Made by a program: the position numbers and the translations under genes. The notes beneath the pieces were generated by a model. The model ran no database searches. It was not told the DNA's origin and saw nothing but the letters and a program-made list of their open reading frames with translations. From Gammaproteobacteria bacterium SG8_30 (GTDB lineage Bacteria > Pseudomonadota > Gammaproteobacteria > Steroidobacterales > Steroidobacteraceae), in assembly GCA_001303245.1 (NCBI GenBank), contig LJNS01000005.1:1-46612 (forward strand): DNA of 46,612 nucleotides, in the 5' to 3' direction. This document shows positions 1 to 46,612 of this stretch, piece after piece (the first letter of the stretch is position 1; each line of letters starts with the position of its first letter).

Positions 1-519
1 CGCTATCTCGCCGCGTACCTGGCCGGAGACGTCGACGCCCTGCTCCGGCTGCACACCGGCGATGCCATGTTCACGGTGGGCGACGCCGCCGCGCGCCGGG
101 GCTGGGAGTCCTTGCGCGACCTCTACGAGTGGAACGCCGCGCTCGACGGGAAGCTCGAGCTCGCCCATGTCGACGTGGAGGGCGACCTGATCCGCATCGC
201 TTCGATGGTGGAACGCAATCGCCTGCTTCGCGAACTGGGCGTCGAGGAAGTGCGTTACCGTCCCGGCACGCGCTTCAAGCTTCGCGGCCAGCTCATCCAG
301 GGCATCTACCTGCCAGGCCTCGACGTGTCATCGCGCCAGGCCGTGGACGCCGCCTTCGGGCCCGTCATCGCCTGGCTCCGGCAGAACGACTCCGCGACGC
401 TCGAGCGGCTCATGCCCGGCGGCCAGTTCCGCTACGACGCCGAGAACGCCGCCCGCTGGCTCGAAGTCGCGGCTGCCTGGCGCGCTGCGACCGCCCCCGC
501 CGCGAACGGCCGGCCCTAA
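1..519 (+). CDS. NTF2/SnoaL-like domain protein, 5' end missing
   Basis: The frame is open from base 1, so the start lies outside the window; a Met codon at 67 is internal. The visible part is about 172 residues. The opening residues (alternating Ala/Leu, then GDVDALLRLHTGDAMF) resemble the first helix and strand of NTF2/SnoaL-like domains, where a line such as A-x-GD-hydrophobic-D-A-L precedes a cone-shaped fold. The second half (about residues 105 to 160) is helical and charged. No catalytic residues can be named and the substrate or function is unknown. It ends in TAA before a non-coding repeat region, so it is not co-transcribed with comF, which is on the other strand. Reading frame and codon use look genuine; the family call is moderate. 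Confidence 0.6.
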   Translation, partial: RYLAAYLAGDVDALLRLHTGDAMFTVGDAAARRGWESLRDLYEWNAALDGKLELAHVDVEGDLIRIASMVERNRLLRELGVEEVRYRPGTRFKLRGQLIQGIYLPGLDVSSRQAVDAAFGPVIAWLRQNDSATLERLMPGGQFRYDAENAARWLEVAAAWRAATAPAANGRP

Positions 520-600
520 GCCCTTCCGATACACCGGCCACGCGAGGCGCTCGCCGAGCCCCGGCGTTCCCGGCGTGCCGCCCTGCGCGGGGCTCGCCGC

Positions 601-762
601 GCCTCGCGGCCGGGATCCGGCGCGGTGTCCGCTCGATTCGCTCCCCGATACTCGCTCGGTCTCGCGGACACCCGCGCCACCGCGGCCTCGAGGCGGGAAC
701 GGCTGGCACTGCACTTCAGGCGTGCTGGCGGCAAGCGGTGTTCCCCGCAGCGCGAGTTTCGA
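601..762 (+). repeat. Palindromic dispersed repeat, copy 1
   Basis: About 110 bp (601-712) match the reverse complement of 27505-27616 almost base for base, and weaker similarity continues to about 762. The element is itself a long imperfect palindrome: GCCTCGCGGCC and GGCGCGGTGTCCGC on the left are mirrored by GCGGACACCCGCGCC and GCGGCCTCGAGGC on the right, around a loop of about 30 nt. It has no credible coding frame. It behaves like a MITE or REP-type intergenic element; no transposase is nearby. Confidence 0.75.
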
Positions 763-836
763 GAAAAGTGGACAGCTCGCGGGAAGAACTCTCCGCCGTG
801 GCAGGGCCGTGCCCCGAGATGTCGACTTTTCGAGTG
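758..836. repeat. Imperfect inverted repeat in the region before comF
   Basis: GAGAAAAGTGGACAGCTCG (from 761) pairs imperfectly with CGAGATGTCGACTTTTCGAG (815-834) across a loop of about 35 nt. Together with the palindromic repeat just upstream it fills most of the 389-bp gap 520-908; I see no gene, tRNA or clear promoter there. It lies downstream of two converging genes (the NTF2-like gene and comF), so a role as a bidirectional terminator or a second repeat element is possible. Confidence 0.45.
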
Positions 837-908
837 CTTAAGCGCCAGGGGAATACCCGGGCGAAGCCAGCACGCCTCGTGGCTCTTTGAGCCCGGCGAA
901 GTGGAGCT

Positions 909-1667
909 TCAAGCCCGCGCGACGGCCCAGACCTCGACCCAGTGGACGCCGTCCGCCTTCAGCACCCGTGCGAGCTCCTCGGCGGTGCTGCCGGTCGTCA
1001 GGACGTCGTCGACGATAGCGACCCGGGAGAGCCCCGTCGACCGGATGAGCTCGAACGCACCGCGAAGATTGCGGCGACGGCTGGCCGCATCGAGGCCTAC
1101 CTGTTCCGGCGTGGCCCTGCGGCGCGCGCAGGCGTCGTGGATTACCGGCAGGCCGAGCTCGCGTCCCGCGTAGCGGGCGATTTCGAGCGCCTGGTTGAAG
1201 CCGCGCCCGGCCTCGCGCGCCCGGTGCAGCGGCACGGGCAGCAGCGCCTGGACGTGCAGCGCGTGCGCGGTCGCGGCGACCCGGCCGAGGAGCGTGCCCA
1301 GGACCCGCGCGGCCGCGATCTCGCGGCCGTACTTCATCCGCCGCACCATCCAGTCCAGCGGGAACTCGTAGCGGTAGGCCGCGAAGGCTGCGTCGAAGGC
1401 GCGGGGTGCGCGCAGGCAGTCTCCGCACAGGAAGGTGTCCGGCTGCGGCAGCGGCAGGGCGCAGCCGGTGCAGGACGGCAGGTCCCGCGGCAGGTCTGCC
1501 TGGCAGCCGCTGCACAGGTCCAGCGCCGGGGGTTGCCCCGGGTCCAGGCAGATCACGCAGCGAGGCGGGAAGAGCCGCGCCAGCGCACGATCGCAGAGAT
1601 CGTAAACTCTGGTCAGCCGTCGTGGTTGACAGCCCTCCGGCGGGTTCGAATACTGGCGCAGCTTCAT
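909..1667 (-). CDS. comF: ComF family phosphoribosyltransferase-like protein
   Basis: 252 residues. The N-terminal third carries four CxxC pairs (C37/C40, C52/C55, C66/C69, C81/C84), the zinc-binding part of ComF/GntX proteins. The C-terminal domain is a type I phosphoribosyltransferase fold with the PRPP-binding signature VAIVDDVLTTGST at residues 216-228. ComF proteins are linked to DNA uptake during competence, where they act with the ComFA helicase or PriA in some bacteria; GntX is the enteric relative. The exact reaction is not settled. Comparable length to family members. It is divergent from bioB with 68 bp between the start codons, a common gammaproteobacterial arrangement. The ATG at 1667 is the best start; it places a possible BirA site inside the first 23 codons. 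Confidence 0.9.
   Translation of the reverse strand: MKLRQYSNPPEGCQPRRLTRVYDLCDRALARLFPPRCVICLDPGQPPALDLCSGCQADLPRDLPSCTGCALPLPQPDTFLCGDCLRAPRAFDAAFAAYRYEFPLDWMVRRMKYGREIAAARVLGTLLGRVAATAHALHVQALLPVPLHRAREAGRGFNQALEIARYAGRELGLPVIHDACARRRATPEQVGLDAASRRRNLRGAFELIRSTGLSRVAIVDDVLTTGSTAEELARVLKADGVHWVEVWAVARA
1600..1632. promoter_or_regulatory. Candidate BirA operator upstream of bioB
   Basis: TCGTAAACT (1600-1608) and GGTTGACAG (1624-1632) are separated by 15 bp. The BirA consensus is TTGTAAACC-N14/15-GGTTTACAA, so 14 of 18 half-site positions agree with correct spacing. It sits 104-136 bp before the bioB start, inside the 5' end of the divergent comF gene. The match is by eye in GC-rich DNA where the A/T positions are informative; the assignment is an inference. 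Confidence 0.4.
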
Positions 1668-1735
1668 GCTCCCTAGCCTGCGCCGCGACGGGCCCGACAG
1701 GGCCGCCTGAATCTGCCCTGAAAGGATGAATTCTC

Positions 1736-2785
1736 ATGAGCCTCGACCCTGCACGCCTGGGAACGGTGCGCTCGGACTGGAGCCGCGAGGAGGTGCGAGC
1801 CCTGCTCGCCTTGCCCTTCGCGGACCTTGTCTTCCACGCCCAGTCCGTGCACCGCCGGTACTTTGACGCCAACGAGGTGCAGGTCTCGACCCTCCTGTCC
1901 ATCAAGACGGGCGGCTGCCCGGAGGACTGTGCCTACTGCCCCCAGAGCGTGCGCTACGACACCGGACTCGACCGCGAGGCGCTGATGGCCGTCGATGAAG
2001 TAGTCGCGAAGGCCCGGGCGGCGCGGGAGGCCGGCGCCACGCGCTTTTGCATGGGCGCCGCCTACCGGAACCCGAAGGACCGCGACCTCGCCGTGATCCT
2101 CGAGATGGTCCGGCAGGTGAGCGACCTCGGCCTCGAGACCTGCGCCACCCTCGGCATGCTCACGCCTGCACAGGCACGGGTGCTCAAGGAGGCCGGCCTC
2201 GACTACTACAACCACAACCTCGACACGTCGGAAGAGTTCTACGGGCGGATCGTCACGACCCGTAGCTACCAGGATCGCCTCGACACGCTGTCTGCAGTGC
2301 GTGAAGCCGGCATCAACGTCTGCTGCGGCGGCATCCTGGGCATGGGGGAGGACGCGGGCGATCGTGCCGCCATGCTGCACACGCTCGCGACGCTCGACCC
2401 GCACCCCGAGAGCGTCCCGGTCAACCAGCTCGTGCAGGTGGAGGGCACGCCGCTCGCCGGGAGCGCGCCGCTCGATCCCCTCGACTTCGTCCGCTGCATC
2501 GCCGTCGCGCGGATCCTGATGCCGCGCTCCCACGTCCGCTTGTCCGCAGGTCGTGAGGCGATGACCGACGAGATGCAGGCGCTCTGCTTCCTCGCCGGCG
2601 CCAATTCCATCTTCTACGGCGAGAAGCTGCTGACGACCGGCAACCCGAACGTGGACCGCGACCTCGCCCTGTTCGATCGTCTGGGCATCCGGCCGGAGCA
2701 GCGGCCCGCCGTCGTGCCGGAAAGTGCACGGGGATCCCGCGACGCCTGCCCGGCCCGCGAGCCCGCCGGCGGATCGCCGGCCTGA
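1736..2785 (+). CDS. bioB: Biotin synthase
   Basis: 349 residues. This radical SAM enzyme inserts sulfur into dethiobiotin, the last step of biotin synthesis. The SAM-cluster motif CxxxCxxC is present as C61, C65 and C68 ([13 protein letters not shown]). Further hallmarks are YNHNLDTS in the middle, the [11 protein letters not shown] segment and [16 protein letters not shown] near the end, which covers the conserved region after the [2Fe-2S] ligands. The ATG at 1736 follows a GAAAGGA ribosome site about 8 nt upstream. The last 20 or so residues, rich in Arg, Ala and Pro, are variable in the family. First gene of a tight bioBFHCD operon and divergent from comF; transcription may be controlled by BirA through the site at 1600-1632. 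Confidence 0.98.
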
Positions 2786-2805
2786 ATCGACCGGGGGCGC
2801 CAGGC

Positions 2806-4050
2806 GTGCACGACCCGTTCGCGCTGTCCGAGCGGCTGGCCGGGCTCGAGGCAGCGGGCCTGCTGCGCCGGCGACGCAGCGTCCAGCGCGTCGCGGCCGA
2901 TGGCGTGCGCTGCGTCAGCGACGGACGGGAACTGCTGTCGTTCTGCTCCAACGATTATCTCGGGCTCGCCCGGGACCAACGCGTAGCCGAGACCCTGGCG
3001 GACGCCGCGCGCGAGCACGGCGCCGGTGCTGGCGCCTCGCACCTCGTCAGCGGGCACCATCGGGAACATCACGCGCTGGAGGAGGAACTCGCCGCGTTCA
3101 CGGGAAGGCAGCGCGCCCTGCTCCTCTCCACGGGATACATGGCCAACCTCGGCGTCGTCGCCGCCCTCGCCGGACGGGGCGATGCGGTCTTCGAGGACCG
3201 CCTCAACCACGCCTCCCTGCTCGATGCCGGGCTGCTGTCCGGGGCGAGGTTCTCGCGCTTTCCGCACGCGGACGCCGCGGCGCTGGAGGCACGCCTGGCC
3301 GGATGTGGACGGCAGCGCCGCCTCGTGTTGACGGACGGCGTCTTCAGCATGGACGGCGACGTCGCGCCGCTCGGATCGCTCGCGGACGCCTGCCGCCGGC
3401 AGTCGGCGTGGCTGGTCGTCGACGACGCGCACGGCCTCGGCGTGCTTGGCCCGGGCGGCCGGGGCTCGCTCGAGCTGCACGGACTCGGTCCGGAAGATGT
3501 ACCGGTCCTGGTCGGAACGCTCGGCAAGGCGTTCGGGACCTTCGGTGCTTTCGTCGCCGGGAGCGCCGACCTGGTCGACTTTCTCATCCAGCGCGCGCGG
3601 ACCTACGTGTACACCACGGCCCTGCCCCCCGCGGTGGCGGCCGCGACGCGTCGTGCCCTCGCGCTGTCGATCGCCGAGCCCTGGCGGCGCGAGCGCGTGC
3701 TTGGCCTCGTCGACCGTTTCCGCCGGCAGGCGGCGCAGACGGACCTGCCGCTGGCGGACTCGACGACGCCCATCCAGCTGGTGCTCGTCGGCGAGGCACG
3801 TGCCGCGGTGGCTGCGAGTGAACGCCTCCTCGCCCAGGGCCTGCTGGTACCGGCCATTCGGCCGCCGACGGTCCCGGAGGGCTCCTCCCGCCTGCGTGTC
3901 ACGTTCTCCGCCGGCCACACCGATCAGCAGGTGGACCGGTTGGTCGACGCACTCGTCGAGGCGCTGGCGGACGCGTCGGCCGCTGACCGAGAAGCCGACC
4001 GACGGGGACTGTCCCCGCAGGGGACTGTCCCCTCCTCGGTCGGCACCTGA
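2806..4050 (+). CDS. bioF: 8-amino-7-oxononanoate synthase
   Basis: 414 residues from a GTG start. A PLP enzyme that condenses pimeloyl-ACP (or -CoA) with alanine. Family signatures are FCSNDYLGLA near residue 50, GAGASHLVSGHH near 75, TDGVFSMDGD, VDDAHGLGVLG and the PLP-lysine motif GTLGKAFGTFG with K241. Enzymes of this family are usually about 385-395 residues. Here the last 20 or so residues are encoded by a palindromic GGGGACTGTCCCC repeat at 3994-4044, so the coding sequence has absorbed an intergenic-type element; these residues follow the catalytic fold and are probably harmless. The start is 20 nt after bioB with only a weak GGGGGCG site, suggesting coupling to bioB translation. Confidence 0.96.
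   Translation: MHDPFALSERLAGLEAAGLLRRRRSVQRVAADGVRCVSDGRELLSFCSNDYLGLARDQRVAETLADAAREHGAGAGASHLVSGHHREHHALEEELAAFTGRQRALLLSTGYMANLGVVAALAGRGDAVFEDRLNHASLLDAGLLSGARFSRFPHADAAALEARLAGCGRQRRLVLTDGVFSMDGDVAPLGSLADACRRQSAWLVVDDAHGLGVLGPGGRGSLELHGLGPEDVPVLVGTLGKAFGTFGAFVAGSADLVDFLIQRARTYVYTTALPPAVAAATRRALALSIAEPWRRERVLGLVDRFRRQAAQTDLPLADSTTPIQLVLVGEARAAVAASERLLAQGLLVPAIRPPTVPEGSSRLRVTFSAGHTDQQVDRLVDALVEALADASAADREADRRGLSPQGTVPSSVGT
3994..4044 (+). repeat. Nested palindrome, GGGGACTGTCCCC family, copy A
   Basis: Two perfect 13-nt palindromes GGGGACTGTCCCC (4004-4016 and 4020-4032), separated by GCA, are enclosed by complementary 9-nt arms GCCGACCGA (3994-4002) and TCGGTCGGC (4036-4044). The same layout recurs at 46450-46500 with an identical core but different, still complementary, arms. 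It overlaps the 3' end of bioF. Confidence 0.85.
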
Positions 4051-4061
4051 CTCATCTTGTC

Positions 4062-4853
4062 ATGCCGCTCTACCGCGAAACGACCGGCTCCGGCCCCGAC
4101 CTCGTGCTGCTGCACGGCTGGGGACTTCACGGCGGGATCTTCGGCAGCCTCGCCGCTGCCCTGGGCGCGGCTCATCGTGTGACCCTGCTCGACCTGCCCG
4201 GACACGGCCATAGCCCGCTCGAGCCTCCGTTTCACGACCTCGACACCCTGGCTTGCGCCGTTGCGGCGGACCTGCCCGGGGCCTGCACGCTCGTCGGCTG
4301 GTCGCTGGGCGGCCTTGTCGCGCTGCGCCTCGCCGCGATGCGCATCCCGCAGGTGCAACGCCTCGTGCTCGTGGCCACCACGCCGCGCTTCGTGGCCGGG
4401 CCCGACTGGCCCCACGGACTCGCGAGCGAGGTCGTCGAGGAATTCGCCCTGGAACTCGCGCGCGATCACCGCGCCGTGCTGGACCGTTTCCTCGCGCTGC
4501 AGGCCCGCGGCGACGAGCGGCAGCGGGCGCTCATCCGCGAACTGCGGCTGCTGGTCCACCAGCGCGAGGCGCCGCGGCCGGCCGCGCTGGCGGCCGGACT
4601 CGACGTCCTGTGCGAGGCCGACCTGCGCGTGGAGACGCGCCACGTCCGCGTGCCCACCCTGGTGATCTGCGGCGCATACGACCGGCTGACCCCGCCTGCC
4701 GCCGGCCGGTACCTGGCCGAGCACGTCCCGTCGGCCCGCCACCTGCTGATACCCGGCGCCTCGCACGCCCCGTTCCTCTCCCATCCCGATGGCTTCCTGC
4801 ACGCGCTCGGGGCCTTCCTCGGCGAGACCGTGCCGATCGCGGAGCCGACATGA
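4062..4853 (+). CDS. bioH: Pimeloyl-ACP methyl ester carboxylesterase
   Basis: 263 residues, the usual size. BioH hydrolyses the methyl ester of pimeloyl-ACP, ending the chain-building stage that BioC starts. It is an alpha/beta hydrolase: oxyanion-hole region LLHGWGLHG (about 17-25), nucleophile elbow GWSLGG with S81, and acid and base in ICGAYDRLTPP (D207) and GASHAPF (H235). The GWG and GWSLGG forms are typical of BioH rather than general esterases. The ATG at 4062 is 11 nt after the bioF stop, and its TGA stop overlaps the bioC start (ATGA at 4850-4853), so the two are likely translationally coupled. Confidence 0.96.
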   Translation: MPLYRETTGSGPDLVLLHGWGLHGGIFGSLAAALGAAHRVTLLDLPGHGHSPLEPPFHDLDTLACAVAADLPGACTLVGWSLGGLVALRLAAMRIPQVQRLVLVATTPRFVAGPDWPHGLASEVVEEFALELARDHRAVLDRFLALQARGDERQRALIRELRLLVHQREAPRPAALAAGLDVLCEADLRVETRHVRVPTLVICGAYDRLTPPAAGRYLAEHVPSARHLLIPGASHAPFLSHPDGFLHALGAFLGETVPIAEPT

Positions 4854-5737
4854 ACGGAGCCGCCGGCTTCGATCTCGACCTCGCGGCCGTGCGACGCTCC
4901 TTCGACCGTGCGGCCCGCTCCTATGACGGCTCCGCCGTGCTGCAGTCCAGGGTGCGCGAGGAACTGCTTGCGCGGCTCGACTACGTGACGCTCGAGCCCG
5001 CGACGATCCTCGACGTCGGTTGCGGCACCGGGCACGCGACGCGCGCCCTCAAGGACCGCTATCCGCGCGCCCGCGTGATTGCGCTCGACGTCTCGGAGGG
5101 CATGCTCGCGATGGCGCGCCGGCGACAGTCGTGGCGTCGCCGCTTCGACCGCGTGTGCGGAGACGCAATGCGATTGCCGCTGGCGACCGGCAGCGTGGAC
5201 CTGGTCTTCTCCAGCCTGACGCTGCAGTGGTGCCCGGACCTCGACGCCGTCTTTGCCGGCTTCCGGCAGGTGCTCGCGCCGCGAGGCCTCGTGAACTTCG
5301 CCACGTTCGGGCCCGACACGCTCACCGAGTTGCGCACGGCCTGGGCGCAGGCCGACGGGCTGCCCCACGTCAACCAGTTCACCGACATGCACGACCTAGG
5401 CGACGGGCTCGTGCGAGCCGGGCTGGCCGAGCCCGTGCTCGACGTCGAGCGCTACACCCTGACCTATCCGGACGTGTACGGGTTGATGCGCGACCTGAAG
5501 GCCATCGGCGCCCACAACGTCAATGCCGGCCGCCCCCGCGGCATGACCGGCCGCGGGCGGCTGCGCGCCATGGAGTCGGCCTACGAGCGGTACCGGCAGG
5601 ACGGCTCGCTGCCGGCCACCTACGAGGTCGTCTTCGGGCAGGCATGGGGCCCGGCCGGGGAGGGCCGACGCGGCCGACGCGGTGGCGAGTTCACCCTCGA
5701 CCCCGCCGCTATCGGCCGCCGGAGCCGGGAAGCATGA
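4850..5737 (+). CDS. bioC: Malonyl-ACP O-methyltransferase
   Basis: 295 residues. BioC methylates the free carboxyl of malonyl-ACP with SAM so that fatty acid synthesis enzymes can extend it to pimeloyl-ACP. The SAM-binding motif ILDVGCGTGHATRAL is at residues 53-67, the family opening VRRSFDRAARSYD at 14-26, and the post-motif FSSLTLQWCPDL in the middle. KAIGAHNVNAGRPRGMTG in the C-terminal third is characteristic of BioC. The frame is open further upstream (to 4253), but that part overlaps bioH; the ATG at 4850 overlaps the bioH stop and gives the normal family start. The stop overlaps the bioD start in the same ATGA fashion. Confidence 0.96.
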   Translation: MNGAAGFDLDLAAVRRSFDRAARSYDGSAVLQSRVREELLARLDYVTLEPATILDVGCGTGHATRALKDRYPRARVIALDVSEGMLAMARRRQSWRRRFDRVCGDAMRLPLATGSVDLVFSSLTLQWCPDLDAVFAGFRQVLAPRGLVNFATFGPDTLTELRTAWAQADGLPHVNQFTDMHDLGDGLVRAGLAEPVLDVERYTLTYPDVYGLMRDLKAIGAHNVNAGRPRGMTGRGRLRAMESAYERYRQDGSLPATYEVVFGQAWGPAGEGRRGRRGGEFTLDPAAIGRRSREA

Positions 5738-6426
5738 GCGGTCGGCGGCGCGATTTCTTCGTCACGGGCACGGACACCGGGGTCGGCAAGACGGTGGCCT
5801 CCGCGGGACTGCTGCACGCCTGGCGCTCCCGGGGCCACGCGGTGGCGGGGCTCAAGCCCGTCGCCTCCGGGTGCGAGCGCACGGCCGGGGGGCTGCGCAA
5901 CGAGGATGCGCTGGCGCTCGCGCGGGAGAATTCCCGCGACTGGCCCTACGAGGTCGTCAACCCCTACGCGCTCGAGCCCGCGATCGCCCCGCACCTTGCC
6001 GCCGCGGAGGCAGGCGTCGAGGTCGGCCTCGAACGGATCCGCGCGGCCTTCCGGCGGCTGCAGCAGGACACCGATGTCGTCGTCGTCGAAGGCGCCGGCG
6101 GCTTCCTGGTCCCTCTGGCCCCCGCGCTCGCCATGCCGGACCTTGCCGTCGACCTGGGCCTCGAGGTGATCCTGGTCGTCGGCCTGCGCCTGGGCTGCCT
6201 CAACCATGCCTTCCTGACCGCAGAGGCGATCCGGCATCGCGGTCTGGGATTCGTCGGCTGGATCGGCAGCCAGGTCGATCCCGGCTTCGACCGGCTCGAC
6301 GACAACCTCGCCTGCCTGCGCGCCGGCCTTCCTGCCCCCTGCATCGGGGTCATCGAGCGCCTTGCCAGTCCGGACCCCGCCACGGTCGCGGACCGGCTCG
6401 TGCGGCTCCCTCCTCTGGCCGACTGA
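5734..6426 (+). CDS. bioD: Dethiobiotin synthetase
   Basis: 230 residues. BioD closes the ureido ring of dethiobiotin from 7,8-diaminopelargonic acid with CO2 and ATP. Visible motifs are the P-loop TGTDTGVGKT (11-20), KPVASGCE (lysine and substrate loop), VVVEGAGGFLVPL and the conserved hydrophobic strand VILVVGLRLGCLNHA. Full length, starting at the ATG that overlaps the bioC stop. It is the last gene of the operon; bioA, needed for the step between BioF and BioD, is not in the window, so it must lie elsewhere or be replaced. A 9-bp stem inverted repeat follows 23 nt after the stop. Confidence 0.96.
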   Translation: MSGRRRDFFVTGTDTGVGKTVASAGLLHAWRSRGHAVAGLKPVASGCERTAGGLRNEDALALARENSRDWPYEVVNPYALEPAIAPHLAAAEAGVEVGLERIRAAFRRLQQDTDVVVVEGAGGFLVPLAPALAMPDLAVDLGLEVILVVGLRLGCLNHAFLTAEAIRHRGLGFVGWIGSQVDPGFDRLDDNLACLRAGLPAPCIGVIERLASPDPATVADRLVRLPPLAD

Positions 6427-6449
6427 GCGTAGTCGGCCTGCGACGCCGC

Positions 6450-6474
6450 TGGCACTCGACCGTCCCGAGTGCCA
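6450..6474. promoter_or_regulatory. Perfect 9-bp inverted repeat between bioD and hoxK
   Basis: TGGCACTCG (6450-6458) and CGAGTGCCA (6466-6474) flank a 7-nt loop. It lies 24 bp after bioD and about 275 bp before hoxK. There is no T-tract after it, so it is a poor intrinsic terminator; it could be a protein-binding operator or a hairpin that protects the bio transcript end. Confidence 0.5.
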
Positions 6475-6518
6475 GACCGCACGCAACAGTCCGACCCTGG
6501 TCGTGAGACTGCGCGATT

Positions 6519-6552
6519 CGCGTATTTTGCTGGGCTTTCCGCGTATTGCTGG
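6519..6552 (+). promoter_or_regulatory. Direct repeats 21 bp apart upstream of hoxK
   Basis: CGCGTATTTTGCTGG (6519-6533) and CGCGTATTGCTGG (6540-6552) start 21 bp apart, two helical turns, so a bound protein would meet both on one face. They are among the few AT-containing stretches in the 323-bp gap 6427-6749, which holds no gene I can support. They are candidates for activator sites of the hydrogenase operon. I could not place a convincing sigma-54 (-24/-12) or sigma-70 promoter. Confidence 0.35.
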
Positions 6553-6749
6553 TCCTTGGCGCCCCAAGCAGCATCGGCGTCAAGCGCGGCGGAGGGCCCG
6601 CGCCAATCGTGTGCACGCGGGCACCGTCAAGGGAGGGTCCGCGGGCTTGGGGTAGCAACTTTCAGTGTCCCAGGTCGGTACGGCGACCGAGCGGCCCCCC
6701 TCCGGGTCGCGTGGATCCCGGTTCCGGAACGACCCGTAGGGGAGGTCCC

Positions 6750-7829
6750 ATGGCAGACACCTTCTATGACGTGATGCGCAGGCAAGGCATCACGCGTCGC
6801 AGCTTCCTGAAGTTCTGCAGCCTGACGGCGACGTCGCTGGGCCTCGGTCCGGCGTTCGTGCCGAAGATCGTGCACGCGATGGAGACCAAGCCTCGCACCC
6901 CGGTCGTCTGGCTGCACGGGCTCGAGTGCACCTGCTGCACCGAAGCGTTCATCCGCTCCGCGCATCCGCTGGTGTCCGACGTCGTCCTGTCGATGATCTC
7001 GCTGGATTACGACGATACCATCATGGCCGCCGCGGGTTACCAGGCCGAGGAGATCCTCGAGCAGACCATCGAGAAGTACGACGGCCAGTTCGTACTCGCC
7101 TGCGAGGGCAATCCGCCGCTCAACGAGGACGGCATGTACTGCTTCCAGGGCGGCATCCCGTACCTCGAGAAGCTCAGGCACATGGCCGACCACGCCGGCG
7201 CGATCATCGCGTGGGGCTCCTGCGCCTCCTGGGGTTGCGTGCAGGCCGCCAAGCCGAACCCGACCCGGGCGACGCCGATCCACAAGGTGCTGAACAAGCC
7301 GGTGATCAAGGTGCCCGGCTGCCCGCCCATCCCGGAAGTGATGACGGGCGTGGTGACCTACCTGCTGACCTTCGGCATGCCGGAGCTCGACCGCCAGGGC
7401 CGGCCGAAGATGTTCTACAGCCAGCGGATCCACGACAAGTGCTACCGCCGGCCGCACTTCGACGCCGGCCAGTTCGTCGAGAAGTTCGACGACGAGGGGG
7501 CGCGCAAGGGTTACTGCCTGTACAAGGTCGGCTGCAAGGGCCCGACCACGTACAACGCCTGCTCGACGACGCGCTGGAACGAAGCGGTGTCCTTCCCCAT
7601 CGGCTCCGGCCACGGCTGCATCGGCTGCTCCGAGGACGCGTTCTGGGACAAGGGCTCGTTCTACGACCGGGTCACCGACGTGCAGCCCGGGATCGAAAGC
7701 ACTGCGGACCGCGTGGGTGGCACGCTCGCCGCCGTCACCGGTGCCGCGATCGCCGCTCACGCCGCGGTGTCCGCCATCAAGCGGGCACGCGACACCAAGG
7801 GCGCGCACACTGAGAAGGGAGGTGCCTGA
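6750..7829 (+). CDS. hoxK: Membrane-bound [NiFe]-hydrogenase small subunit, O2-tolerant type
   Basis: 359 residues. It carries the Fe-S chain that passes electrons from the NiFe site to HoxZ. A Tat signal with RRSFLK (16-21) precedes likely cleavage after residue 43. Proximal-cluster cysteines C60, C62, C63, C158, C163 and C191 include both extra cysteines (C62, C163) that distinguish [4Fe-3S] O2-tolerant enzymes; five keep the spacing of Ralstonia C17/19/20/115/120 (offset 43), and the sixth corresponds to C149 within one residue. Medial and distal cluster cysteines follow ([34 protein letters not shown]). The C-terminal hydrophobic helix before the lysine-rich tail anchors it to the membrane. 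The ATG at 6750 has a strong GGGGAGG site 5 nt upstream; the open frame further up is not part of the protein. First gene of the operon. Confidence 0.98.
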
Positions 7830-7831
7830 TC

Positions 7832-9619
7832 ATGGCCGCCAACGTACAAGGCTTTGAGCTGGACAACAGCGGCAAGCGGGTCGTCGTCGATCCGATCTGC
7901 CGCATCGAAGGGCACCTGCGCATCGAGGTCAACCTCGACGACAACAACTTCATCCGCAATGCGGTATCGACCGGCACCATGTGGCGCGGCCTCGAGGTGA
8001 TCCTCAAGGGCCGTGACCCGCGCGACGCCTGGGCCTTCACCGAGAGGATCTGCGGCGTCTGCACCGGCGTCCATGCGCTGGCATCGGTCCGCGCCGTGGA
8101 GAACGCGCTCAAGATCGACATCCCGGCGAACGGCAACGTGATCCGCAACCTGATGCACGCGACGCTGTACGCCCATGACCACCTCGTGCACTTCTACCAC
8201 CTGCACGCGCTGGACTGGGTCGACGTGGTGAGCGCGCTCTCGGCGGACCCGAAGGCGACCGCCGAGCTCGCGCAGAGCATCTCGAACTGGCGCAACTCCT
8301 CGCCAGGCTACTTCCGCGACGTCCATTCGCGGCTCAAGAAGTTCGCCGAGAGCGGGCAGCTCGGGCCGTTCCAGAACGCCTACTGGGGCAACCCGGCCTA
8401 CCGGCTGCCGCCCGAGGCCAACCTGATGGCCGTGGCGCACTACCTCGAGGCGCTCGACTTCCAGAAGGAGATCGTCAAGATCCAGACGCTGTTCGGCGGC
8501 AAGAACCCGCACCCGAACTGGCTGGTCGGCGGCATGCCCTGCTCGATCAACGTCAACGAGACCGGCGCGGTCGGCGCGATCAACATGGAGAGCCTGAACC
8601 GGGTGATCCAGATCGTCGACAACACGATCGACTTCATCGACAACGTCTACATCCCGGACCTGCTCGCCATCGCGTCCTTCTACAAGACCTGGACCTACGG
8701 CGGCGGGCTCGCCGGCAAGAACATGCTGTCCTACGGCGACTTTCCCGAGATCGCCAACGACTACACGGCGAAGAGCCTGGCTTTTCCGCGCGGCGCGATC
8801 ATCGACGGCGACCTGTCCACGATCCATGAGGTCGACCTCGACGACGAGTCGCAGATCCAGGAGTTCGTGGACCACAGCTGGTACACCTACGGGACGCCGG
8901 GCCAGGGTCTGCATCCGTACAACGGCGAGACCAACCCGAAGTTCGAGCTCGGCGCCGGCGTCAAGGGCACGAAGACGAACATCGAGAACCTCGACGAGAG
9001 CGCCAAGTACAGCTGGGTCAAGGCGCCGCGCTTCAAGGGCAAGCCGATGGAAGTGGGGCCGCTCGCGCGCTACGTCATCGGCTACGCGCAGGGCAAGCCC
9101 GAGTTCAAGGAGCCGGTCGAGAAGGTGCTCACCGACCTCGGGCTGCCGGTGGCGGCGCTGTTCACGACGCTCGGGCGCACCGCCGCGCGCGGACTCGAGG
9201 CGTCCTGGTCGGCCCACAAGATGCGCCAGTACACCAACGAGCTGATCGCCAACATCAAGGCCGGCGACACTGCCACCGCCAACGTGGACAAGTGGGAGCC
9301 CAGCACCTGGCCGGCCAAGGCGCAGGGCCACGGCTTCGTCGAGGCGCCGCGCGGCGCGCTCGGCCACTGGATCGTGATCGAGAACCAGAGGATCGCCAAC
9401 TACCAGTGCATCGTGCCGACGACCTGGAATGCCACGCCGCGTGACACCCAGGGGCAGATCGGCGCCTACGAGGCGTCGCTGCTCGACACGAAGATGGAGG
9501 TGGCCGACCAGCCGCTGGAGATCCTGCGCACCATCCACAGCTTCGATCCGTGCCTGGCGTGCGCGACGCACGTCATGTCGCCGGAGGGCAAGGAGCTGAC
9601 TTCGGTCAAGGTGCGCTGA
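7832..9619 (+). CDS. hoxG: Membrane-bound [NiFe]-hydrogenase large subunit
   Basis: 595 residues. It holds the NiFe(CN)2CO active site that splits H2. The N-terminal ligand motif [11 protein letters not shown] gives C74 and C77, and the C-terminal motif DPCLACATH gives C574, C577 and H580. A 15-residue tail beginning VMSPEG follows H580 and is the segment removed by the HoxM protease after nickel insertion. RIEGH at 24-28 supplies the conserved Glu near the site. There is no signal peptide: it travels through Tat attached to HoxK. The ATG is 2 nt after the hoxK stop, with GGGAGGT upstream. Sequence closely follows the Ralstonia eutropha MBH subunit, placing it in the group 1d aerobic uptake enzymes. 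Confidence 0.98.
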
Positions 9620-9645
9620 CGGCGCGACAGCGCCCGGGAGGCAAC

Positions 9646-10395
9646 ATGGCATCTGCAAGGAGCGAGGCGCTCCGCCAAGCAAAGGCACTGGACGGCGCAC
9701 CGGAGCACCACGTCGAGGGTCTGGTCGACCACTCGATGATGCGCGCGGTGTACGTCTACGAGGCGCCGGTGCGGCTTTGGCACTGGGTGACGGTGGTGGC
9801 GATGATCTTCCTGTTCGCCACCGGTTACCTGATCGGCAAGCCGCTGCCGGCCGTGGGGGGAGAGGCCAGCGATCACTACGTGATGGGCTACATCCGGATG
9901 ATCCACTTCATCGCCGGATACGTCTTCGCGATTGCGTTCGTCGGCCGCGTCTACTGGTGGATCGTCGGCAACACCTGGGCCAAGGAACTGTTCGCGCCGG
10001 CCATCTTCTCCGGCAAGTTCTGGGGCGGGTTCTTCCACCAGGTTAAGTGGTACCTGTTCCTGACGAAGGAACCGAGGAGCTACGTCGCACACAACCCGCT
10101 GGCGACCCTGGCGATGTTCCTCATGTTCGGCCTCGTGGGGCTGTTCATGATCTTCACGGGCTTCGCACTCTACAGCGAGGGCCTGGGGCAGGGCAGCTGG
10201 GCTGACCGCATGTTCGGCTGGGTCATTCCCCTGCTGGGACAGAGCCAGGACGTGCACACCTATCACAGGCTGGGGATGTGGATCATGCTGCTGTTTGCGA
10301 TGATCCACATCTACATGGCGTTCCGCGAGGACATCCTGTCCAAGCAGAGCATCGTGAGCACGATGGTCAACGGTTACAGGTACTTCAAGGACTGA
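9646..10395 (+). CDS. hoxZ: Hydrogenase b-type cytochrome subunit
   Basis: 249 residues. This integral membrane dihaem cytochrome b accepts electrons from HoxK and reduces the quinone pool, and also anchors the enzyme. About four membrane helices are visible: near 41-64 (LWHWVTVVAMIFLFATGYLI), 85-108, 155-180 and 215-235. Candidate haem ligands are the histidines in RLWHW, RMIHFIAGY, TYHRLGMW and MIHIYMAF. The ATG at 9646 follows GGGAGGC at 5-nt spacing and begins 26 nt after hoxG; an in-frame Met at 9550 is inside hoxG and not used. A long imperfect hairpin separates it from hoxM, so structural and maturation genes may be expressed at different levels. Confidence 0.96.
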   Translation: MASARSEALRQAKALDGAPEHHVEGLVDHSMMRAVYVYEAPVRLWHWVTVVAMIFLFATGYLIGKPLPAVGGEASDHYVMGYIRMIHFIAGYVFAIAFVGRVYWWIVGNTWAKELFAPAIFSGKFWGGFFHQVKWYLFLTKEPRSYVAHNPLATLAMFLMFGLVGLFMIFTGFALYSEGLGQGSWADRMFGWVIPLLGQSQDVHTYHRLGMWIMLLFAMIHIYMAFREDILSKQSIVSTMVNGYRYFKD

Positions 10396-10420
10396 GGGAG
10401 GCCCAGCGGATGGCCGGTGC

Positions 10421-10505
10421 GTGAGTCGTGAGTCGTGAGTGGTGAGTCGTCGGAGGCCAGTGCCTCCCCGGCTGTCCGACTCATGGTTCACGGCTCACGG
10501 CTCAC
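10421..10505 (+). repeat. Long hairpin between hoxZ and hoxM
   Basis: Twenty-eight nt from 10421 (three GTGAGT units) pair with 28 nt at 10478-10505, allowing G-U pairs, and the loop contains its own GGAGGC-CAGT-GCCTCC stem at about 10452-10467. A T-rich stretch (TTTATTTTC) follows and runs into the hoxM start. It could be a partial terminator or an RNA-processing or stabilising hairpin that keeps hoxKGZ mRNA above the maturation genes. A related arm sequence (GTGAACGGCGAGCGG) occurs at 42657. Confidence 0.7.
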
Positions 10506-10526
10506 CGTCCAATCCGCTTTATTTTC

Positions 10527-11147
10527 GTGACGCAAACCGAAACGATTCTCGTACTCGGTATAGGCAACGTACTCTGGGCCGACGAGGGTTTCGGGGTGCG
10601 CGCGGTCGAGGAATTCGACCGCCGCTACGCCTGTGGCGACGAGGTCACCGTGCTGGACGGTGGAACCCAGGGGCTCTACCTGCTGCCCTACGTACAGCAG
10701 GCTTCGCACCTGATCGTCTTCGACGCCATCGACTACGGGCTCGCGCCCGGCACGATGAAAGTCGTGCTCGACCGCGAAGTCCCGGCGTACATGGGCGCCA
10801 AGCAGATGAGCCTGCACCAGACCGGGTTCCAGGACGTGCTGGCAGCAGCCGAGCTCACCGGCCAGAGCCCGCGGCACCTCGTGCTGATCGGCGTGCAGCC
10901 CGAGGAGCTCAAGGACTACGGTGGCAGCCTGCGGCCCGTCATCAGGGCTCAGGTGTCACCTTCGGTCGACATCGCCGCGGAGTGGCTGCGCCGCTGGGGT
11001 ATCGACGTGGAGCCGCGCCAGGACCCGGCGTCTGCCTCGGTCAACGCCGGCGCCCTGGCGCTCGAGGCCTACGAGGGCGGACGTCCCTCCGAGGTCGACG
11101 CCTGCCGCATCGGCGACCCGCGCTTCATGACCAGGAGGAATTCCTGA
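10527..11147 (+). CDS. hoxM: Hydrogenase maturation endopeptidase
   Basis: 206 residues from GTG. It cleaves the C-terminal tail of HoxG once nickel is in place. The nickel-probing residues of this HybD/HyaD family are present at a constant offset from E. coli HybD: E20 (WADEGFG), D66 (VFDAIDYG) and H97 (MSLHQTGFQ). The start GIGNVLWADEGFGVRA is the standard family opening. No ribosome site is visible before the GTG, because the sequence upstream is the end of a hairpin and a T-rich run; no better in-frame start exists, so translation initiation may be weak. The stop overlaps the hoxL start (TGATG). Confidence 0.95.
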   Translation: MTQTETILVLGIGNVLWADEGFGVRAVEEFDRRYACGDEVTVLDGGTQGLYLLPYVQQASHLIVFDAIDYGLAPGTMKVVLDREVPAYMGAKQMSLHQTGFQDVLAAAELTGQSPRHLVLIGVQPEELKDYGGSLRPVIRAQVSPSVDIAAEWLRRWGIDVEPRQDPASASVNAGALALEAYEGGRPSEVDACRIGDPRFMTRRNS

Positions 11148-11458
11148 TGTGCCTCGGCATCCCCATGCAGGTGCAGACTCTGGAGGGTGACTCGGCCTGG
11201 TGCGAGGGACGCGGCGAGCGGCGGCTGGTCGACACGCGACTCGTCGACCAGCTCGAGGTGGGCGACTGGGTGCTGGTCTTCCACGCCGTCGCGCGCGAAA
11301 TCCTGACGGAGGAGCGCGCGCGGCAGGTCACCTATGCCCTCCACGCGCTCGATGCCGCGCTGGCCGGGGAGACGAACCTGGACCACCTCTTCCCGGACCT
11401 CGCCGGCCGCGAGCCCGAGCTGCCGGAACACCTGCGCAAGGAGGTCAAGCGTGGCTGA
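11147..11458 (+). CDS. hoxL: HypC-like chaperone of the MBH large subunit
   Basis: 103 residues of the HypC/HupF family, opening MCLGIPMQ; the exposed Cys2 binds the Fe(CN)2CO precursor or the large-subunit precursor. In Ralstonia, HoxL is the MBH-specific paralogue of HypC that works with HoxV to deliver the iron unit to HoxG. A separate general hypC is present at 18146, so this is the dedicated copy. It is longer than HypC because of a C-terminal segment (NLDHLFPDLAGREPELPEHL). An AGGAGG site lies 10 nt before the ATG, inside hoxM. The stop overlaps the hoxO start. Confidence 0.93.
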   Translation: MCLGIPMQVQTLEGDSAWCEGRGERRLVDTRLVDQLEVGDWVLVFHAVAREILTEERARQVTYALHALDAALAGETNLDHLFPDLAGREPELPEHLRKEVKRG

Positions 11459-11915
11459 CGCCGGAACCGACGTGCCGCGTCACCCCCTAGTCGAACGGCT
11501 GGTCACCGGGTTCGGGCTGCCCGAGGTCGGCGCATCCGACGTCGACGAGTTCCTGGCCGGACCCGGCGACGCGGTGCTGCTGTTCACCGAGGACCCGAAG
11601 AAATATCCCGAGTCGGCCGACGTCGCCGTGATTCTGCCGGAGCTGATGAAGGCTTTCGCGGGCCGCTTCCGGGCGGCGGTCGTCGCCCGCGCCTCGGAGC
11701 GCGAGCTGCAGAAGCGTTTCGGCTTCGCGCGCTGGCCGGCACTCGTGTTCGTGCGCGGCGGTGACATCGTCGGGACCCTCACGGGGGTTCACGACTGGGA
11801 CGACTTCATCGAACAGGTGTCCACCTTGCTCGAATCCCCCACGCGCCGCGAGCTCGCCGCCGCCGCAGTGCGGGCGAACGAGCAGGCTGCTTCCGATTCC
11901 GGGGGACGCACATGA
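11451..11915 (+). CDS. hoxO: Hydrogenase small-subunit chaperone, HoxO/HyaE/HupG family
   Basis: 154 residues from GTG at 11451. The family has a thioredoxin-like fold without the CxxC redox pair and, with HoxQ, protects the HoxK precursor and its Tat signal during assembly in air. The thioredoxin-like core is seen in AVVARASERELQKRFGF followed by WPALVFVRGGDIVGTLTG, with no cysteine at the usual active site. An AAGGAGG site 6 nt upstream supports the GTG rather than the ATG at 11334, which lies within hoxL. It overlaps hoxL by 8 nt and hoxQ by 4 nt, consistent with coupled translation. Confidence 0.92.
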   Translation: MADAGTDVPRHPLVERLVTGFGLPEVGASDVDEFLAGPGDAVLLFTEDPKKYPESADVAVILPELMKAFAGRFRAAVVARASERELQKRFGFARWPALVFVRGGDIVGTLTGVHDWDDFIEQVSTLLESPTRRELAAAAVRANEQAASDSGGRT

Positions 11916-12766
11916 AGGATTTCCCGATCCCGGTGGTGACCGTCGGTCCCGGTGCCCAGGAGACCGCGGACGACGAGTTCCGATACCTGGAATTGCCCAG
12001 GGAGATGAGCACCTTCCAGATGCCGGGCCTCCCCGACCCCGAGTCGGCGCGCGGCGCCACCGAGGCCCGTGGCGTGCTCCGCTGGCTGGCCGCGACGACC
12101 GCCGCCTGGCCGGAGGTCGGCGGGCCGGCCACCTTCGATGTCGGCAGCCTCGACGCCGCCAATCGCGCGGTCCTGGACCAGGTGCTCGGCGAGGGCGAGG
12201 TCTCGATCATCGTCTCCGGCGAACGCGACCTGCGGATCCAGGAGTCCGTCTTCGCGGGCGTATGGCGCCTGCGGGTGGTGGGTCCGGGCAACAGCGTGGA
12301 GCGGGACCTCGTCGAGGTCGGGCCCATCCCGCAGTCCGTCCTCGCGGCGGCGCGCGAGCGTGCCGAGCCGCAGGTGCCCACGCTGCCGGTGCCGGAGGAC
12401 GCCTTCAGCGCCCCGCCCATCCTCGCCGAGGTCGCGGACCGCGCCGGCTCGCGCCGGGCGGGCGAGCCCGCCCACGTCATCAACCTGTCGCTCCTGCCGC
12501 TATCGCCGGCCGACGGTCGTCACCTCGGTGAGGTGCTTGCCGCCGGGCCGGTGCGAATCCTGTCGCGTGGCTATGGCAGCTGCCGAATCACCAGCACCAT
12601 CGTGCGCGACACGTGGTGGGTCCAGTACGTCAACGGCTACGGCAAGCCCATGGTCGAGTCGATCGAGATCACCGATGTCCCCGAGGTAGCGATCGCCTCG
12701 CGCGAGGACATCGCGGACTCAGCCTCGCGGGTGGCCGAAGCGCTCGAGTGGCTCGAGCAGAACTGA
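11912..12766 (+). CDS. hoxQ: Hydrogenase expression protein HoxQ/HupH/HyaF
   Basis: 284 residues. HoxQ partners HoxO in handling the small-subunit precursor before Tat export; the molecular activity is not fully known. The N-terminal part (IPVVTVGPG, then EMSTFQMPGLP near residue 30) and the C-terminal block RILSRGYGSCRITSTIV and WWVQYVNGYGKPMVESIE are the recognisable conserved segments of the family. No membrane helix or signal peptide. It begins at the ATG overlapping the hoxO stop. Position between hoxO and the rubredoxin gene matches the Ralstonia MBH operon order. Confidence 0.93.
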   Translation: MKDFPIPVVTVGPGAQETADDEFRYLELPREMSTFQMPGLPDPESARGATEARGVLRWLAATTAAWPEVGGPATFDVGSLDAANRAVLDQVLGEGEVSIIVSGERDLRIQESVFAGVWRLRVVGPGNSVERDLVEVGPIPQSVLAAARERAEPQVPTLPVPEDAFSAPPILAEVADRAGSRRAGEPAHVINLSLLPLSPADGRHLGEVLAAGPVRILSRGYGSCRITSTIVRDTWWVQYVNGYGKPMVESIEITDVPEVAIASREDIADSASRVAEALEWLEQN

Positions 12767-12780
12767 GACTGTGTCCTGCG

Positions 12781-13008
12781 ATGGTGGATCCGCGCAACCT
12801 GTTCGAGGGCTCCTTCATGGGCGACGCCTCGCGCATCGCCGACGACACGCGCCTCGAGTGCAAGATCTGCTGGTACGTCTACGATCCCGACCAGGGAGAC
12901 CCGGTGTGGCAGATCCCGCCTGGAACACCCTTCTCGGCGCTGCCGGAGCACTGGAAATGTCCCGAGTGCGACGGACCGCGGGAGCAGTTCATGGTGCTGC
13001 ATGACTGA
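12781..13008 (+). CDS. hoxR: Rubredoxin-like protein
   Basis: 75 residues. A small Fe(Cys)4 protein with C27/C30 (CKICWYVYDP) and C60/C63 (CPECDG), the standard rubredoxin pattern. In aerobic hydrogenase operons HoxR/HupI is thought to help form the special proximal cluster of HoxK in the presence of O2. The ATG at 12781 begins 14 nt after hoxQ without a strong ribosome site; an in-frame ATG at 12817 is an alternative, but the segment before it (NLFEGS) resembles family members. The 3' end overlaps hoxT by 8 nt. Confidence 0.93.
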   Translation: MVDPRNLFEGSFMGDASRIADDTRLECKICWYVYDPDQGDPVWQIPPGTPFSALPEHWKCPECDGPREQFMVLHD

Positions 13009-13501
13009 GCCGGCCCGCAGCGCTGCCGAAGCGACCGAGCGCCTCGAGACGGCTTTCTGCCGGATCCTGGACGAGCGCATGGCCGGCATACCCATCCTCA
13101 ACCCCGCGCTGTCGGTCGAGGCCGTTGCACTGCGCGAGTGGCAGGGCCACTGGCTGGGCGCGCTCGTGACCCCGTGGTTCATCAACCTGATGATCCTGCC
13201 GGGCAGCGGCGCCTGGCGCGCCGTGGCCGACCGCGATTCGGTCTGGCACGCGTTTCCCAGCGGCCGCTTCGAGTTCATCGGCGGCAGCGAGCCCGGCATC
13301 GGGCCCTACCACGCCTGCTCGCTGTTCTCGCCCGTGCTCGAGTTCGCCGACCAAGAGACCGCGCGCGAGACGGCGCGCGTGGCGGTCGAGTCGCTGTTCG
13401 ATCCCGGCATGCTGGGTGAGGCGACCGGGCACGAGTCCGGTGACGGCAGCGGGATGAGCCGGCGCGACTTCCTGCGCGGAGCCTCCGCGACGCGGTCATG
13501 A
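13001..13501 (+). CDS. hoxT: Hydrogenase assembly chaperone, HoxT/HybE family
   Basis: 166 residues. HybE-family proteins bind the small-subunit precursor and couple cofactor loading to Tat export; HoxT helps protect the Fe-S clusters in air. Conserved features are ILNPALSVEAV near residue 31, the aromatic strand HWLGALVTPWFINLMILPG and GPYHACSLFSPV. The end reads SRRDFLRG, a Tat-like SRRxFLK motif placed at the C-terminus, which I recall in other members; its purpose is unclear. The stop overlaps the hoxV ATG. Confidence 0.92.
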   Translation: MTEPARSAAEATERLETAFCRILDERMAGIPILNPALSVEAVALREWQGHWLGALVTPWFINLMILPGSGAWRAVADRDSVWHAFPSGRFEFIGGSEPGIGPYHACSLFSPVLEFADQETARETARVAVESLFDPGMLGEATGHESGDGSGMSRRDFLRGASATRS

Positions 13502-14610
13502 CGCTGGAGGGCCGTGTCCGGGTGGCGGCGCGCTTCGACGGCGAGCGGATCGAGTCCGTGTCCGTCCGCTCCGACCGGCCCCTGGCGGCCAATGCGCTGC
13601 TCGCCGGGCGCACCGGAGAGGAAGCGCTCGCCCTCCTGCCCGGCGTCTTCGCGGTCTGCGGCCACTCGCAGGCGACGGTGTCGGCTGCGGCGATCGACGC
13701 CGCAGCCGACACCGCGCCGCCACAGGCCGTGCAGCGGCGGCGCGAGCGCGAGCTGGTGGCCGAGACGGCCTCCGAGCACGCCTTCCGGCTGCTGCTCGAC
13801 TGGCCACGCCTGGCGGGAGTCGAGGAGGACGTCACCCTGCTCGCCCGGGTCCGCTCGCTGCTCGCGCGTGCCCCGGAGTCGGAAGCCTCGTGGGGGGCGG
13901 CCCGCGACGCACTGATCGGCATGGTGCAGTCGCGCATCCTCGGTGCCGGCCTCGATACCTGGCTCGAGCAGTTCTCGGCGTCGGAATGGCTGGAGTGGGC
14001 CCGGTCGGGACGGACCGCCACGGCGCGCACGCTCGCGGCGCTGTGCCCCGCGACCGAGTGGGCCGCACCCGACACCGCTTTCCTCACGGACCTCGGCCGC
14101 GCACGGCTGGCCGGGAAAATTGCCTTGCCCGCGCTCGGGCAGCCCGGTTTCGAGGCCCGGCCGGAACTCGACGGCGGGACCGCCGAGTGCGGGCCACTCG
14201 CGCGCAACCACCTGCATCCCGCGCTGCGCGACCTGGCGAGGCGCGACCGCATCGTCGCGCGCGCCTTCGCCCGGCTGGCCGAGTTCGCCCAGATCCTGCG
14301 CGAGGAGAATTGCGCCGGCCGGATCGATCAGGTCGCACTCGGGCCCGGGCGGGGCGCGGCGACCGGCGAGATGGCGCGCGGGCTGTTGACGCACGCCGTA
14401 GAGCTCGACGCAGGGCGCGTGCGGCGCTACGCGATCGTGGCGCCGACGGAGTGGAACTTCCACCCGGCCGGACCGCTGTACCGCGAGCTGGAGGGCAGGC
14501 CAGCCCGGGATGCCGGCGCAGCGCGGCGCGCGCTCGAGATCGCCGCCGCGACGCTCGATCCTTGCGTCGAGCTCCAGTGCGAGCTCGAGGGGGAACCGAG
14601 CCATGCATGA
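13498..14610 (+). CDS. hoxV: Hydrogenase large-subunit scaffold protein HoxV/HupK
   Basis: 370 residues. HoxV resembles a degenerate hydrogenase large subunit and, with HoxL, carries the Fe(CN)2CO unit to apo-HoxG. The kinship is visible at both ends: AVCGHSQATVSAAAIDAA near residue 55 mirrors the large-subunit RxCGxCxxxH region, and DPCVELQCEL (354-363) mirrors the C-terminal DPCxxC motif, with the protein ending shortly after and no cleavable tail. The central part is divergent. Start ATG at 13498 overlaps hoxT; the stop overlaps the hypA start. Confidence 0.92.
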   Translation: MTLEGRVRVAARFDGERIESVSVRSDRPLAANALLAGRTGEEALALLPGVFAVCGHSQATVSAAAIDAAADTAPPQAVQRRRERELVAETASEHAFRLLLDWPRLAGVEEDVTLLARVRSLLARAPESEASWGAARDALIGMVQSRILGAGLDTWLEQFSASEWLEWARSGRTATARTLAALCPATEWAAPDTAFLTDLGRARLAGKIALPALGQPGFEARPELDGGTAECGPLARNHLHPALRDLARRDRIVARAFARLAEFAQILREENCAGRIDQVALGPGRGAATGEMARGLLTHAVELDAGRVRRYAIVAPTEWNFHPAGPLYRELEGRPARDAGAARRALEIAAATLDPCVELQCELEGEPSHA

Positions 14611-14944
14611 GATGTCTCTGGCAGAGAGCGTCGTGCAGATCGTCGAGGACACGGCCCGCCGCAACGGCGGCACGAGGGTCAGCAGCGTTACGCTCGAGAT
14701 CGGCGCGCTGGCGGGAGTCGAGATCGAGGCGCTACGCTTCTGCTTCGATGCCGCCAGTCGCGGCACGATGGCGGCCGGTGCGATGCTCATGATCGACCGC
14801 CCGGAGGGCGCGGCATGGTGCATGCCCTGCGGCGAGACGGTCCGGGTCACGAGCCTCGGCGAGGCCTGCCCGCGCTGCGGCAGCTACCAGCTGCAGGTGA
14901 CGGGCGGCGACGAGCTGCGGGTGCGGGAGATCGAGCTACATTGA
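14603..14944 (+). CDS. hypA: Hydrogenase nickel incorporation protein HypA
   Basis: 113 residues. HypA delivers nickel to the large subunit together with HypB. The N-terminal MHEMSLAESVV carries the nickel ligand His2, and the zinc site is formed by C73/C76 (CMPC) and C89/C92 (CPRC). Normal length. The ATG at 14603 overlaps the end of hoxV by 8 nt; an in-frame Met at 14510 is inside hoxV. It is first of the hyp genes, in the order hypA-B-F-C-D-E. Confidence 0.96.
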   Translation: MHEMSLAESVVQIVEDTARRNGGTRVSSVTLEIGALAGVEIEALRFCFDAASRGTMAAGAMLMIDRPEGAAWCMPCGETVRVTSLGEACPRCGSYQLQVTGGDELRVREIELH

Positions 14945-14965
14945 GAGGGTGAGCGGAGACCAGGC

Positions 14966-15823
14966 ATGTGTACGACCTGCGGTTGTGGCACCGACCACGT
15001 CCACATCGACGGCGTGAGCCAGCTCGTGTCCCGCACGACCGCGGCTCCGCTGTCGGGCGAGGAACGGTTCTTCCCGATGCCGGCGTCGACGCCCGCGGTA
15101 GGCGCGATGGCCGTGCACGCGCACGGCACTCCCGCGTCCCGCATCGTCCAGGTCGAGCGCGACCTGCTGGCGGCCAACGATTCCTGGGCCCGCCGCAACC
15201 GGGACCGCTTCCGGGCACTGGGCACGCTCTGCCTCAACCTCGTCTCCAGCCCGGGTTCGGGCAAGACGACGCTGCTCGTGCGCACGGTCACCGGACTCGC
15301 GGCACGCAGGCCCGTCGGTGTGATCGAGGGCGACCAGCAGACGTCCAACGACGCCGACCGCATTCGCGCGACCGGGGTTCCCGCCGTGCAGGTCAACACC
15401 GGTAAGGGCTGCCACCTCGAGGCGCCGATGATTGCGCGCGCGCTCGACGGTCTCGCGCTCACCGCCGGCGGCGTGCTGTTCATCGAGAACGTCGGCAACC
15501 TGGTCTGCCCGGCGCTCTTCGACCTCGGAGAGGCGCACAAGGTGGCCATCCTCTCGGTGACCGAGGGGGAGGACAAGCCCCTCAAGTATCCGGACATGTT
15601 CCGGGCGGCCGACGTCGTCCTGGTCAACAAGATCGACCTTCTGCCCTACCTGGATTTCGACGTCGAGCTGTGCGAGGCGAACGCGCGTCGCGTCAATCCG
15701 TCGCTCGAAATCATGCGGGTCTCGGCGAAGAGCGGGGATGGCTTCGACGAGTGGCTCGGATGGATCGAGTCCCGCGCCCGCCCGGCGGCTTCCCCGGCAC
15801 GAGGGAGCGAGGCCCGCACGTGA
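14966..15823 (+). CDS. hypB: Hydrogenase nickel incorporation GTPase HypB
   Basis: 285 residues. A SIMIBI-class GTPase that drives nickel transfer to HypA and the hydrogenase. The N-terminal high-affinity nickel site is C2, C5 and C7 (CTTCGCG). The P-loop [11 protein letters not shown] is at 94-104, [13 protein letters not shown] forms switch [12 protein letters not shown] is the metal-binding Walker B/switch II region and NKIDLLPY the guanine-specific NKxD motif. The long polyhistidine stretch used for nickel storage in several HypB proteins is missing; only HVH and HAH remain. It starts 21 nt after hypA and overlaps the hypF start. Confidence 0.96.
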
Positions 15824-18141
15824 GGGACGCCGTCGCAGCCGGCGACGGACCCGCCCGTCGCCGGCTGCGGGTCCGAGGACAGGTCCAGGGCGTCGGATTC
15901 CGGCCTTTCGTCTATCGGCTCGCGGTCGAGCTGGACCTTTCCGGCTGGGTCCGCAACGACGGGGAAGGGGTGGATCTCGAGGTCGAGGGCGGCGCCAGGC
16001 GGCTCGACGAGTTCGAGACCCGTCTCGGCGCGGAGGCGCCCCGGCTCGCGCGGATCCTGTCGATCGAGCGCAGTGAGCTGGCCGCGAAAGGCTCGGCGGA
16101 GCCCTTCGTCATCGTCGCGAGCGACGCCGGCGGACGCGGCGCCCACATCACGCCGGACACCGCCGTGTGCCCGGACTGCCTGGCCGAGCTGTTCGATCCT
16201 GCGGACCGGCGCTGGCGCTATGCGTTCATCAACTGCACCAGCTGCGGACCGCGCTACACGATTACGCGCGCGTTGCCCTACGACCGTCCGAGCACGAGCA
16301 TGGCGCGGTTTCCCATGTGCGCGCCGTGCCTCGAGGAATACGAAGACCCGCTCAGCAGGCGCTTCCACGCGCAGCCGAACGCCTGCCCGGACTGCGGCCC
16401 GTCGCTCGCCCTGCTCGCGCCGGACGGGAGCCCCCTCGACGTGGCCGACCCGGTAGCGGCGGCGCTCGCACGCATCCGCACCGGAGAGATCATCGCGGTC
16501 AAGGGCCTCGGCGGCTTCCACCTGGTCTGCGATGCCGGCCACCCCACCACGGTGGCGCGACTGCGCGAGCTCAAGCAGCGCGAGGAGAAGCCTTTTGCGC
16601 TGATGGTCGCAAACGCCGCATCGGCCGCGCCCCACGTGCGGCTCGACCAGGCCGGGCGGGCGGCGCTCGAGTCGCCCGAGCGGCCGATCCTGCTGCTGCC
16701 GCGAGTCGATCCGTCCTTCGACAGGCCGGCTGGGGTCGCGCCCGGACTGGCCGTACTCGGCGTGATGCTGCCTTACACGCCGCTGCACTACCTGCTCTTT
16801 CACGAGTACGCAGGCCGGCCCGCCGGGACGGCCTGGCTCGAGGAGGCGCACGCGCTGACGCTCGTCTGCACATCTGCAAACCCTGGCGGAGAGCCACTCG
16901 TGACGGGCAACGACGAGGCGGTTCGGCGGCTCGGCGGGATCGCGGATGGCCTGCTCGTGCACGACCGCGAGATCCTGGTGCGCTGCGACGACACCGTGGC
17001 GAGCGTACGCGCAGGGCGCGTGCGATTCGTGCGTCGCGCGCGCGGCGAGACCCCCCGCGCCCTGCGCCTGGCGCAAGCCGGACCACCGGTGCTCGCGCTT
17101 GGCGGCTACCTAAAGAACACGATCTGCCTGACACGGGGCGACGAGGCGTTCGTTTCCCAGCACGTGGGAGACCTCGACAACCGGCCGACCTGCCTTGCGC
17201 TCGCCGAGACTGTCGACCACCTGCGCGAAGTCCTCGATCTCGAGCCTGCGCTCATCGCCTGCGACCTGCACCCCGACTTCGAGAGCACGCGGCTGGCGGA
17301 GCGCCTCGCCGCGGAGCGCGGGCTCGGCCTGGTGCGCGTGCAGCACCACCACGCGCACGTCGCCGCCGTGATGGCCGAGCACGGACTGACCGGACCCGTG
17401 CTCGGGCTCGCCCTCGACGGCGTCGGTCTCGGCAGCGACGGCGAGGCCTGGGGCGGAGAGCTCCTGCGGGTCGGGCCGGAAGGTTTCGAGCGGCTCGGGC
17501 ACTTCCACCCGATCGCCCTCCCCGGGGGCGACCGCGCGGCGCGCGAGCCGTGGCGGATGGCGGCCGCGGCGCTGCATGCGCTCGGGCGGGGCGAGGAGAT
17601 CGAGCGTCGTTTCGCGAACCCCGCCGCGCCGGCCGTTCGGCGCATGCTGGAGAGCGGCATCCGCTGTCCTACGACCAGCAGCGCGGGACGCTGGTTCGAC
17701 GCGGCAGCCGGACTGCTCGGGCTCAAGGAAGTCATGCGCTTCGAAGGACAGGCCGCGATGCTGCTCGAGGGACTGGCGGCTGCCCACGGCCCGGTGGAGC
17801 CCGGAGCGGGTGACCACGTGGTGGACGATATGGTCCTGGACCTGTTCCCCCTGATCGGCCGCCTTGCGGATACTAGCGATGCCGGCTTCGGCGCCGCGCT
17901 GTTTCATTCGTCTCTGGCCCGGGGGCTCGCCGACTGGACCGTTCAGGCCGCGCGGCGTACCGGGCTCACGGACGTGGCCTTGTCGGGCGGCTGCTTCATG
18001 AATCGCGTGCTCGCACAAGACTTGGAGCGGTTGCTGGGGCAGGCGGGAATCAAGGTCTACGAGGCCTGCCAGCTGCCGCCCAACGACGGCGGGATCTCCG
18101 CCGGGCAGGCCTGGGTGGCCCTGATGGGTCGGAGGGAGTGA
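15820..18141 (+). CDS. hypF: Carbamoyltransferase HypF
   Basis: 773 residues, full length. HypF turns carbamoyl phosphate into a thiocarbamate on HypE, the source of the CN ligands. Domain order: acylphosphatase domain with [17 protein letters not shown] (18-34); zinc-finger-like part with cysteine pairs 117/120, 139/142, 167/170 and 189/192; YrdC-like nucleotide-binding domain (about 205-395) with [16 protein letters not shown]; and the Kae1-like transferase domain with [11 protein letters not shown] (507-517). The GTG at 15820 overlaps the hypB stop by 4 nt and puts the acylphosphatase domain at its usual distance. The frame is open up to 15670, but that part lies within hypB. Confidence 0.96.
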
Positions 18142-18145
18142 CGAC

Positions 18146-18382
18146 ATGTGCCTGGCTTTGCCCGTCAGGGTGATCGAGTTGCGGGACGGCGATCGGGGCG
18201 TGGTCGACCTGGGCGGCGTCCGCAAAGAGGTTTCGCTCGCCCTCGTGGACGGCGTCTCGGTCGGGGACTACGTCATCCTGCACGTCGGCTACGCACTGAC
18301 GCGGCTCGATCCGGACGAGGCGCAGAAGACCCTCGAGACCTTCGCAGCCGCAGGCCTTTCGCCCGAGCCCGCGGCGCCATGA
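18146..18382 (+). CDS. hypC: Hydrogenase assembly chaperone HypC
   Basis: 78 residues, usual size. HypC forms the complex with HypD on which the Fe(CN)2CO unit is assembled; Cys2 in the opening MCLALPVRV is the conserved contact and metal-binding residue. GGVRKEVSLALV and GDYVILHVGYAL are the OB-like core strands of the family. It is the general HypC; hoxL at 11147 is the dedicated paralogue. It starts 4 nt after the hypF stop, with GGAGG (18133-18137) 8 nt before the ATG, and overlaps hypD by 4 nt. Confidence 0.95.
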   Translation: MCLALPVRVIELRDGDRGVVDLGGVRKEVSLALVDGVSVGDYVILHVGYALTRLDPDEAQKTLETFAAAGLSPEPAAP

Positions 18383-19536
18383 AGTACATCGACGAGTTCC
18401 GTGACGGCTCCGTCGCGCGCCGGATCGGCGCAGCCATCGCCCGCGAGGCGCTGCCCGGCAGGCGCTACAGCTTCATGGAGTTCTGCGGCGGCCACACGCA
18501 CGCGATCGCGCGCTACGGAGTCGCGGACCTGTTGCCGGGCAACGTGCGCATGATCCACGGACCGGGCTGCCCGGTGTGCGTCCTTCCCATCGGGCGCATC
18601 GATATGGCCATCGAGATCGCGCGCCGGCCCGAGGTCATCCTCGCGACCTACGGTGACACCATGCGGGTTCCCGCCTCCGGGCGCCTGTCGCTGCTCAAGG
18701 CGAAGGCGCAGGGGGCCGACATCCGCATGGTTTACTCCACCGCCGACGCCGTCAGGCTTGCCGAGCGGAACCCGGCCCGCGAGGTCGTCATGTTCGCGAT
18801 CGGCTTCGAGACCACGACTCCGCCGACCGCGCTGGCCATAAGGGAGGCGCAGGCAAAGGGTCTGACCAACTTCTTCGTGTTCTGCAACCACGTGCTGACG
18901 CCCTCGGCGATCTCGCACATCCTCGAGTCGCCCGAGGTGCGCGAGCTCGGCACCGTGCCGATCGACGGCTTCGTCGGTCCGGCGCACGTGTCCACCGTCA
19001 TCGGCAGCCGGCCGTACGAGTTCTTCGCCGAGGAATACCAGAAGCCGGTGGTCATCGCGGGCTTCGAGCCGCTCGACGTGATGCAGGCGATCCTCATGCT
19101 CGTCCGGCAGGTCAACGACGGCCGCTGCGAGGTGGAGAACGAGTTCACGCGCGCCGTGACCCGTGAGGGCAACGCGAAGGCCCAGGCGCTGGTGGCCGAG
19201 GTGTTCGGGCTGCGTCGCACCTTCGAGTGGCGCGGCCTAGGAGAGGTCCCCTACAGCGCCCTGCGGCTGAAGGAAGGCTACGCGGCCTTCGACGCCGAGC
19301 GCCGCTACGGCGTCGCCGACCGCAGCGTTCCCGACCACAAGGCCTGCGAGTGCGGTGCGATCCTGCGGGGGCTCAGGCATCCGGCCGACTGCAAGCTGTT
19401 TGGATCCGCCTGCACGCCCGAGAACCCGCTCGGCAGCTGCATGGTGTCCTCGGAGGGCGCCTGCGCCGCGCACTACACGTATGGTCGCTTCCGCGACACG
19501 TCGCGCCGCGTCGCCGCCGGAGCTGCCGTGACGTGA
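18379..19536 (+). CDS. hypD: Hydrogenase maturation protein HypD
   Basis: 385 residues. HypD is the Fe-S scaffold where iron receives its CN and CO ligands. Catalytic and binding motifs are FCGGHTHAI (C36, H39), GPGCPVC (C64, C67), GFETTTPPTA and the C-terminal [4Fe-4S] cysteines in CECGAILRG, CKLFGSACTPENPLGSC and SEGACAAHY. It starts at the ATG overlapping hypC and its stop overlaps the hypE start, so hypC-D-E are likely translated together. Nothing unusual is seen. Confidence 0.96.
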   Translation: MKYIDEFRDGSVARRIGAAIAREALPGRRYSFMEFCGGHTHAIARYGVADLLPGNVRMIHGPGCPVCVLPIGRIDMAIEIARRPEVILATYGDTMRVPASGRLSLLKAKAQGADIRMVYSTADAVRLAERNPAREVVMFAIGFETTTPPTALAIREAQAKGLTNFFVFCNHVLTPSAISHILESPEVRELGTVPIDGFVGPAHVSTVIGSRPYEFFAEEYQKPVVIAGFEPLDVMQAILMLVRQVNDGRCEVENEFTRAVTREGNAKAQALVAEVFGLRRTFEWRGLGEVPYSALRLKEGYAAFDAERRYGVADRSVPDHKACECGAILRGLRHPADCKLFGSACTPENPLGSCMVSSEGACAAHYTYGRFRDTSRRVAAGAAVT

Positions 19537-20576
19537 GGCGGCGCGGCTTCACGCGCGCCCTGGACTTCCGCCACGGCCAGGTCGAGATGACCCACGGCAG
19601 CGGCGGGCGCGCCACGGCGCAGCTCGTCGAGGAGCTGTTCGTCGCGCAGTTCGACAACGAGGCACTCAGGCGCCTCGACGACCAGGCACAGGTCGAGGTG
19701 CCACCCGGGCGGCTGGTGGTCGCCACCGACTCGCACGTGGTCTCGCCGCTGTTCTTCCCCGGCGGCGACATCGGTTGCCTCTCCGTGCACGGCACGATCA
19801 ACGACGTCTCCATGGCCGGCGCCCGGCCGCTCTACCTGGCGGCCGGCTTCATCCTCGAGGAGGGCCTGCCGCTCGCGGACCTGCGGCGCATCGTCGAGTC
19901 GATGGCGGCTGCGGCGCGCGAGGCCGGGGTCCCGATCGTGACCGGCGACACGAAGGTCGTCGAGCGCGGCAAGGGTGACGGCGTGTTCATCACCACGACC
20001 GGCGTAGGCGTCGTGCCGGCCGGGGTCAACGTCTCCGGTACGCGGGCACGTCCCGGCGATGCCGTCCTCGTCAACGGCACGATGGGCGACCACGGCGTCG
20101 CCATCATGTCGTTGCGCGAGAATCTGGAGTTCGGCACGACGATCCGCTCGGACACGGCGGCGCTGCACGGGCTGGTCGCGGCGATGCTCAAGGCCGTGCC
20201 GGACATCCACTGCCTGCGCGACCCGACCCGCGGCGGACTGGCGACGACGCTCAACGAGCTGGCCCACCAGTCCGGGGTCGGCGTCATCATCGGCGAGGCG
20301 CGCATCCCGGTGCGCGGCGAGGTGAACTCCGCCTGCGAGTTCCTGGGTCTCGACCCCCTCTACGTCGCGAACGAGGGCAAGCTCATCGCCATCTGTGCCC
20401 CGGCGGATGCGCAGCGCCTGCTCGACGCCATGCAGGCCCATCCCCTCGGGCGCGAGGCTGCGATCATCGGCGAGGTGATCGAGGACGAGCACGCTTTCGT
20501 CCAGATGGATACGGCCTTCGGCGGCCGACGGGTCGTCGACTGGCTCACGGGCGACCAGCTGCCGCGCATCTGCTGA
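19533..20576 (+). CDS. hypE: Hydrogenase maturation protein HypE
   Basis: 347 residues from GTG at 19533. HypE dehydrates the carbamoyl group placed on its C-terminal cysteine to a thiocyanate, then hands CN to iron on HypC-HypD. The C-terminus ends PRIC, with the modified cysteine last, and the ATP-binding PurM-like fold is seen in MTHGSGGRAT (from residue 19), DSHVVSPLFFPGGDIG, GTINDVSMAGARPLYL and DPTRGGLATTLNEL. The GTG overlaps the hypD stop by 4 nt; the ATG at 19587 is an alternative start but would remove the first strand. The open frame back to 19227 lies in hypD. Confidence 0.96.
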   Translation: MRRRGFTRALDFRHGQVEMTHGSGGRATAQLVEELFVAQFDNEALRRLDDQAQVEVPPGRLVVATDSHVVSPLFFPGGDIGCLSVHGTINDVSMAGARPLYLAAGFILEEGLPLADLRRIVESMAAAAREAGVPIVTGDTKVVERGKGDGVFITTTGVGVVPAGVNVSGTRARPGDAVLVNGTMGDHGVAIMSLRENLEFGTTIRSDTAALHGLVAAMLKAVPDIHCLRDPTRGGLATTLNELAHQSGVGVIIGEARIPVRGEVNSACEFLGLDPLYVANEGKLIAICAPADAQRLLDAMQAHPLGREAAIIGEVIEDEHAFVQMDTAFGGRRVVDWLTGDQLPRIC

Positions 20577-20589
20577 GGAGCCGCCACCC

Positions 20590-22290
20590 GTGCGGATCCT
20601 TCTGCTCACGCACGCCTTCAACGGTCTGGCCCAGCGACTCTACGTCGAGCTCGGCGAGCTCGGCCACGCCGTCTCGGTCGAGTTCGACATCCATGACGAG
20701 GTCACGCGCGAGGCCGTCGACCTGTTCGACCCGGACCTCGTGGTCGCGCCTTTCCTGAAGCGCGCCATCCCCGAGGACGTGTGGCGCCGCGTGCCCTGCC
20801 TCGTGGTGCATCCCGGCGTCCGGGGCGATCGCGGTCCCTCGGCCCTCGACTGGGCCGTGCGCGAGCGCGAGTCTTCGTGGGGTGTGACGCTTCTGCAGGC
20901 CAACGCCGAAATGGACGCCGGCGACATCTGGGCCTGGTCGGAATTCCCGATGCGCGAGGCGTCGAAGAGCAGCCTGTACCGGCAGGAAGTCACCGAGGCC
21001 GCCACGGACTGCGTCCTGCGGGCGCTCGATCGCGCGACGGATCCGTCGTTCCGGCCGACGCCCCTCGATCCCTCGGCGCCCGGCGTGCACGGACGTCCGC
21101 GACCAGTGATGCGCCAGGCCGACCGGCGCATCGACTGGGAAGGGGATGATACCGACACCGTGCTCGCCCGGATCCACGCCTCGGACGGCTTTCCCGGCGT
21201 GCTCGACGACGTCGATGGCAGGGCCTGCCGCCTGTTCGGCGGCTGGCGGGAGGCGGCCCCGCCGCCGGCGCAGCGGCCCGGGACACTGCTGGCCAGGCGC
21301 GACGGGGCGGTGCTGCGTGCGACGCGCGATGGCGCCGTCTGGATCAGTCACCTGCGATCCGAGGGCGAGGCCGGGGCAGTCAAGCTGCCGGCGACCGATG
21401 TACTCGGCGAGGCGGCGGCCGGCCTGCCGGAACTGCCCGTGCCGATCGACGCGCCCGGCGGAGGGGGCTTCCGGGAGCTCCGCTATTTCGAGCGCGGGCC
21501 GGTGGGATTCCTCGAGTTCGACTTCCACAACGGGGCGATGTCCACGCGGCAGTGCGACCGGCTCGCTTCGGCCCTCCGCTCGGTCAGGGAGCGGCCGACC
21601 CGCGTCCTCGTCCTGCTGGGGGGCCGGGAGTTCTGGTCGAATGGCATACACCTCGGCGTGATCGAGGCGGCAACCGATCCGGCGGACGAGTCATGGCGGA
21701 ATATCAACGCGATCGACGACGTTTGCCTCGAAATCCTCTCTTTTAGAGACAAGATCGTCATCTCGGCTCTGCGCGGGAACGGCGGCGCGGGGGGCGTCTT
21801 CCTTGCCCTCGCGGCCGACGAGGTCTGGGCACGGCGGTCCGTGGTGCTCAATCCCCACTACAAGAACATGGGCAACCTCTACGGCTCGGAGTATTGGACC
21901 TACCTGCTGCCGCGCCGCGTCGGCGCCGACGGCGTCGCCCGGGTCATGGACAACCGCCTCCCCGTGGGCACGGCGGCCGCGACCCGTCTGGGGCTCGTCG
22001 ATCTCGTGCTCCAGGGCGATTCGGCCGGGTTCCTGGAGGCGGTTGCCGAGCGGGCCGCGACACTCGCCACGGCGGACGACTTCGTGGCCCGGCTGGAGCG
22101 CCGCCGTGCGCGCCGGGCGCAGGACGAGGCCGACCGACCCCTCGCGGCCTACCGCGCGGCGGAGCTCGAACGCATGCGGCTCAACTTCTACGGCTTCGAT
22201 CCGAGCTACCACGTCGCGCGCCACCGGTTCATCCGCCGCACCCTGCACTCGTGGACTCCGCGCCATCTCGCCGTCCACCGGCGGATCTAG
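20590..22290 (+). CDS. hoxX: CO-ligand enzyme HoxX (formyltransferase/hydratase fusion)
   Basis: 566 residues from GTG. In Ralstonia eutropha HoxX makes the CO ligand of the NiFe site from formyl-tetrahydrofolate during growth in air. The N-terminal half is a formyl-THF hydrolase/transferase-like domain with HPGVRGDRGPSALDW (74-88) and EMDAGDIW (107-114). A middle FMT_C-like part follows, and from about residue 300 the C-terminal half is enoyl-CoA hydratase/isomerase-like, with GNGGAGGVFLALAADEVW, NPHYKNMGNLYGSEYWTYLL and a long helical tail. It is last in the operon, 13 nt after hypE. Its presence supports aerobic hydrogenase maturation. A nested hairpin begins at its stop codon. Confidence 0.95.
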   Translation: MRILLLTHAFNGLAQRLYVELGELGHAVSVEFDIHDEVTREAVDLFDPDLVVAPFLKRAIPEDVWRRVPCLVVHPGVRGDRGPSALDWAVRERESSWGVTLLQANAEMDAGDIWAWSEFPMREASKSSLYRQEVTEAATDCVLRALDRATDPSFRPTPLDPSAPGVHGRPRPVMRQADRRIDWEGDDTDTVLARIHASDGFPGVLDDVDGRACRLFGGWREAAPPPAQRPGTLLARRDGAVLRATRDGAVWISHLRSEGEAGAVKLPATDVLGEAAAGLPELPVPIDAPGGGGFRELRYFERGPVGFLEFDFHNGAMSTRQCDRLASALRSVRERPTRVLVLLGGREFWSNGIHLGVIEAATDPADESWRNINAIDDVCLEILSFRDKIVISALRGNGGAGGVFLALAADEVWARRSVVLNPHYKNMGNLYGSEYWTYLLPRRVGADGVARVMDNRLPVGTAAATRLGLVDLVLQGDSAGFLEAVAERAATLATADDFVARLERRRARRAQDEADRPLAAYRAAELERMRLNFYGFDPSYHVARHRFIRRTLHSWTPRHLAVHRRI

Positions 22291-22375
22291 GGGACATTTC
22301 TGTTTTCCTTTTGGGCCGTTGACGGCCCGCCGCCGCTTCGGCTGGCACACCGAAAAGGAAGACAGGGGTGTCCCC
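22290..22375 (+). repeat. Imperfect inverted repeat ending the hydrogenase operon
   Basis: The left arm (22290-22312, beginning GGGGACATTTCTGTTTTCC) pairs with 22353-22375 (ending GGGGTGTCCCC) with a few mismatches. Between them lies a small GGCCGT-TG-ACGGCC stem at 22314-22327. It starts at the last base of hoxX and probably ends or stabilises the operon transcript. The GGGGACA/TGTCCCC ends resemble the nested palindromes at 3994 and 46450. The rest of the gap to 22566 contains only short C-rich runs and a CCGC-CTAT-GCGG stem, with no gene seen. Confidence 0.65.
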
Positions 22376-22566
22376 TCCCCGCTAACACCCGAAGCTAAAT
22401 ACCTGTTTCGAATTTCCATAGCACCGCAGCGGCGCCCCCCGGTGCGCGAAGGTCCCCCCCTATGCGCCGCCTATGCGGCGGTTCGAGAAGGAGTTTTTCG
22501 TGTTGCGACGCCCTGCCGGCTCCCTTACGATTCGCGGGCTTCACGACGTTCGAGGGAAAGCGAGCC

Positions 22567-23082
22567 GTGGTGGATGAAACGGCCGGGGCGGGTGCGCGCC
22601 GCGGCTTGGCCATCGAACTGATTCCCAACTGTTCGCTGACGCCGCGGCAGGCTCTCGGCTTCTTCGCTTCCCTGTGCGTGGTGTCGTTTGCGATCGCCGG
22701 GTTTTTCGTGGCCCGCGGCCTGTGGCCGGTGCTGCCGTTCGCGGGGCTCGAGATGGCCGTGCTCGGGTGGGCGCTTTACGCCTCGCTGAGGCGTCGCCGC
22801 TGTACGCAGACGATCACGGTCACCGACGAGGCGATCGAGGTCGTGACCCGCGATGCGCGGGGTGCCCGCACCGAGTCGTTCCCGCGCCATTGGGCTCGGG
22901 CCCGCCTGGTCCGGGCGCGGGGATGGCACCCCAGCCGGCTCGTGATCGAGTCGCACGGCCGCAGCTGCGAGATCGGCGGGCTGCTGACGGAAGAGGAGCG
23001 GCGCGGCCTGCACTCAAGGCTGCGGCACGTGATCGGCGGAGTGAACGAGTCGCCTGCGCTGCATGCGGCGCCGGGCGCCTGA
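22567..23082 (+). CDS. DUF2244 family membrane protein
   Basis: 171 residues from GTG at 22567 (GTG at 22570 is also possible), after a GAGGGAAAG site. Two adjacent membrane helices (about residues 30-50 and 54-72) separated by a short turn precede a soluble C-terminal domain with strands such as TITVTDEAIEVVTRD and RLVIESHGRSCEIGG. This layout, and a position immediately before coxB, is typical of DUF2244 proteins, which are often found by cytochrome oxidase genes; the function is unknown. The frame is open further upstream to 22462, but that part is low-complexity and lacks a ribosome site. It may be the first gene of the cox operon, with coxB 31 nt downstream. Confidence 0.8.
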   Translation: MVDETAGAGARRGLAIELIPNCSLTPRQALGFFASLCVVSFAIAGFFVARGLWPVLPFAGLEMAVLGWALYASLRRRRCTQTITVTDEAIEVVTRDARGARTESFPRHWARARLVRARGWHPSRLVIESHGRSCEIGGLLTEEERRGLHSRLRHVIGGVNESPALHAAPGA

Positions 23083-23113
23083 CAATAGTTCTGTGCAAGG
23101 AGTAACGGGGTCC

Positions 23114-24010
23114 ATGGCCAACTCGAAGAAGCTGCTCGCCGGCACCACAGGCGCCATCGTCGCCGCGGCAAGCCTGCCGGCACGCGCCGACTGGAGCCTG
23201 CTCAACATGCCGGTCGGCGTGAGCGAGCTGTCGCGCGAGATCTACGGCATGCACATGCTGATCCTGTGGATCTGTGTGGTGATCGCCATCTTCACCTTCG
23301 GCGCGATGATCTACGCGATGGTGAAGTTCCGGAAGTCGAAGGGCGCGGTCGCTGACATGTCGATGCTTCACAACACGAAGCTCGAGATCGCCTGGACGAT
23401 CGTGCCGGTATTCATCCTCGTGGGCATGGCCATCCCGTCGGTCGATAAGCTCATCAAGATCGAGGACACGACCGGGTCCGAGCTCACCATCAAGGTCACC
23501 GGCTACCAGTGGTTCTGGGAGTACGAGTACCTCGGCACCGGCGTCTCGTTCTACAGCCGCCTCGACGAGGCCAGCAACGAGGCTCGCCAGCTCGACTCAG
23601 GCCTCGACCCGGAGGCGGTGGACCACTACCTCCGCAACGTCGACAACCCGATGGTCGTTCCGACCGGCACGAAGATCCGCCTGCTGCTCACGGCCAACGA
23701 CGTCAATCATGCGTGGTGGGTCCCCGATTTCGGCATGAAGCGCGATGCCATTCCGGGCTTCATCAACGAGATGTGGATTTCCGTGGACGCGGACAAGCCG
23801 GGCACCTACCGCGGCCAGTGCGCCGAGCTGTGCGGCCGCGACCACGGCTTCATGCCGATCGTCGTCGTTGCCAAGCCGCGCGCGGAGTTCGATGCATGGC
23901 TCGCCGGGGAGCAGGTTAAGGCACAGCAGGCCTCCACGGGGGCTGCGACTACGGTAAGGGTTGAAACGACGGATGGCGGCGAGTCCGTCCGGCTGGCGAA
24001 GGCGGAGTAA
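23114..24010 (+). CDS. coxB: Cytochrome c oxidase subunit II
   Basis: 298 residues. Subunit II receives electrons from cytochrome c at the CuA site. A signal peptide ends near LPARA at residue 25, two membrane helices follow (about 47-70 and 90-108), then the cupredoxin domain. The CuA ligands are present: H199 in NDVNHAWW, then C236, C240, H244 and M247 in CAELCGRDHGFM, plus the acidic GYQWFWEY stretch for cytochrome c docking. There is no fused cytochrome c domain after the CuA domain, only an Ala/Thr-rich tail. The ATG at 23114 lies 10 nt after AAGGAG. It is followed by coxA after 6 nt. Confidence 0.97.
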   Translation: MANSKKLLAGTTGAIVAAASLPARADWSLLNMPVGVSELSREIYGMHMLILWICVVIAIFTFGAMIYAMVKFRKSKGAVADMSMLHNTKLEIAWTIVPVFILVGMAIPSVDKLIKIEDTTGSELTIKVTGYQWFWEYEYLGTGVSFYSRLDEASNEARQLDSGLDPEAVDHYLRNVDNPMVVPTGTKIRLLLTANDVNHAWWVPDFGMKRDAIPGFINEMWISVDADKPGTYRGQCAELCGRDHGFMPIVVVAKPRAEFDAWLAGEQVKAQQASTGAATTVRVETTDGGESVRLAKAE

Positions 24011-24016
24011 GCAGAC

Positions 24017-25609
24017 ATGGCACACCACGAGCACGCGGCGGAACACGCCCACCACGACGAGAAGCCGGCCGGGATCATGCGCTGGCTGACAACCACCAAC
24101 CACAAGGACATCGGGACCATGTACCTGGTGTTCTCGCTCGCCATGTTCCTGATCGGTGGCCTGATGGCACTGGTCATCCGCGCAGAGCTGTTCCAGCCGG
24201 GCCTGCAGTTCGTCGACCCGGGCTTCTTCAACCAGATGACCACCATGCACGCCCTGGTGATGGTGTTCGGCGCGGTCATGCCCGCGACCGTGGGTCTCGC
24301 CAACTGGATGATCCCGATGCAGATCGGCGCGCCGGACATGGCGCTGCCACGCATGAACCTGTTCAGCTTCTGGCTGCTGTTCTTCGCGTTCATGCTGCTG
24401 CTGTCGACGCTGTTCCTGCCGGGCGGCGCGCCCGCAGCGGGCTGGACGCTCTACCCGCCGCTCGTGCTGCAGACCGGCGACGCCTTCCCGGTGGCGGTGT
24501 TCGCCGTGCACCTGATGGGCGCCTCGTCGATCATGGGCTCGATCAACGTGATCGTCACCATCATGAACATGCGGGCCCCGGGCATGACCCTGCTCAAGAT
24601 GCCGCTGTTCTCCTGGTCCTGGCTGATCACGGCCTACCTGCTGATCGCCGTCATGCCGGTACTCGCCGGCGGCGTGACCATGCTGCTGACGGATCACTTC
24701 TTCGCGACCAGCTTCTTCAACCCGGCCGGAGGCGGCGACCCGGTGCTGTTCCAGCACATCTTCTGGTTCTTCGGGCACCCCGAGGTCTACATCATGATCC
24801 TGCCGGCATTCGGGATCGTTTCGGAGATCGTGCAGACATTCTCACGCAAGCCGATCTTCGGCTACGAGGCCATGGTCTACGCCATCGCCTCCATCGCGTT
24901 CCTGTCCTTCATCGTCTGGGCGCACCACATGTTCACGGTCGGCATGCCGCTGGCGGGGCAGATGTTCTTCACGCTGTCGACGATGCTGATCGCGATCCCG
25001 ACCGGTGTGAAGGTGTTCAACTGGACTGCCACGCTTTGGCGCGGCTCGATCAGCTTCGAGCCGCCGATGCTGTTCGCCATCGCCTTCCTGTTCCTGTTCA
25101 CGATCGGTGGCTTCTCGGGCCTGATGCTCGCCATCGCCCCGGCTGACTTCCAGTATCACGATACCTACTTCGTGGTGGCGCACTTCCACTACGTGCTGGT
25201 GCCGGGCGCCGTGTTCGCCATCATGGCCGCCGTCTACTACTGGCTGCCGAAGTGGACCGGCCACATGTACGACATGAAGCTCGCCAACATTCACTTCTGG
25301 ATGTCGACGATATTCGTCAACGTGCTGTTCTTCCCGCAGCACTTCCTCGGCCTCGCCGGCATGCCGCGCCGCATCCCGGACTACGCGACGCAGTTCTCGG
25401 ACTGGAACATGGTGTCCTCGATCGGTGCCTTCGGCTTCGGCCTGTCGCAGCTGCTGTTCGTCTACATCATCCTCAAGGCGGCGAAGGGCGGCGCCAAGGC
25501 GACTGCCGGCGTGTGGGAGCACCCCGCCGACTTCCCGGCCGGCCTGGAATGGACCGTGCCCTCGCCGGCGCCGTACCACACCTTCGAGACCGCGCCCGAG
25601 GTCAAGTGA
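24017..25609 (+). CDS. coxA: Cytochrome c oxidase subunit I
   Basis: 530 residues, the aa3-type catalytic subunit of a haem-copper oxidase. Twelve membrane helices are apparent. Signatures are the haem ligand segment [24 protein letters not shown], which carries the CuB His and the His-Tyr cross-link, [11 protein letters not shown], and [14 protein letters not shown] for the other CuB and haem ligands. The order and spacing match A-type oxidases with both D- and K-channels. N-terminal His-rich tail ([13 protein letters not shown]) lies on the cytoplasmic side. The stop overlaps the start of a 44-residue membrane protein gene. Confidence 0.98.
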
Positions 25610-25740
25610 GCACCGCTGTGGATCCACGGGAAGACCCGGCGCTGCGCCGGCGGAACATCCGCCTGGCCATCGTGCTCGGCATCGTCGCCGTCGCGGTCTA
25701 CGTCACCTTCTTCCTGGTCAAGGGCATGGGAGGCGAGTGA
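25606..25740 (+). CDS. Small oxidase-associated membrane protein (44 residues)
   Basis: 44 residues from a GTG overlapping the coxA stop (GTGA). A charged N-terminus ending in LRRRNIRLA leads to one membrane helix (about 20-38) and a short VKGMGGE tail. Tiny single-helix proteins with an RRxNxRL lead-in lie between coxA and ctaG in many proteobacteria and are annotated as small cytochrome oxidase assembly proteins. The overlap with coxA, the downstream spacing of 4 nt to ctaG and the hydrophobic pattern support translation. Too small for firm family assignment. Confidence 0.75.
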
Positions 25741-25744
25741 GGCG

Positions 25745-26317
25745 ATGACCGACCGGGAGCGGCAGAAGAGGCGCTCGAATGCCCGGCTGGCCGGCCGGCT
25801 GCTGCTGATGGCGGCCGGCAGCTTCGCCTTCGGCTACGCGCTCGTGCCGCTCTACGACGTGTTCTGCGAAGTCACCGGCATCGGCTCGCGCGACCGCCTG
25901 ACGCAGGCTGCCGTGGTGGAGGCCTTCGGTCCGGACGTGTCGCGGACCGTGGTCGTGGAATTCGTCTCCTCGACGCCCGGCACCGGGGACTGGGAGTTTC
26001 ACCCGAACGTGGCGAGCATGGAGGTTCACCCCGGCCAGCTGTACGAGACGACCTTCCACGCCCGCAACCTGACCGGCCGCGAGATCATCGGCCAGGCGGT
26101 GCCGAGCGTCTCGCCGGCCCGAGCCGCACGTTACTTCCAGAAGACGGAGTGCTTCTGCTTTACACCGCAGCACTTCGAGACCGACGAGGTCAAGGACATG
26201 CCGGTGCGCTTCATCGTGGGCCGGGACCTCCCGACGGGCGTCGACCGGCTGACGCTTTCCTACTCGTTCTTCGACAGCGGACGGTTCGCCCGGCAGGGCG
26301 CCGCCGACAACGGCTGA
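25745..26317 (+). CDS. ctaG: Cytochrome c oxidase assembly protein CtaG/Cox11
   Basis: 190 residues. Cox11 delivers copper to CuB of subunit I. One N-terminal membrane helix (about 17-36) ends in the typical [13 protein letters not shown], and the periplasmic immunoglobulin-like domain carries the copper motif [10 protein letters not shown] with the CFCF pair. [15 protein letters not shown] and [17 protein letters not shown] are standard family segments. Full length, placed in the usual coxA-ctaG-coxC order. A 77-nt gap to coxC contains no gene. Confidence 0.96.
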
Positions 26318-26394
26318 CGAGACGACCGGCTCACGATCAGGCGACCACACCAACACCTACCGCAAGGGCGAATGCCTCCACGGGGAACTCACTG

Positions 26395-27291
26395 ATGGCA
26401 CACGCGGCTCACGCTCACGATCCGAACAAGTACTACATCCCGCACGGCAGCAACCTGCCGTTCTTCGGGTCGGTCTCGCTCTTCGTGCTGATGGCGGGAG
26501 CGGCACTCTTCCTCTCCGGCGTCGGCGGGGGCGGCTGGATCCTGCTGGTCGGGCTCGTGCTGCTGGCCGCACTGTTCTTCCTGTGGTTCGGCACGGTCAT
26601 TTCCGAGAACCAGGCCGGCATCTACAACATGCAGGTCGACCGGTCGTTTCGCATGGGGATGATGTGGTTCATCTTCTCGGAGGTCATGTTCTTCGCGGCC
26701 TTCTTTGGTGCGCTGTTCTACGCCCGGCAGCTGTCCCTGCCCTGGCTGGGCGGCGACGGCGGCAAGGCCGTTACCAGCCTGCTGCACCCTGGCTTCGAGG
26801 CGACCTGGCCGTACGGCGCCAACGGGCCGGCGGCGCTCGGGCCCAACGAGGGCGGCGAGTTCGAGGTCATGCACGCCTGGGGACTGCCGGCGCTCAACAC
26901 CGCGTTGCTGCTCACTTCCGGCGTGACCATCACCGTCGCCCACCATGCGCTGAAGGAGAACAAGCGCGGCATCCTGAACGTCTTCCTGGCGCTGACGTTC
27001 ATCCTGGGCTTCATCTTCCTGGGCGTGCAAGCCTACGAGTACCATCACGCCTGGACGGAGCTCGGCCTGCAGCTCGGCACCGGTGTGTACGGCTCGACCT
27101 TCTTCATGCTGACGGGCTTCCACGGCCTGCACGTGACCGTCGGCGCCATCATGCTGCTCGTGATCTGGCTGCGCTGCCTGAAAGGCCACTTCACGCCCGA
27201 GCGCCACTTCGCCTTCGAGGGCGTGGCCTGGTACTGGCACTTCGTCGACGTCGTCTGGCTCGGCCTGTTCGTTTTCGTCTACTGGCTCTAG
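26395..27291 (+). CDS. coxC: Cytochrome c oxidase subunit III
   Basis: 298 residues with seven membrane helices. Subunit III stabilises the catalytic core and supports proton uptake. Recognisable parts are KYYIPHGSNLPFF at the N-terminus, RMGMMWFIFSEVMFFAAFFGALFY, NTALLLTSGVT, HALKENKRG, GFHGLHVTVGAI and AWYWHFVDVVWLGLF at the end. The ATG at 26395 gives the family start; the frame is open back to 26149, but that part lies in ctaG. It is the last gene of this cox block and is followed by a perfect hairpin at 27323-27348. Confidence 0.97.
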   Translation: MAHAAHAHDPNKYYIPHGSNLPFFGSVSLFVLMAGAALFLSGVGGGGWILLVGLVLLAALFFLWFGTVISENQAGIYNMQVDRSFRMGMMWFIFSEVMFFAAFFGALFYARQLSLPWLGGDGGKAVTSLLHPGFEATWPYGANGPAALGPNEGGEFEVMHAWGLPALNTALLLTSGVTITVAHHALKENKRGILNVFLALTFILGFIFLGVQAYEYHHAWTELGLQLGTGVYGSTFFMLTGFHGLHVTVGAIMLLVIWLRCLKGHFTPERHFAFEGVAWYWHFVDVVWLGLFVFVYWL

Positions 27292-27322
27292 CTGCCCGAC
27301 GGCTGACCTCGCTTCCCGGCAA

Positions 27323-27348
27323 GGGCCGCGGCAGGAATGCCGCGGCCC
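27323..27348 (+). terminator. Hairpin after coxC
   Basis: GGGCCGCGGCA (27323-27333) and TGCCGCGGCCC (27338-27348) form a perfect 11-bp stem with a GGAA loop, 32 nt after the coxC stop. The following sequence (TCGTCGTT) is only weakly T-rich. A likely operon end, separating the cox genes from the unrelated block that follows. Confidence 0.75.
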
Positions 27349-27411
27349 TCGTCGTTGGACGGTATCGGAGTTGTACCAGCCACGCAGGTACCCGGCGTGC
27401 TTGCTGCCCGG

Positions 27412-27497
27412 CGTGCCGTCTTGCTCGGGGTGTCCCCCGCTCGCTCCGGGTCGATCTGAGTCGCTCGCCGGGGGACACCCACCTCGCGTCCGGCACG
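27412..27497. repeat. Palindrome in the gap after coxC
   Basis: GGGTGTCCCCC (27428-27438) pairs perfectly with GGGGGACACCC (27470-27480), and an outer pair CGTGCCG (27412-27418) and CGGCACG (27491-27497) encloses it. It lies beside copy 2 of the larger dispersed repeat. Together these fill most of the 448-bp gap 27292-27739, in which I see no gene. Confidence 0.7.
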
Positions 27498-27616
27498 CAT
27501 GTGAGGTACTGCCTGCCGTTCCCGCCTCGCGGCCGAGGTGGCGCGGTGTCTGCGAGACCGAGCGAGTATCGGGGAGCGAATCGAGCGGACACCGCGCCGG
27601 ATCCCGGCCGCGAGGC
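27455..27616 (-). repeat. Palindromic dispersed repeat, copy 2
   Basis: Reverse-complement copy of the element at 601-762. The core 27505-27616 matches nearly exactly, including mirrored arms (GCCTCGCGGCC, and GCAGACACCGCGCC with one change). Similarity fades towards 27455. It lies just before the deoxynucleoside kinase gene. Confidence 0.75.
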
Positions 27617-27739
27617 ATGGTCATGGTCGGCGGAGGAAGGCGGGCCGGCCGCCACGCCAGGCTGTGCCGGTCCGGGTGAGATCCCCGGACAAGAGGCTTG
27701 CGCCGCAAGCGAGACGCGCGCGCCCGGTAGACTGGCGCC

Positions 27740-28354
27740 ATGGCCGAGCGCAAGTTCATCGCCATCGCGGGCAACATCGGCGCCGGCAAGACCGAGCTGA
27801 CCGAGTTCCTGTGCAGCCGCTACGGGCTCACGCCGTTCTACGAGCCCAACGACGAGAACCCTTACCTCGCCGACTTCTACGACGACATGAGGACCTGGGC
27901 CTTCCGGTCGCAGCTCTTCTTCCTGACGCACAAGTTCCGGCTGCACCTGGCGCTGCAGGACGAGCCCGGCACCGTCATCCAGGACCGCACGATCTACGAG
28001 GACGCCGAGATCTTCGCGCGCAACTTGTTCCGCCAGCGGCTGATCGACAAGCGCGATTTCGACACCTACTGGGAGCTATACCAGAGCATACGGCGCGCGC
28101 TGCGGCCGCCGGACCTGATGATCCAGCTGCGCTGCCCGGTGCGCACGCTGCGCCGGCGCATCCGGGCCCGCGGCCGTGCCTTCGAGCGGAACATCCCCGC
28201 ACCCTATCTCCGCAGGCTGAACGGCTTGTACGAGGACTGGTTCGCGAGCTACAACCTGTCTCCGGCGCTGGTGCTCGAGACCGACAAGCTCGACTACCTG
28301 ACCGACCTGGTCGACTATGTCGACCTGCTGGATCGCATCGAACAGTACCTTTAG
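27740..28354 (+). CDS. Deoxynucleoside kinase family protein
   Basis: 204 residues. It phosphorylates deoxynucleosides to feed the dNTP pool; bacterial members usually act on deoxyadenosine or deoxyguanosine. The P-loop GNIGAGKT is at 11-18, the DRS-like motif appears as DRTIYEDAEIF (82-92), and RCPVRTLRRRIRARGR is the arginine-rich lid. The FYEPNDENPYL segment after the P-loop matches the dAK/dGK group. Substrate preference cannot be told from sequence. The ATG at 27740 lacks a strong ribosome site. Followed at 12 nt by the peptidase gene. Confidence 0.88.
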   Translation: MAERKFIAIAGNIGAGKTELTEFLCSRYGLTPFYEPNDENPYLADFYDDMRTWAFRSQLFFLTHKFRLHLALQDEPGTVIQDRTIYEDAEIFARNLFRQRLIDKRDFDTYWELYQSIRRALRPPDLMIQLRCPVRTLRRRIRARGRAFERNIPAPYLRRLNGLYEDWFASYNLSPALVLETDKLDYLTDLVDYVDLLDRIEQYL

Positions 28355-28366
28355 GCGAGTCAAGCC

Positions 28367-29947
28367 ATGTCCGACCACAAGCTGAAGACCCGGGACCCGG
28401 CCGCCACCGAGCCGCAGCAACTGAGCGTAGCCGCCGCGCGGCCCACGAAGGGATCCGTGACGGAGCACACCGTCTCGACGCCCGGCGGTCCGGTCTCCTT
28501 CCGTGCAACGGCCGACTGGGTAGTGCTGCGCAAGCTGGAAAAGCCCGTCGCCGAGATCTTCCACGTCTACTACGGAAGGCTCGCTGAAGGACCGGCTGGC
28601 GCCGCCGCCGTCGACCGTCCCGTGACGTTCGTCTTCAACGGCGGGCCCGGCGCGGCATCGGCCTACCTGCACGTCGGCGCACTCGGCCCGCGCCGTGTCG
28701 AGTTCGCTCCGGACGGCACGCTGTTGCCGCCGCCGGCGCGCCTCGTGGACAACGAGTCGACCTGGCTGGCCTTTACCGACCTGGTCTTCGTCGACCCGGT
28801 CGGCACGGGCTTCAGCCGCACGGTCGCCGCCGACGGCGCCTCCGTGCCGCCGCCGGCCGACAAGCCACCAGCGGCGAAGCACGCCACGGATGATCCGAAG
28901 GAGAAGGACAAGGAGAGCGACGAGTTCTTCAAGGTCAATCGCGACCTCGAGTCGATCTGCGAATTCATCTCGAAGTTTCTGTCGAAGCACAAGCTCTGGT
29001 CGCGCCCGGTGTTCATCGTCGGCGAGTCCTACGGCGGCTTTCGCGTGGGCAAGCTGGCGCGCAAGCTGCAGCAGGGATTCGGCGTCGGCTTGAATGGCGC
29101 GATCCTGATCTCGCCTGCGCTGGAGCTGTCGCTGCTCGACGGCTCCGACTACGACATCCTGATGTGGTCGGACGTGTTTCCGTCACAGGTCGCCGCTGCC
29201 GTCCACCACGGTCGTTCGCGTTCCCTGGCTGCCGGTCTCGAGCCCGGGGAGTTCCTGCCGGAGGTGGAGCGGTTCGCGTGCAACGAGCTGCTGCGGCTGC
29301 TGACCCTGGGCGAGGCGTTGCCCGACGAGGAAAGGCAGTCCATCGCCTCGAGGGCAGCCGCCTATCTCGGCCTGCCGGAAGCCTATGTGGCGCGGAAGGC
29401 CGCCCGCATCGCCCACACCCACTTCGCGCGCGAGCTGCTGCGGGGCGAGAAGAAAGTCGTCGGCCTGTACGACTCCACCATCACCGCCCACGACCCGTTC
29501 CCGGACCGCGACCTGTTCGAGGGCGCCGATCCTACGCTGTTCTCGCTCGATCGGGTCTTCAGTGGTGGCATCAACACGCTCGTCCGAGAGCAGCTGGCGG
29601 TGGAGACCGACCTGGACTATCACCTGCTGAGCCTCAAGGTGAACGAGTCCTGGAAGGTGGACGGCCGCAAGCATGCCTTCGAGTCGCAACTGGGAGCCAC
29701 CGACGACCTGCGGTACGCCATGGCGCTGAACCCCCACATGAAGGTGATGATCACGCACGGCTACCACGACCTGGTGACTCCATACTTCTCCTCGAACCGG
29801 CTGGTCGGACTGATGAAGCTGGCTCCCGAGCTCCGGCAGAACCTGACGGTGCGCCACTTCAGCGGCGGCCACATGTTCTATGCATGGGAGAAGTCGCGAG
29901 CGGCGTTTCACTCCGCCGCCGCCGAGTTCTACCGCTCGGCCCTGTAG
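28367..29947 (+). CDS. S10-type serine carboxypeptidase-like protein
   Basis: 526 residues, alpha/beta hydrolase of the S10 carboxypeptidase group. Motifs: FNGGPGAAS (about 88-96), typical S10 oxyanion region; VDPVGTGFSRT; nucleophile VGESYGGF with S221; acid in HGYHDLVTPY (D468); base in FSGGHMFY (H502). A Pro/Lys/Glu-rich insert (about residues 160-190) lies between the core blocks. I see no signal peptide, so it appears cytoplasmic, unlike eukaryotic S10 enzymes. The substrate is unknown; bacterial homologues are annotated as peptidase S10. It may share a transcript with the kinase gene upstream, but no functional link is evident. Confidence 0.88.
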   Translation: MSDHKLKTRDPAATEPQQLSVAAARPTKGSVTEHTVSTPGGPVSFRATADWVVLRKLEKPVAEIFHVYYGRLAEGPAGAAAVDRPVTFVFNGGPGAASAYLHVGALGPRRVEFAPDGTLLPPPARLVDNESTWLAFTDLVFVDPVGTGFSRTVAADGASVPPPADKPPAAKHATDDPKEKDKESDEFFKVNRDLESICEFISKFLSKHKLWSRPVFIVGESYGGFRVGKLARKLQQGFGVGLNGAILISPALELSLLDGSDYDILMWSDVFPSQVAAAVHHGRSRSLAAGLEPGEFLPEVERFACNELLRLLTLGEALPDEERQSIASRAAAYLGLPEAYVARKAARIAHTHFARELLRGEKKVVGLYDSTITAHDPFPDRDLFEGADPTLFSLDRVFSGGINTLVREQLAVETDLDYHLLSLKVNESWKVDGRKHAFESQLGATDDLRYAMALNPHMKVMITHGYHDLVTPYFSSNRLVGLMKLAPELRQNLTVRHFSGGHMFYAWEKSRAAFHSAAAEFYRSAL

Positions 29948-29997
29948 CCCCGCCGGAGTCGGCCGGCCACGAGCGCCGGCCACCGGCGGACGCTGGC

Positions 29998-31089
29998 TCA
30001 GGTGAGGCTGCGGGCGCCGCCGCTCGAGGCGACCTGGACGGCTTGTCCGGCGCTCAGCCGCTCGCCGCCGCGGACCACGACGCGGTCTCCGCCCGACAGA
30101 CCCTCGAGCACCTCGACCCGCGCCGCATCGCCGTTGCCCAGTCGCACCGGCACGCGCTCGGCCACGTCGTCCTGGCCCACGCGGAACACGTGTGCGCCGT
30201 CCGCCCGGACGATCACCGCATCCCGCGGCACGATCACCGCTGACGCGGACGTTACCGACGGCAACTCCACCCGCACGGCCGACCCTATGGGCCAGCGGCC
30301 TCTGGAGAGTGCGATCCGGAGCTCCAGCATCCGCGAGCGCTCGTCGCCGACCGGCACCACGGCGCGGATCCTGCTGCCCTCGGTCGCCCCCGCGCCCATG
30401 ACTCGCACCTCGTGGCCCGCCTTCAGGTGCATGGCCTCGGCCACCGGTGCCCGCGCCACGACCTCGACGCTGTCGGTGTCGGTCAGCCGCAGCACCTCGA
30501 CGCCCGGCGCCACGAACTCGCCGAGCTGACGCAGGCGCTCCACCACGTGGCCCGGAAACGGCGCGCGCAAGGTGCCGCGCGCGATGTCGTGCCGCGTCCG
30601 GTCGCCTGCGACGTGGGCCTGCTCGAGCTCCTGCCGCGCCATCGCCAGCCGCGCGGCCGCCTCGTCGATCTGGCTGCGCGAGGCGATGCCCGCGCCGAGC
30701 GTCTCGAGCCGCTCGAGCTGCGTCTCGAGCAGCCCGACGTTGGCCGCCAGGCGCCGAACCTGAGCCTCATTTTCGCGCAGCTCGAGCTGCAGCGTCGTCG
30801 TGTCGACGCGCGCGAGTGCGGCGCCCCGGCTCACCGTGCTCCCAGGCTCGGCGACCCAGGTGAGCCGCCCGGCGATCTCGGCGGCGAGCCGCGCGTCGTT
30901 GCGGCTCACCACCGTGCCCGTCGCCGTCCTGGTGGCCTCCACGCTGCCGGCAACCGCCCGGGCGATCGTGACCGGCACCGGCGGCGGTGCGGCCTGCCCT
31001 TCGGCCAGGCCGACGGCACCGGCAAGCGAAACCATGGTTGCTGCGAGGCAGGCCACCGCGGCCCGTCTTGTCCTTACCGTACTCGTCAT
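29998..31089 (-). CDS. RND efflux periplasmic adaptor subunit
   Basis: 363 residues. A membrane fusion protein linking an inner-membrane RND pump to an outer-membrane channel. A signal peptide (about 1-31) ends near LAEGQA; a lipoyl/beta-barrel part (VTIARAVAGSVEATRTATGTV) is followed by an alpha-hairpin (about 95-175, ELRENEAQVRRLAANVGLLE) and the beta-barrel and membrane-proximal domains (APVAEAMHLKAG, then GGDRVVVRGGERLSAGQAV). No lipobox cysteine is visible. It is downstream of, and overlaps by 4 nt, the RND pump gene, an order reversed from the common adaptor-first layout. No TolC-type gene is in the window. Confidence 0.92.
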   Translation of the reverse strand: MTSTVRTRRAAVACLAATMVSLAGAVGLAEGQAAPPPVPVTIARAVAGSVEATRTATGTVVSRNDARLAAEIAGRLTWVAEPGSTVSRGAALARVDTTTLQLELRENEAQVRRLAANVGLLETQLERLETLGAGIASRSQIDEAAARLAMARQELEQAHVAGDRTRHDIARGTLRAPFPGHVVERLRQLGEFVAPGVEVLRLTDTDSVEVVARAPVAEAMHLKAGHEVRVMGAGATEGSRIRAVVPVGDERSRMLELRIALSRGRWPIGSAVRVELPSVTSASAVIVPRDAVIVRADGAHVFRVGQDDVAERVPVRLGNGDAARVEVLEGLSGGDRVVVRGGERLSAGQAVQVASSGGARSLT

Positions 31090-34000
31090 GCTGCCTCCCC
31101 GATGGCGCGCGCCGGCGCTGCTGCCGGTGCCCGCGCCTGCGCCGGTGCCGCCTCGCCGAGGCGCAGCAGCGCGGGCAACAGCACCAGCATGAAGACCGTG
31201 TTGACCACCATGCCGCCGGCGATCACCGTCGCCAGCCCGCGATAAAGCGCGGTGCCCGGTCCCGGCACCAGCACGAGCGGCATCAGGCCGAACAGCGTAG
31301 TGAGCGAGGTCGCGAGGATCGGTCGCGCGCGGTCCGCGAGCGCGACCCTCACGGCCTCGCGGCGGTCGAGACCCTCCCGTTCCCCGGCACGCGTCCGGTC
31401 CACGAGCAGGATCGCGTTGTTGACGACCAGGCCCATCAGGATGATGAAGCCCACCATGGTCAGCAGGTCGAGGGTCTGGTGGCCGAACAGGTCGAGCAGC
31501 CGGATGCCGGCCACGCCACCGAAGCCGGCGAGCGGCACGGTGAGCATGACGAGCAGGCTGTCGCGCGGCGAACGGAACAGCGCCGCCATCAGCAGGAACA
31601 GCACGACGAGCGCCAGCGCCAGGTTGCCGCGCATGTTCTCGAGCGCCGTCGCCAGGCTGCCCGCGTCCCCGGCATAGCGGATGCTGCCGTCCGCCGGCAG
31701 CAGCGCCTGCAGCTGCGGCCCGACCTCGAGCTGCAGTACGTCCATCGCCTGCTGCAGCGACATGCCGGGAGGCGGCAGGACGTTGAGGCCCACGGTCCGG
31801 CGCCCGTCGACCCGCCGCAGGCCGCCCGCTCCGACGGTGGCCTCGATGCGGACGAGTTCCCCGAGTGGCACCACCGCGCCAGACGGGGTCGCCACCGGCA
31901 GCGTGGCCAGCGCCTCGGGACTGTCCCAGGCTCCCCCCCGCAGGATCATGTCGAGCCGGCGCTCGCCGTCGAAGTGCTCCCCGACCCAGGCGCCGTCACC
32001 GAGCGCGCGGATCACCGTGCCGAGATCCGACCGCCGCCAGCCGAGCTCGCTGATCCGGCGGTCGTCCGGATAGAGCCGCAACTCCGGCTCGGACAGCTCG
32101 AGCGGCTGGAAGGACTGCACCTGCGCGCCTGGCAGTTGCTCGCGGATCACCTGCTGGGCGGTGCGGGCCGCCGGCAGCAGCGACTCGAAGTCGGAGGACT
32201 GCAGCCGGACCTCGATGTTGCGGCCGTCGCCGAAGCCGCCGAAGAGGTTGCCCTGCTGCGAGAAGACCTGCACGTCCGGAAAGCCGGCCGTGATCTCCTC
32301 GCGCACGATGCGCCCGAGCTCGTCGATCCGCGCGGGATCGGCCGGGCGCACGCCGATGGCCCCGCCGCCGGGAAATATCAGCACGTAGTAATTCTTGAGC
32401 GCCGGCTCGCGCTCGCCGCGGAGGTAGGGCTCGAGCCTGCCGACGATCGGGTCGACGACCTCACGCTCGATGGCCTCCACGTTCATGCCGGGCGGGAACT
32501 GGAAGAAGCCGTCGATGGCGTCCCGCTTGACGGGCGGCAGGTAGTCGAGCGGCGGCAGCAGCAGCCAGGCGAGCGCCACCGGGGCCGCGAGCAGGCCGGC
32601 AATGACCGCGGTCCTTCGCCCGTGCCCGTCGGTCGAGGCGACCAGTCGCGTCGCGAGGCGCTCCGTCCACGGACGTCGCTGCCGCGACCTGAGCCCCGGC
32701 CTGAGCCAGCGTGCCGCCGCCGCGGGAAGCACCGTCGCCGCCGTCACCAGGGACACGCCTACGGCGACCGCGATCGTCATGGCGAGGTCGGCGAACAACT
32801 GGCCTTCGACATTGCGCATGAAAAGCACCGGCAGGAAAACGATCACCGTGGTGACCGTCGAGGCGAGCAGCGCCGGCCACACCTGCGAGGCGCCTGCGAG
32901 CGCGGCCTCGCGGGGCGGCGCGCCCCGTTCACGCCGGGCGACGATGGCCTCGAGCATGACGATGGCCGCGTCGAGCGTCATGCCGACCGCGAAGGCGATG
33001 CCCGCGATGGAGATGACGTTGAGCGTCCTGCCGGTCGCGAGCAGCACGACGAGCGTGGCCAGCACGCACACGGGGATGGCCAGAGCGACGAGCAGCGTTG
33101 CCCGCACCTGCCGGAGGAACAGCCACAGCACGCCGACCGCGAGCAGCACGCCGAGCAGCAGGTTGCCGGTCACCATGCCGACGGCGCGGTTGATGAACAC
33201 CGAGGGATCGAACGACTGCTCGATGCTGAGACCCATCGCCGCCAGTGGCCCCTGGCGCAGCGACGCCACCTCGTCCTTCACGGCGGCGAGCGTTCCGAGG
33301 ACGTCGGCACCCGGTTCCTTGATGACCTGCACACCGATCGCCGGGTTGCCGTTCTGCACCGCCAGCGAATCCCGGTCGCCGCGGGTGACGTGGATCGAGG
33401 CCACGTCCTCGAGCCGCACGGGCCGGCCCTCGCGCCACTCGAGCACGAGACCACCCAGCTCGGCCGGATCGTAGCGTCCGGCGAAACGCAGCGTGTACTG
33501 TCGCCGGCCCAGCTCTGCGAAGCCCGCCGACACGTCGTCCGCCGCACCGGCCAGCGCAACGACCGACGGGATCTGGACGCCGAGTTCCGCCATCCGGTAC
33601 GGATCGAACTCGATCCGCAGCTCGTCCGGCGCACCGGCTCGGAAGTTGACGGCCCCGACGCCGGGAATCGCCTCGAGCCGTCCGCGCAGGAGCTCCTCGA
33701 CGTCGCGGCGATAGCTCTCCACCGGGCCCGGCGTACCGGGGCGTAGCTGGACGAAGAACCAGGAGAGCGTCTCGTTGGGACCGCCGCCGCCGTTGTCACC
33801 GAGCGAGATGGCCGGCGCTTCCGCGTCCCGCGGCAGCGGCGGCAGCTGGTTCATCCGGCCGACGACGTCGACCAGCGTACGGGGCATGTCGGTGCCGACA
33901 GCGAATCGAAGGTTCACGTAGGCGCCGCCGGGACCGGCGAAGGCGTTCAGTTCCTCGAGGCCCGGCAGCCCGCGAAGGGCGCGTTCCTGAGGCTCGATCA

Positions 34001-34187
34001 GCTGTGCTTCGACCTCGGCGGGCGCGGCCGCCCGCCACGCGGTGAAGATCGAGATCACCGGCTCGTCGATGTCCGGAAACAGCTGCACCGGCATCCGCGA
34101 GAGACTGACGACGCCCAGCACGAACACCAGGCCCACGGCCAGCGCCACCGCCAGCGGATTCTGCAGGGATGCCTGGGTCAGTTTCAT
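31086..34187 (-). CDS. RND efflux transporter permease
   Basis: 1033 residues, the usual RND length, taking the ATG at 34187 (MKLTQASLQNPLAVALAV); the frame is open further upstream to 34421, but that part is low-complexity and no SD is seen. It exports substrates by proton antiport. Twelve helices and two large periplasmic loops are apparent. The TM4 relay reads GMTLDAAIVMLEA, with one Asp where AcrB has two, and TM10 reads GLVVNNAILLVD, with Asn at the AcrB lysine position, so it is not an AcrB-like HAE1 pump; such variants are common in other RND groups. Substrate cannot be told. It forms an operon with the adaptor at 29998 and is divergent from the phosphoribosyltransferase gene. Confidence 0.92.
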   Translation of the reverse strand: MKLTQASLQNPLAVALAVGLVFVLGVVSLSRMPVQLFPDIDEPVISIFTAWRAAAPAEVEAQLIEPQERALRGLPGLEELNAFAGPGGAYVNLRFAVGTDMPRTLVDVVGRMNQLPPLPRDAEAPAISLGDNGGGGPNETLSWFFVQLRPGTPGPVESYRRDVEELLRGRLEAIPGVGAVNFRAGAPDELRIEFDPYRMAELGVQIPSVVALAGAADDVSAGFAELGRRQYTLRFAGRYDPAELGGLVLEWREGRPVRLEDVASIHVTRGDRDSLAVQNGNPAIGVQVIKEPGADVLGTLAAVKDEVASLRQGPLAAMGLSIEQSFDPSVFINRAVGMVTGNLLLGVLLAVGVLWLFLRQVRATLLVALAIPVCVLATLVVLLATGRTLNVISIAGIAFAVGMTLDAAIVMLEAIVARRERGAPPREAALAGASQVWPALLASTVTTVIVFLPVLFMRNVEGQLFADLAMTIAVAVGVSLVTAATVLPAAAARWLRPGLRSRQRRPWTERLATRLVASTDGHGRRTAVIAGLLAAPVALAWLLLPPLDYLPPVKRDAIDGFFQFPPGMNVEAIEREVVDPIVGRLEPYLRGEREPALKNYYVLIFPGGGAIGVRPADPARIDELGRIVREEITAGFPDVQVFSQQGNLFGGFGDGRNIEVRLQSSDFESLLPAARTAQQVIREQLPGAQVQSFQPLELSEPELRLYPDDRRISELGWRRSDLGTVIRALGDGAWVGEHFDGERRLDMILRGGAWDSPEALATLPVATPSGAVVPLGELVRIEATVGAGGLRRVDGRRTVGLNVLPPPGMSLQQAMDVLQLEVGPQLQALLPADGSIRYAGDAGSLATALENMRGNLALALVVLFLLMAALFRSPRDSLLVMLTVPLAGFGGVAGIRLLDLFGHQTLDLLTMVGFIILMGLVVNNAILLVDRTRAGEREGLDRREAVRVALADRARPILATSLTTLFGLMPLVLVPGPGTALYRGLATVIAGGMVVNTVFMLVLLPALLRLGEAAPAQARAPAAAPARAIGEAA

Positions 34188-34348
34188 CCGGAGGCCACCG
34201 GGAATGGCGTGGAGACCGATACGGCCCATTCTAGGCGTCACGCGGGCGCCAGCCGCACGGCCTGCCGCGGTCACGTCTCGGCTCGTCGCATCCCTCCGGC
34301 GACCGCCCGGGCAAGGCAGACCGGGCCGTGAGCGCGTAGAATCCGGGG

Positions 34349-34939
34349 ATGAATCCCGATCCTTTCCTCGAGCCGGCGAGCGGCTTGCAGACGCTTCCGC
34401 GCGGTGCCCGCCTCGTCGCATCCGGGCTCGACATCGAGCGCGCGCTTGCGCGCCTCGCCGCCGAGATCGCGGCCGATCTGGCGGGCACGCGGCCCGTCGT
34501 CGTCACGATCATGAACGGAGGCCTGGTCTTCGCAGGCAGGCTGCTCACGCAGCTTCCCTTCCCGCTCGAGTGCGACTACATCCACGTGAGGCGCTACGGC
34601 CGCTCCACCCACGGAGGCGAGCTCGAGTGGATTGCCGGGCCTCACGTGGACGTACGCGATCGCGTCGTGTTGTTGCTCGACGACATCCTCGACGAGGGAC
34701 GCACGCTGGCCGTGGTGAAGCAGGCCCTGGAAGCGCGGGGTGCGCGGGCGGTCCGGATCGCCGCGTTCGCGCTCAAGCAGCGCCCGGAGCCGCCGGCGGT
34801 CGCGGCCGACTACGTGGGGATCGCGGTCCCCGACCTGTTCGTGTTCGGCTTCGGCATGGACGTGGACGGCGAGTTCCGCAACCTTCCGGCGGTCTACGCA
34901 CTGCCGCCGGAAGGGCCCGGCGGTGCCGTCGAGGCCTGA
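34349..34939 (+). CDS. Hypoxanthine-guanine phosphoribosyltransferase-type protein
   Basis: 196 residues. It should salvage hypoxanthine or guanine with PRPP to IMP or GMP. The PRPP signature VLLLDDILDEGRT is at 107-119, TIMNGGLVFAGRLL (about 53-66) is the PPi loop, YIHVRRYGRSTHGG follows it and carries the flexible-loop residues, and FVFGFGMDVDGEFRNLP is the conserved C-terminal base-binding part of the HGPRT family. An N-terminal extension of about 25 residues precedes the fold. A 161-bp gap from the RND gene on the other strand probably holds both promoters; none can be assigned. Confidence 0.88.
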   Translation: MNPDPFLEPASGLQTLPRGARLVASGLDIERALARLAAEIAADLAGTRPVVVTIMNGGLVFAGRLLTQLPFPLECDYIHVRRYGRSTHGGELEWIAGPHVDVRDRVVLLLDDILDEGRTLAVVKQALEARGARAVRIAAFALKQRPEPPAVAADYVGIAVPDLFVFGFGMDVDGEFRNLPAVYALPPEGPGGAVEA

Positions 34940-34951
34940 GCCGATGCGGCG

Positions 34952-35167
34952 TCAGGGGCGCAGGCCGTGCGGCTGTATCCAGCCCGCGGCGTAGGCGATG
35001 AACAGCAGGATGAAGAGCGCCACCGACAGGCTGATCCGGACCGTCAGCGCGCGGACCATGCTCTTGGTCTCGCCCTTGCGGTCGTGCACGAGGTGGAAAA
35101 GCGCCACGCCGAGGCTGGCGACTATGCCGATGAGCACGATGGCGACGAGCAGCTTGAAGGGTTCCAC
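34952..35167 (-). CDS. Twin-transmembrane protein, DUF2909 family
   Basis: 71 residues from GTG at 35167. Two membrane helices (about 5-25 and 44-62) flank a charged cytoplasmic loop (HLVHDRKGETKSMVRALTVRISLS). This matches DUF2909, small proteins found next to SURF1 and cytochrome oxidase genes in gammaproteobacteria and thought to take part in oxidase assembly, role unknown. On the minus strand, it is divergent from SURF1 with a 59-bp gap. Marks the return to oxidase-related genes after the inserted block. Confidence 0.85.
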   Translation of the reverse strand: MEPFKLLVAIVLIGIVASLGVALFHLVHDRKGETKSMVRALTVRISLSVALFILLFIAYAAGWIQPHGLRP

Positions 35168-35226
35168 GGTCCGGCTCCGCGCGCGGGAGCAAGGCATCGC
35201 TTGCGCGCGACGCCCGGAAGTATAAC

Positions 35227-35946
35227 GTGGCCTGGTCGCTCTCAGGCCGGCGCTTCGCGCCGCGGCTCGTCTGGACGCTGCTCGCGCTGGCCGGCATCGC
35301 GCTGTTCGTCTCGCTGGGGCGCTGGCAGCTCGACCGGGCGGAGCAGAAGCGTGCGCTGTTCGAGGGGTTCTCCGCGGGTGATGCGCCGGCACTCGAGCTG
35401 CCGGCGTCGTTCGACCCCGTCGAACGCTATCGTCGCATCCGCGCCAGCGGACGTTTCGATCCACTCCACCAGTTCCTGCTCGACAACATGACGCACGAGG
35501 GCGTGGCGGGATTCCAGGTGCTCACGCCGCTGGTCCTGGCGGACGGTCGCGTAGTGCTCGTGAATCGCGGGTTCCTCCCCTCGTCCGGCCGTCGCGACGA
35601 ACTGCCCGTGCTGCCGGTCGGCGACGACGCGCGCGAGGTGAAGGGCAGGGCGGATTTCCTGCCGCGCGCCGCGTTCGAGCTCGAAGCGCCAGCGGCGAGC
35701 GGCTGGCCCCGGCTGGTGAGCTTTCCCCGCATCGAGGACGTCCGTGCCGCGCTCGGCGCGGAAGTGTTTCCGCAGATCCTGCTGCTCGACCCGGACGAGC
35801 CGGACGGGTTGCTGCGCGACTGGCGCCCGCCCGGCTTGCGCCCCGACCAGCACCTCGGCTACGCCGTACAGTGGTTCGGGCTCGCCGCGACCGTGCTGGC
35901 GACGTGGGCAGTGCTCAGCTTCAGGAGAGAGGACGACCGCAGATGA
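35227..35946 (+). CDS. surf1: SURF1 family oxidase assembly protein
   Basis: 239 residues from GTG. SURF1 helps insert haem a into subunit I. The fold is bounded by one membrane helix at each end (about 12-30 and 211-230), with the family motifs LGRWQLDRAEQKR near residue 30, VLVNRGFLP in the middle and HLGYAVQWFGLAATVLATW at the end. The ribosome site is weak (GAAGTATAAC). The stop overlaps the ATG of the Sco-like gene by 4 nt, so the two are probably coupled. Confidence 0.93.
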   Translation: MAWSLSGRRFAPRLVWTLLALAGIALFVSLGRWQLDRAEQKRALFEGFSAGDAPALELPASFDPVERYRRIRASGRFDPLHQFLLDNMTHEGVAGFQVLTPLVLADGRVVLVNRGFLPSSGRRDELPVLPVGDDAREVKGRADFLPRAAFELEAPAASGWPRLVSFPRIEDVRAALGAEVFPQILLLDPDEPDGLLRDWRPPGLRPDQHLGYAVQWFGLAATVLATWAVLSFRREDDRR

Positions 35947-36545
35947 GTACCGCCGACGTGCGACGTCGCTCGCGGTCCGGCCTGATCGGTCTCGCCGCGC
36001 TGTTCCTCGTGCCGCTCGCGCTCTCGTTCTACCTCTATTACGGGACCGGCTGGCGGCCCGCGGGCGGGGCGCAGCACGGTGAGCTGATCGACCCTGCGCG
36101 GCCCTTGCCCCGGGTCGAGCTCACGACGCCGTCCGGGGCGGCCACGGACCCCGATTTCCTGCGCCGGGACTGGCACCTCGTCTACGTGGGCAGCGGCGAA
36201 TGTCCTGCCGCGTGTCGCGACTCGCTGGCCAAGTCTCGCCAGGTGCGACTCGCCCTCGACAAGGACGTCAACCGCGTCTCCCGCGTGTTCCTGTACTCGG
36301 GCGGGCTGGCCGCCGGCGAGTACCTGGCGGCCGAGCACCCCGACCTGGCGTCGGCGAGCATCGACGGTCCCGGCGGGGAGGCACTGCTGGCCGCCTTCCC
36401 GGCCGGACTCGCCCCACGCTCGTCCGGCCGGCTCTACCTGGTCGACCCGCTCGGCAACCTGCTGATGAGCTATCCCCCCGATGCACCGCCGCGGGCGCTG
36501 CTCGACGACCTGGAGCGGCTCCTCAGGCTTTCCCACATCGGCTGA
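35943..36545 (+). CDS. Sco/thioredoxin-like membrane protein with CxxxC
   Basis: 200 residues: one N-terminal membrane helix (about 13-33) and a periplasmic thioredoxin-like domain. GSGECPAACRDSL carries a CxxxC pair (C87, C91), as in Sco copper chaperones and PrrC. The third Sco copper ligand, a His usually within YLVDH near the C-terminus, is absent; the sequence there reads LYLVDPLGNLLMSYP. Position between SURF1 and ctaA matches a cytochrome oxidase-associated hypothetical protein seen in gammaproteobacteria. It may be a redox partner for copper sites rather than a copper carrier. Starts at the ATG overlapping the SURF1 stop. Confidence 0.8.
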   Translation: MSTADVRRRSRSGLIGLAALFLVPLALSFYLYYGTGWRPAGGAQHGELIDPARPLPRVELTTPSGAATDPDFLRRDWHLVYVGSGECPAACRDSLAKSRQVRLALDKDVNRVSRVFLYSGGLAAGEYLAAEHPDLASASIDGPGGEALLAAFPAGLAPRSSGRLYLVDPLGNLLMSYPPDAPPRALLDDLERLLRLSHIG

Positions 36546-36582
36546 ACGGCGGCTTGCCGCCGACCGCCCGGAGAAGAACCCG

Positions 36583-37614
36583 ATGCAACGCACCCGCAAG
36601 CTGACCTGGTTTCGCTGGATTGCGCGCGTGGCCACCATCCTCTGTGCCGTCGTGGTGGTCGTCGGCGCCTGGGTGCGCCTGACCGACGCGGGCCTCGGCT
36701 GCCCGGACTGGCCGGGCTGCTACGGCCACGTGCACCCGGCGCAGCTGACCGGACAGGTGGACTCGATCAACGCGGCGTTCCCCGACCGTCCCTTCGATTA
36801 CCGGAAGGCCCTCAACGAGATGGTCCACCGGTACATCGCCACGACGCTCGGGCTGCTCATCATCGTCCTCGCGGCGCTGTCCGTCGCCAACCGGCGCGAC
36901 CCGGTTCAGCCGCGCGTGCTGCCCTGGATCCTGCTCGCAACGGTCGTCGTCCAGGGCCTGCTCGGCATGTGGACGGTCACGTTGCTGCTGAAGCCGCTCA
37001 TCGTCACGCTGCACCTGCTCGGCGGCCTGACGACGCTGTCGATGCTGTGGTGGCTGTCGCTCGAGCCGGAGCGACGCGAGGTCAAGGCCGCGGAGCGCAA
37101 GGTCCGGCGTCTCGCGCTGGTGGCCATGGGCTTCGTCGTGCTGCAGGTGGCCCTCGGCGGGTGGACCAGCACCAACTACGCCGCCGCCGCCTGCACCGAC
37201 TTTCCGCGCTGCCAGGAAACCTGGTGGCCCCGGATGGACTTCGCGGACGCGTTCGTCCTGTGGCGCGGCCTGGGCATCGACTACGAGGGCGGGGTGCTCG
37301 ATGCTCCTGCCCGCGTGGCGATCCACTACACGCATCGGCTCGGCGCCTACGTCGTCACCGTGCTGCTCGTCACCCTCGGCATCGCGGCGCTGCGCCGTGG
37401 GCAGACCGTCCCGACCCGCCTGGCCGCCGCAGGCATCCTGGCAGCCTTGATGGTCCAGCTGCTGGTGGGCATGAACCTCATCTGGCAGGGCTGGCCGCTG
37501 TGGCTCGGCACGGCGCACAACGCCGGCGCCGCGCTGGTCGTCCTGGCCATGGTCGCCCTGCTCAGGTCCCTGACCCCTCACAGCCCGTCCGGGCCGCGAA
37601 GGTCAAAGCCCTAG
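36583..37614 (+). CDS. ctaA: Haem A synthase
   Basis: 343 residues. CtaA/Cox15 oxidises haem O to haem A, needed by the aa3 oxidase. Eight membrane helices in two repeated halves are apparent. Family motifs are GAWVRLTDAGLGCPDWPGCYGHVHP (the first extracellular loop with paired cysteines at 40 and 46, split here for clarity by helix 1), MVHRYIATTLGLLI, LGGWTSTNYAAAACTDFPRCQ, AIHYTHRLGAYVV and GTAHNAGAALVVLA, with the haem-ligand histidines of each half visible. The ATG at 36583 follows a GGAGAAG site. The stop region overlaps an antisense small ORF at 37603-37683. Confidence 0.95.
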   Translation: MQRTRKLTWFRWIARVATILCAVVVVVGAWVRLTDAGLGCPDWPGCYGHVHPAQLTGQVDSINAAFPDRPFDYRKALNEMVHRYIATTLGLLIIVLAALSVANRRDPVQPRVLPWILLATVVVQGLLGMWTVTLLLKPLIVTLHLLGGLTTLSMLWWLSLEPERREVKAAERKVRRLALVAMGFVVLQVALGGWTSTNYAAAACTDFPRCQETWWPRMDFADAFVLWRGLGIDYEGGVLDAPARVAIHYTHRLGAYVVTVLLVTLGIAALRRGQTVPTRLAAAGILAALMVQLLVGMNLIWQGWPLWLGTAHNAGAALVVLAMVALLRSLTPHSPSGPRRSKP

Positions 37615-37683
37615 GACGACCGGCGCGGCGGCGACGGCCAGTGCGGCCAGGACGCTGATCAACGAACGCTTGAACAGGAACAT
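37603..37683 (-). CDS. Possible 26-residue membrane peptide
   Basis: A short ORF opposite the ctaA 3' end. ATG at 37683 lies 7 nt after a GAGGAG ribosome site (37691-37696 on the + strand). The product is basic at the start (MFLFKR) and then fully hydrophobic (ISVLAALAVAAAPVVLGL), so it would be a single membrane helix or a leader peptide. It is divergent from the LysR gene. Too short to trust on composition alone; the ribosome site is the main support. No family is recognised. Confidence 0.3.
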   Translation of the reverse strand: MFLFKRSLISVLAALAVAAAPVVLGL

Positions 37684-37820
37684 GGCGGCTCTCCTCGGTT
37701 TGCGGCGCCCGGACGGTCGGGGCCGCTTCCTGACTACTGCGTAATCCGGTCCTGGACAGGCTCACGCACTCCTCGGGATACAGGCTGAACCACATCACTA
37801 TTCAGATAAACAGGACTTTC

Positions 37821-37851
37821 TTGAAATTATTGTTTGTTTTTAGTGAATAAT
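37821..37851 (+). promoter_or_regulatory. AT-rich control region of the LysR gene
   Basis: This stretch is strikingly AT-rich against its surroundings. TTGAAA (37821-37826) could be a -35 element, with TGAATA at 37844 (17-bp spacing) as a weak -10. ATTATT (37826-37831) and AATAAT (37846-37851) form an inverted pair that LysR-type regulators could bind for self-control. The 244-bp gap 37615-37858 holds nothing else besides the possible small ORF. Confidence 0.4.
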
Positions 37852-37858
37852 CGTCGCT

Positions 37859-38794
37859 GTGAACCAGCTGGCAGCCATGAGGAGCTTCGCCCGGGTGGCC
37901 GATCTCGGCTCCTTTTCGAAGGCGGCCGACGCCCTCGGCCTCTCGCGCGCCATGGTCAGCACGCAGGTCGCGGCGCTCGAGAAACGCTACGGAGTGCGGC
38001 TCCTGAACCGGACCACGCGCAGGGTTGCGCTGACCAGCGAAGGGGAGCGCTATCTGGCCCATTGCCGGCGCGTGCTCCGTGCGCTCCAGGCCGCGGAAGA
38101 CGAGCTGAGCCACGCGCGGGAGCGACCGCAAGGCCGCCTTCGGGTGGACGTGCCCGGACCCTTCGGGCGCCACCTGCTCATCCCTGCGCTGCCACGATTC
38201 CTGGCCCGGTACCCGGAACTGTCGGTCGACATCCGCATCAACGATCGCCTCGTCGATCTCGTGACCGAGCAGGTGGACGTGGCCGTACGCGGTGGCAGCG
38301 TCTCGGATCCCAACCTCGTCGCCCGGCGTGCCGTCGGCAGTCGCTGGATCACCTGCGCCGCGCCCGACTACCTCGATCGTCATGGCTGGCCTGCCACGCC
38401 GGCCGACCTCACGCATCATCGGCTCATCGGCTACCTGGCCCCGGGCAGCGCCTGGCCGAGGCCGTGGATGTTCGAGGACGGCGGCCGACAGCAGGAGCTC
38501 GTCGCCGACTTCCGCGTGACTTCCGACAGCCCGGAGGCGCTGCTGCTGGCCGCACTGAACGGCGCCGGGATCATCCAGACCATGGACCTGCTCGCCGCCC
38601 AGGCGCTCGAGCGCCGGGAGCTGGTCGTCATCCTGCCCGGCACCTCCGTCCGCGGCCCGCCGATTTCCGTGGTCTATCCCCAGGCCGGACACCGGCTGGC
38701 CAAGGTCCGGGTCTTCACCGAGTTCACCGTCGACCTGCTGCAGCGCTGGCAGCGGCGTGTGGCCCGGGTGACCGGCCTGCCCGACACGACCTGA
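37859..38794 (+). CDS. LysR family transcriptional regulator
   Basis: 311 residues from GTG. The N-terminal winged helix-turn-helix (about 1-60) reads FARVADLGSFSKAADALGLS with VSTQVAALEKRYGVRLLNRTTR, the standard LysR pattern. The effector domain (about 92-298) contains VDVPGPFGRHLLIPALPRF and VDVAVRGG, typical of the CrgA/DsdC-like group with two PBP2 lobes. Effector and targets are unknown. It separates ctaA from ctaB, which are normally adjacent or close, and its AT-rich promoter sets it apart, so it is probably a later insertion. It might control a gene elsewhere. Confidence 0.92.
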   Translation: MNQLAAMRSFARVADLGSFSKAADALGLSRAMVSTQVAALEKRYGVRLLNRTTRRVALTSEGERYLAHCRRVLRALQAAEDELSHARERPQGRLRVDVPGPFGRHLLIPALPRFLARYPELSVDIRINDRLVDLVTEQVDVAVRGGSVSDPNLVARRAVGSRWITCAAPDYLDRHGWPATPADLTHHRLIGYLAPGSAWPRPWMFEDGGRQQELVADFRVTSDSPEALLLAALNGAGIIQTMDLLAAQALERRELVVILPGTSVRGPPISVVYPQAGHRLAKVRVFTEFTVDLLQRWQRRVARVTGLPDTT

Positions 38795-38854
38795 CGCCGT
38801 GCTGTGCTAGCATTCCGGCCCCGCTGGGCACCACCACCATCCGGGAAACCGACC

Positions 38855-39766
38855 TTGAGCGCCACCGAACAGAGCCTCCGCCGACAGACGCTGCCCGCCG
38901 CCCAGGCCCGCGACTACCTGGCGCTGACCAAGCCGAAGGTCGTGTCGCTGATCGTGTTCACGGCCGTGGTCGGCATGTTCCTCGCCGTGCCCGGCCTGCC
39001 GCCCCTCGGCGCCGTGCTGTGGGGGACACTGGGCATCGCGCTGGCGTCCGCATCCGCGGCTGCGATCAACCACGTGCTCGACGCACGCATCGACGCCGAA
39101 ATGGCGCGCACTCGCCACCGGCCCCTGCCGCAGGGCACTGTGGTCGAGTCGCATGCCCTCGCCTTCGCGTTCGTACTGGGCGCGGCCTCGATGCTCGTCC
39201 TCGCGCTCCTCGTCAACGGCCTGACGGCCGTGCTGACCTTCTTCTCGCTCATCGGCTACGCTGTGCTCTACACGGTCTGGCTCAAGCGCGCCACGCCGCA
39301 GAACATCGTCATCGGCGGCGCAGCCGGCGCCGCGCCCCCGGTCCTCGGCTGGACGACGGTCACCGGCTCCCTGCATCCCGACGCGCTGCTGCTGTTCCTC
39401 GTCATCTTCGCCTGGACGCCGCCTCACTTCTGGGCGCTGGCCATCGCCCGTCGCGACGAGTACGCCCGCGTCGGTATCCCCATGCTGCCGGTCACTCACG
39501 GCATCGGATACACGAAGCTCTACATCTGGTACTACACGGTGCTGCTCGCCGTCGTGACCGTGCTGCCGTGGCTCTCCGGCATGGCCGGGCTCCTCTACCT
39601 CGCGTGCGCAAGCGCACTGAACGGCATCTTCCTGTGGTACGCCTGGACGCTGCGCCGCACCGACCGTGCCGACCTGCCGATGCGCACCTTCAAGTACTCG
39701 ATCCGGTACCTCGCCTGGCTGTTCGCCGCCCTGCTCGTGGACCACTACCTCCCGCTCAGCTTCTGA
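38855..39766 (+). CDS. ctaB: Protohaem IX farnesyltransferase (haem O synthase)
   Basis: 303 residues from TTG at 38855; a GTG at 38804 in the same frame is an alternative without a clear ribosome site. CtaB adds a farnesyl tail to haem B, giving haem O for CtaA. A UbiA-type prenyltransferase with about nine helices. Motifs: [13 protein letters not shown] near the start, the Asp-rich substrate site [23 protein letters not shown], the second polar loop [17 protein letters not shown] and [11 protein letters not shown]. It completes the haem A pathway and is separated from ctaA by the LysR gene. Confidence 0.95.
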
Positions 39767-39787
39767 GCAGGCGGCGCCCCGCCCCGC

Positions 39788-40852
39788 ATGGCGACCCTCG
39801 CCAACCGGATCCGCAGGCTCCGTCGGGACACCTCCGACAAGATCCTCTTCGCGAGCGCCGAGGCCCGGCCGGGCCGCGTGCTGGCCAGCCGGGCCCTGAT
39901 CGTCCTGTCGCTGTTCGCCCTCGTCACCGGTGTGCTCTGGCTGGACCGGGACGGGATCCGCGACCAGATCGACGGCGAGCTGTCATTCGTGGACCTGGTC
40001 TATTTCGTGGTCGTGAGCCTGACCACGGTCGGCTACGGCGACATCGTCCCGGTCACCGAGCGTGCCCGCCTCATTGATGCCATCATCATCACGCCCGCCC
40101 GGCTGTTCGTCTGGCTGGTGTTCGTGGGCACGGCGTTCGAACTGTTCTTCCACAAGGGGCTGGAGCGCATCAGGATGGCGCGGCTCAGGCAGCAACTGCA
40201 GGACCACGTGATCGTCTGCGGCTATGGGCACAGCGGCCGCACCGCGGCGGCGGAGCTCGTCCGGCGCGGCAAGCCGCCGGACGAGGTCGTGATCGTCGAC
40301 CTAGACGAGGCGCTGCTGCAGGAGGCCGCGACCCGCGGTCACGTCGGCCTCAAGGGAGATGCCACCATGGAGCGCTCGCTGCGCGACGCGGGCGTCGAAC
40401 GGGCGGGGGCCGTCATCCTGGCGACCGGGCGCGACGACACCAACGCCCTCGGCGCCCTGACCGTCCGGCAGCTCAACCCGAAGGTGCGGGTCATCGCCAA
40501 CGTGCGCGAGGAGGAGAACGCCCCGCTGCTGCGCCAGGCCGGCGCGGACGTCACGGTCTCGCCCGCCCAGATCTCGGGTTTCCTGCTGGCCGACTCCGTC
40601 GGCAACCGCCACGTCAACGAGTTCGTGCTGGACGTGCTGAGCTCGGGCGGCCGGCTGCTCATGGTGGAGCGACCGGCGCGGCCCGAAGAAGCAGGCCGGC
40701 CGGTCGGTGTCGTCGGCAAGGCCATGATCCTCAGGCTGTATCGCGGCGGCAAGCCCGTCGGGTTCTGGGAAGCAGAGGGCCAGGCGATCCAGCCAGGCGA
40801 TACGGTCCTGGCGCTCGAGGTGGAAGTGCCTGCGGAGTCGCCTCCGGCATGA
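39788..40852 (+). CDS. Two-helix potassium channel-like protein with RCK domain
   Basis: 354 residues. TM1 (about 33-52), a pore loop with the selectivity filter TTVGYGD (79-85), and TM2 (about 97-122) form a K+ channel pore. A TrkA-N/RCK Rossmann domain follows: VIVCGYGHSGRTAAAEL near 139, VIVDLDEALLQEA, GDATMERSLRDAGVERA and ILATGRDDTNALGALTVRQL. A TrkA-C-like part ends the protein (ILRLYRGGKPVGFW). It probably conducts K+ under ligand or NAD(H) control. It starts 21 nt after ctaB and overlaps the next gene by 4 nt, but shares no obvious role with the oxidase. Confidence 0.92.
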   Translation: MATLANRIRRLRRDTSDKILFASAEARPGRVLASRALIVLSLFALVTGVLWLDRDGIRDQIDGELSFVDLVYFVVVSLTTVGYGDIVPVTERARLIDAIIITPARLFVWLVFVGTAFELFFHKGLERIRMARLRQQLQDHVIVCGYGHSGRTAAAELVRRGKPPDEVVIVDLDEALLQEAATRGHVGLKGDATMERSLRDAGVERAGAVILATGRDDTNALGALTVRQLNPKVRVIANVREEENAPLLRQAGADVTVSPAQISGFLLADSVGNRHVNEFVLDVLSSGGRLLMVERPARPEEAGRPVGVVGKAMILRLYRGGKPVGFWEAEGQAIQPGDTVLALEVEVPAESPPA

Positions 40853-42660
40853 ACCCGATGGTCCTGTTGCAGATCGACTGGCACGCCGTCAGCGTGCTGG
40901 GCGTGGCGGTCCTCACTTTCTGGCTGTTCGCCAGCGAGCGACTGCCCGTGCAGACCACGGCACTGCTCGCCGTCCTGGCGCTGATGCTGATCTTCGGCAT
41001 CTTCCCGTACGACGCCCGCGGCAGGGAACTCGGGCCTGAAGTATTCCTGGCCGGGTTCGGCCACAGCGCGCTCATCACCATCTGCTGCCTGATGGTTCTC
41101 GGCCGGGGGCTCGTCGCCACCGGCGCACTCGAGCCTGTCGCGCGGCTGCTCGCGCGGTTGTGGAAGTTCACACCGCAGTTCGCCTTCCTGCTGACGCTCG
41201 TCTTCGTCATGGGCGTGAGCAGCGTGATGAACAACACGCCGCTCGTGGTGCTCATCATGCCCGTGCTGCTGTCGGTCGCGGCCCGTACCTCGACCGCGGC
41301 ATCCAACACGCTGCTGCCGATGAACTACGCGGGCCTGATCGGCGGCATGGCGACCACGATCGGTACGTCGACCAACCTGCTGGTCGTGGGGATCGCCGCG
41401 GACCTCGGCGTGGCCGCCTTCGGGCTCTTCGACTTCACGCGGATCGTGGCGATCGCGGCCGCCGTGGCGCTGCCCTACCTGTGGCTGGTGGCGCCGCGGC
41501 TGCTGCCCCGTAACGACACCGGACCGAGAAGCGAGTCGGCGCTCACATTCGATGCCGTGCTCGACGTCCGCAAGGGGAGCTTCGCGGACGGTCGCGAGCT
41601 GCGCACGGTGCTGAAGCGCGCAGGCAGCCTGCGCGTTCGCCGCATCCTGCGTGCGGGCAACGAGCTGATGCGATTGCCGACGCAGACGCTCAAGGCCGGC
41701 GACCGGCTCGTCGTCTCCGACGTCGCTGAACAGCTACGCGAACATGCCGCCGTGCTGGGTGCGGCGCTGCGCGCGACCGAGCCGCGCGATCCTGGCGATC
41801 CGGCGACCCAGACGCTGTCCCAGGCGCTGCTGACACAGGAGTCGGAATACACGGGCACGCCGACCGGCGTCGCACGTTTCGTCAACGACCACCGCGTCGC
41901 CGTCATCGGGATCCACCGGCCGGGCCGCGAGGACGCGCTCGACCCGGCGAATACCCCTCCGAAGCCAGGCGACGTGCTGCTGGTCCAGGGGCCCCATAGC
42001 CGGATCGAGGCGCTCAAGGGGTCGCCCGGCCTGCTGGTGCTCGACACGCGCATGGCACTGCCGCATACGCGCAAGGCCCCGGTGGCCCTGCTCATCATGG
42101 CCGGCGTGATCGCCCTTGCTGCCACCAAGCTGCTGCCGATGGTCCTCGCCGCCGCCCTGGGCGTCGCCTTCATGCTGCTGACGGGCTGCATCCGCTGGCA
42201 GGAGGCGACCGATGCGCTCGCCTCGAACGTCATCATGATCGTGGTGGCGAGCCTCGCGCTCGGCGAGGCGCTCTCGGCTACCGGCACGATCGCCGCCGCC
42301 GGCAACGGGCTCGCCGTGCTCGGCGGTTTCGTGCACCCGGTGGTGATCCTCGCCGCGCTGATGCTGTTCATGGCCTTCGTCACCAACTTCGTCTCCAACA
42401 ACGCGGCGGCGATCATCGGCACGCCGGTCGCGGTCGCGATGGCGACGACGCTCGGCGTCGATCCGCGGCCGTTCGTGCTCGCCGTCCTGTTCGGATGCAA
42501 CCTGAGCTATGCGACACCGATGGGCTACCAGACCAACCTGCTGGTCATGGCCGCGGCGGGCTATCGCTTCAACGACTTCGTCAGGGCCGGCCTGCCGCTC
42601 CTGATCGGCATGTGGGCGGCGCTGACCTACCTGCTGTCGCGGGCGTACGGCTTGTTGTGA
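40849..42660 (+). CDS. SLC13-type anion permease with TrkA-C domains
   Basis: 603 residues. An ion transporter-superfamily permease: N-terminal helices with GVSSVMNNTPLVVLIMPVLL and GLIGGMATTIGTSTNLLVVGIA, then two soluble TrkA-C-like domains (about 225-305 and 320-400), then C-terminal helices with TNFVSNNAAAIIGTPVAVA and SYATPMGYQTNLLVMAAAGY. This insertion of TrkA-C domains is typical of the SLC13/DASS group, often annotated as sodium:sulfate symporters, whose substrates may be sulfate, dicarboxylates or others. The start overlaps the K+ channel gene (ATGA), suggesting coupled translation of a channel and a permease both having RCK-type regulatory domains. Confidence 0.9.
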   Translation: MNPMVLLQIDWHAVSVLGVAVLTFWLFASERLPVQTTALLAVLALMLIFGIFPYDARGRELGPEVFLAGFGHSALITICCLMVLGRGLVATGALEPVARLLARLWKFTPQFAFLLTLVFVMGVSSVMNNTPLVVLIMPVLLSVAARTSTAASNTLLPMNYAGLIGGMATTIGTSTNLLVVGIAADLGVAAFGLFDFTRIVAIAAAVALPYLWLVAPRLLPRNDTGPRSESALTFDAVLDVRKGSFADGRELRTVLKRAGSLRVRRILRAGNELMRLPTQTLKAGDRLVVSDVAEQLREHAAVLGAALRATEPRDPGDPATQTLSQALLTQESEYTGTPTGVARFVNDHRVAVIGIHRPGREDALDPANTPPKPGDVLLVQGPHSRIEALKGSPGLLVLDTRMALPHTRKAPVALLIMAGVIALAATKLLPMVLAAALGVAFMLLTGCIRWQEATDALASNVIMIVVASLALGEALSATGTIAAAGNGLAVLGGFVHPVVILAALMLFMAFVTNFVSNNAAAIIGTPVAVAMATTLGVDPRPFVLAVLFGCNLSYATPMGYQTNLLVMAAAGYRFNDFVRAGLPLLIGMWAALTYLLSRAYGLL

Positions 42661-42718
42661 ACGGCGAGCGGTGAGCGGGAAGGTATCCAATCCAGCCTTC
42701 CGGCTGCTCGCTGTTCAC
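42657..42718. terminator. Inverted repeat between convergent genes
   Basis: GTGAACGGCGAGCGG and the following bases (42657-42683) pair with 42696-42718 (CCTTCC ... GTTCAC), with one small bulge. It starts within the stop codon of the permease gene and ends a few bases before the stop of the convergent metallo-hydrolase gene, so it is a plausible shared terminator for both strands. The arms resemble those of the hairpin at 10421. Confidence 0.6.
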
Positions 42719-42721
42719 TGA

Positions 42722-43387
42722 TCAACGCTCACTGATCCCTCCAACAGCCCCGTCCCCTACGAATGGATTCGTCTTCCGTTCCTGCCCGAAGGTGGACATC
42801 GGGCCGTGTCCCGGCACGAAGCGCACGTCGTCGCCGAGCGTGAAGAGGTTTCCCCGGATCGAGCGGATCAGCGTCGCGTAGTCGCCACGTGGGAAATCGG
42901 TCCTCCCGATCGAGCCCTGGAACAGCACGTCTCCCACGAAGGCCAGCCGCGAATCCGGCTCGAAGAACACGACGTGACCGGGCGTGTGCCCCGGGCAGTG
43001 CAGGACCTCCAGCGTGACCTCTCCGACGCTCACGGTGTCGCCCTGCTCGAGCCACCGGGTGGGCTCGAAGCCCTCGGACGCCGCGACACCGAACATGGCT
43101 GCCTGCTGCGGCAGCTGCTCGATCCAGAAGCGGTCGTCGCGGTGCGGCCCCTCGATCGGCAACGAGAAGCGTCGTGCGAGTTCCGCAGTCGCACCGGCGT
43201 GGTCGATGTGGGCGTGCGTGAGCAGGATCTTTTCGAGCGTGACGCCGTGCTCCTCGACCTGACCGAGGATCCGGTCCAGGTCGCCGCCGGGATCGATGAC
43301 GGCCCCCTTGCCCGTCCGGTCGCACCAGATCACGGAGCAGTTCTGTACGAAGGGCGTGACGGGAACGACGACGGCTTTCAGGGTCAT
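42722..43387 (-). CDS. YcbL-like metallo-beta-lactamase fold hydrolase
   Basis: 221 residues. A glyoxalase II-like metal hydrolase: THAHIDH (57-63) gives H58, H60, D62 and H63; further metal ligands are in CPGHTPGHV, FVGDVLF (Asp) and FVPGHGP (His). It lacks the C-terminal helical domain of true glyoxalase II, as in YcbL-type thioester hydrolases. The last residues (GGISER) extend into the repeat region shared with the convergent permease gene. It lies 36 nt after yqjK on the same strand and may be the last gene of that operon, though a functional link is not evident. Confidence 0.9.
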   Translation of the reverse strand: MTLKAVVVPVTPFVQNCSVIWCDRTGKGAVIDPGGDLDRILGQVEEHGVTLEKILLTHAHIDHAGATAELARRFSLPIEGPHRDDRFWIEQLPQQAAMFGVAASEGFEPTRWLEQGDTVSVGEVTLEVLHCPGHTPGHVVFFEPDSRLAFVGDVLFQGSIGRTDFPRGDYATLIRSIRGNLFTLGDDVRFVPGHGPMSTFGQERKTNPFVGDGAVGGISER

Positions 43388-43423
43388 CGGAAGGGTCCGC
43401 TGGCAGGTGAGGCGGGCAGCAGT

Positions 43424-43750
43424 CTAGCGTTCCCGCGCCTCGCGTGCCGGCACCTCGTCGGCGAGGCGGCGCAGCGTACCGCCGACCCGCCGGGCCGTGC
43501 CAGCCAGCGCGAGGCCTCGCATGACCCAGCCCGCTACCGGGTGGCGCCGGAAGATGACTAGCCCGACCACCGCAACGCCGATGACCACGGGGCTCCTCGC
43601 GAGGCGCTGCCCGAGCGCCACGGCCCGGTCGATGGTGCGCAACGCGTTGCCGATGACCGCTGCGTCGAGCCTGAGTTCCTCCCGCTGCACGGCGCTCTGC
43701 GCGCGGAGCAGCTCGCGCCGCGCCTTGAGCTCGGCGACCCGCGAACTCAA
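43424..43750 (-). CDS. yqjK: YqjK-like protein
   Basis: 108 residues from a TTG overlapping the upstream gene stop (TTGA), with GGGAGGAG just before. A charged coiled-coil N-terminus (SSRVAELKARRELLRAQ) leads to a short hydrophobic segment (VVIGVAVVGLVIF) and an Arg-rich tail. This and its place after yqjD and yqjE identify it as YqjK family. The function is unknown; these proteins are membrane-associated and linked to stress or stationary phase in enterics. Confidence 0.72.
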   Translation of the reverse strand: MSSRVAELKARRELLRAQSAVQREELRLDAAVIGNALRTIDRAVALGQRLARSPVVIGVAVVGLVIFRRHPVAGWVMRGLALAGTARRVGGTLRRLADEVPAREARER

Positions 43751-44172
43751 GGCTCCTCCCTCGCGGTTCCCTGCAACGCCTCGCGGTCGCGACGAATCTC
43801 GTCGATGGTGGACGCCAGCAGCTTCGGTCGGGAGCGAGCCTTGGCGCGCACGACGAGCAGAGCGACGACGGTGACCAGCACGAACAGGCCCGCGGTGAGC
43901 GACGCTGCGAGCAACCGGTGCTCCTCCCAGTAGGCGACCACGACCACGAAGGCGAGCATCAGCACCGTGATGCCGCCGAAGAAGATCACCACGAAGGTCC
44001 ACAGCAGGATCTCCGCCACGCGGTGGAGCTCCTCCTCGATCTCCGTGGTGAGCAGCTCGAGCCGCGTGTGCGCGATCGCGAGCGCGGTGGCGAGGACGTC
44101 GCGCACCGAGGCGAACAGCCCGCTCGCGCGACGCGGGCCGCGGCCCCCGTCGTCCCCCGCATCTGCCGTCAT
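43747..44172 (-). CDS. yqjE: YqjE/holin-like membrane protein
   Basis: 141 residues from ATG at 44172; the longer open frame is in yqjD. An amphipathic N-terminal helix (LFASVRDVLATALAIAHTRLELL) with an acidic stretch (TEIEEELHR) leads to two adjacent membrane helices (about 55-77 and 84-107) and a basic C-terminal end. This is the YqjE family (phage holin superfamily III), widespread inner-membrane proteins of unknown role that travel with YqjD and YqjK. It starts 5 nt after the yqjD stop and overlaps yqjK. Confidence 0.82.
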   Translation of the reverse strand: MTADAGDDGGRGPRRASGLFASVRDVLATALAIAHTRLELLTTEIEEELHRVAEILLWTFVVIFFGGITVLMLAFVVVVAYWEEHRLLAASLTAGLFVLVTVVALLVVRAKARSRPKLLASTIDEIRRDREALQGTAREEP

Positions 44173-44177
44173 TCGCG

Positions 44178-44486
44178 TCAACGGCGGCCCGACAGCAGGC
44201 CGAGGATGAAGCCGATCCCCGCCGCCATGCCGATCGCGCCCCAGGGATTCTCGTGGACGTAGCGGTCGGTGGTGCGAGCCGCCTCGCGGGCCCTGAGCCG
44301 CAGCTCGCCCTCGAGTTCCGCCAGCCGTTCCCGCGCCTGCCGGACCGACTCCTCGGCCCGGGCGCGCGCCTGCTCGGCGCGCTCGCCGGCATGTCCCGCA
44401 GTGGCCTTCAGCAGCGCCTCGGCGTCCTCGACCACGACCCTCAGGTCTTCCATGAGTTGCGCCGTATCCGGCTTCTGGGTCGTCAT
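44178..44486 (-). CDS. yqjD: YqjD/ElaB family protein (DUF883)
   Basis: 102 residues, starting MTTQKPD at 44486 after a strong GAGGAGG site; a longer start (MNEEVS) lies 18 nt upstream but has no site. A long charged helix (about 14-75, with heptad-like spacing and several Ala/Glu/Arg repeats) leads to a single C-terminal membrane helix containing GMAAGIGFILGLLSGRR, the hallmark of DUF883. E. coli YqjD anchors ribosomes to the membrane in stationary phase. It is the first gene of the yqjDEK operon and is divergent from the YpfJ gene across a 191-bp gap. Confidence 0.88.
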   Translation of the reverse strand: MTTQKPDTAQLMEDLRVVVEDAEALLKATAGHAGERAEQARARAEESVRQARERLAELEGELRLRAREAARTTDRYVHENPWGAIGMAAGIGFILGLLSGRR

Positions 44487-44677
44487 GCTGACCTCCTCGT
44501 TCATCGCAGCCACGCCGCCGCGCCGCAGAAAACGGAGCGCACGGCACCTCTCGGCCCATCGTACGCGGACCCGCCGGCATGGCAATAGCGCGCTTCGCAG
44601 GGTGGTTTGCGCGCCCCGCCAATCGACGCATACTTGGGACCACCCGACGCCGTCGGCGGATCAGGAGCGGGGATGGA

Positions 44678-45541
44678 ATGCGCTGGGAAGGCCGTAGACA
44701 GAGTACAAACGTCGAGGACCGCCGCGGGCAGAGGCTGCGCCGCGGCGGGGCCATTTCGGGAGTCGGCCTGCTGGCCGTCGTGGTCCTCGGCCTGTTCTTC
44801 GGCGTGGATCCGCGGGTCCTGCTGACCGGCGTCCAGGTCGTCAACACCGTTGCACCGACGGTGAGCGAGCAGGGCCCCTACGAGGAGGCTCCTGCCGAGG
44901 CGGAACGCCGCGAGTTCATCAGCGTGGTGCTCGCGGATACCGAGGACGTGTGGCGGGCATTGTTCCAGTCCCTCGGCGGCCAGTATCGCGAACCCCGCCT
45001 CGTGCTGTTCTCGGGCGCCGTCGACTCCGGCTGTGGCTTTGCCCAAGCGGCCATGGGGCCGTTCTACTGCCCGCCGGACGAGCGCGTGTTCCTCGACCTG
45101 TCTTTCTTCGACGAGCTCGCCGGGCGGATGGGCGCCGGCGGCGACTTCGCGCAGGCCTACGTGCTCGCCCACGAGGTCGGGCACCACGTGCAGAACCTGC
45201 TCGGCACGTCGGACCAGGTGCAGCAGATGCGCCAGAGGGTCGGCGAAGCGCAGAGTAATGAGCTGTCCGTGCGCCTCGAGCTGCAGGCCGATTGCTACGC
45301 CGGCGTGTGGGCGCACCACGCCGAGCGGATGCAGCAGATCCTCGAGGCCGGCGACGTCGACGAGGCACTCGGCGCCGCGAGCGCGGTCGGGGACGACCGG
45401 CTGCAGAGGCAGGCCCAGGGCTACGTCGTGCCGGACTCCTTCACGCACGGGACGTCGGAGCAGCGCATGCAATGGTTCCGTGCGGGCTTCGACTCGGGGG
45501 ATCTCGCCGCCTGCGACACGTTCTCGCACCGGGGGGCGTAA
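44678..45541 (+). CDS. YpfJ-family zinc metallopeptidase
   Basis: 287 residues, from ATG at 44678. The protein has an N-terminal Arg-rich stretch, one membrane helix (about 23-43), and a predicted periplasmic peptidase domain with HEVGHH (165-170), the HExxH zinc motif, and SGCGFAQAAMGPFYCPPDERVFLD with its two cysteines typical of this family (Pfam neutral zinc metallopeptidase). ELQADCYAGVWAHHAE holds the downstream third-ligand region. The substrate is unknown. Adjacent to the Grx-DinB gene on the same strand (9-nt gap). Confidence 0.88.
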   Translation: MRWEGRRQSTNVEDRRGQRLRRGGAISGVGLLAVVVLGLFFGVDPRVLLTGVQVVNTVAPTVSEQGPYEEAPAEAERREFISVVLADTEDVWRALFQSLGGQYREPRLVLFSGAVDSGCGFAQAAMGPFYCPPDERVFLDLSFFDELAGRMGAGGDFAQAYVLAHEVGHHVQNLLGTSDQVQQMRQRVGEAQSNELSVRLELQADCYAGVWAHHAERMQQILEAGDVDEALGAASAVGDDRLQRQAQGYVVPDSFTHGTSEQRMQWFRAGFDSGDLAACDTFSHRGA

Positions 45542-45550
45542 GCTGCCGGG

Positions 45551-46342
45551 ATGACGAATGACAGGTCAGGAGCCGACGCGGCCCCCGGCATCACCGTCTA
45601 CTGGCAGCCGGGCTGCACCAGCTGCCTGCGGACGAAAGAGCTTCTCACGGCCCACGGGATTGCCTTCCGCTCGGTCAACGTGCGTACCGACGCGGGTGCA
45701 CTTGCGGAGCTCGACCGGCTCGGCGCCAGGACGATCCCGGTCGTGTCCCGCGGCAGCGAGTACGTCCTCGCACAGGACATCGACGAGCTCGCCCGCTTCG
45801 TCGGAATCGAGGTCCGGCGCGAGCGGCTCGCTCCGGATGAGCTCGCGGCACGGCTGCAGGCCCTGCTCGCAGCCGCGGAGACGCTCCTCGCTGCGATGCC
45901 TCGCGAGCGGTTCGCGGAGAAGCTGCCGCAGCGCGAGCGCACCTGGCTCGACCTCGGCTTCCACGTGTCTATGATCGTCCAGGGGCTGATCACCGCGGGC
46001 ACGGGTGGCGAGCTGGCCTACGAGATCTACGAGCGGCGGGCACCCGCTTCGTGGAGCGATGCCCAGCCGGCCGTCGCCTTCAGCCGCGCGACGCAGCAGG
46101 CCCTCGACTCGTGGTGGACGCGGGCGCGGCGCAATCCGGGTCTTCGCGTGCGCACCTACTTCGGCGAGGTCCCGCTCGCCGCTCTGCTCGAGCGCTCGGC
46201 CTGGCACGTCGCGCAGCACTGCCGGCAGCTCGATCACCTGGTGCACGGTGACCGATGCGCCGCGCCTTCCGCCGGAGCTGCTCGACGGGCTTCCGCTGCC
46301 AGAGGCAGTGTGGGACGCAGAGGTCGTGCCGGAATGACGTAG
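45551..46342 (+). CDS. Glutaredoxin-DinB fusion, apparent frameshift near the 3' end
   Basis: As read, 263 residues: a glutaredoxin-like domain (about 13-85) with YWQPGCTSC (C22, C25) and TIPVVSRGSEYVLAQDIDEL, then a DinB-like four-helix domain (about 95-230) with HVSMIVQGLITA and SAWHVAQHCRQLDHLVHG. DinB-type proteins are metal- or thiol-dependent; the role here is unknown. After HLVHG the reading turns low-complexity (ARRASAARGS), while the frame one base later reads PPELLDGLPLPEAVW, a plausible family end, to a TGA at 46335-46337. An extra base between about 46240 and 46262 would explain this. It could be a true mutation or a sequencing error. Confidence 0.75.
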   Translation: MTNDRSGADAAPGITVYWQPGCTSCLRTKELLTAHGIAFRSVNVRTDAGALAELDRLGARTIPVVSRGSEYVLAQDIDELARFVGIEVRRERLAPDELAARLQALLAAAETLLAAMPRERFAEKLPQRERTWLDLGFHVSMIVQGLITAGTGGELAYEIYERRAPASWSDAQPAVAFSRATQQALDSWWTRARRNPGLRVRTYFGEVPLAALLERSAWHVAQHCRQLDHLVHGDRCAAPSAGAARRASAARGSVGRRGRAGMT

Positions 46343-46450
46343 GCATCTTCAAGAAGGGGACAGTCCCCTTCGGGGACAGTCCCCGGCGTCTTCGGTCAAG
46401 CCCTCGGCGGTCGGGCGGGGACGGTCCGGAATGACGTAGGCATCTTCAAG
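46331..46450 (+). repeat. 23-nt direct repeat pair
   Basis: The 23 bases at 46331-46353 recur exactly at 46428-46450 (they begin GGAATGACGTAGG and end CTTCAAG). Between and after them lie the GGGGACAGTCCCC palindromes. This suggests a duplicated element or recombination between repeats. Confidence 0.8.
46356..46384. repeat. GGGGACAGTCCCC palindrome pair, copy B
   Basis: Two 13-nt palindromes (46356-46368, 46372-46384) separated by TTC. It is the reverse-complement form of the core seen at 3994 and 46450, but I found no complementary outer arms here. Confidence 0.75.
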
Positions 46451-46500
46451 GCGGTCGATGGGGACTGTCCCCGCAGGGGACTGTCCCCTCCTCGACCGCC
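46450..46500 (+). repeat. Nested palindrome, GGGGACTGTCCCC family, copy C
   Basis: The core 46460-46491 is identical to 4004-4035. The outer arms are GGCGGTCGA (46450-46458) and TCGACCGCC (46492-46500). They differ from those of the 3994 copy at several positions but remain fully complementary, as expected if base-pairing is conserved. Confidence 0.85.
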
Positions 46501-46516
46501 CCCTCGGCCGCCCACG

Positions 46517-46548
46517 AAAAAGGGAGCGAGGGGTCGACCCTCGCTCCC
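46517..46548 (-). terminator. Intrinsic terminator for the minus-strand gene at the right edge
   Basis: GGGAGCGAGGG (46522-46532) and CCCTCGCTCCC (46538-46548) form a perfect 11-bp stem with a 5-nt loop. The AAAAA at 46517-46521 reads as TTTTT after the hairpin on the minus strand. It lies 28 nt beyond the stop of the partial gene. Confidence 0.85.
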
Positions 46549-46576
46549 TGTAGTCGAGCGCTTTCTTGCCGGCGCC

Positions 46577-46612
46577 CTAGAACTTGTACCAGACGCTGAA
46601 CGACACCTGGTT
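46577..46612 (-). CDS. Outer-membrane beta-barrel protein, C-terminal end only
   Basis: The minus strand reads the last 11 residues NQVSFSVWYKF then TAG at 46577-46579. Alternating hydrophobic residues with a final Phe are the BAM-recognition signature of outer-membrane beta-barrel proteins. The intrinsic terminator just downstream supports a real gene end. The rest of the gene is outside the window, so the family is unknown. Confidence 0.65.
   Translation of the reverse strand, partial: NQVSFSVWYKF

Follow-up and report, generated by a model that had tools for sequence, protein, structure and literature searches.

In Ruminiclostridium cellulolyticum, intrinsic terminators located inside operons set the stoichiometry of ABC importers, and the accessible part of the report describes such internal terminators as having a long GC-rich stem and a poorer U-tract (PMC9045158). 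As far as that text goes, these clostridial terminators appear to be the nearest demonstrated case that we found for the junction described here. In Xanthomonas, GGGAATC heptads are convergent, intergenic and often arranged as close inverted pairs (70 and 75 cases in two genomes), according to the available portion of the paper (PMC4692102). At genes 38 and 25 of phage T4, a stem shortens the distance between the SD sequence and the start from 22 to 5 nt and from 27 to 11 nt, respectively, in the part of the source that was accessible (PMC3014915).

The locus analyzed here lies in a 46,612-nt stretch of DNA from Gammaproteobacteria bacterium SG8_30, which we call the window; the genome of this species is an incomplete draft (74.57% complete, 113 contigs). 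A cell presumably requires more of the structural subunits of a [NiFe] hydrogenase than of its maturation proteins. Structural and maturation genes share one operon, and a boundary hairpin that recurs in several groups of Proteobacteria would be a simple, testable answer to this unequal need. Alignment with related genomes showed an inherited, terminator-like hairpin between hoxKGZ and hoxM in the genus, and showed that in the window species a dispersed heptad repeat was inserted into its tetraloop, with the stem base and the U-rich tract left in place.

We lean, with modest confidence, toward a putative mechanism in which the hairpin acts as a leaky intrinsic terminator inside the operon and lowers the expression of the maturation genes compared with hoxKGZ. 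Some polymerases would stop after hoxZ, making hoxKGZ mRNA abundant, and the remaining polymerases would carry on past it to transcribe hoxM and the rest of the maturation genes. The heptads would mostly be passengers, tolerated because the stem base, the U-rich tract and the hoxM start all stay in position when the loop takes up an insertion, although the heptads may still alter termination strength. Similar to the R. cellulolyticum terminators, as the accessible text presents them, the stem-loop lies inside an operon behind a gene needed in excess and combines a long GC-rich stem with a poor U-tract; unlike them, it belongs to a proteobacterial hydrogenase operon, its loop is filled with a repeat and its termination is predicted from sequence. 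A literature search, which lay largely outside the subscription papers on these operons, returned no report of a terminator-like hairpin at this hydrogenase boundary.

The features of the junction are collected in Table 1. The small subunit, the b-type cytochrome, the maturation endopeptidase and a HypC-like chaperone passed their curated NCBIfam cut-offs. The large subunit (893.6 bits vs 1101) and the HyaE-like hoxO (66.6 vs 210) matched below theirs, and the NCBIfam search gave no match for hoxQ. An earlier note on this DNA had described all other junctions of the operon as short or overlapping, which holds from hoxG to hoxL, where hoxG-hoxZ measures 26 nt and hoxM-hoxL -1 nt, compared with 131 nt for hoxZ-hoxM. 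The hoxM start codon, GTG, lines up with the ATG found in two congeners, G001 and G005.

Table 1. Features of the hoxZ-hoxM junction, in window coordinates
Feature	Position	Strand	Basis or remark
hoxZ, b-type cytochrome subunit, last structural gene	9646..10395	+	NCBIfam TIGR02125, 232.9 bits, cut-off 121.5
SD-like GGGAGG, directly after hoxZ stop, upstream of hairpin	10396..10401	+	best anti-SD energy in spacer
Whole hairpin	10405..10518	+	114 nt; fold computed within 10396-10526
Outer, inherited stem, left arm	10405..10419	+	alignment with G001 and G005
Heptad arm, left, CGTGAGT units	10421..10449	+	repeat match
Heptad insertion, 82 nt, in ancestral GCGA loop	10422..10503	+	alignment with G001 and G005
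Inner stem-loop, core of insertion	10452..10467	+	GGAGGC/GCCTCC at 10452-10457 / 10462-10467
Heptad arm, right, inverted	10477..10505	+	repeat match
Outer, inherited stem, right arm	10503..10518	+	alignment with G001 and G005; pair probabilities
U-rich tract TTATTTTC	10519..10526	+	sequence; U-rich tails at same place in G001, G004, G005, G029
hoxM, maturation endopeptidase, GTG start	10527..11147	+	NCBIfam TIGR00140, 207.9 bits, cut-off 151.8

The hairpin between hoxZ and hoxM is real and far from chance: its MFE is -78.9 kcal/mol, whereas shuffled sequences average -49.6 (sd 3.9; z -7.5), and none of 200 shuffles was as good. The 28-bp imperfect stem of the earlier note corresponds to the heptad arms (29 nt each, 79% complementary), and its internal second stem and T-rich tract were likewise recovered, the latter as TTTATTTTC at 10518-10526, with seven T broken by one A, leading directly into the hoxM GTG. 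Beyond that description, we found the heptad nature of the arms, an older enclosing hairpin and the upstream GGGAGG. The hairpin is composed of two nested parts, namely an inherited, terminator-like outer hairpin and a heptad repeat inserted in its loop; the 82-nt insertion is placed by alignment, and its edge could move a few nucleotides. The outer stem still pairs in the window fold (probability at least 0.90 for 13 of 14 pairs and 0.49 for one) and ends at 10518, adjoining the U-rich tract, so that a GC-rich stem is directly followed by a U run, as in an intrinsic terminator. The short loop of such a terminator is found in G001 and G005 (4 nt) and is replaced by the 82-nt insert in the window, whose hairpin was flagged by neither our scanner nor the terminator scan. 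An Rfam scan gave only two microRNA-family matches, far under their gathering scores.

The same junction in related genomes carries the inherited part. In G001 and G005, a perfect stem of 14 pairs is capped by a GCGA loop and followed by a U-rich tail; between the two stems, one G-C pair is replaced by A-T, a compensatory change, and another by G-U. In the alignment, the 82-nt insertion falls between the GCG and the A of this loop. The U-tail is TTTTTC in G001 and the weaker CTTTCTCT in G005, and the U-tract of the window is also weak. G004, of the same genus, and G029, of the same family, have different stem sequences and the same design with a U-rich tail; thus, across these four genomes, the stem sequence turns over and the design persists. 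Absence of any hairpin in close relatives, which the earlier note had named as grounds for giving up its reading, was therefore not what we found. The outer stem is kept in relatives; the long stem that had drawn attention is a lineage-specific repeat rather than the conserved part.

Because the hairpin occupies most of the 48-52-nt spacer in G001, G004 and G005 (49 nt in G001 and 48 nt in G005), little room is left for a promoter, and hoxM would most simply be reached by read-through in the congeners. Between window positions 6000 and 24000, the only sigma-70-like site lies inside hoxZ at 9777 (shuffles give 1.2), and sigma-54-like matches show no excess (13 vs 14.9 expected).

We surveyed the junction in 102 loci; 80 of these are named and represent the best 80 of at least 576. 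A hoxZ-hoxM junction was counted when the two genes shared a strand and were separated by -80 to 500 nt (67 loci), and the main count took gaps of at least 30 nt (54 loci). Loci with longer gaps did not enter the count, including L112, L147 and L177, which a stricter scanner matched; in L068, the stop codon of hoxZ was assigned manually. Among the loci listed, a terminator-like hairpin was present on the coding strand in 30 of the 54 junctions with a 30-500-nt spacer, compared with 24 of 540 shuffles; on the opposite strand, it was present in 6 of 67. Of the remaining operon junctions in these loci that span 30 nt or more, 1 of 30 had one (Fisher p 8e-7), and the stricter scanner gave 27 of 62 hoxZ-hoxM junctions with gaps under 600 nt. 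The 30 matches include L149, L235 and L243, which are weak or probably due to chance, and the window locus itself was counted as a miss. By our grouping of titles, they comprise, among others, 11 Rhodobacterales, 5 Rhodocyclales and 3 congeners, and they are not independent because many come from few groups. Since 24 of the 54 junctions with room among the loci listed, as well as spacers below 30 nt, are devoid of a terminator-like hairpin, the hairpin is not required. In Rhodobacterales, it may simply end the transcript, with a separate promoter in the 240-300-nt spacer.

Additionally, 12 of 106 plasmid records were examined, which yielded 11 loci with hoxZ adjoining hoxM. Among these, the terminator after hoxZ is clear in Afipia carboxidovorans OM5 and in Paracoccus denitrificans, and weaker candidates occur in Cupriavidus necator H16 and Rhizobium sp. 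T1470; none was seen at this junction in Fuscovulum, Acidovorax, Paraburkholderia, Bradyrhizobium, Rhizobium etli, C. taiwanensis or Sinorhizobium fredii. The twelfth record, from Azospirillum lipoferum, has no hoxZ in the stretch and no terminator match upstream of hoxM. The spacer holds other elements in some of the genomes. An annotated HigA-family antitoxin gene, above its NCBIfam cut-off, lies between hoxZ and hoxM in Acidovorax temperans. By eye, G025 has a HigA-like reading frame and C. necator H16 a possible remnant, and the HigA-type sites are L276 1685-1936, the hoxZ-hoxM spacer of L072 and L272 3809-4209. In a Sulfuritalea draft (L151 439-558), the same junction holds another inverted tandem repeat with ACAGAGAC-like units, unrelated to the heptads. 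Six beta-/proteobacterial loci (L118, L124, L127, L167, L170 and L174) have TTTACCTTGCGTT in common in the hoxZ-hoxM spacer, immediately ahead of the GC-rich stem and T-run.

The earlier note had suggested that attenuation or mRNA processing at this junction could set the ratio of structural to maturation proteins. For the boundary as such, the idea of attenuation gains from the U-tailed hairpin in four relatives and from the enrichment among the loci listed; attributed to the stem that had been noticed, it loses ground, since the long heptad stem is a lineage-specific insert with no sign of constraint at the RNA level.

We also considered a different role for the hairpin, in translation. The lack of a ribosome site at the hoxM GTG, as noted earlier, was borne out: in the 20 nt nearest the start, the best SD energy is +1.0 kcal/mol, compared with -6.9 to -13.0 at six other window starts (hoxG, hoxZ, hoxL, likely hoxO, hoxQ and hypB), making hoxM the only one of the seven starts tried without a nearby SD. 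Upstream of the hairpin, there is a strong SD-like sequence (best anti-SD energy in the spacer -11.0 in the window species, G000; -9.3 in G001; -9.5 in G005), and the folded hairpin might place it beside the hoxM start, alone or in combination with a terminator role. Without the hairpin, we count a spacing of 11, 10 and 10 nt in G000, G001 and G005, respectively, which is within the 5-11 nt expected of such a split site and is nearly equal although the hairpin measures 114 nt in the first and 32 nt in the other two. G029 does not have this spacing and, with room after its hairpin, has an SD there (-5.8). The arrangement resembles that of T4 genes 25 and 38, where, in the accessible text, the SD and the start are also apart in sequence and are brought close by a stem between them; it differs in that the operon is bacterial, the stem is also terminator-like and its use in translation is predicted. 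However, an SD-like sequence of -9 or better was found within 14 nt of the stop at 8 of 54 stops without a close start. SD scores also discriminate poorly here, given that the energy exceeds 0 in 9% of 55 predicted genes and that -4 is attained at 32% of random positions. Moreover, base pairing can involve the SD itself: its partner is CCC in the window (probability about 0.54) and the tail in G005, and in G004 part of it lies within the stem. For these three reasons, we keep the split site as a rival rather than as the main claim and regard it as rather unlikely. It is doubtful, though conceivable, that one hairpin does two jobs, metering maturation-gene RNA as a leaky terminator and bridging the halves of a split ribosome-binding site, with the entry of the heptads costing neither; both proposed jobs would depend on the stem base only, so that the repeat could have enlarged the hairpin to 114 nt without loss.

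The arms of the window hairpin are tandem CGTGAGT heptads and form one of about 20 such arrays dispersed in the genome. A 127-nt query gave 20 matches there; a pattern of three heptads, in which up to 3 mismatches were allowed, gave 69, compared with 15 for the reversed control. We grouped the matches into 21 places, 18 of them two-armed with convergent arms; this count leaves out a match pair at L058 2632-2651, and L051 1719, L052 1122 and L063 are one-armed or doubtful. Counted by hand, 17 of the 21 lie within 35 nt of a stop codon, compared with 15% of intergenic positions in the same loci (2333 of 15420), a rough control that counts single positions and relies, around most elements, on our codon-based gene calls. 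By eye, the elements at L052 1122, L061 2982 and L065 2966 start right after the T-run of an apparent intrinsic terminator.

Elsewhere the pattern is sparse. With up to 2 mismatches, it occurs in 5 of 58 other genomes of the order and, of five congeners, only in G005, once. When genomes were drawn evenly from the class, 10 of 369, the window species included, matched with at most 1 mismatch, although the reversed control equals the pattern in G378 and nearly does so in G579, since GTGAGTG reads much alike backwards. Inverted pairs were seen in 2 of 12 other genomes inspected (G024 and G320). At one L062 and two L056 junctions, relatives have shorter spacers without heptads: 4 nt in G001 and G005 against 89 nt at L062; 0-12 nt in G002, G003, G004 and G005 against 66-76 nt at atpD-atpC of L056; and 6-36 nt in G002, G004 and G005 against 95-126 nt at atpA-atpG of L056, where the alignment at the site is poor. 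The L062 comparison covered six relatives, of which G004 carries about 300 nt of unrelated spacer, and G002, G003 and G029 matched at one flank only. At L066, the relatives' spacers range from 9 to 114 nt, without heptads and without a clean empty site. By these comparisons, the heptad elements are insertions.

Like the Xanthomonas GGGAATC repeats, as far as their description was available, these heptads are intergenic, tandem and often in inverted pairs; unlike them, they consist of a different heptad that is not of the G-quadruplex type. In that source, 83% of the repeats are common to two species (PMC4692102), whereas the copies described here are absent from congeners at the compared junctions. 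They also share a dispersed, intergenic and palindromic character with REP/REPIN and stem-loop repeat families, as far as the accessible source describes these (PMC2267715), but their arms are tandem units of varying number with varying cores, and a search for Y1 transposases identified no partner. That search, limited to the Y1 family, found one gene in the genome; it is an improbable mover, being flanked by a different inverted repeat, GGGACATTCCTATTTTCC (L271 1145-1162 and 2669-2686). No target-site duplications were seen consistently by eye, and a literature search on the heptad sequence gave unrelated work only. Targeting of hairpins in general was also rejected: the flanks of 18 elements pair no better than permuted ones (p 0.52; 0.72 without the hox copy), and the hox copy is near the extreme (0.03), unlike the other elements.

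The heptads are unlikely to be general terminators because the atp operon contains two copies, at atpA-atpG and at atpD-atpC, where stopping transcription would do harm. Selection on them at the RNA level found no support either, since the sense strand folds better than the antisense strand in only 3 of 10 elements between same-strand genes. Both observations, together with the dispersed, lineage-specific nature of the family and its absence from relatives at the compared junctions, would fit a neutral insertion that disabled the old hairpin, leaving the whole structure functionless in the window species. We hold this to be improbable, considering that base pairing of the outer stem persists immediately ahead of the U-rich tract. 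The loop insertion also offers a natural experiment that shows how much a hairpin of this terminator-like kind can withstand.

Intercistronic hairpins, such as that of the Rhodobacter puf operon, can stabilize 3′ ends after cleavage. A hairpin that shields hoxKGZ mRNA from exonucleases in this way, as a stabilizer or processing site, would yield unequal amounts without termination and would suit a very stable structure that is located right behind the last structural gene and kept in relatives, but a stabilizer has no need of the U-rich tail kept in all 4 relatives examined, and we consider this role unlikely.

The window contains other repeats. Palindromic repeats of the GGGGACTGTCCCC type are located at 3992-4048, 46349-46388 and 46448-46504, and a 72-nt inverted repeat with 99% complementarity is formed by two copies 27 kb apart, at 601-672 and 27545-27616.
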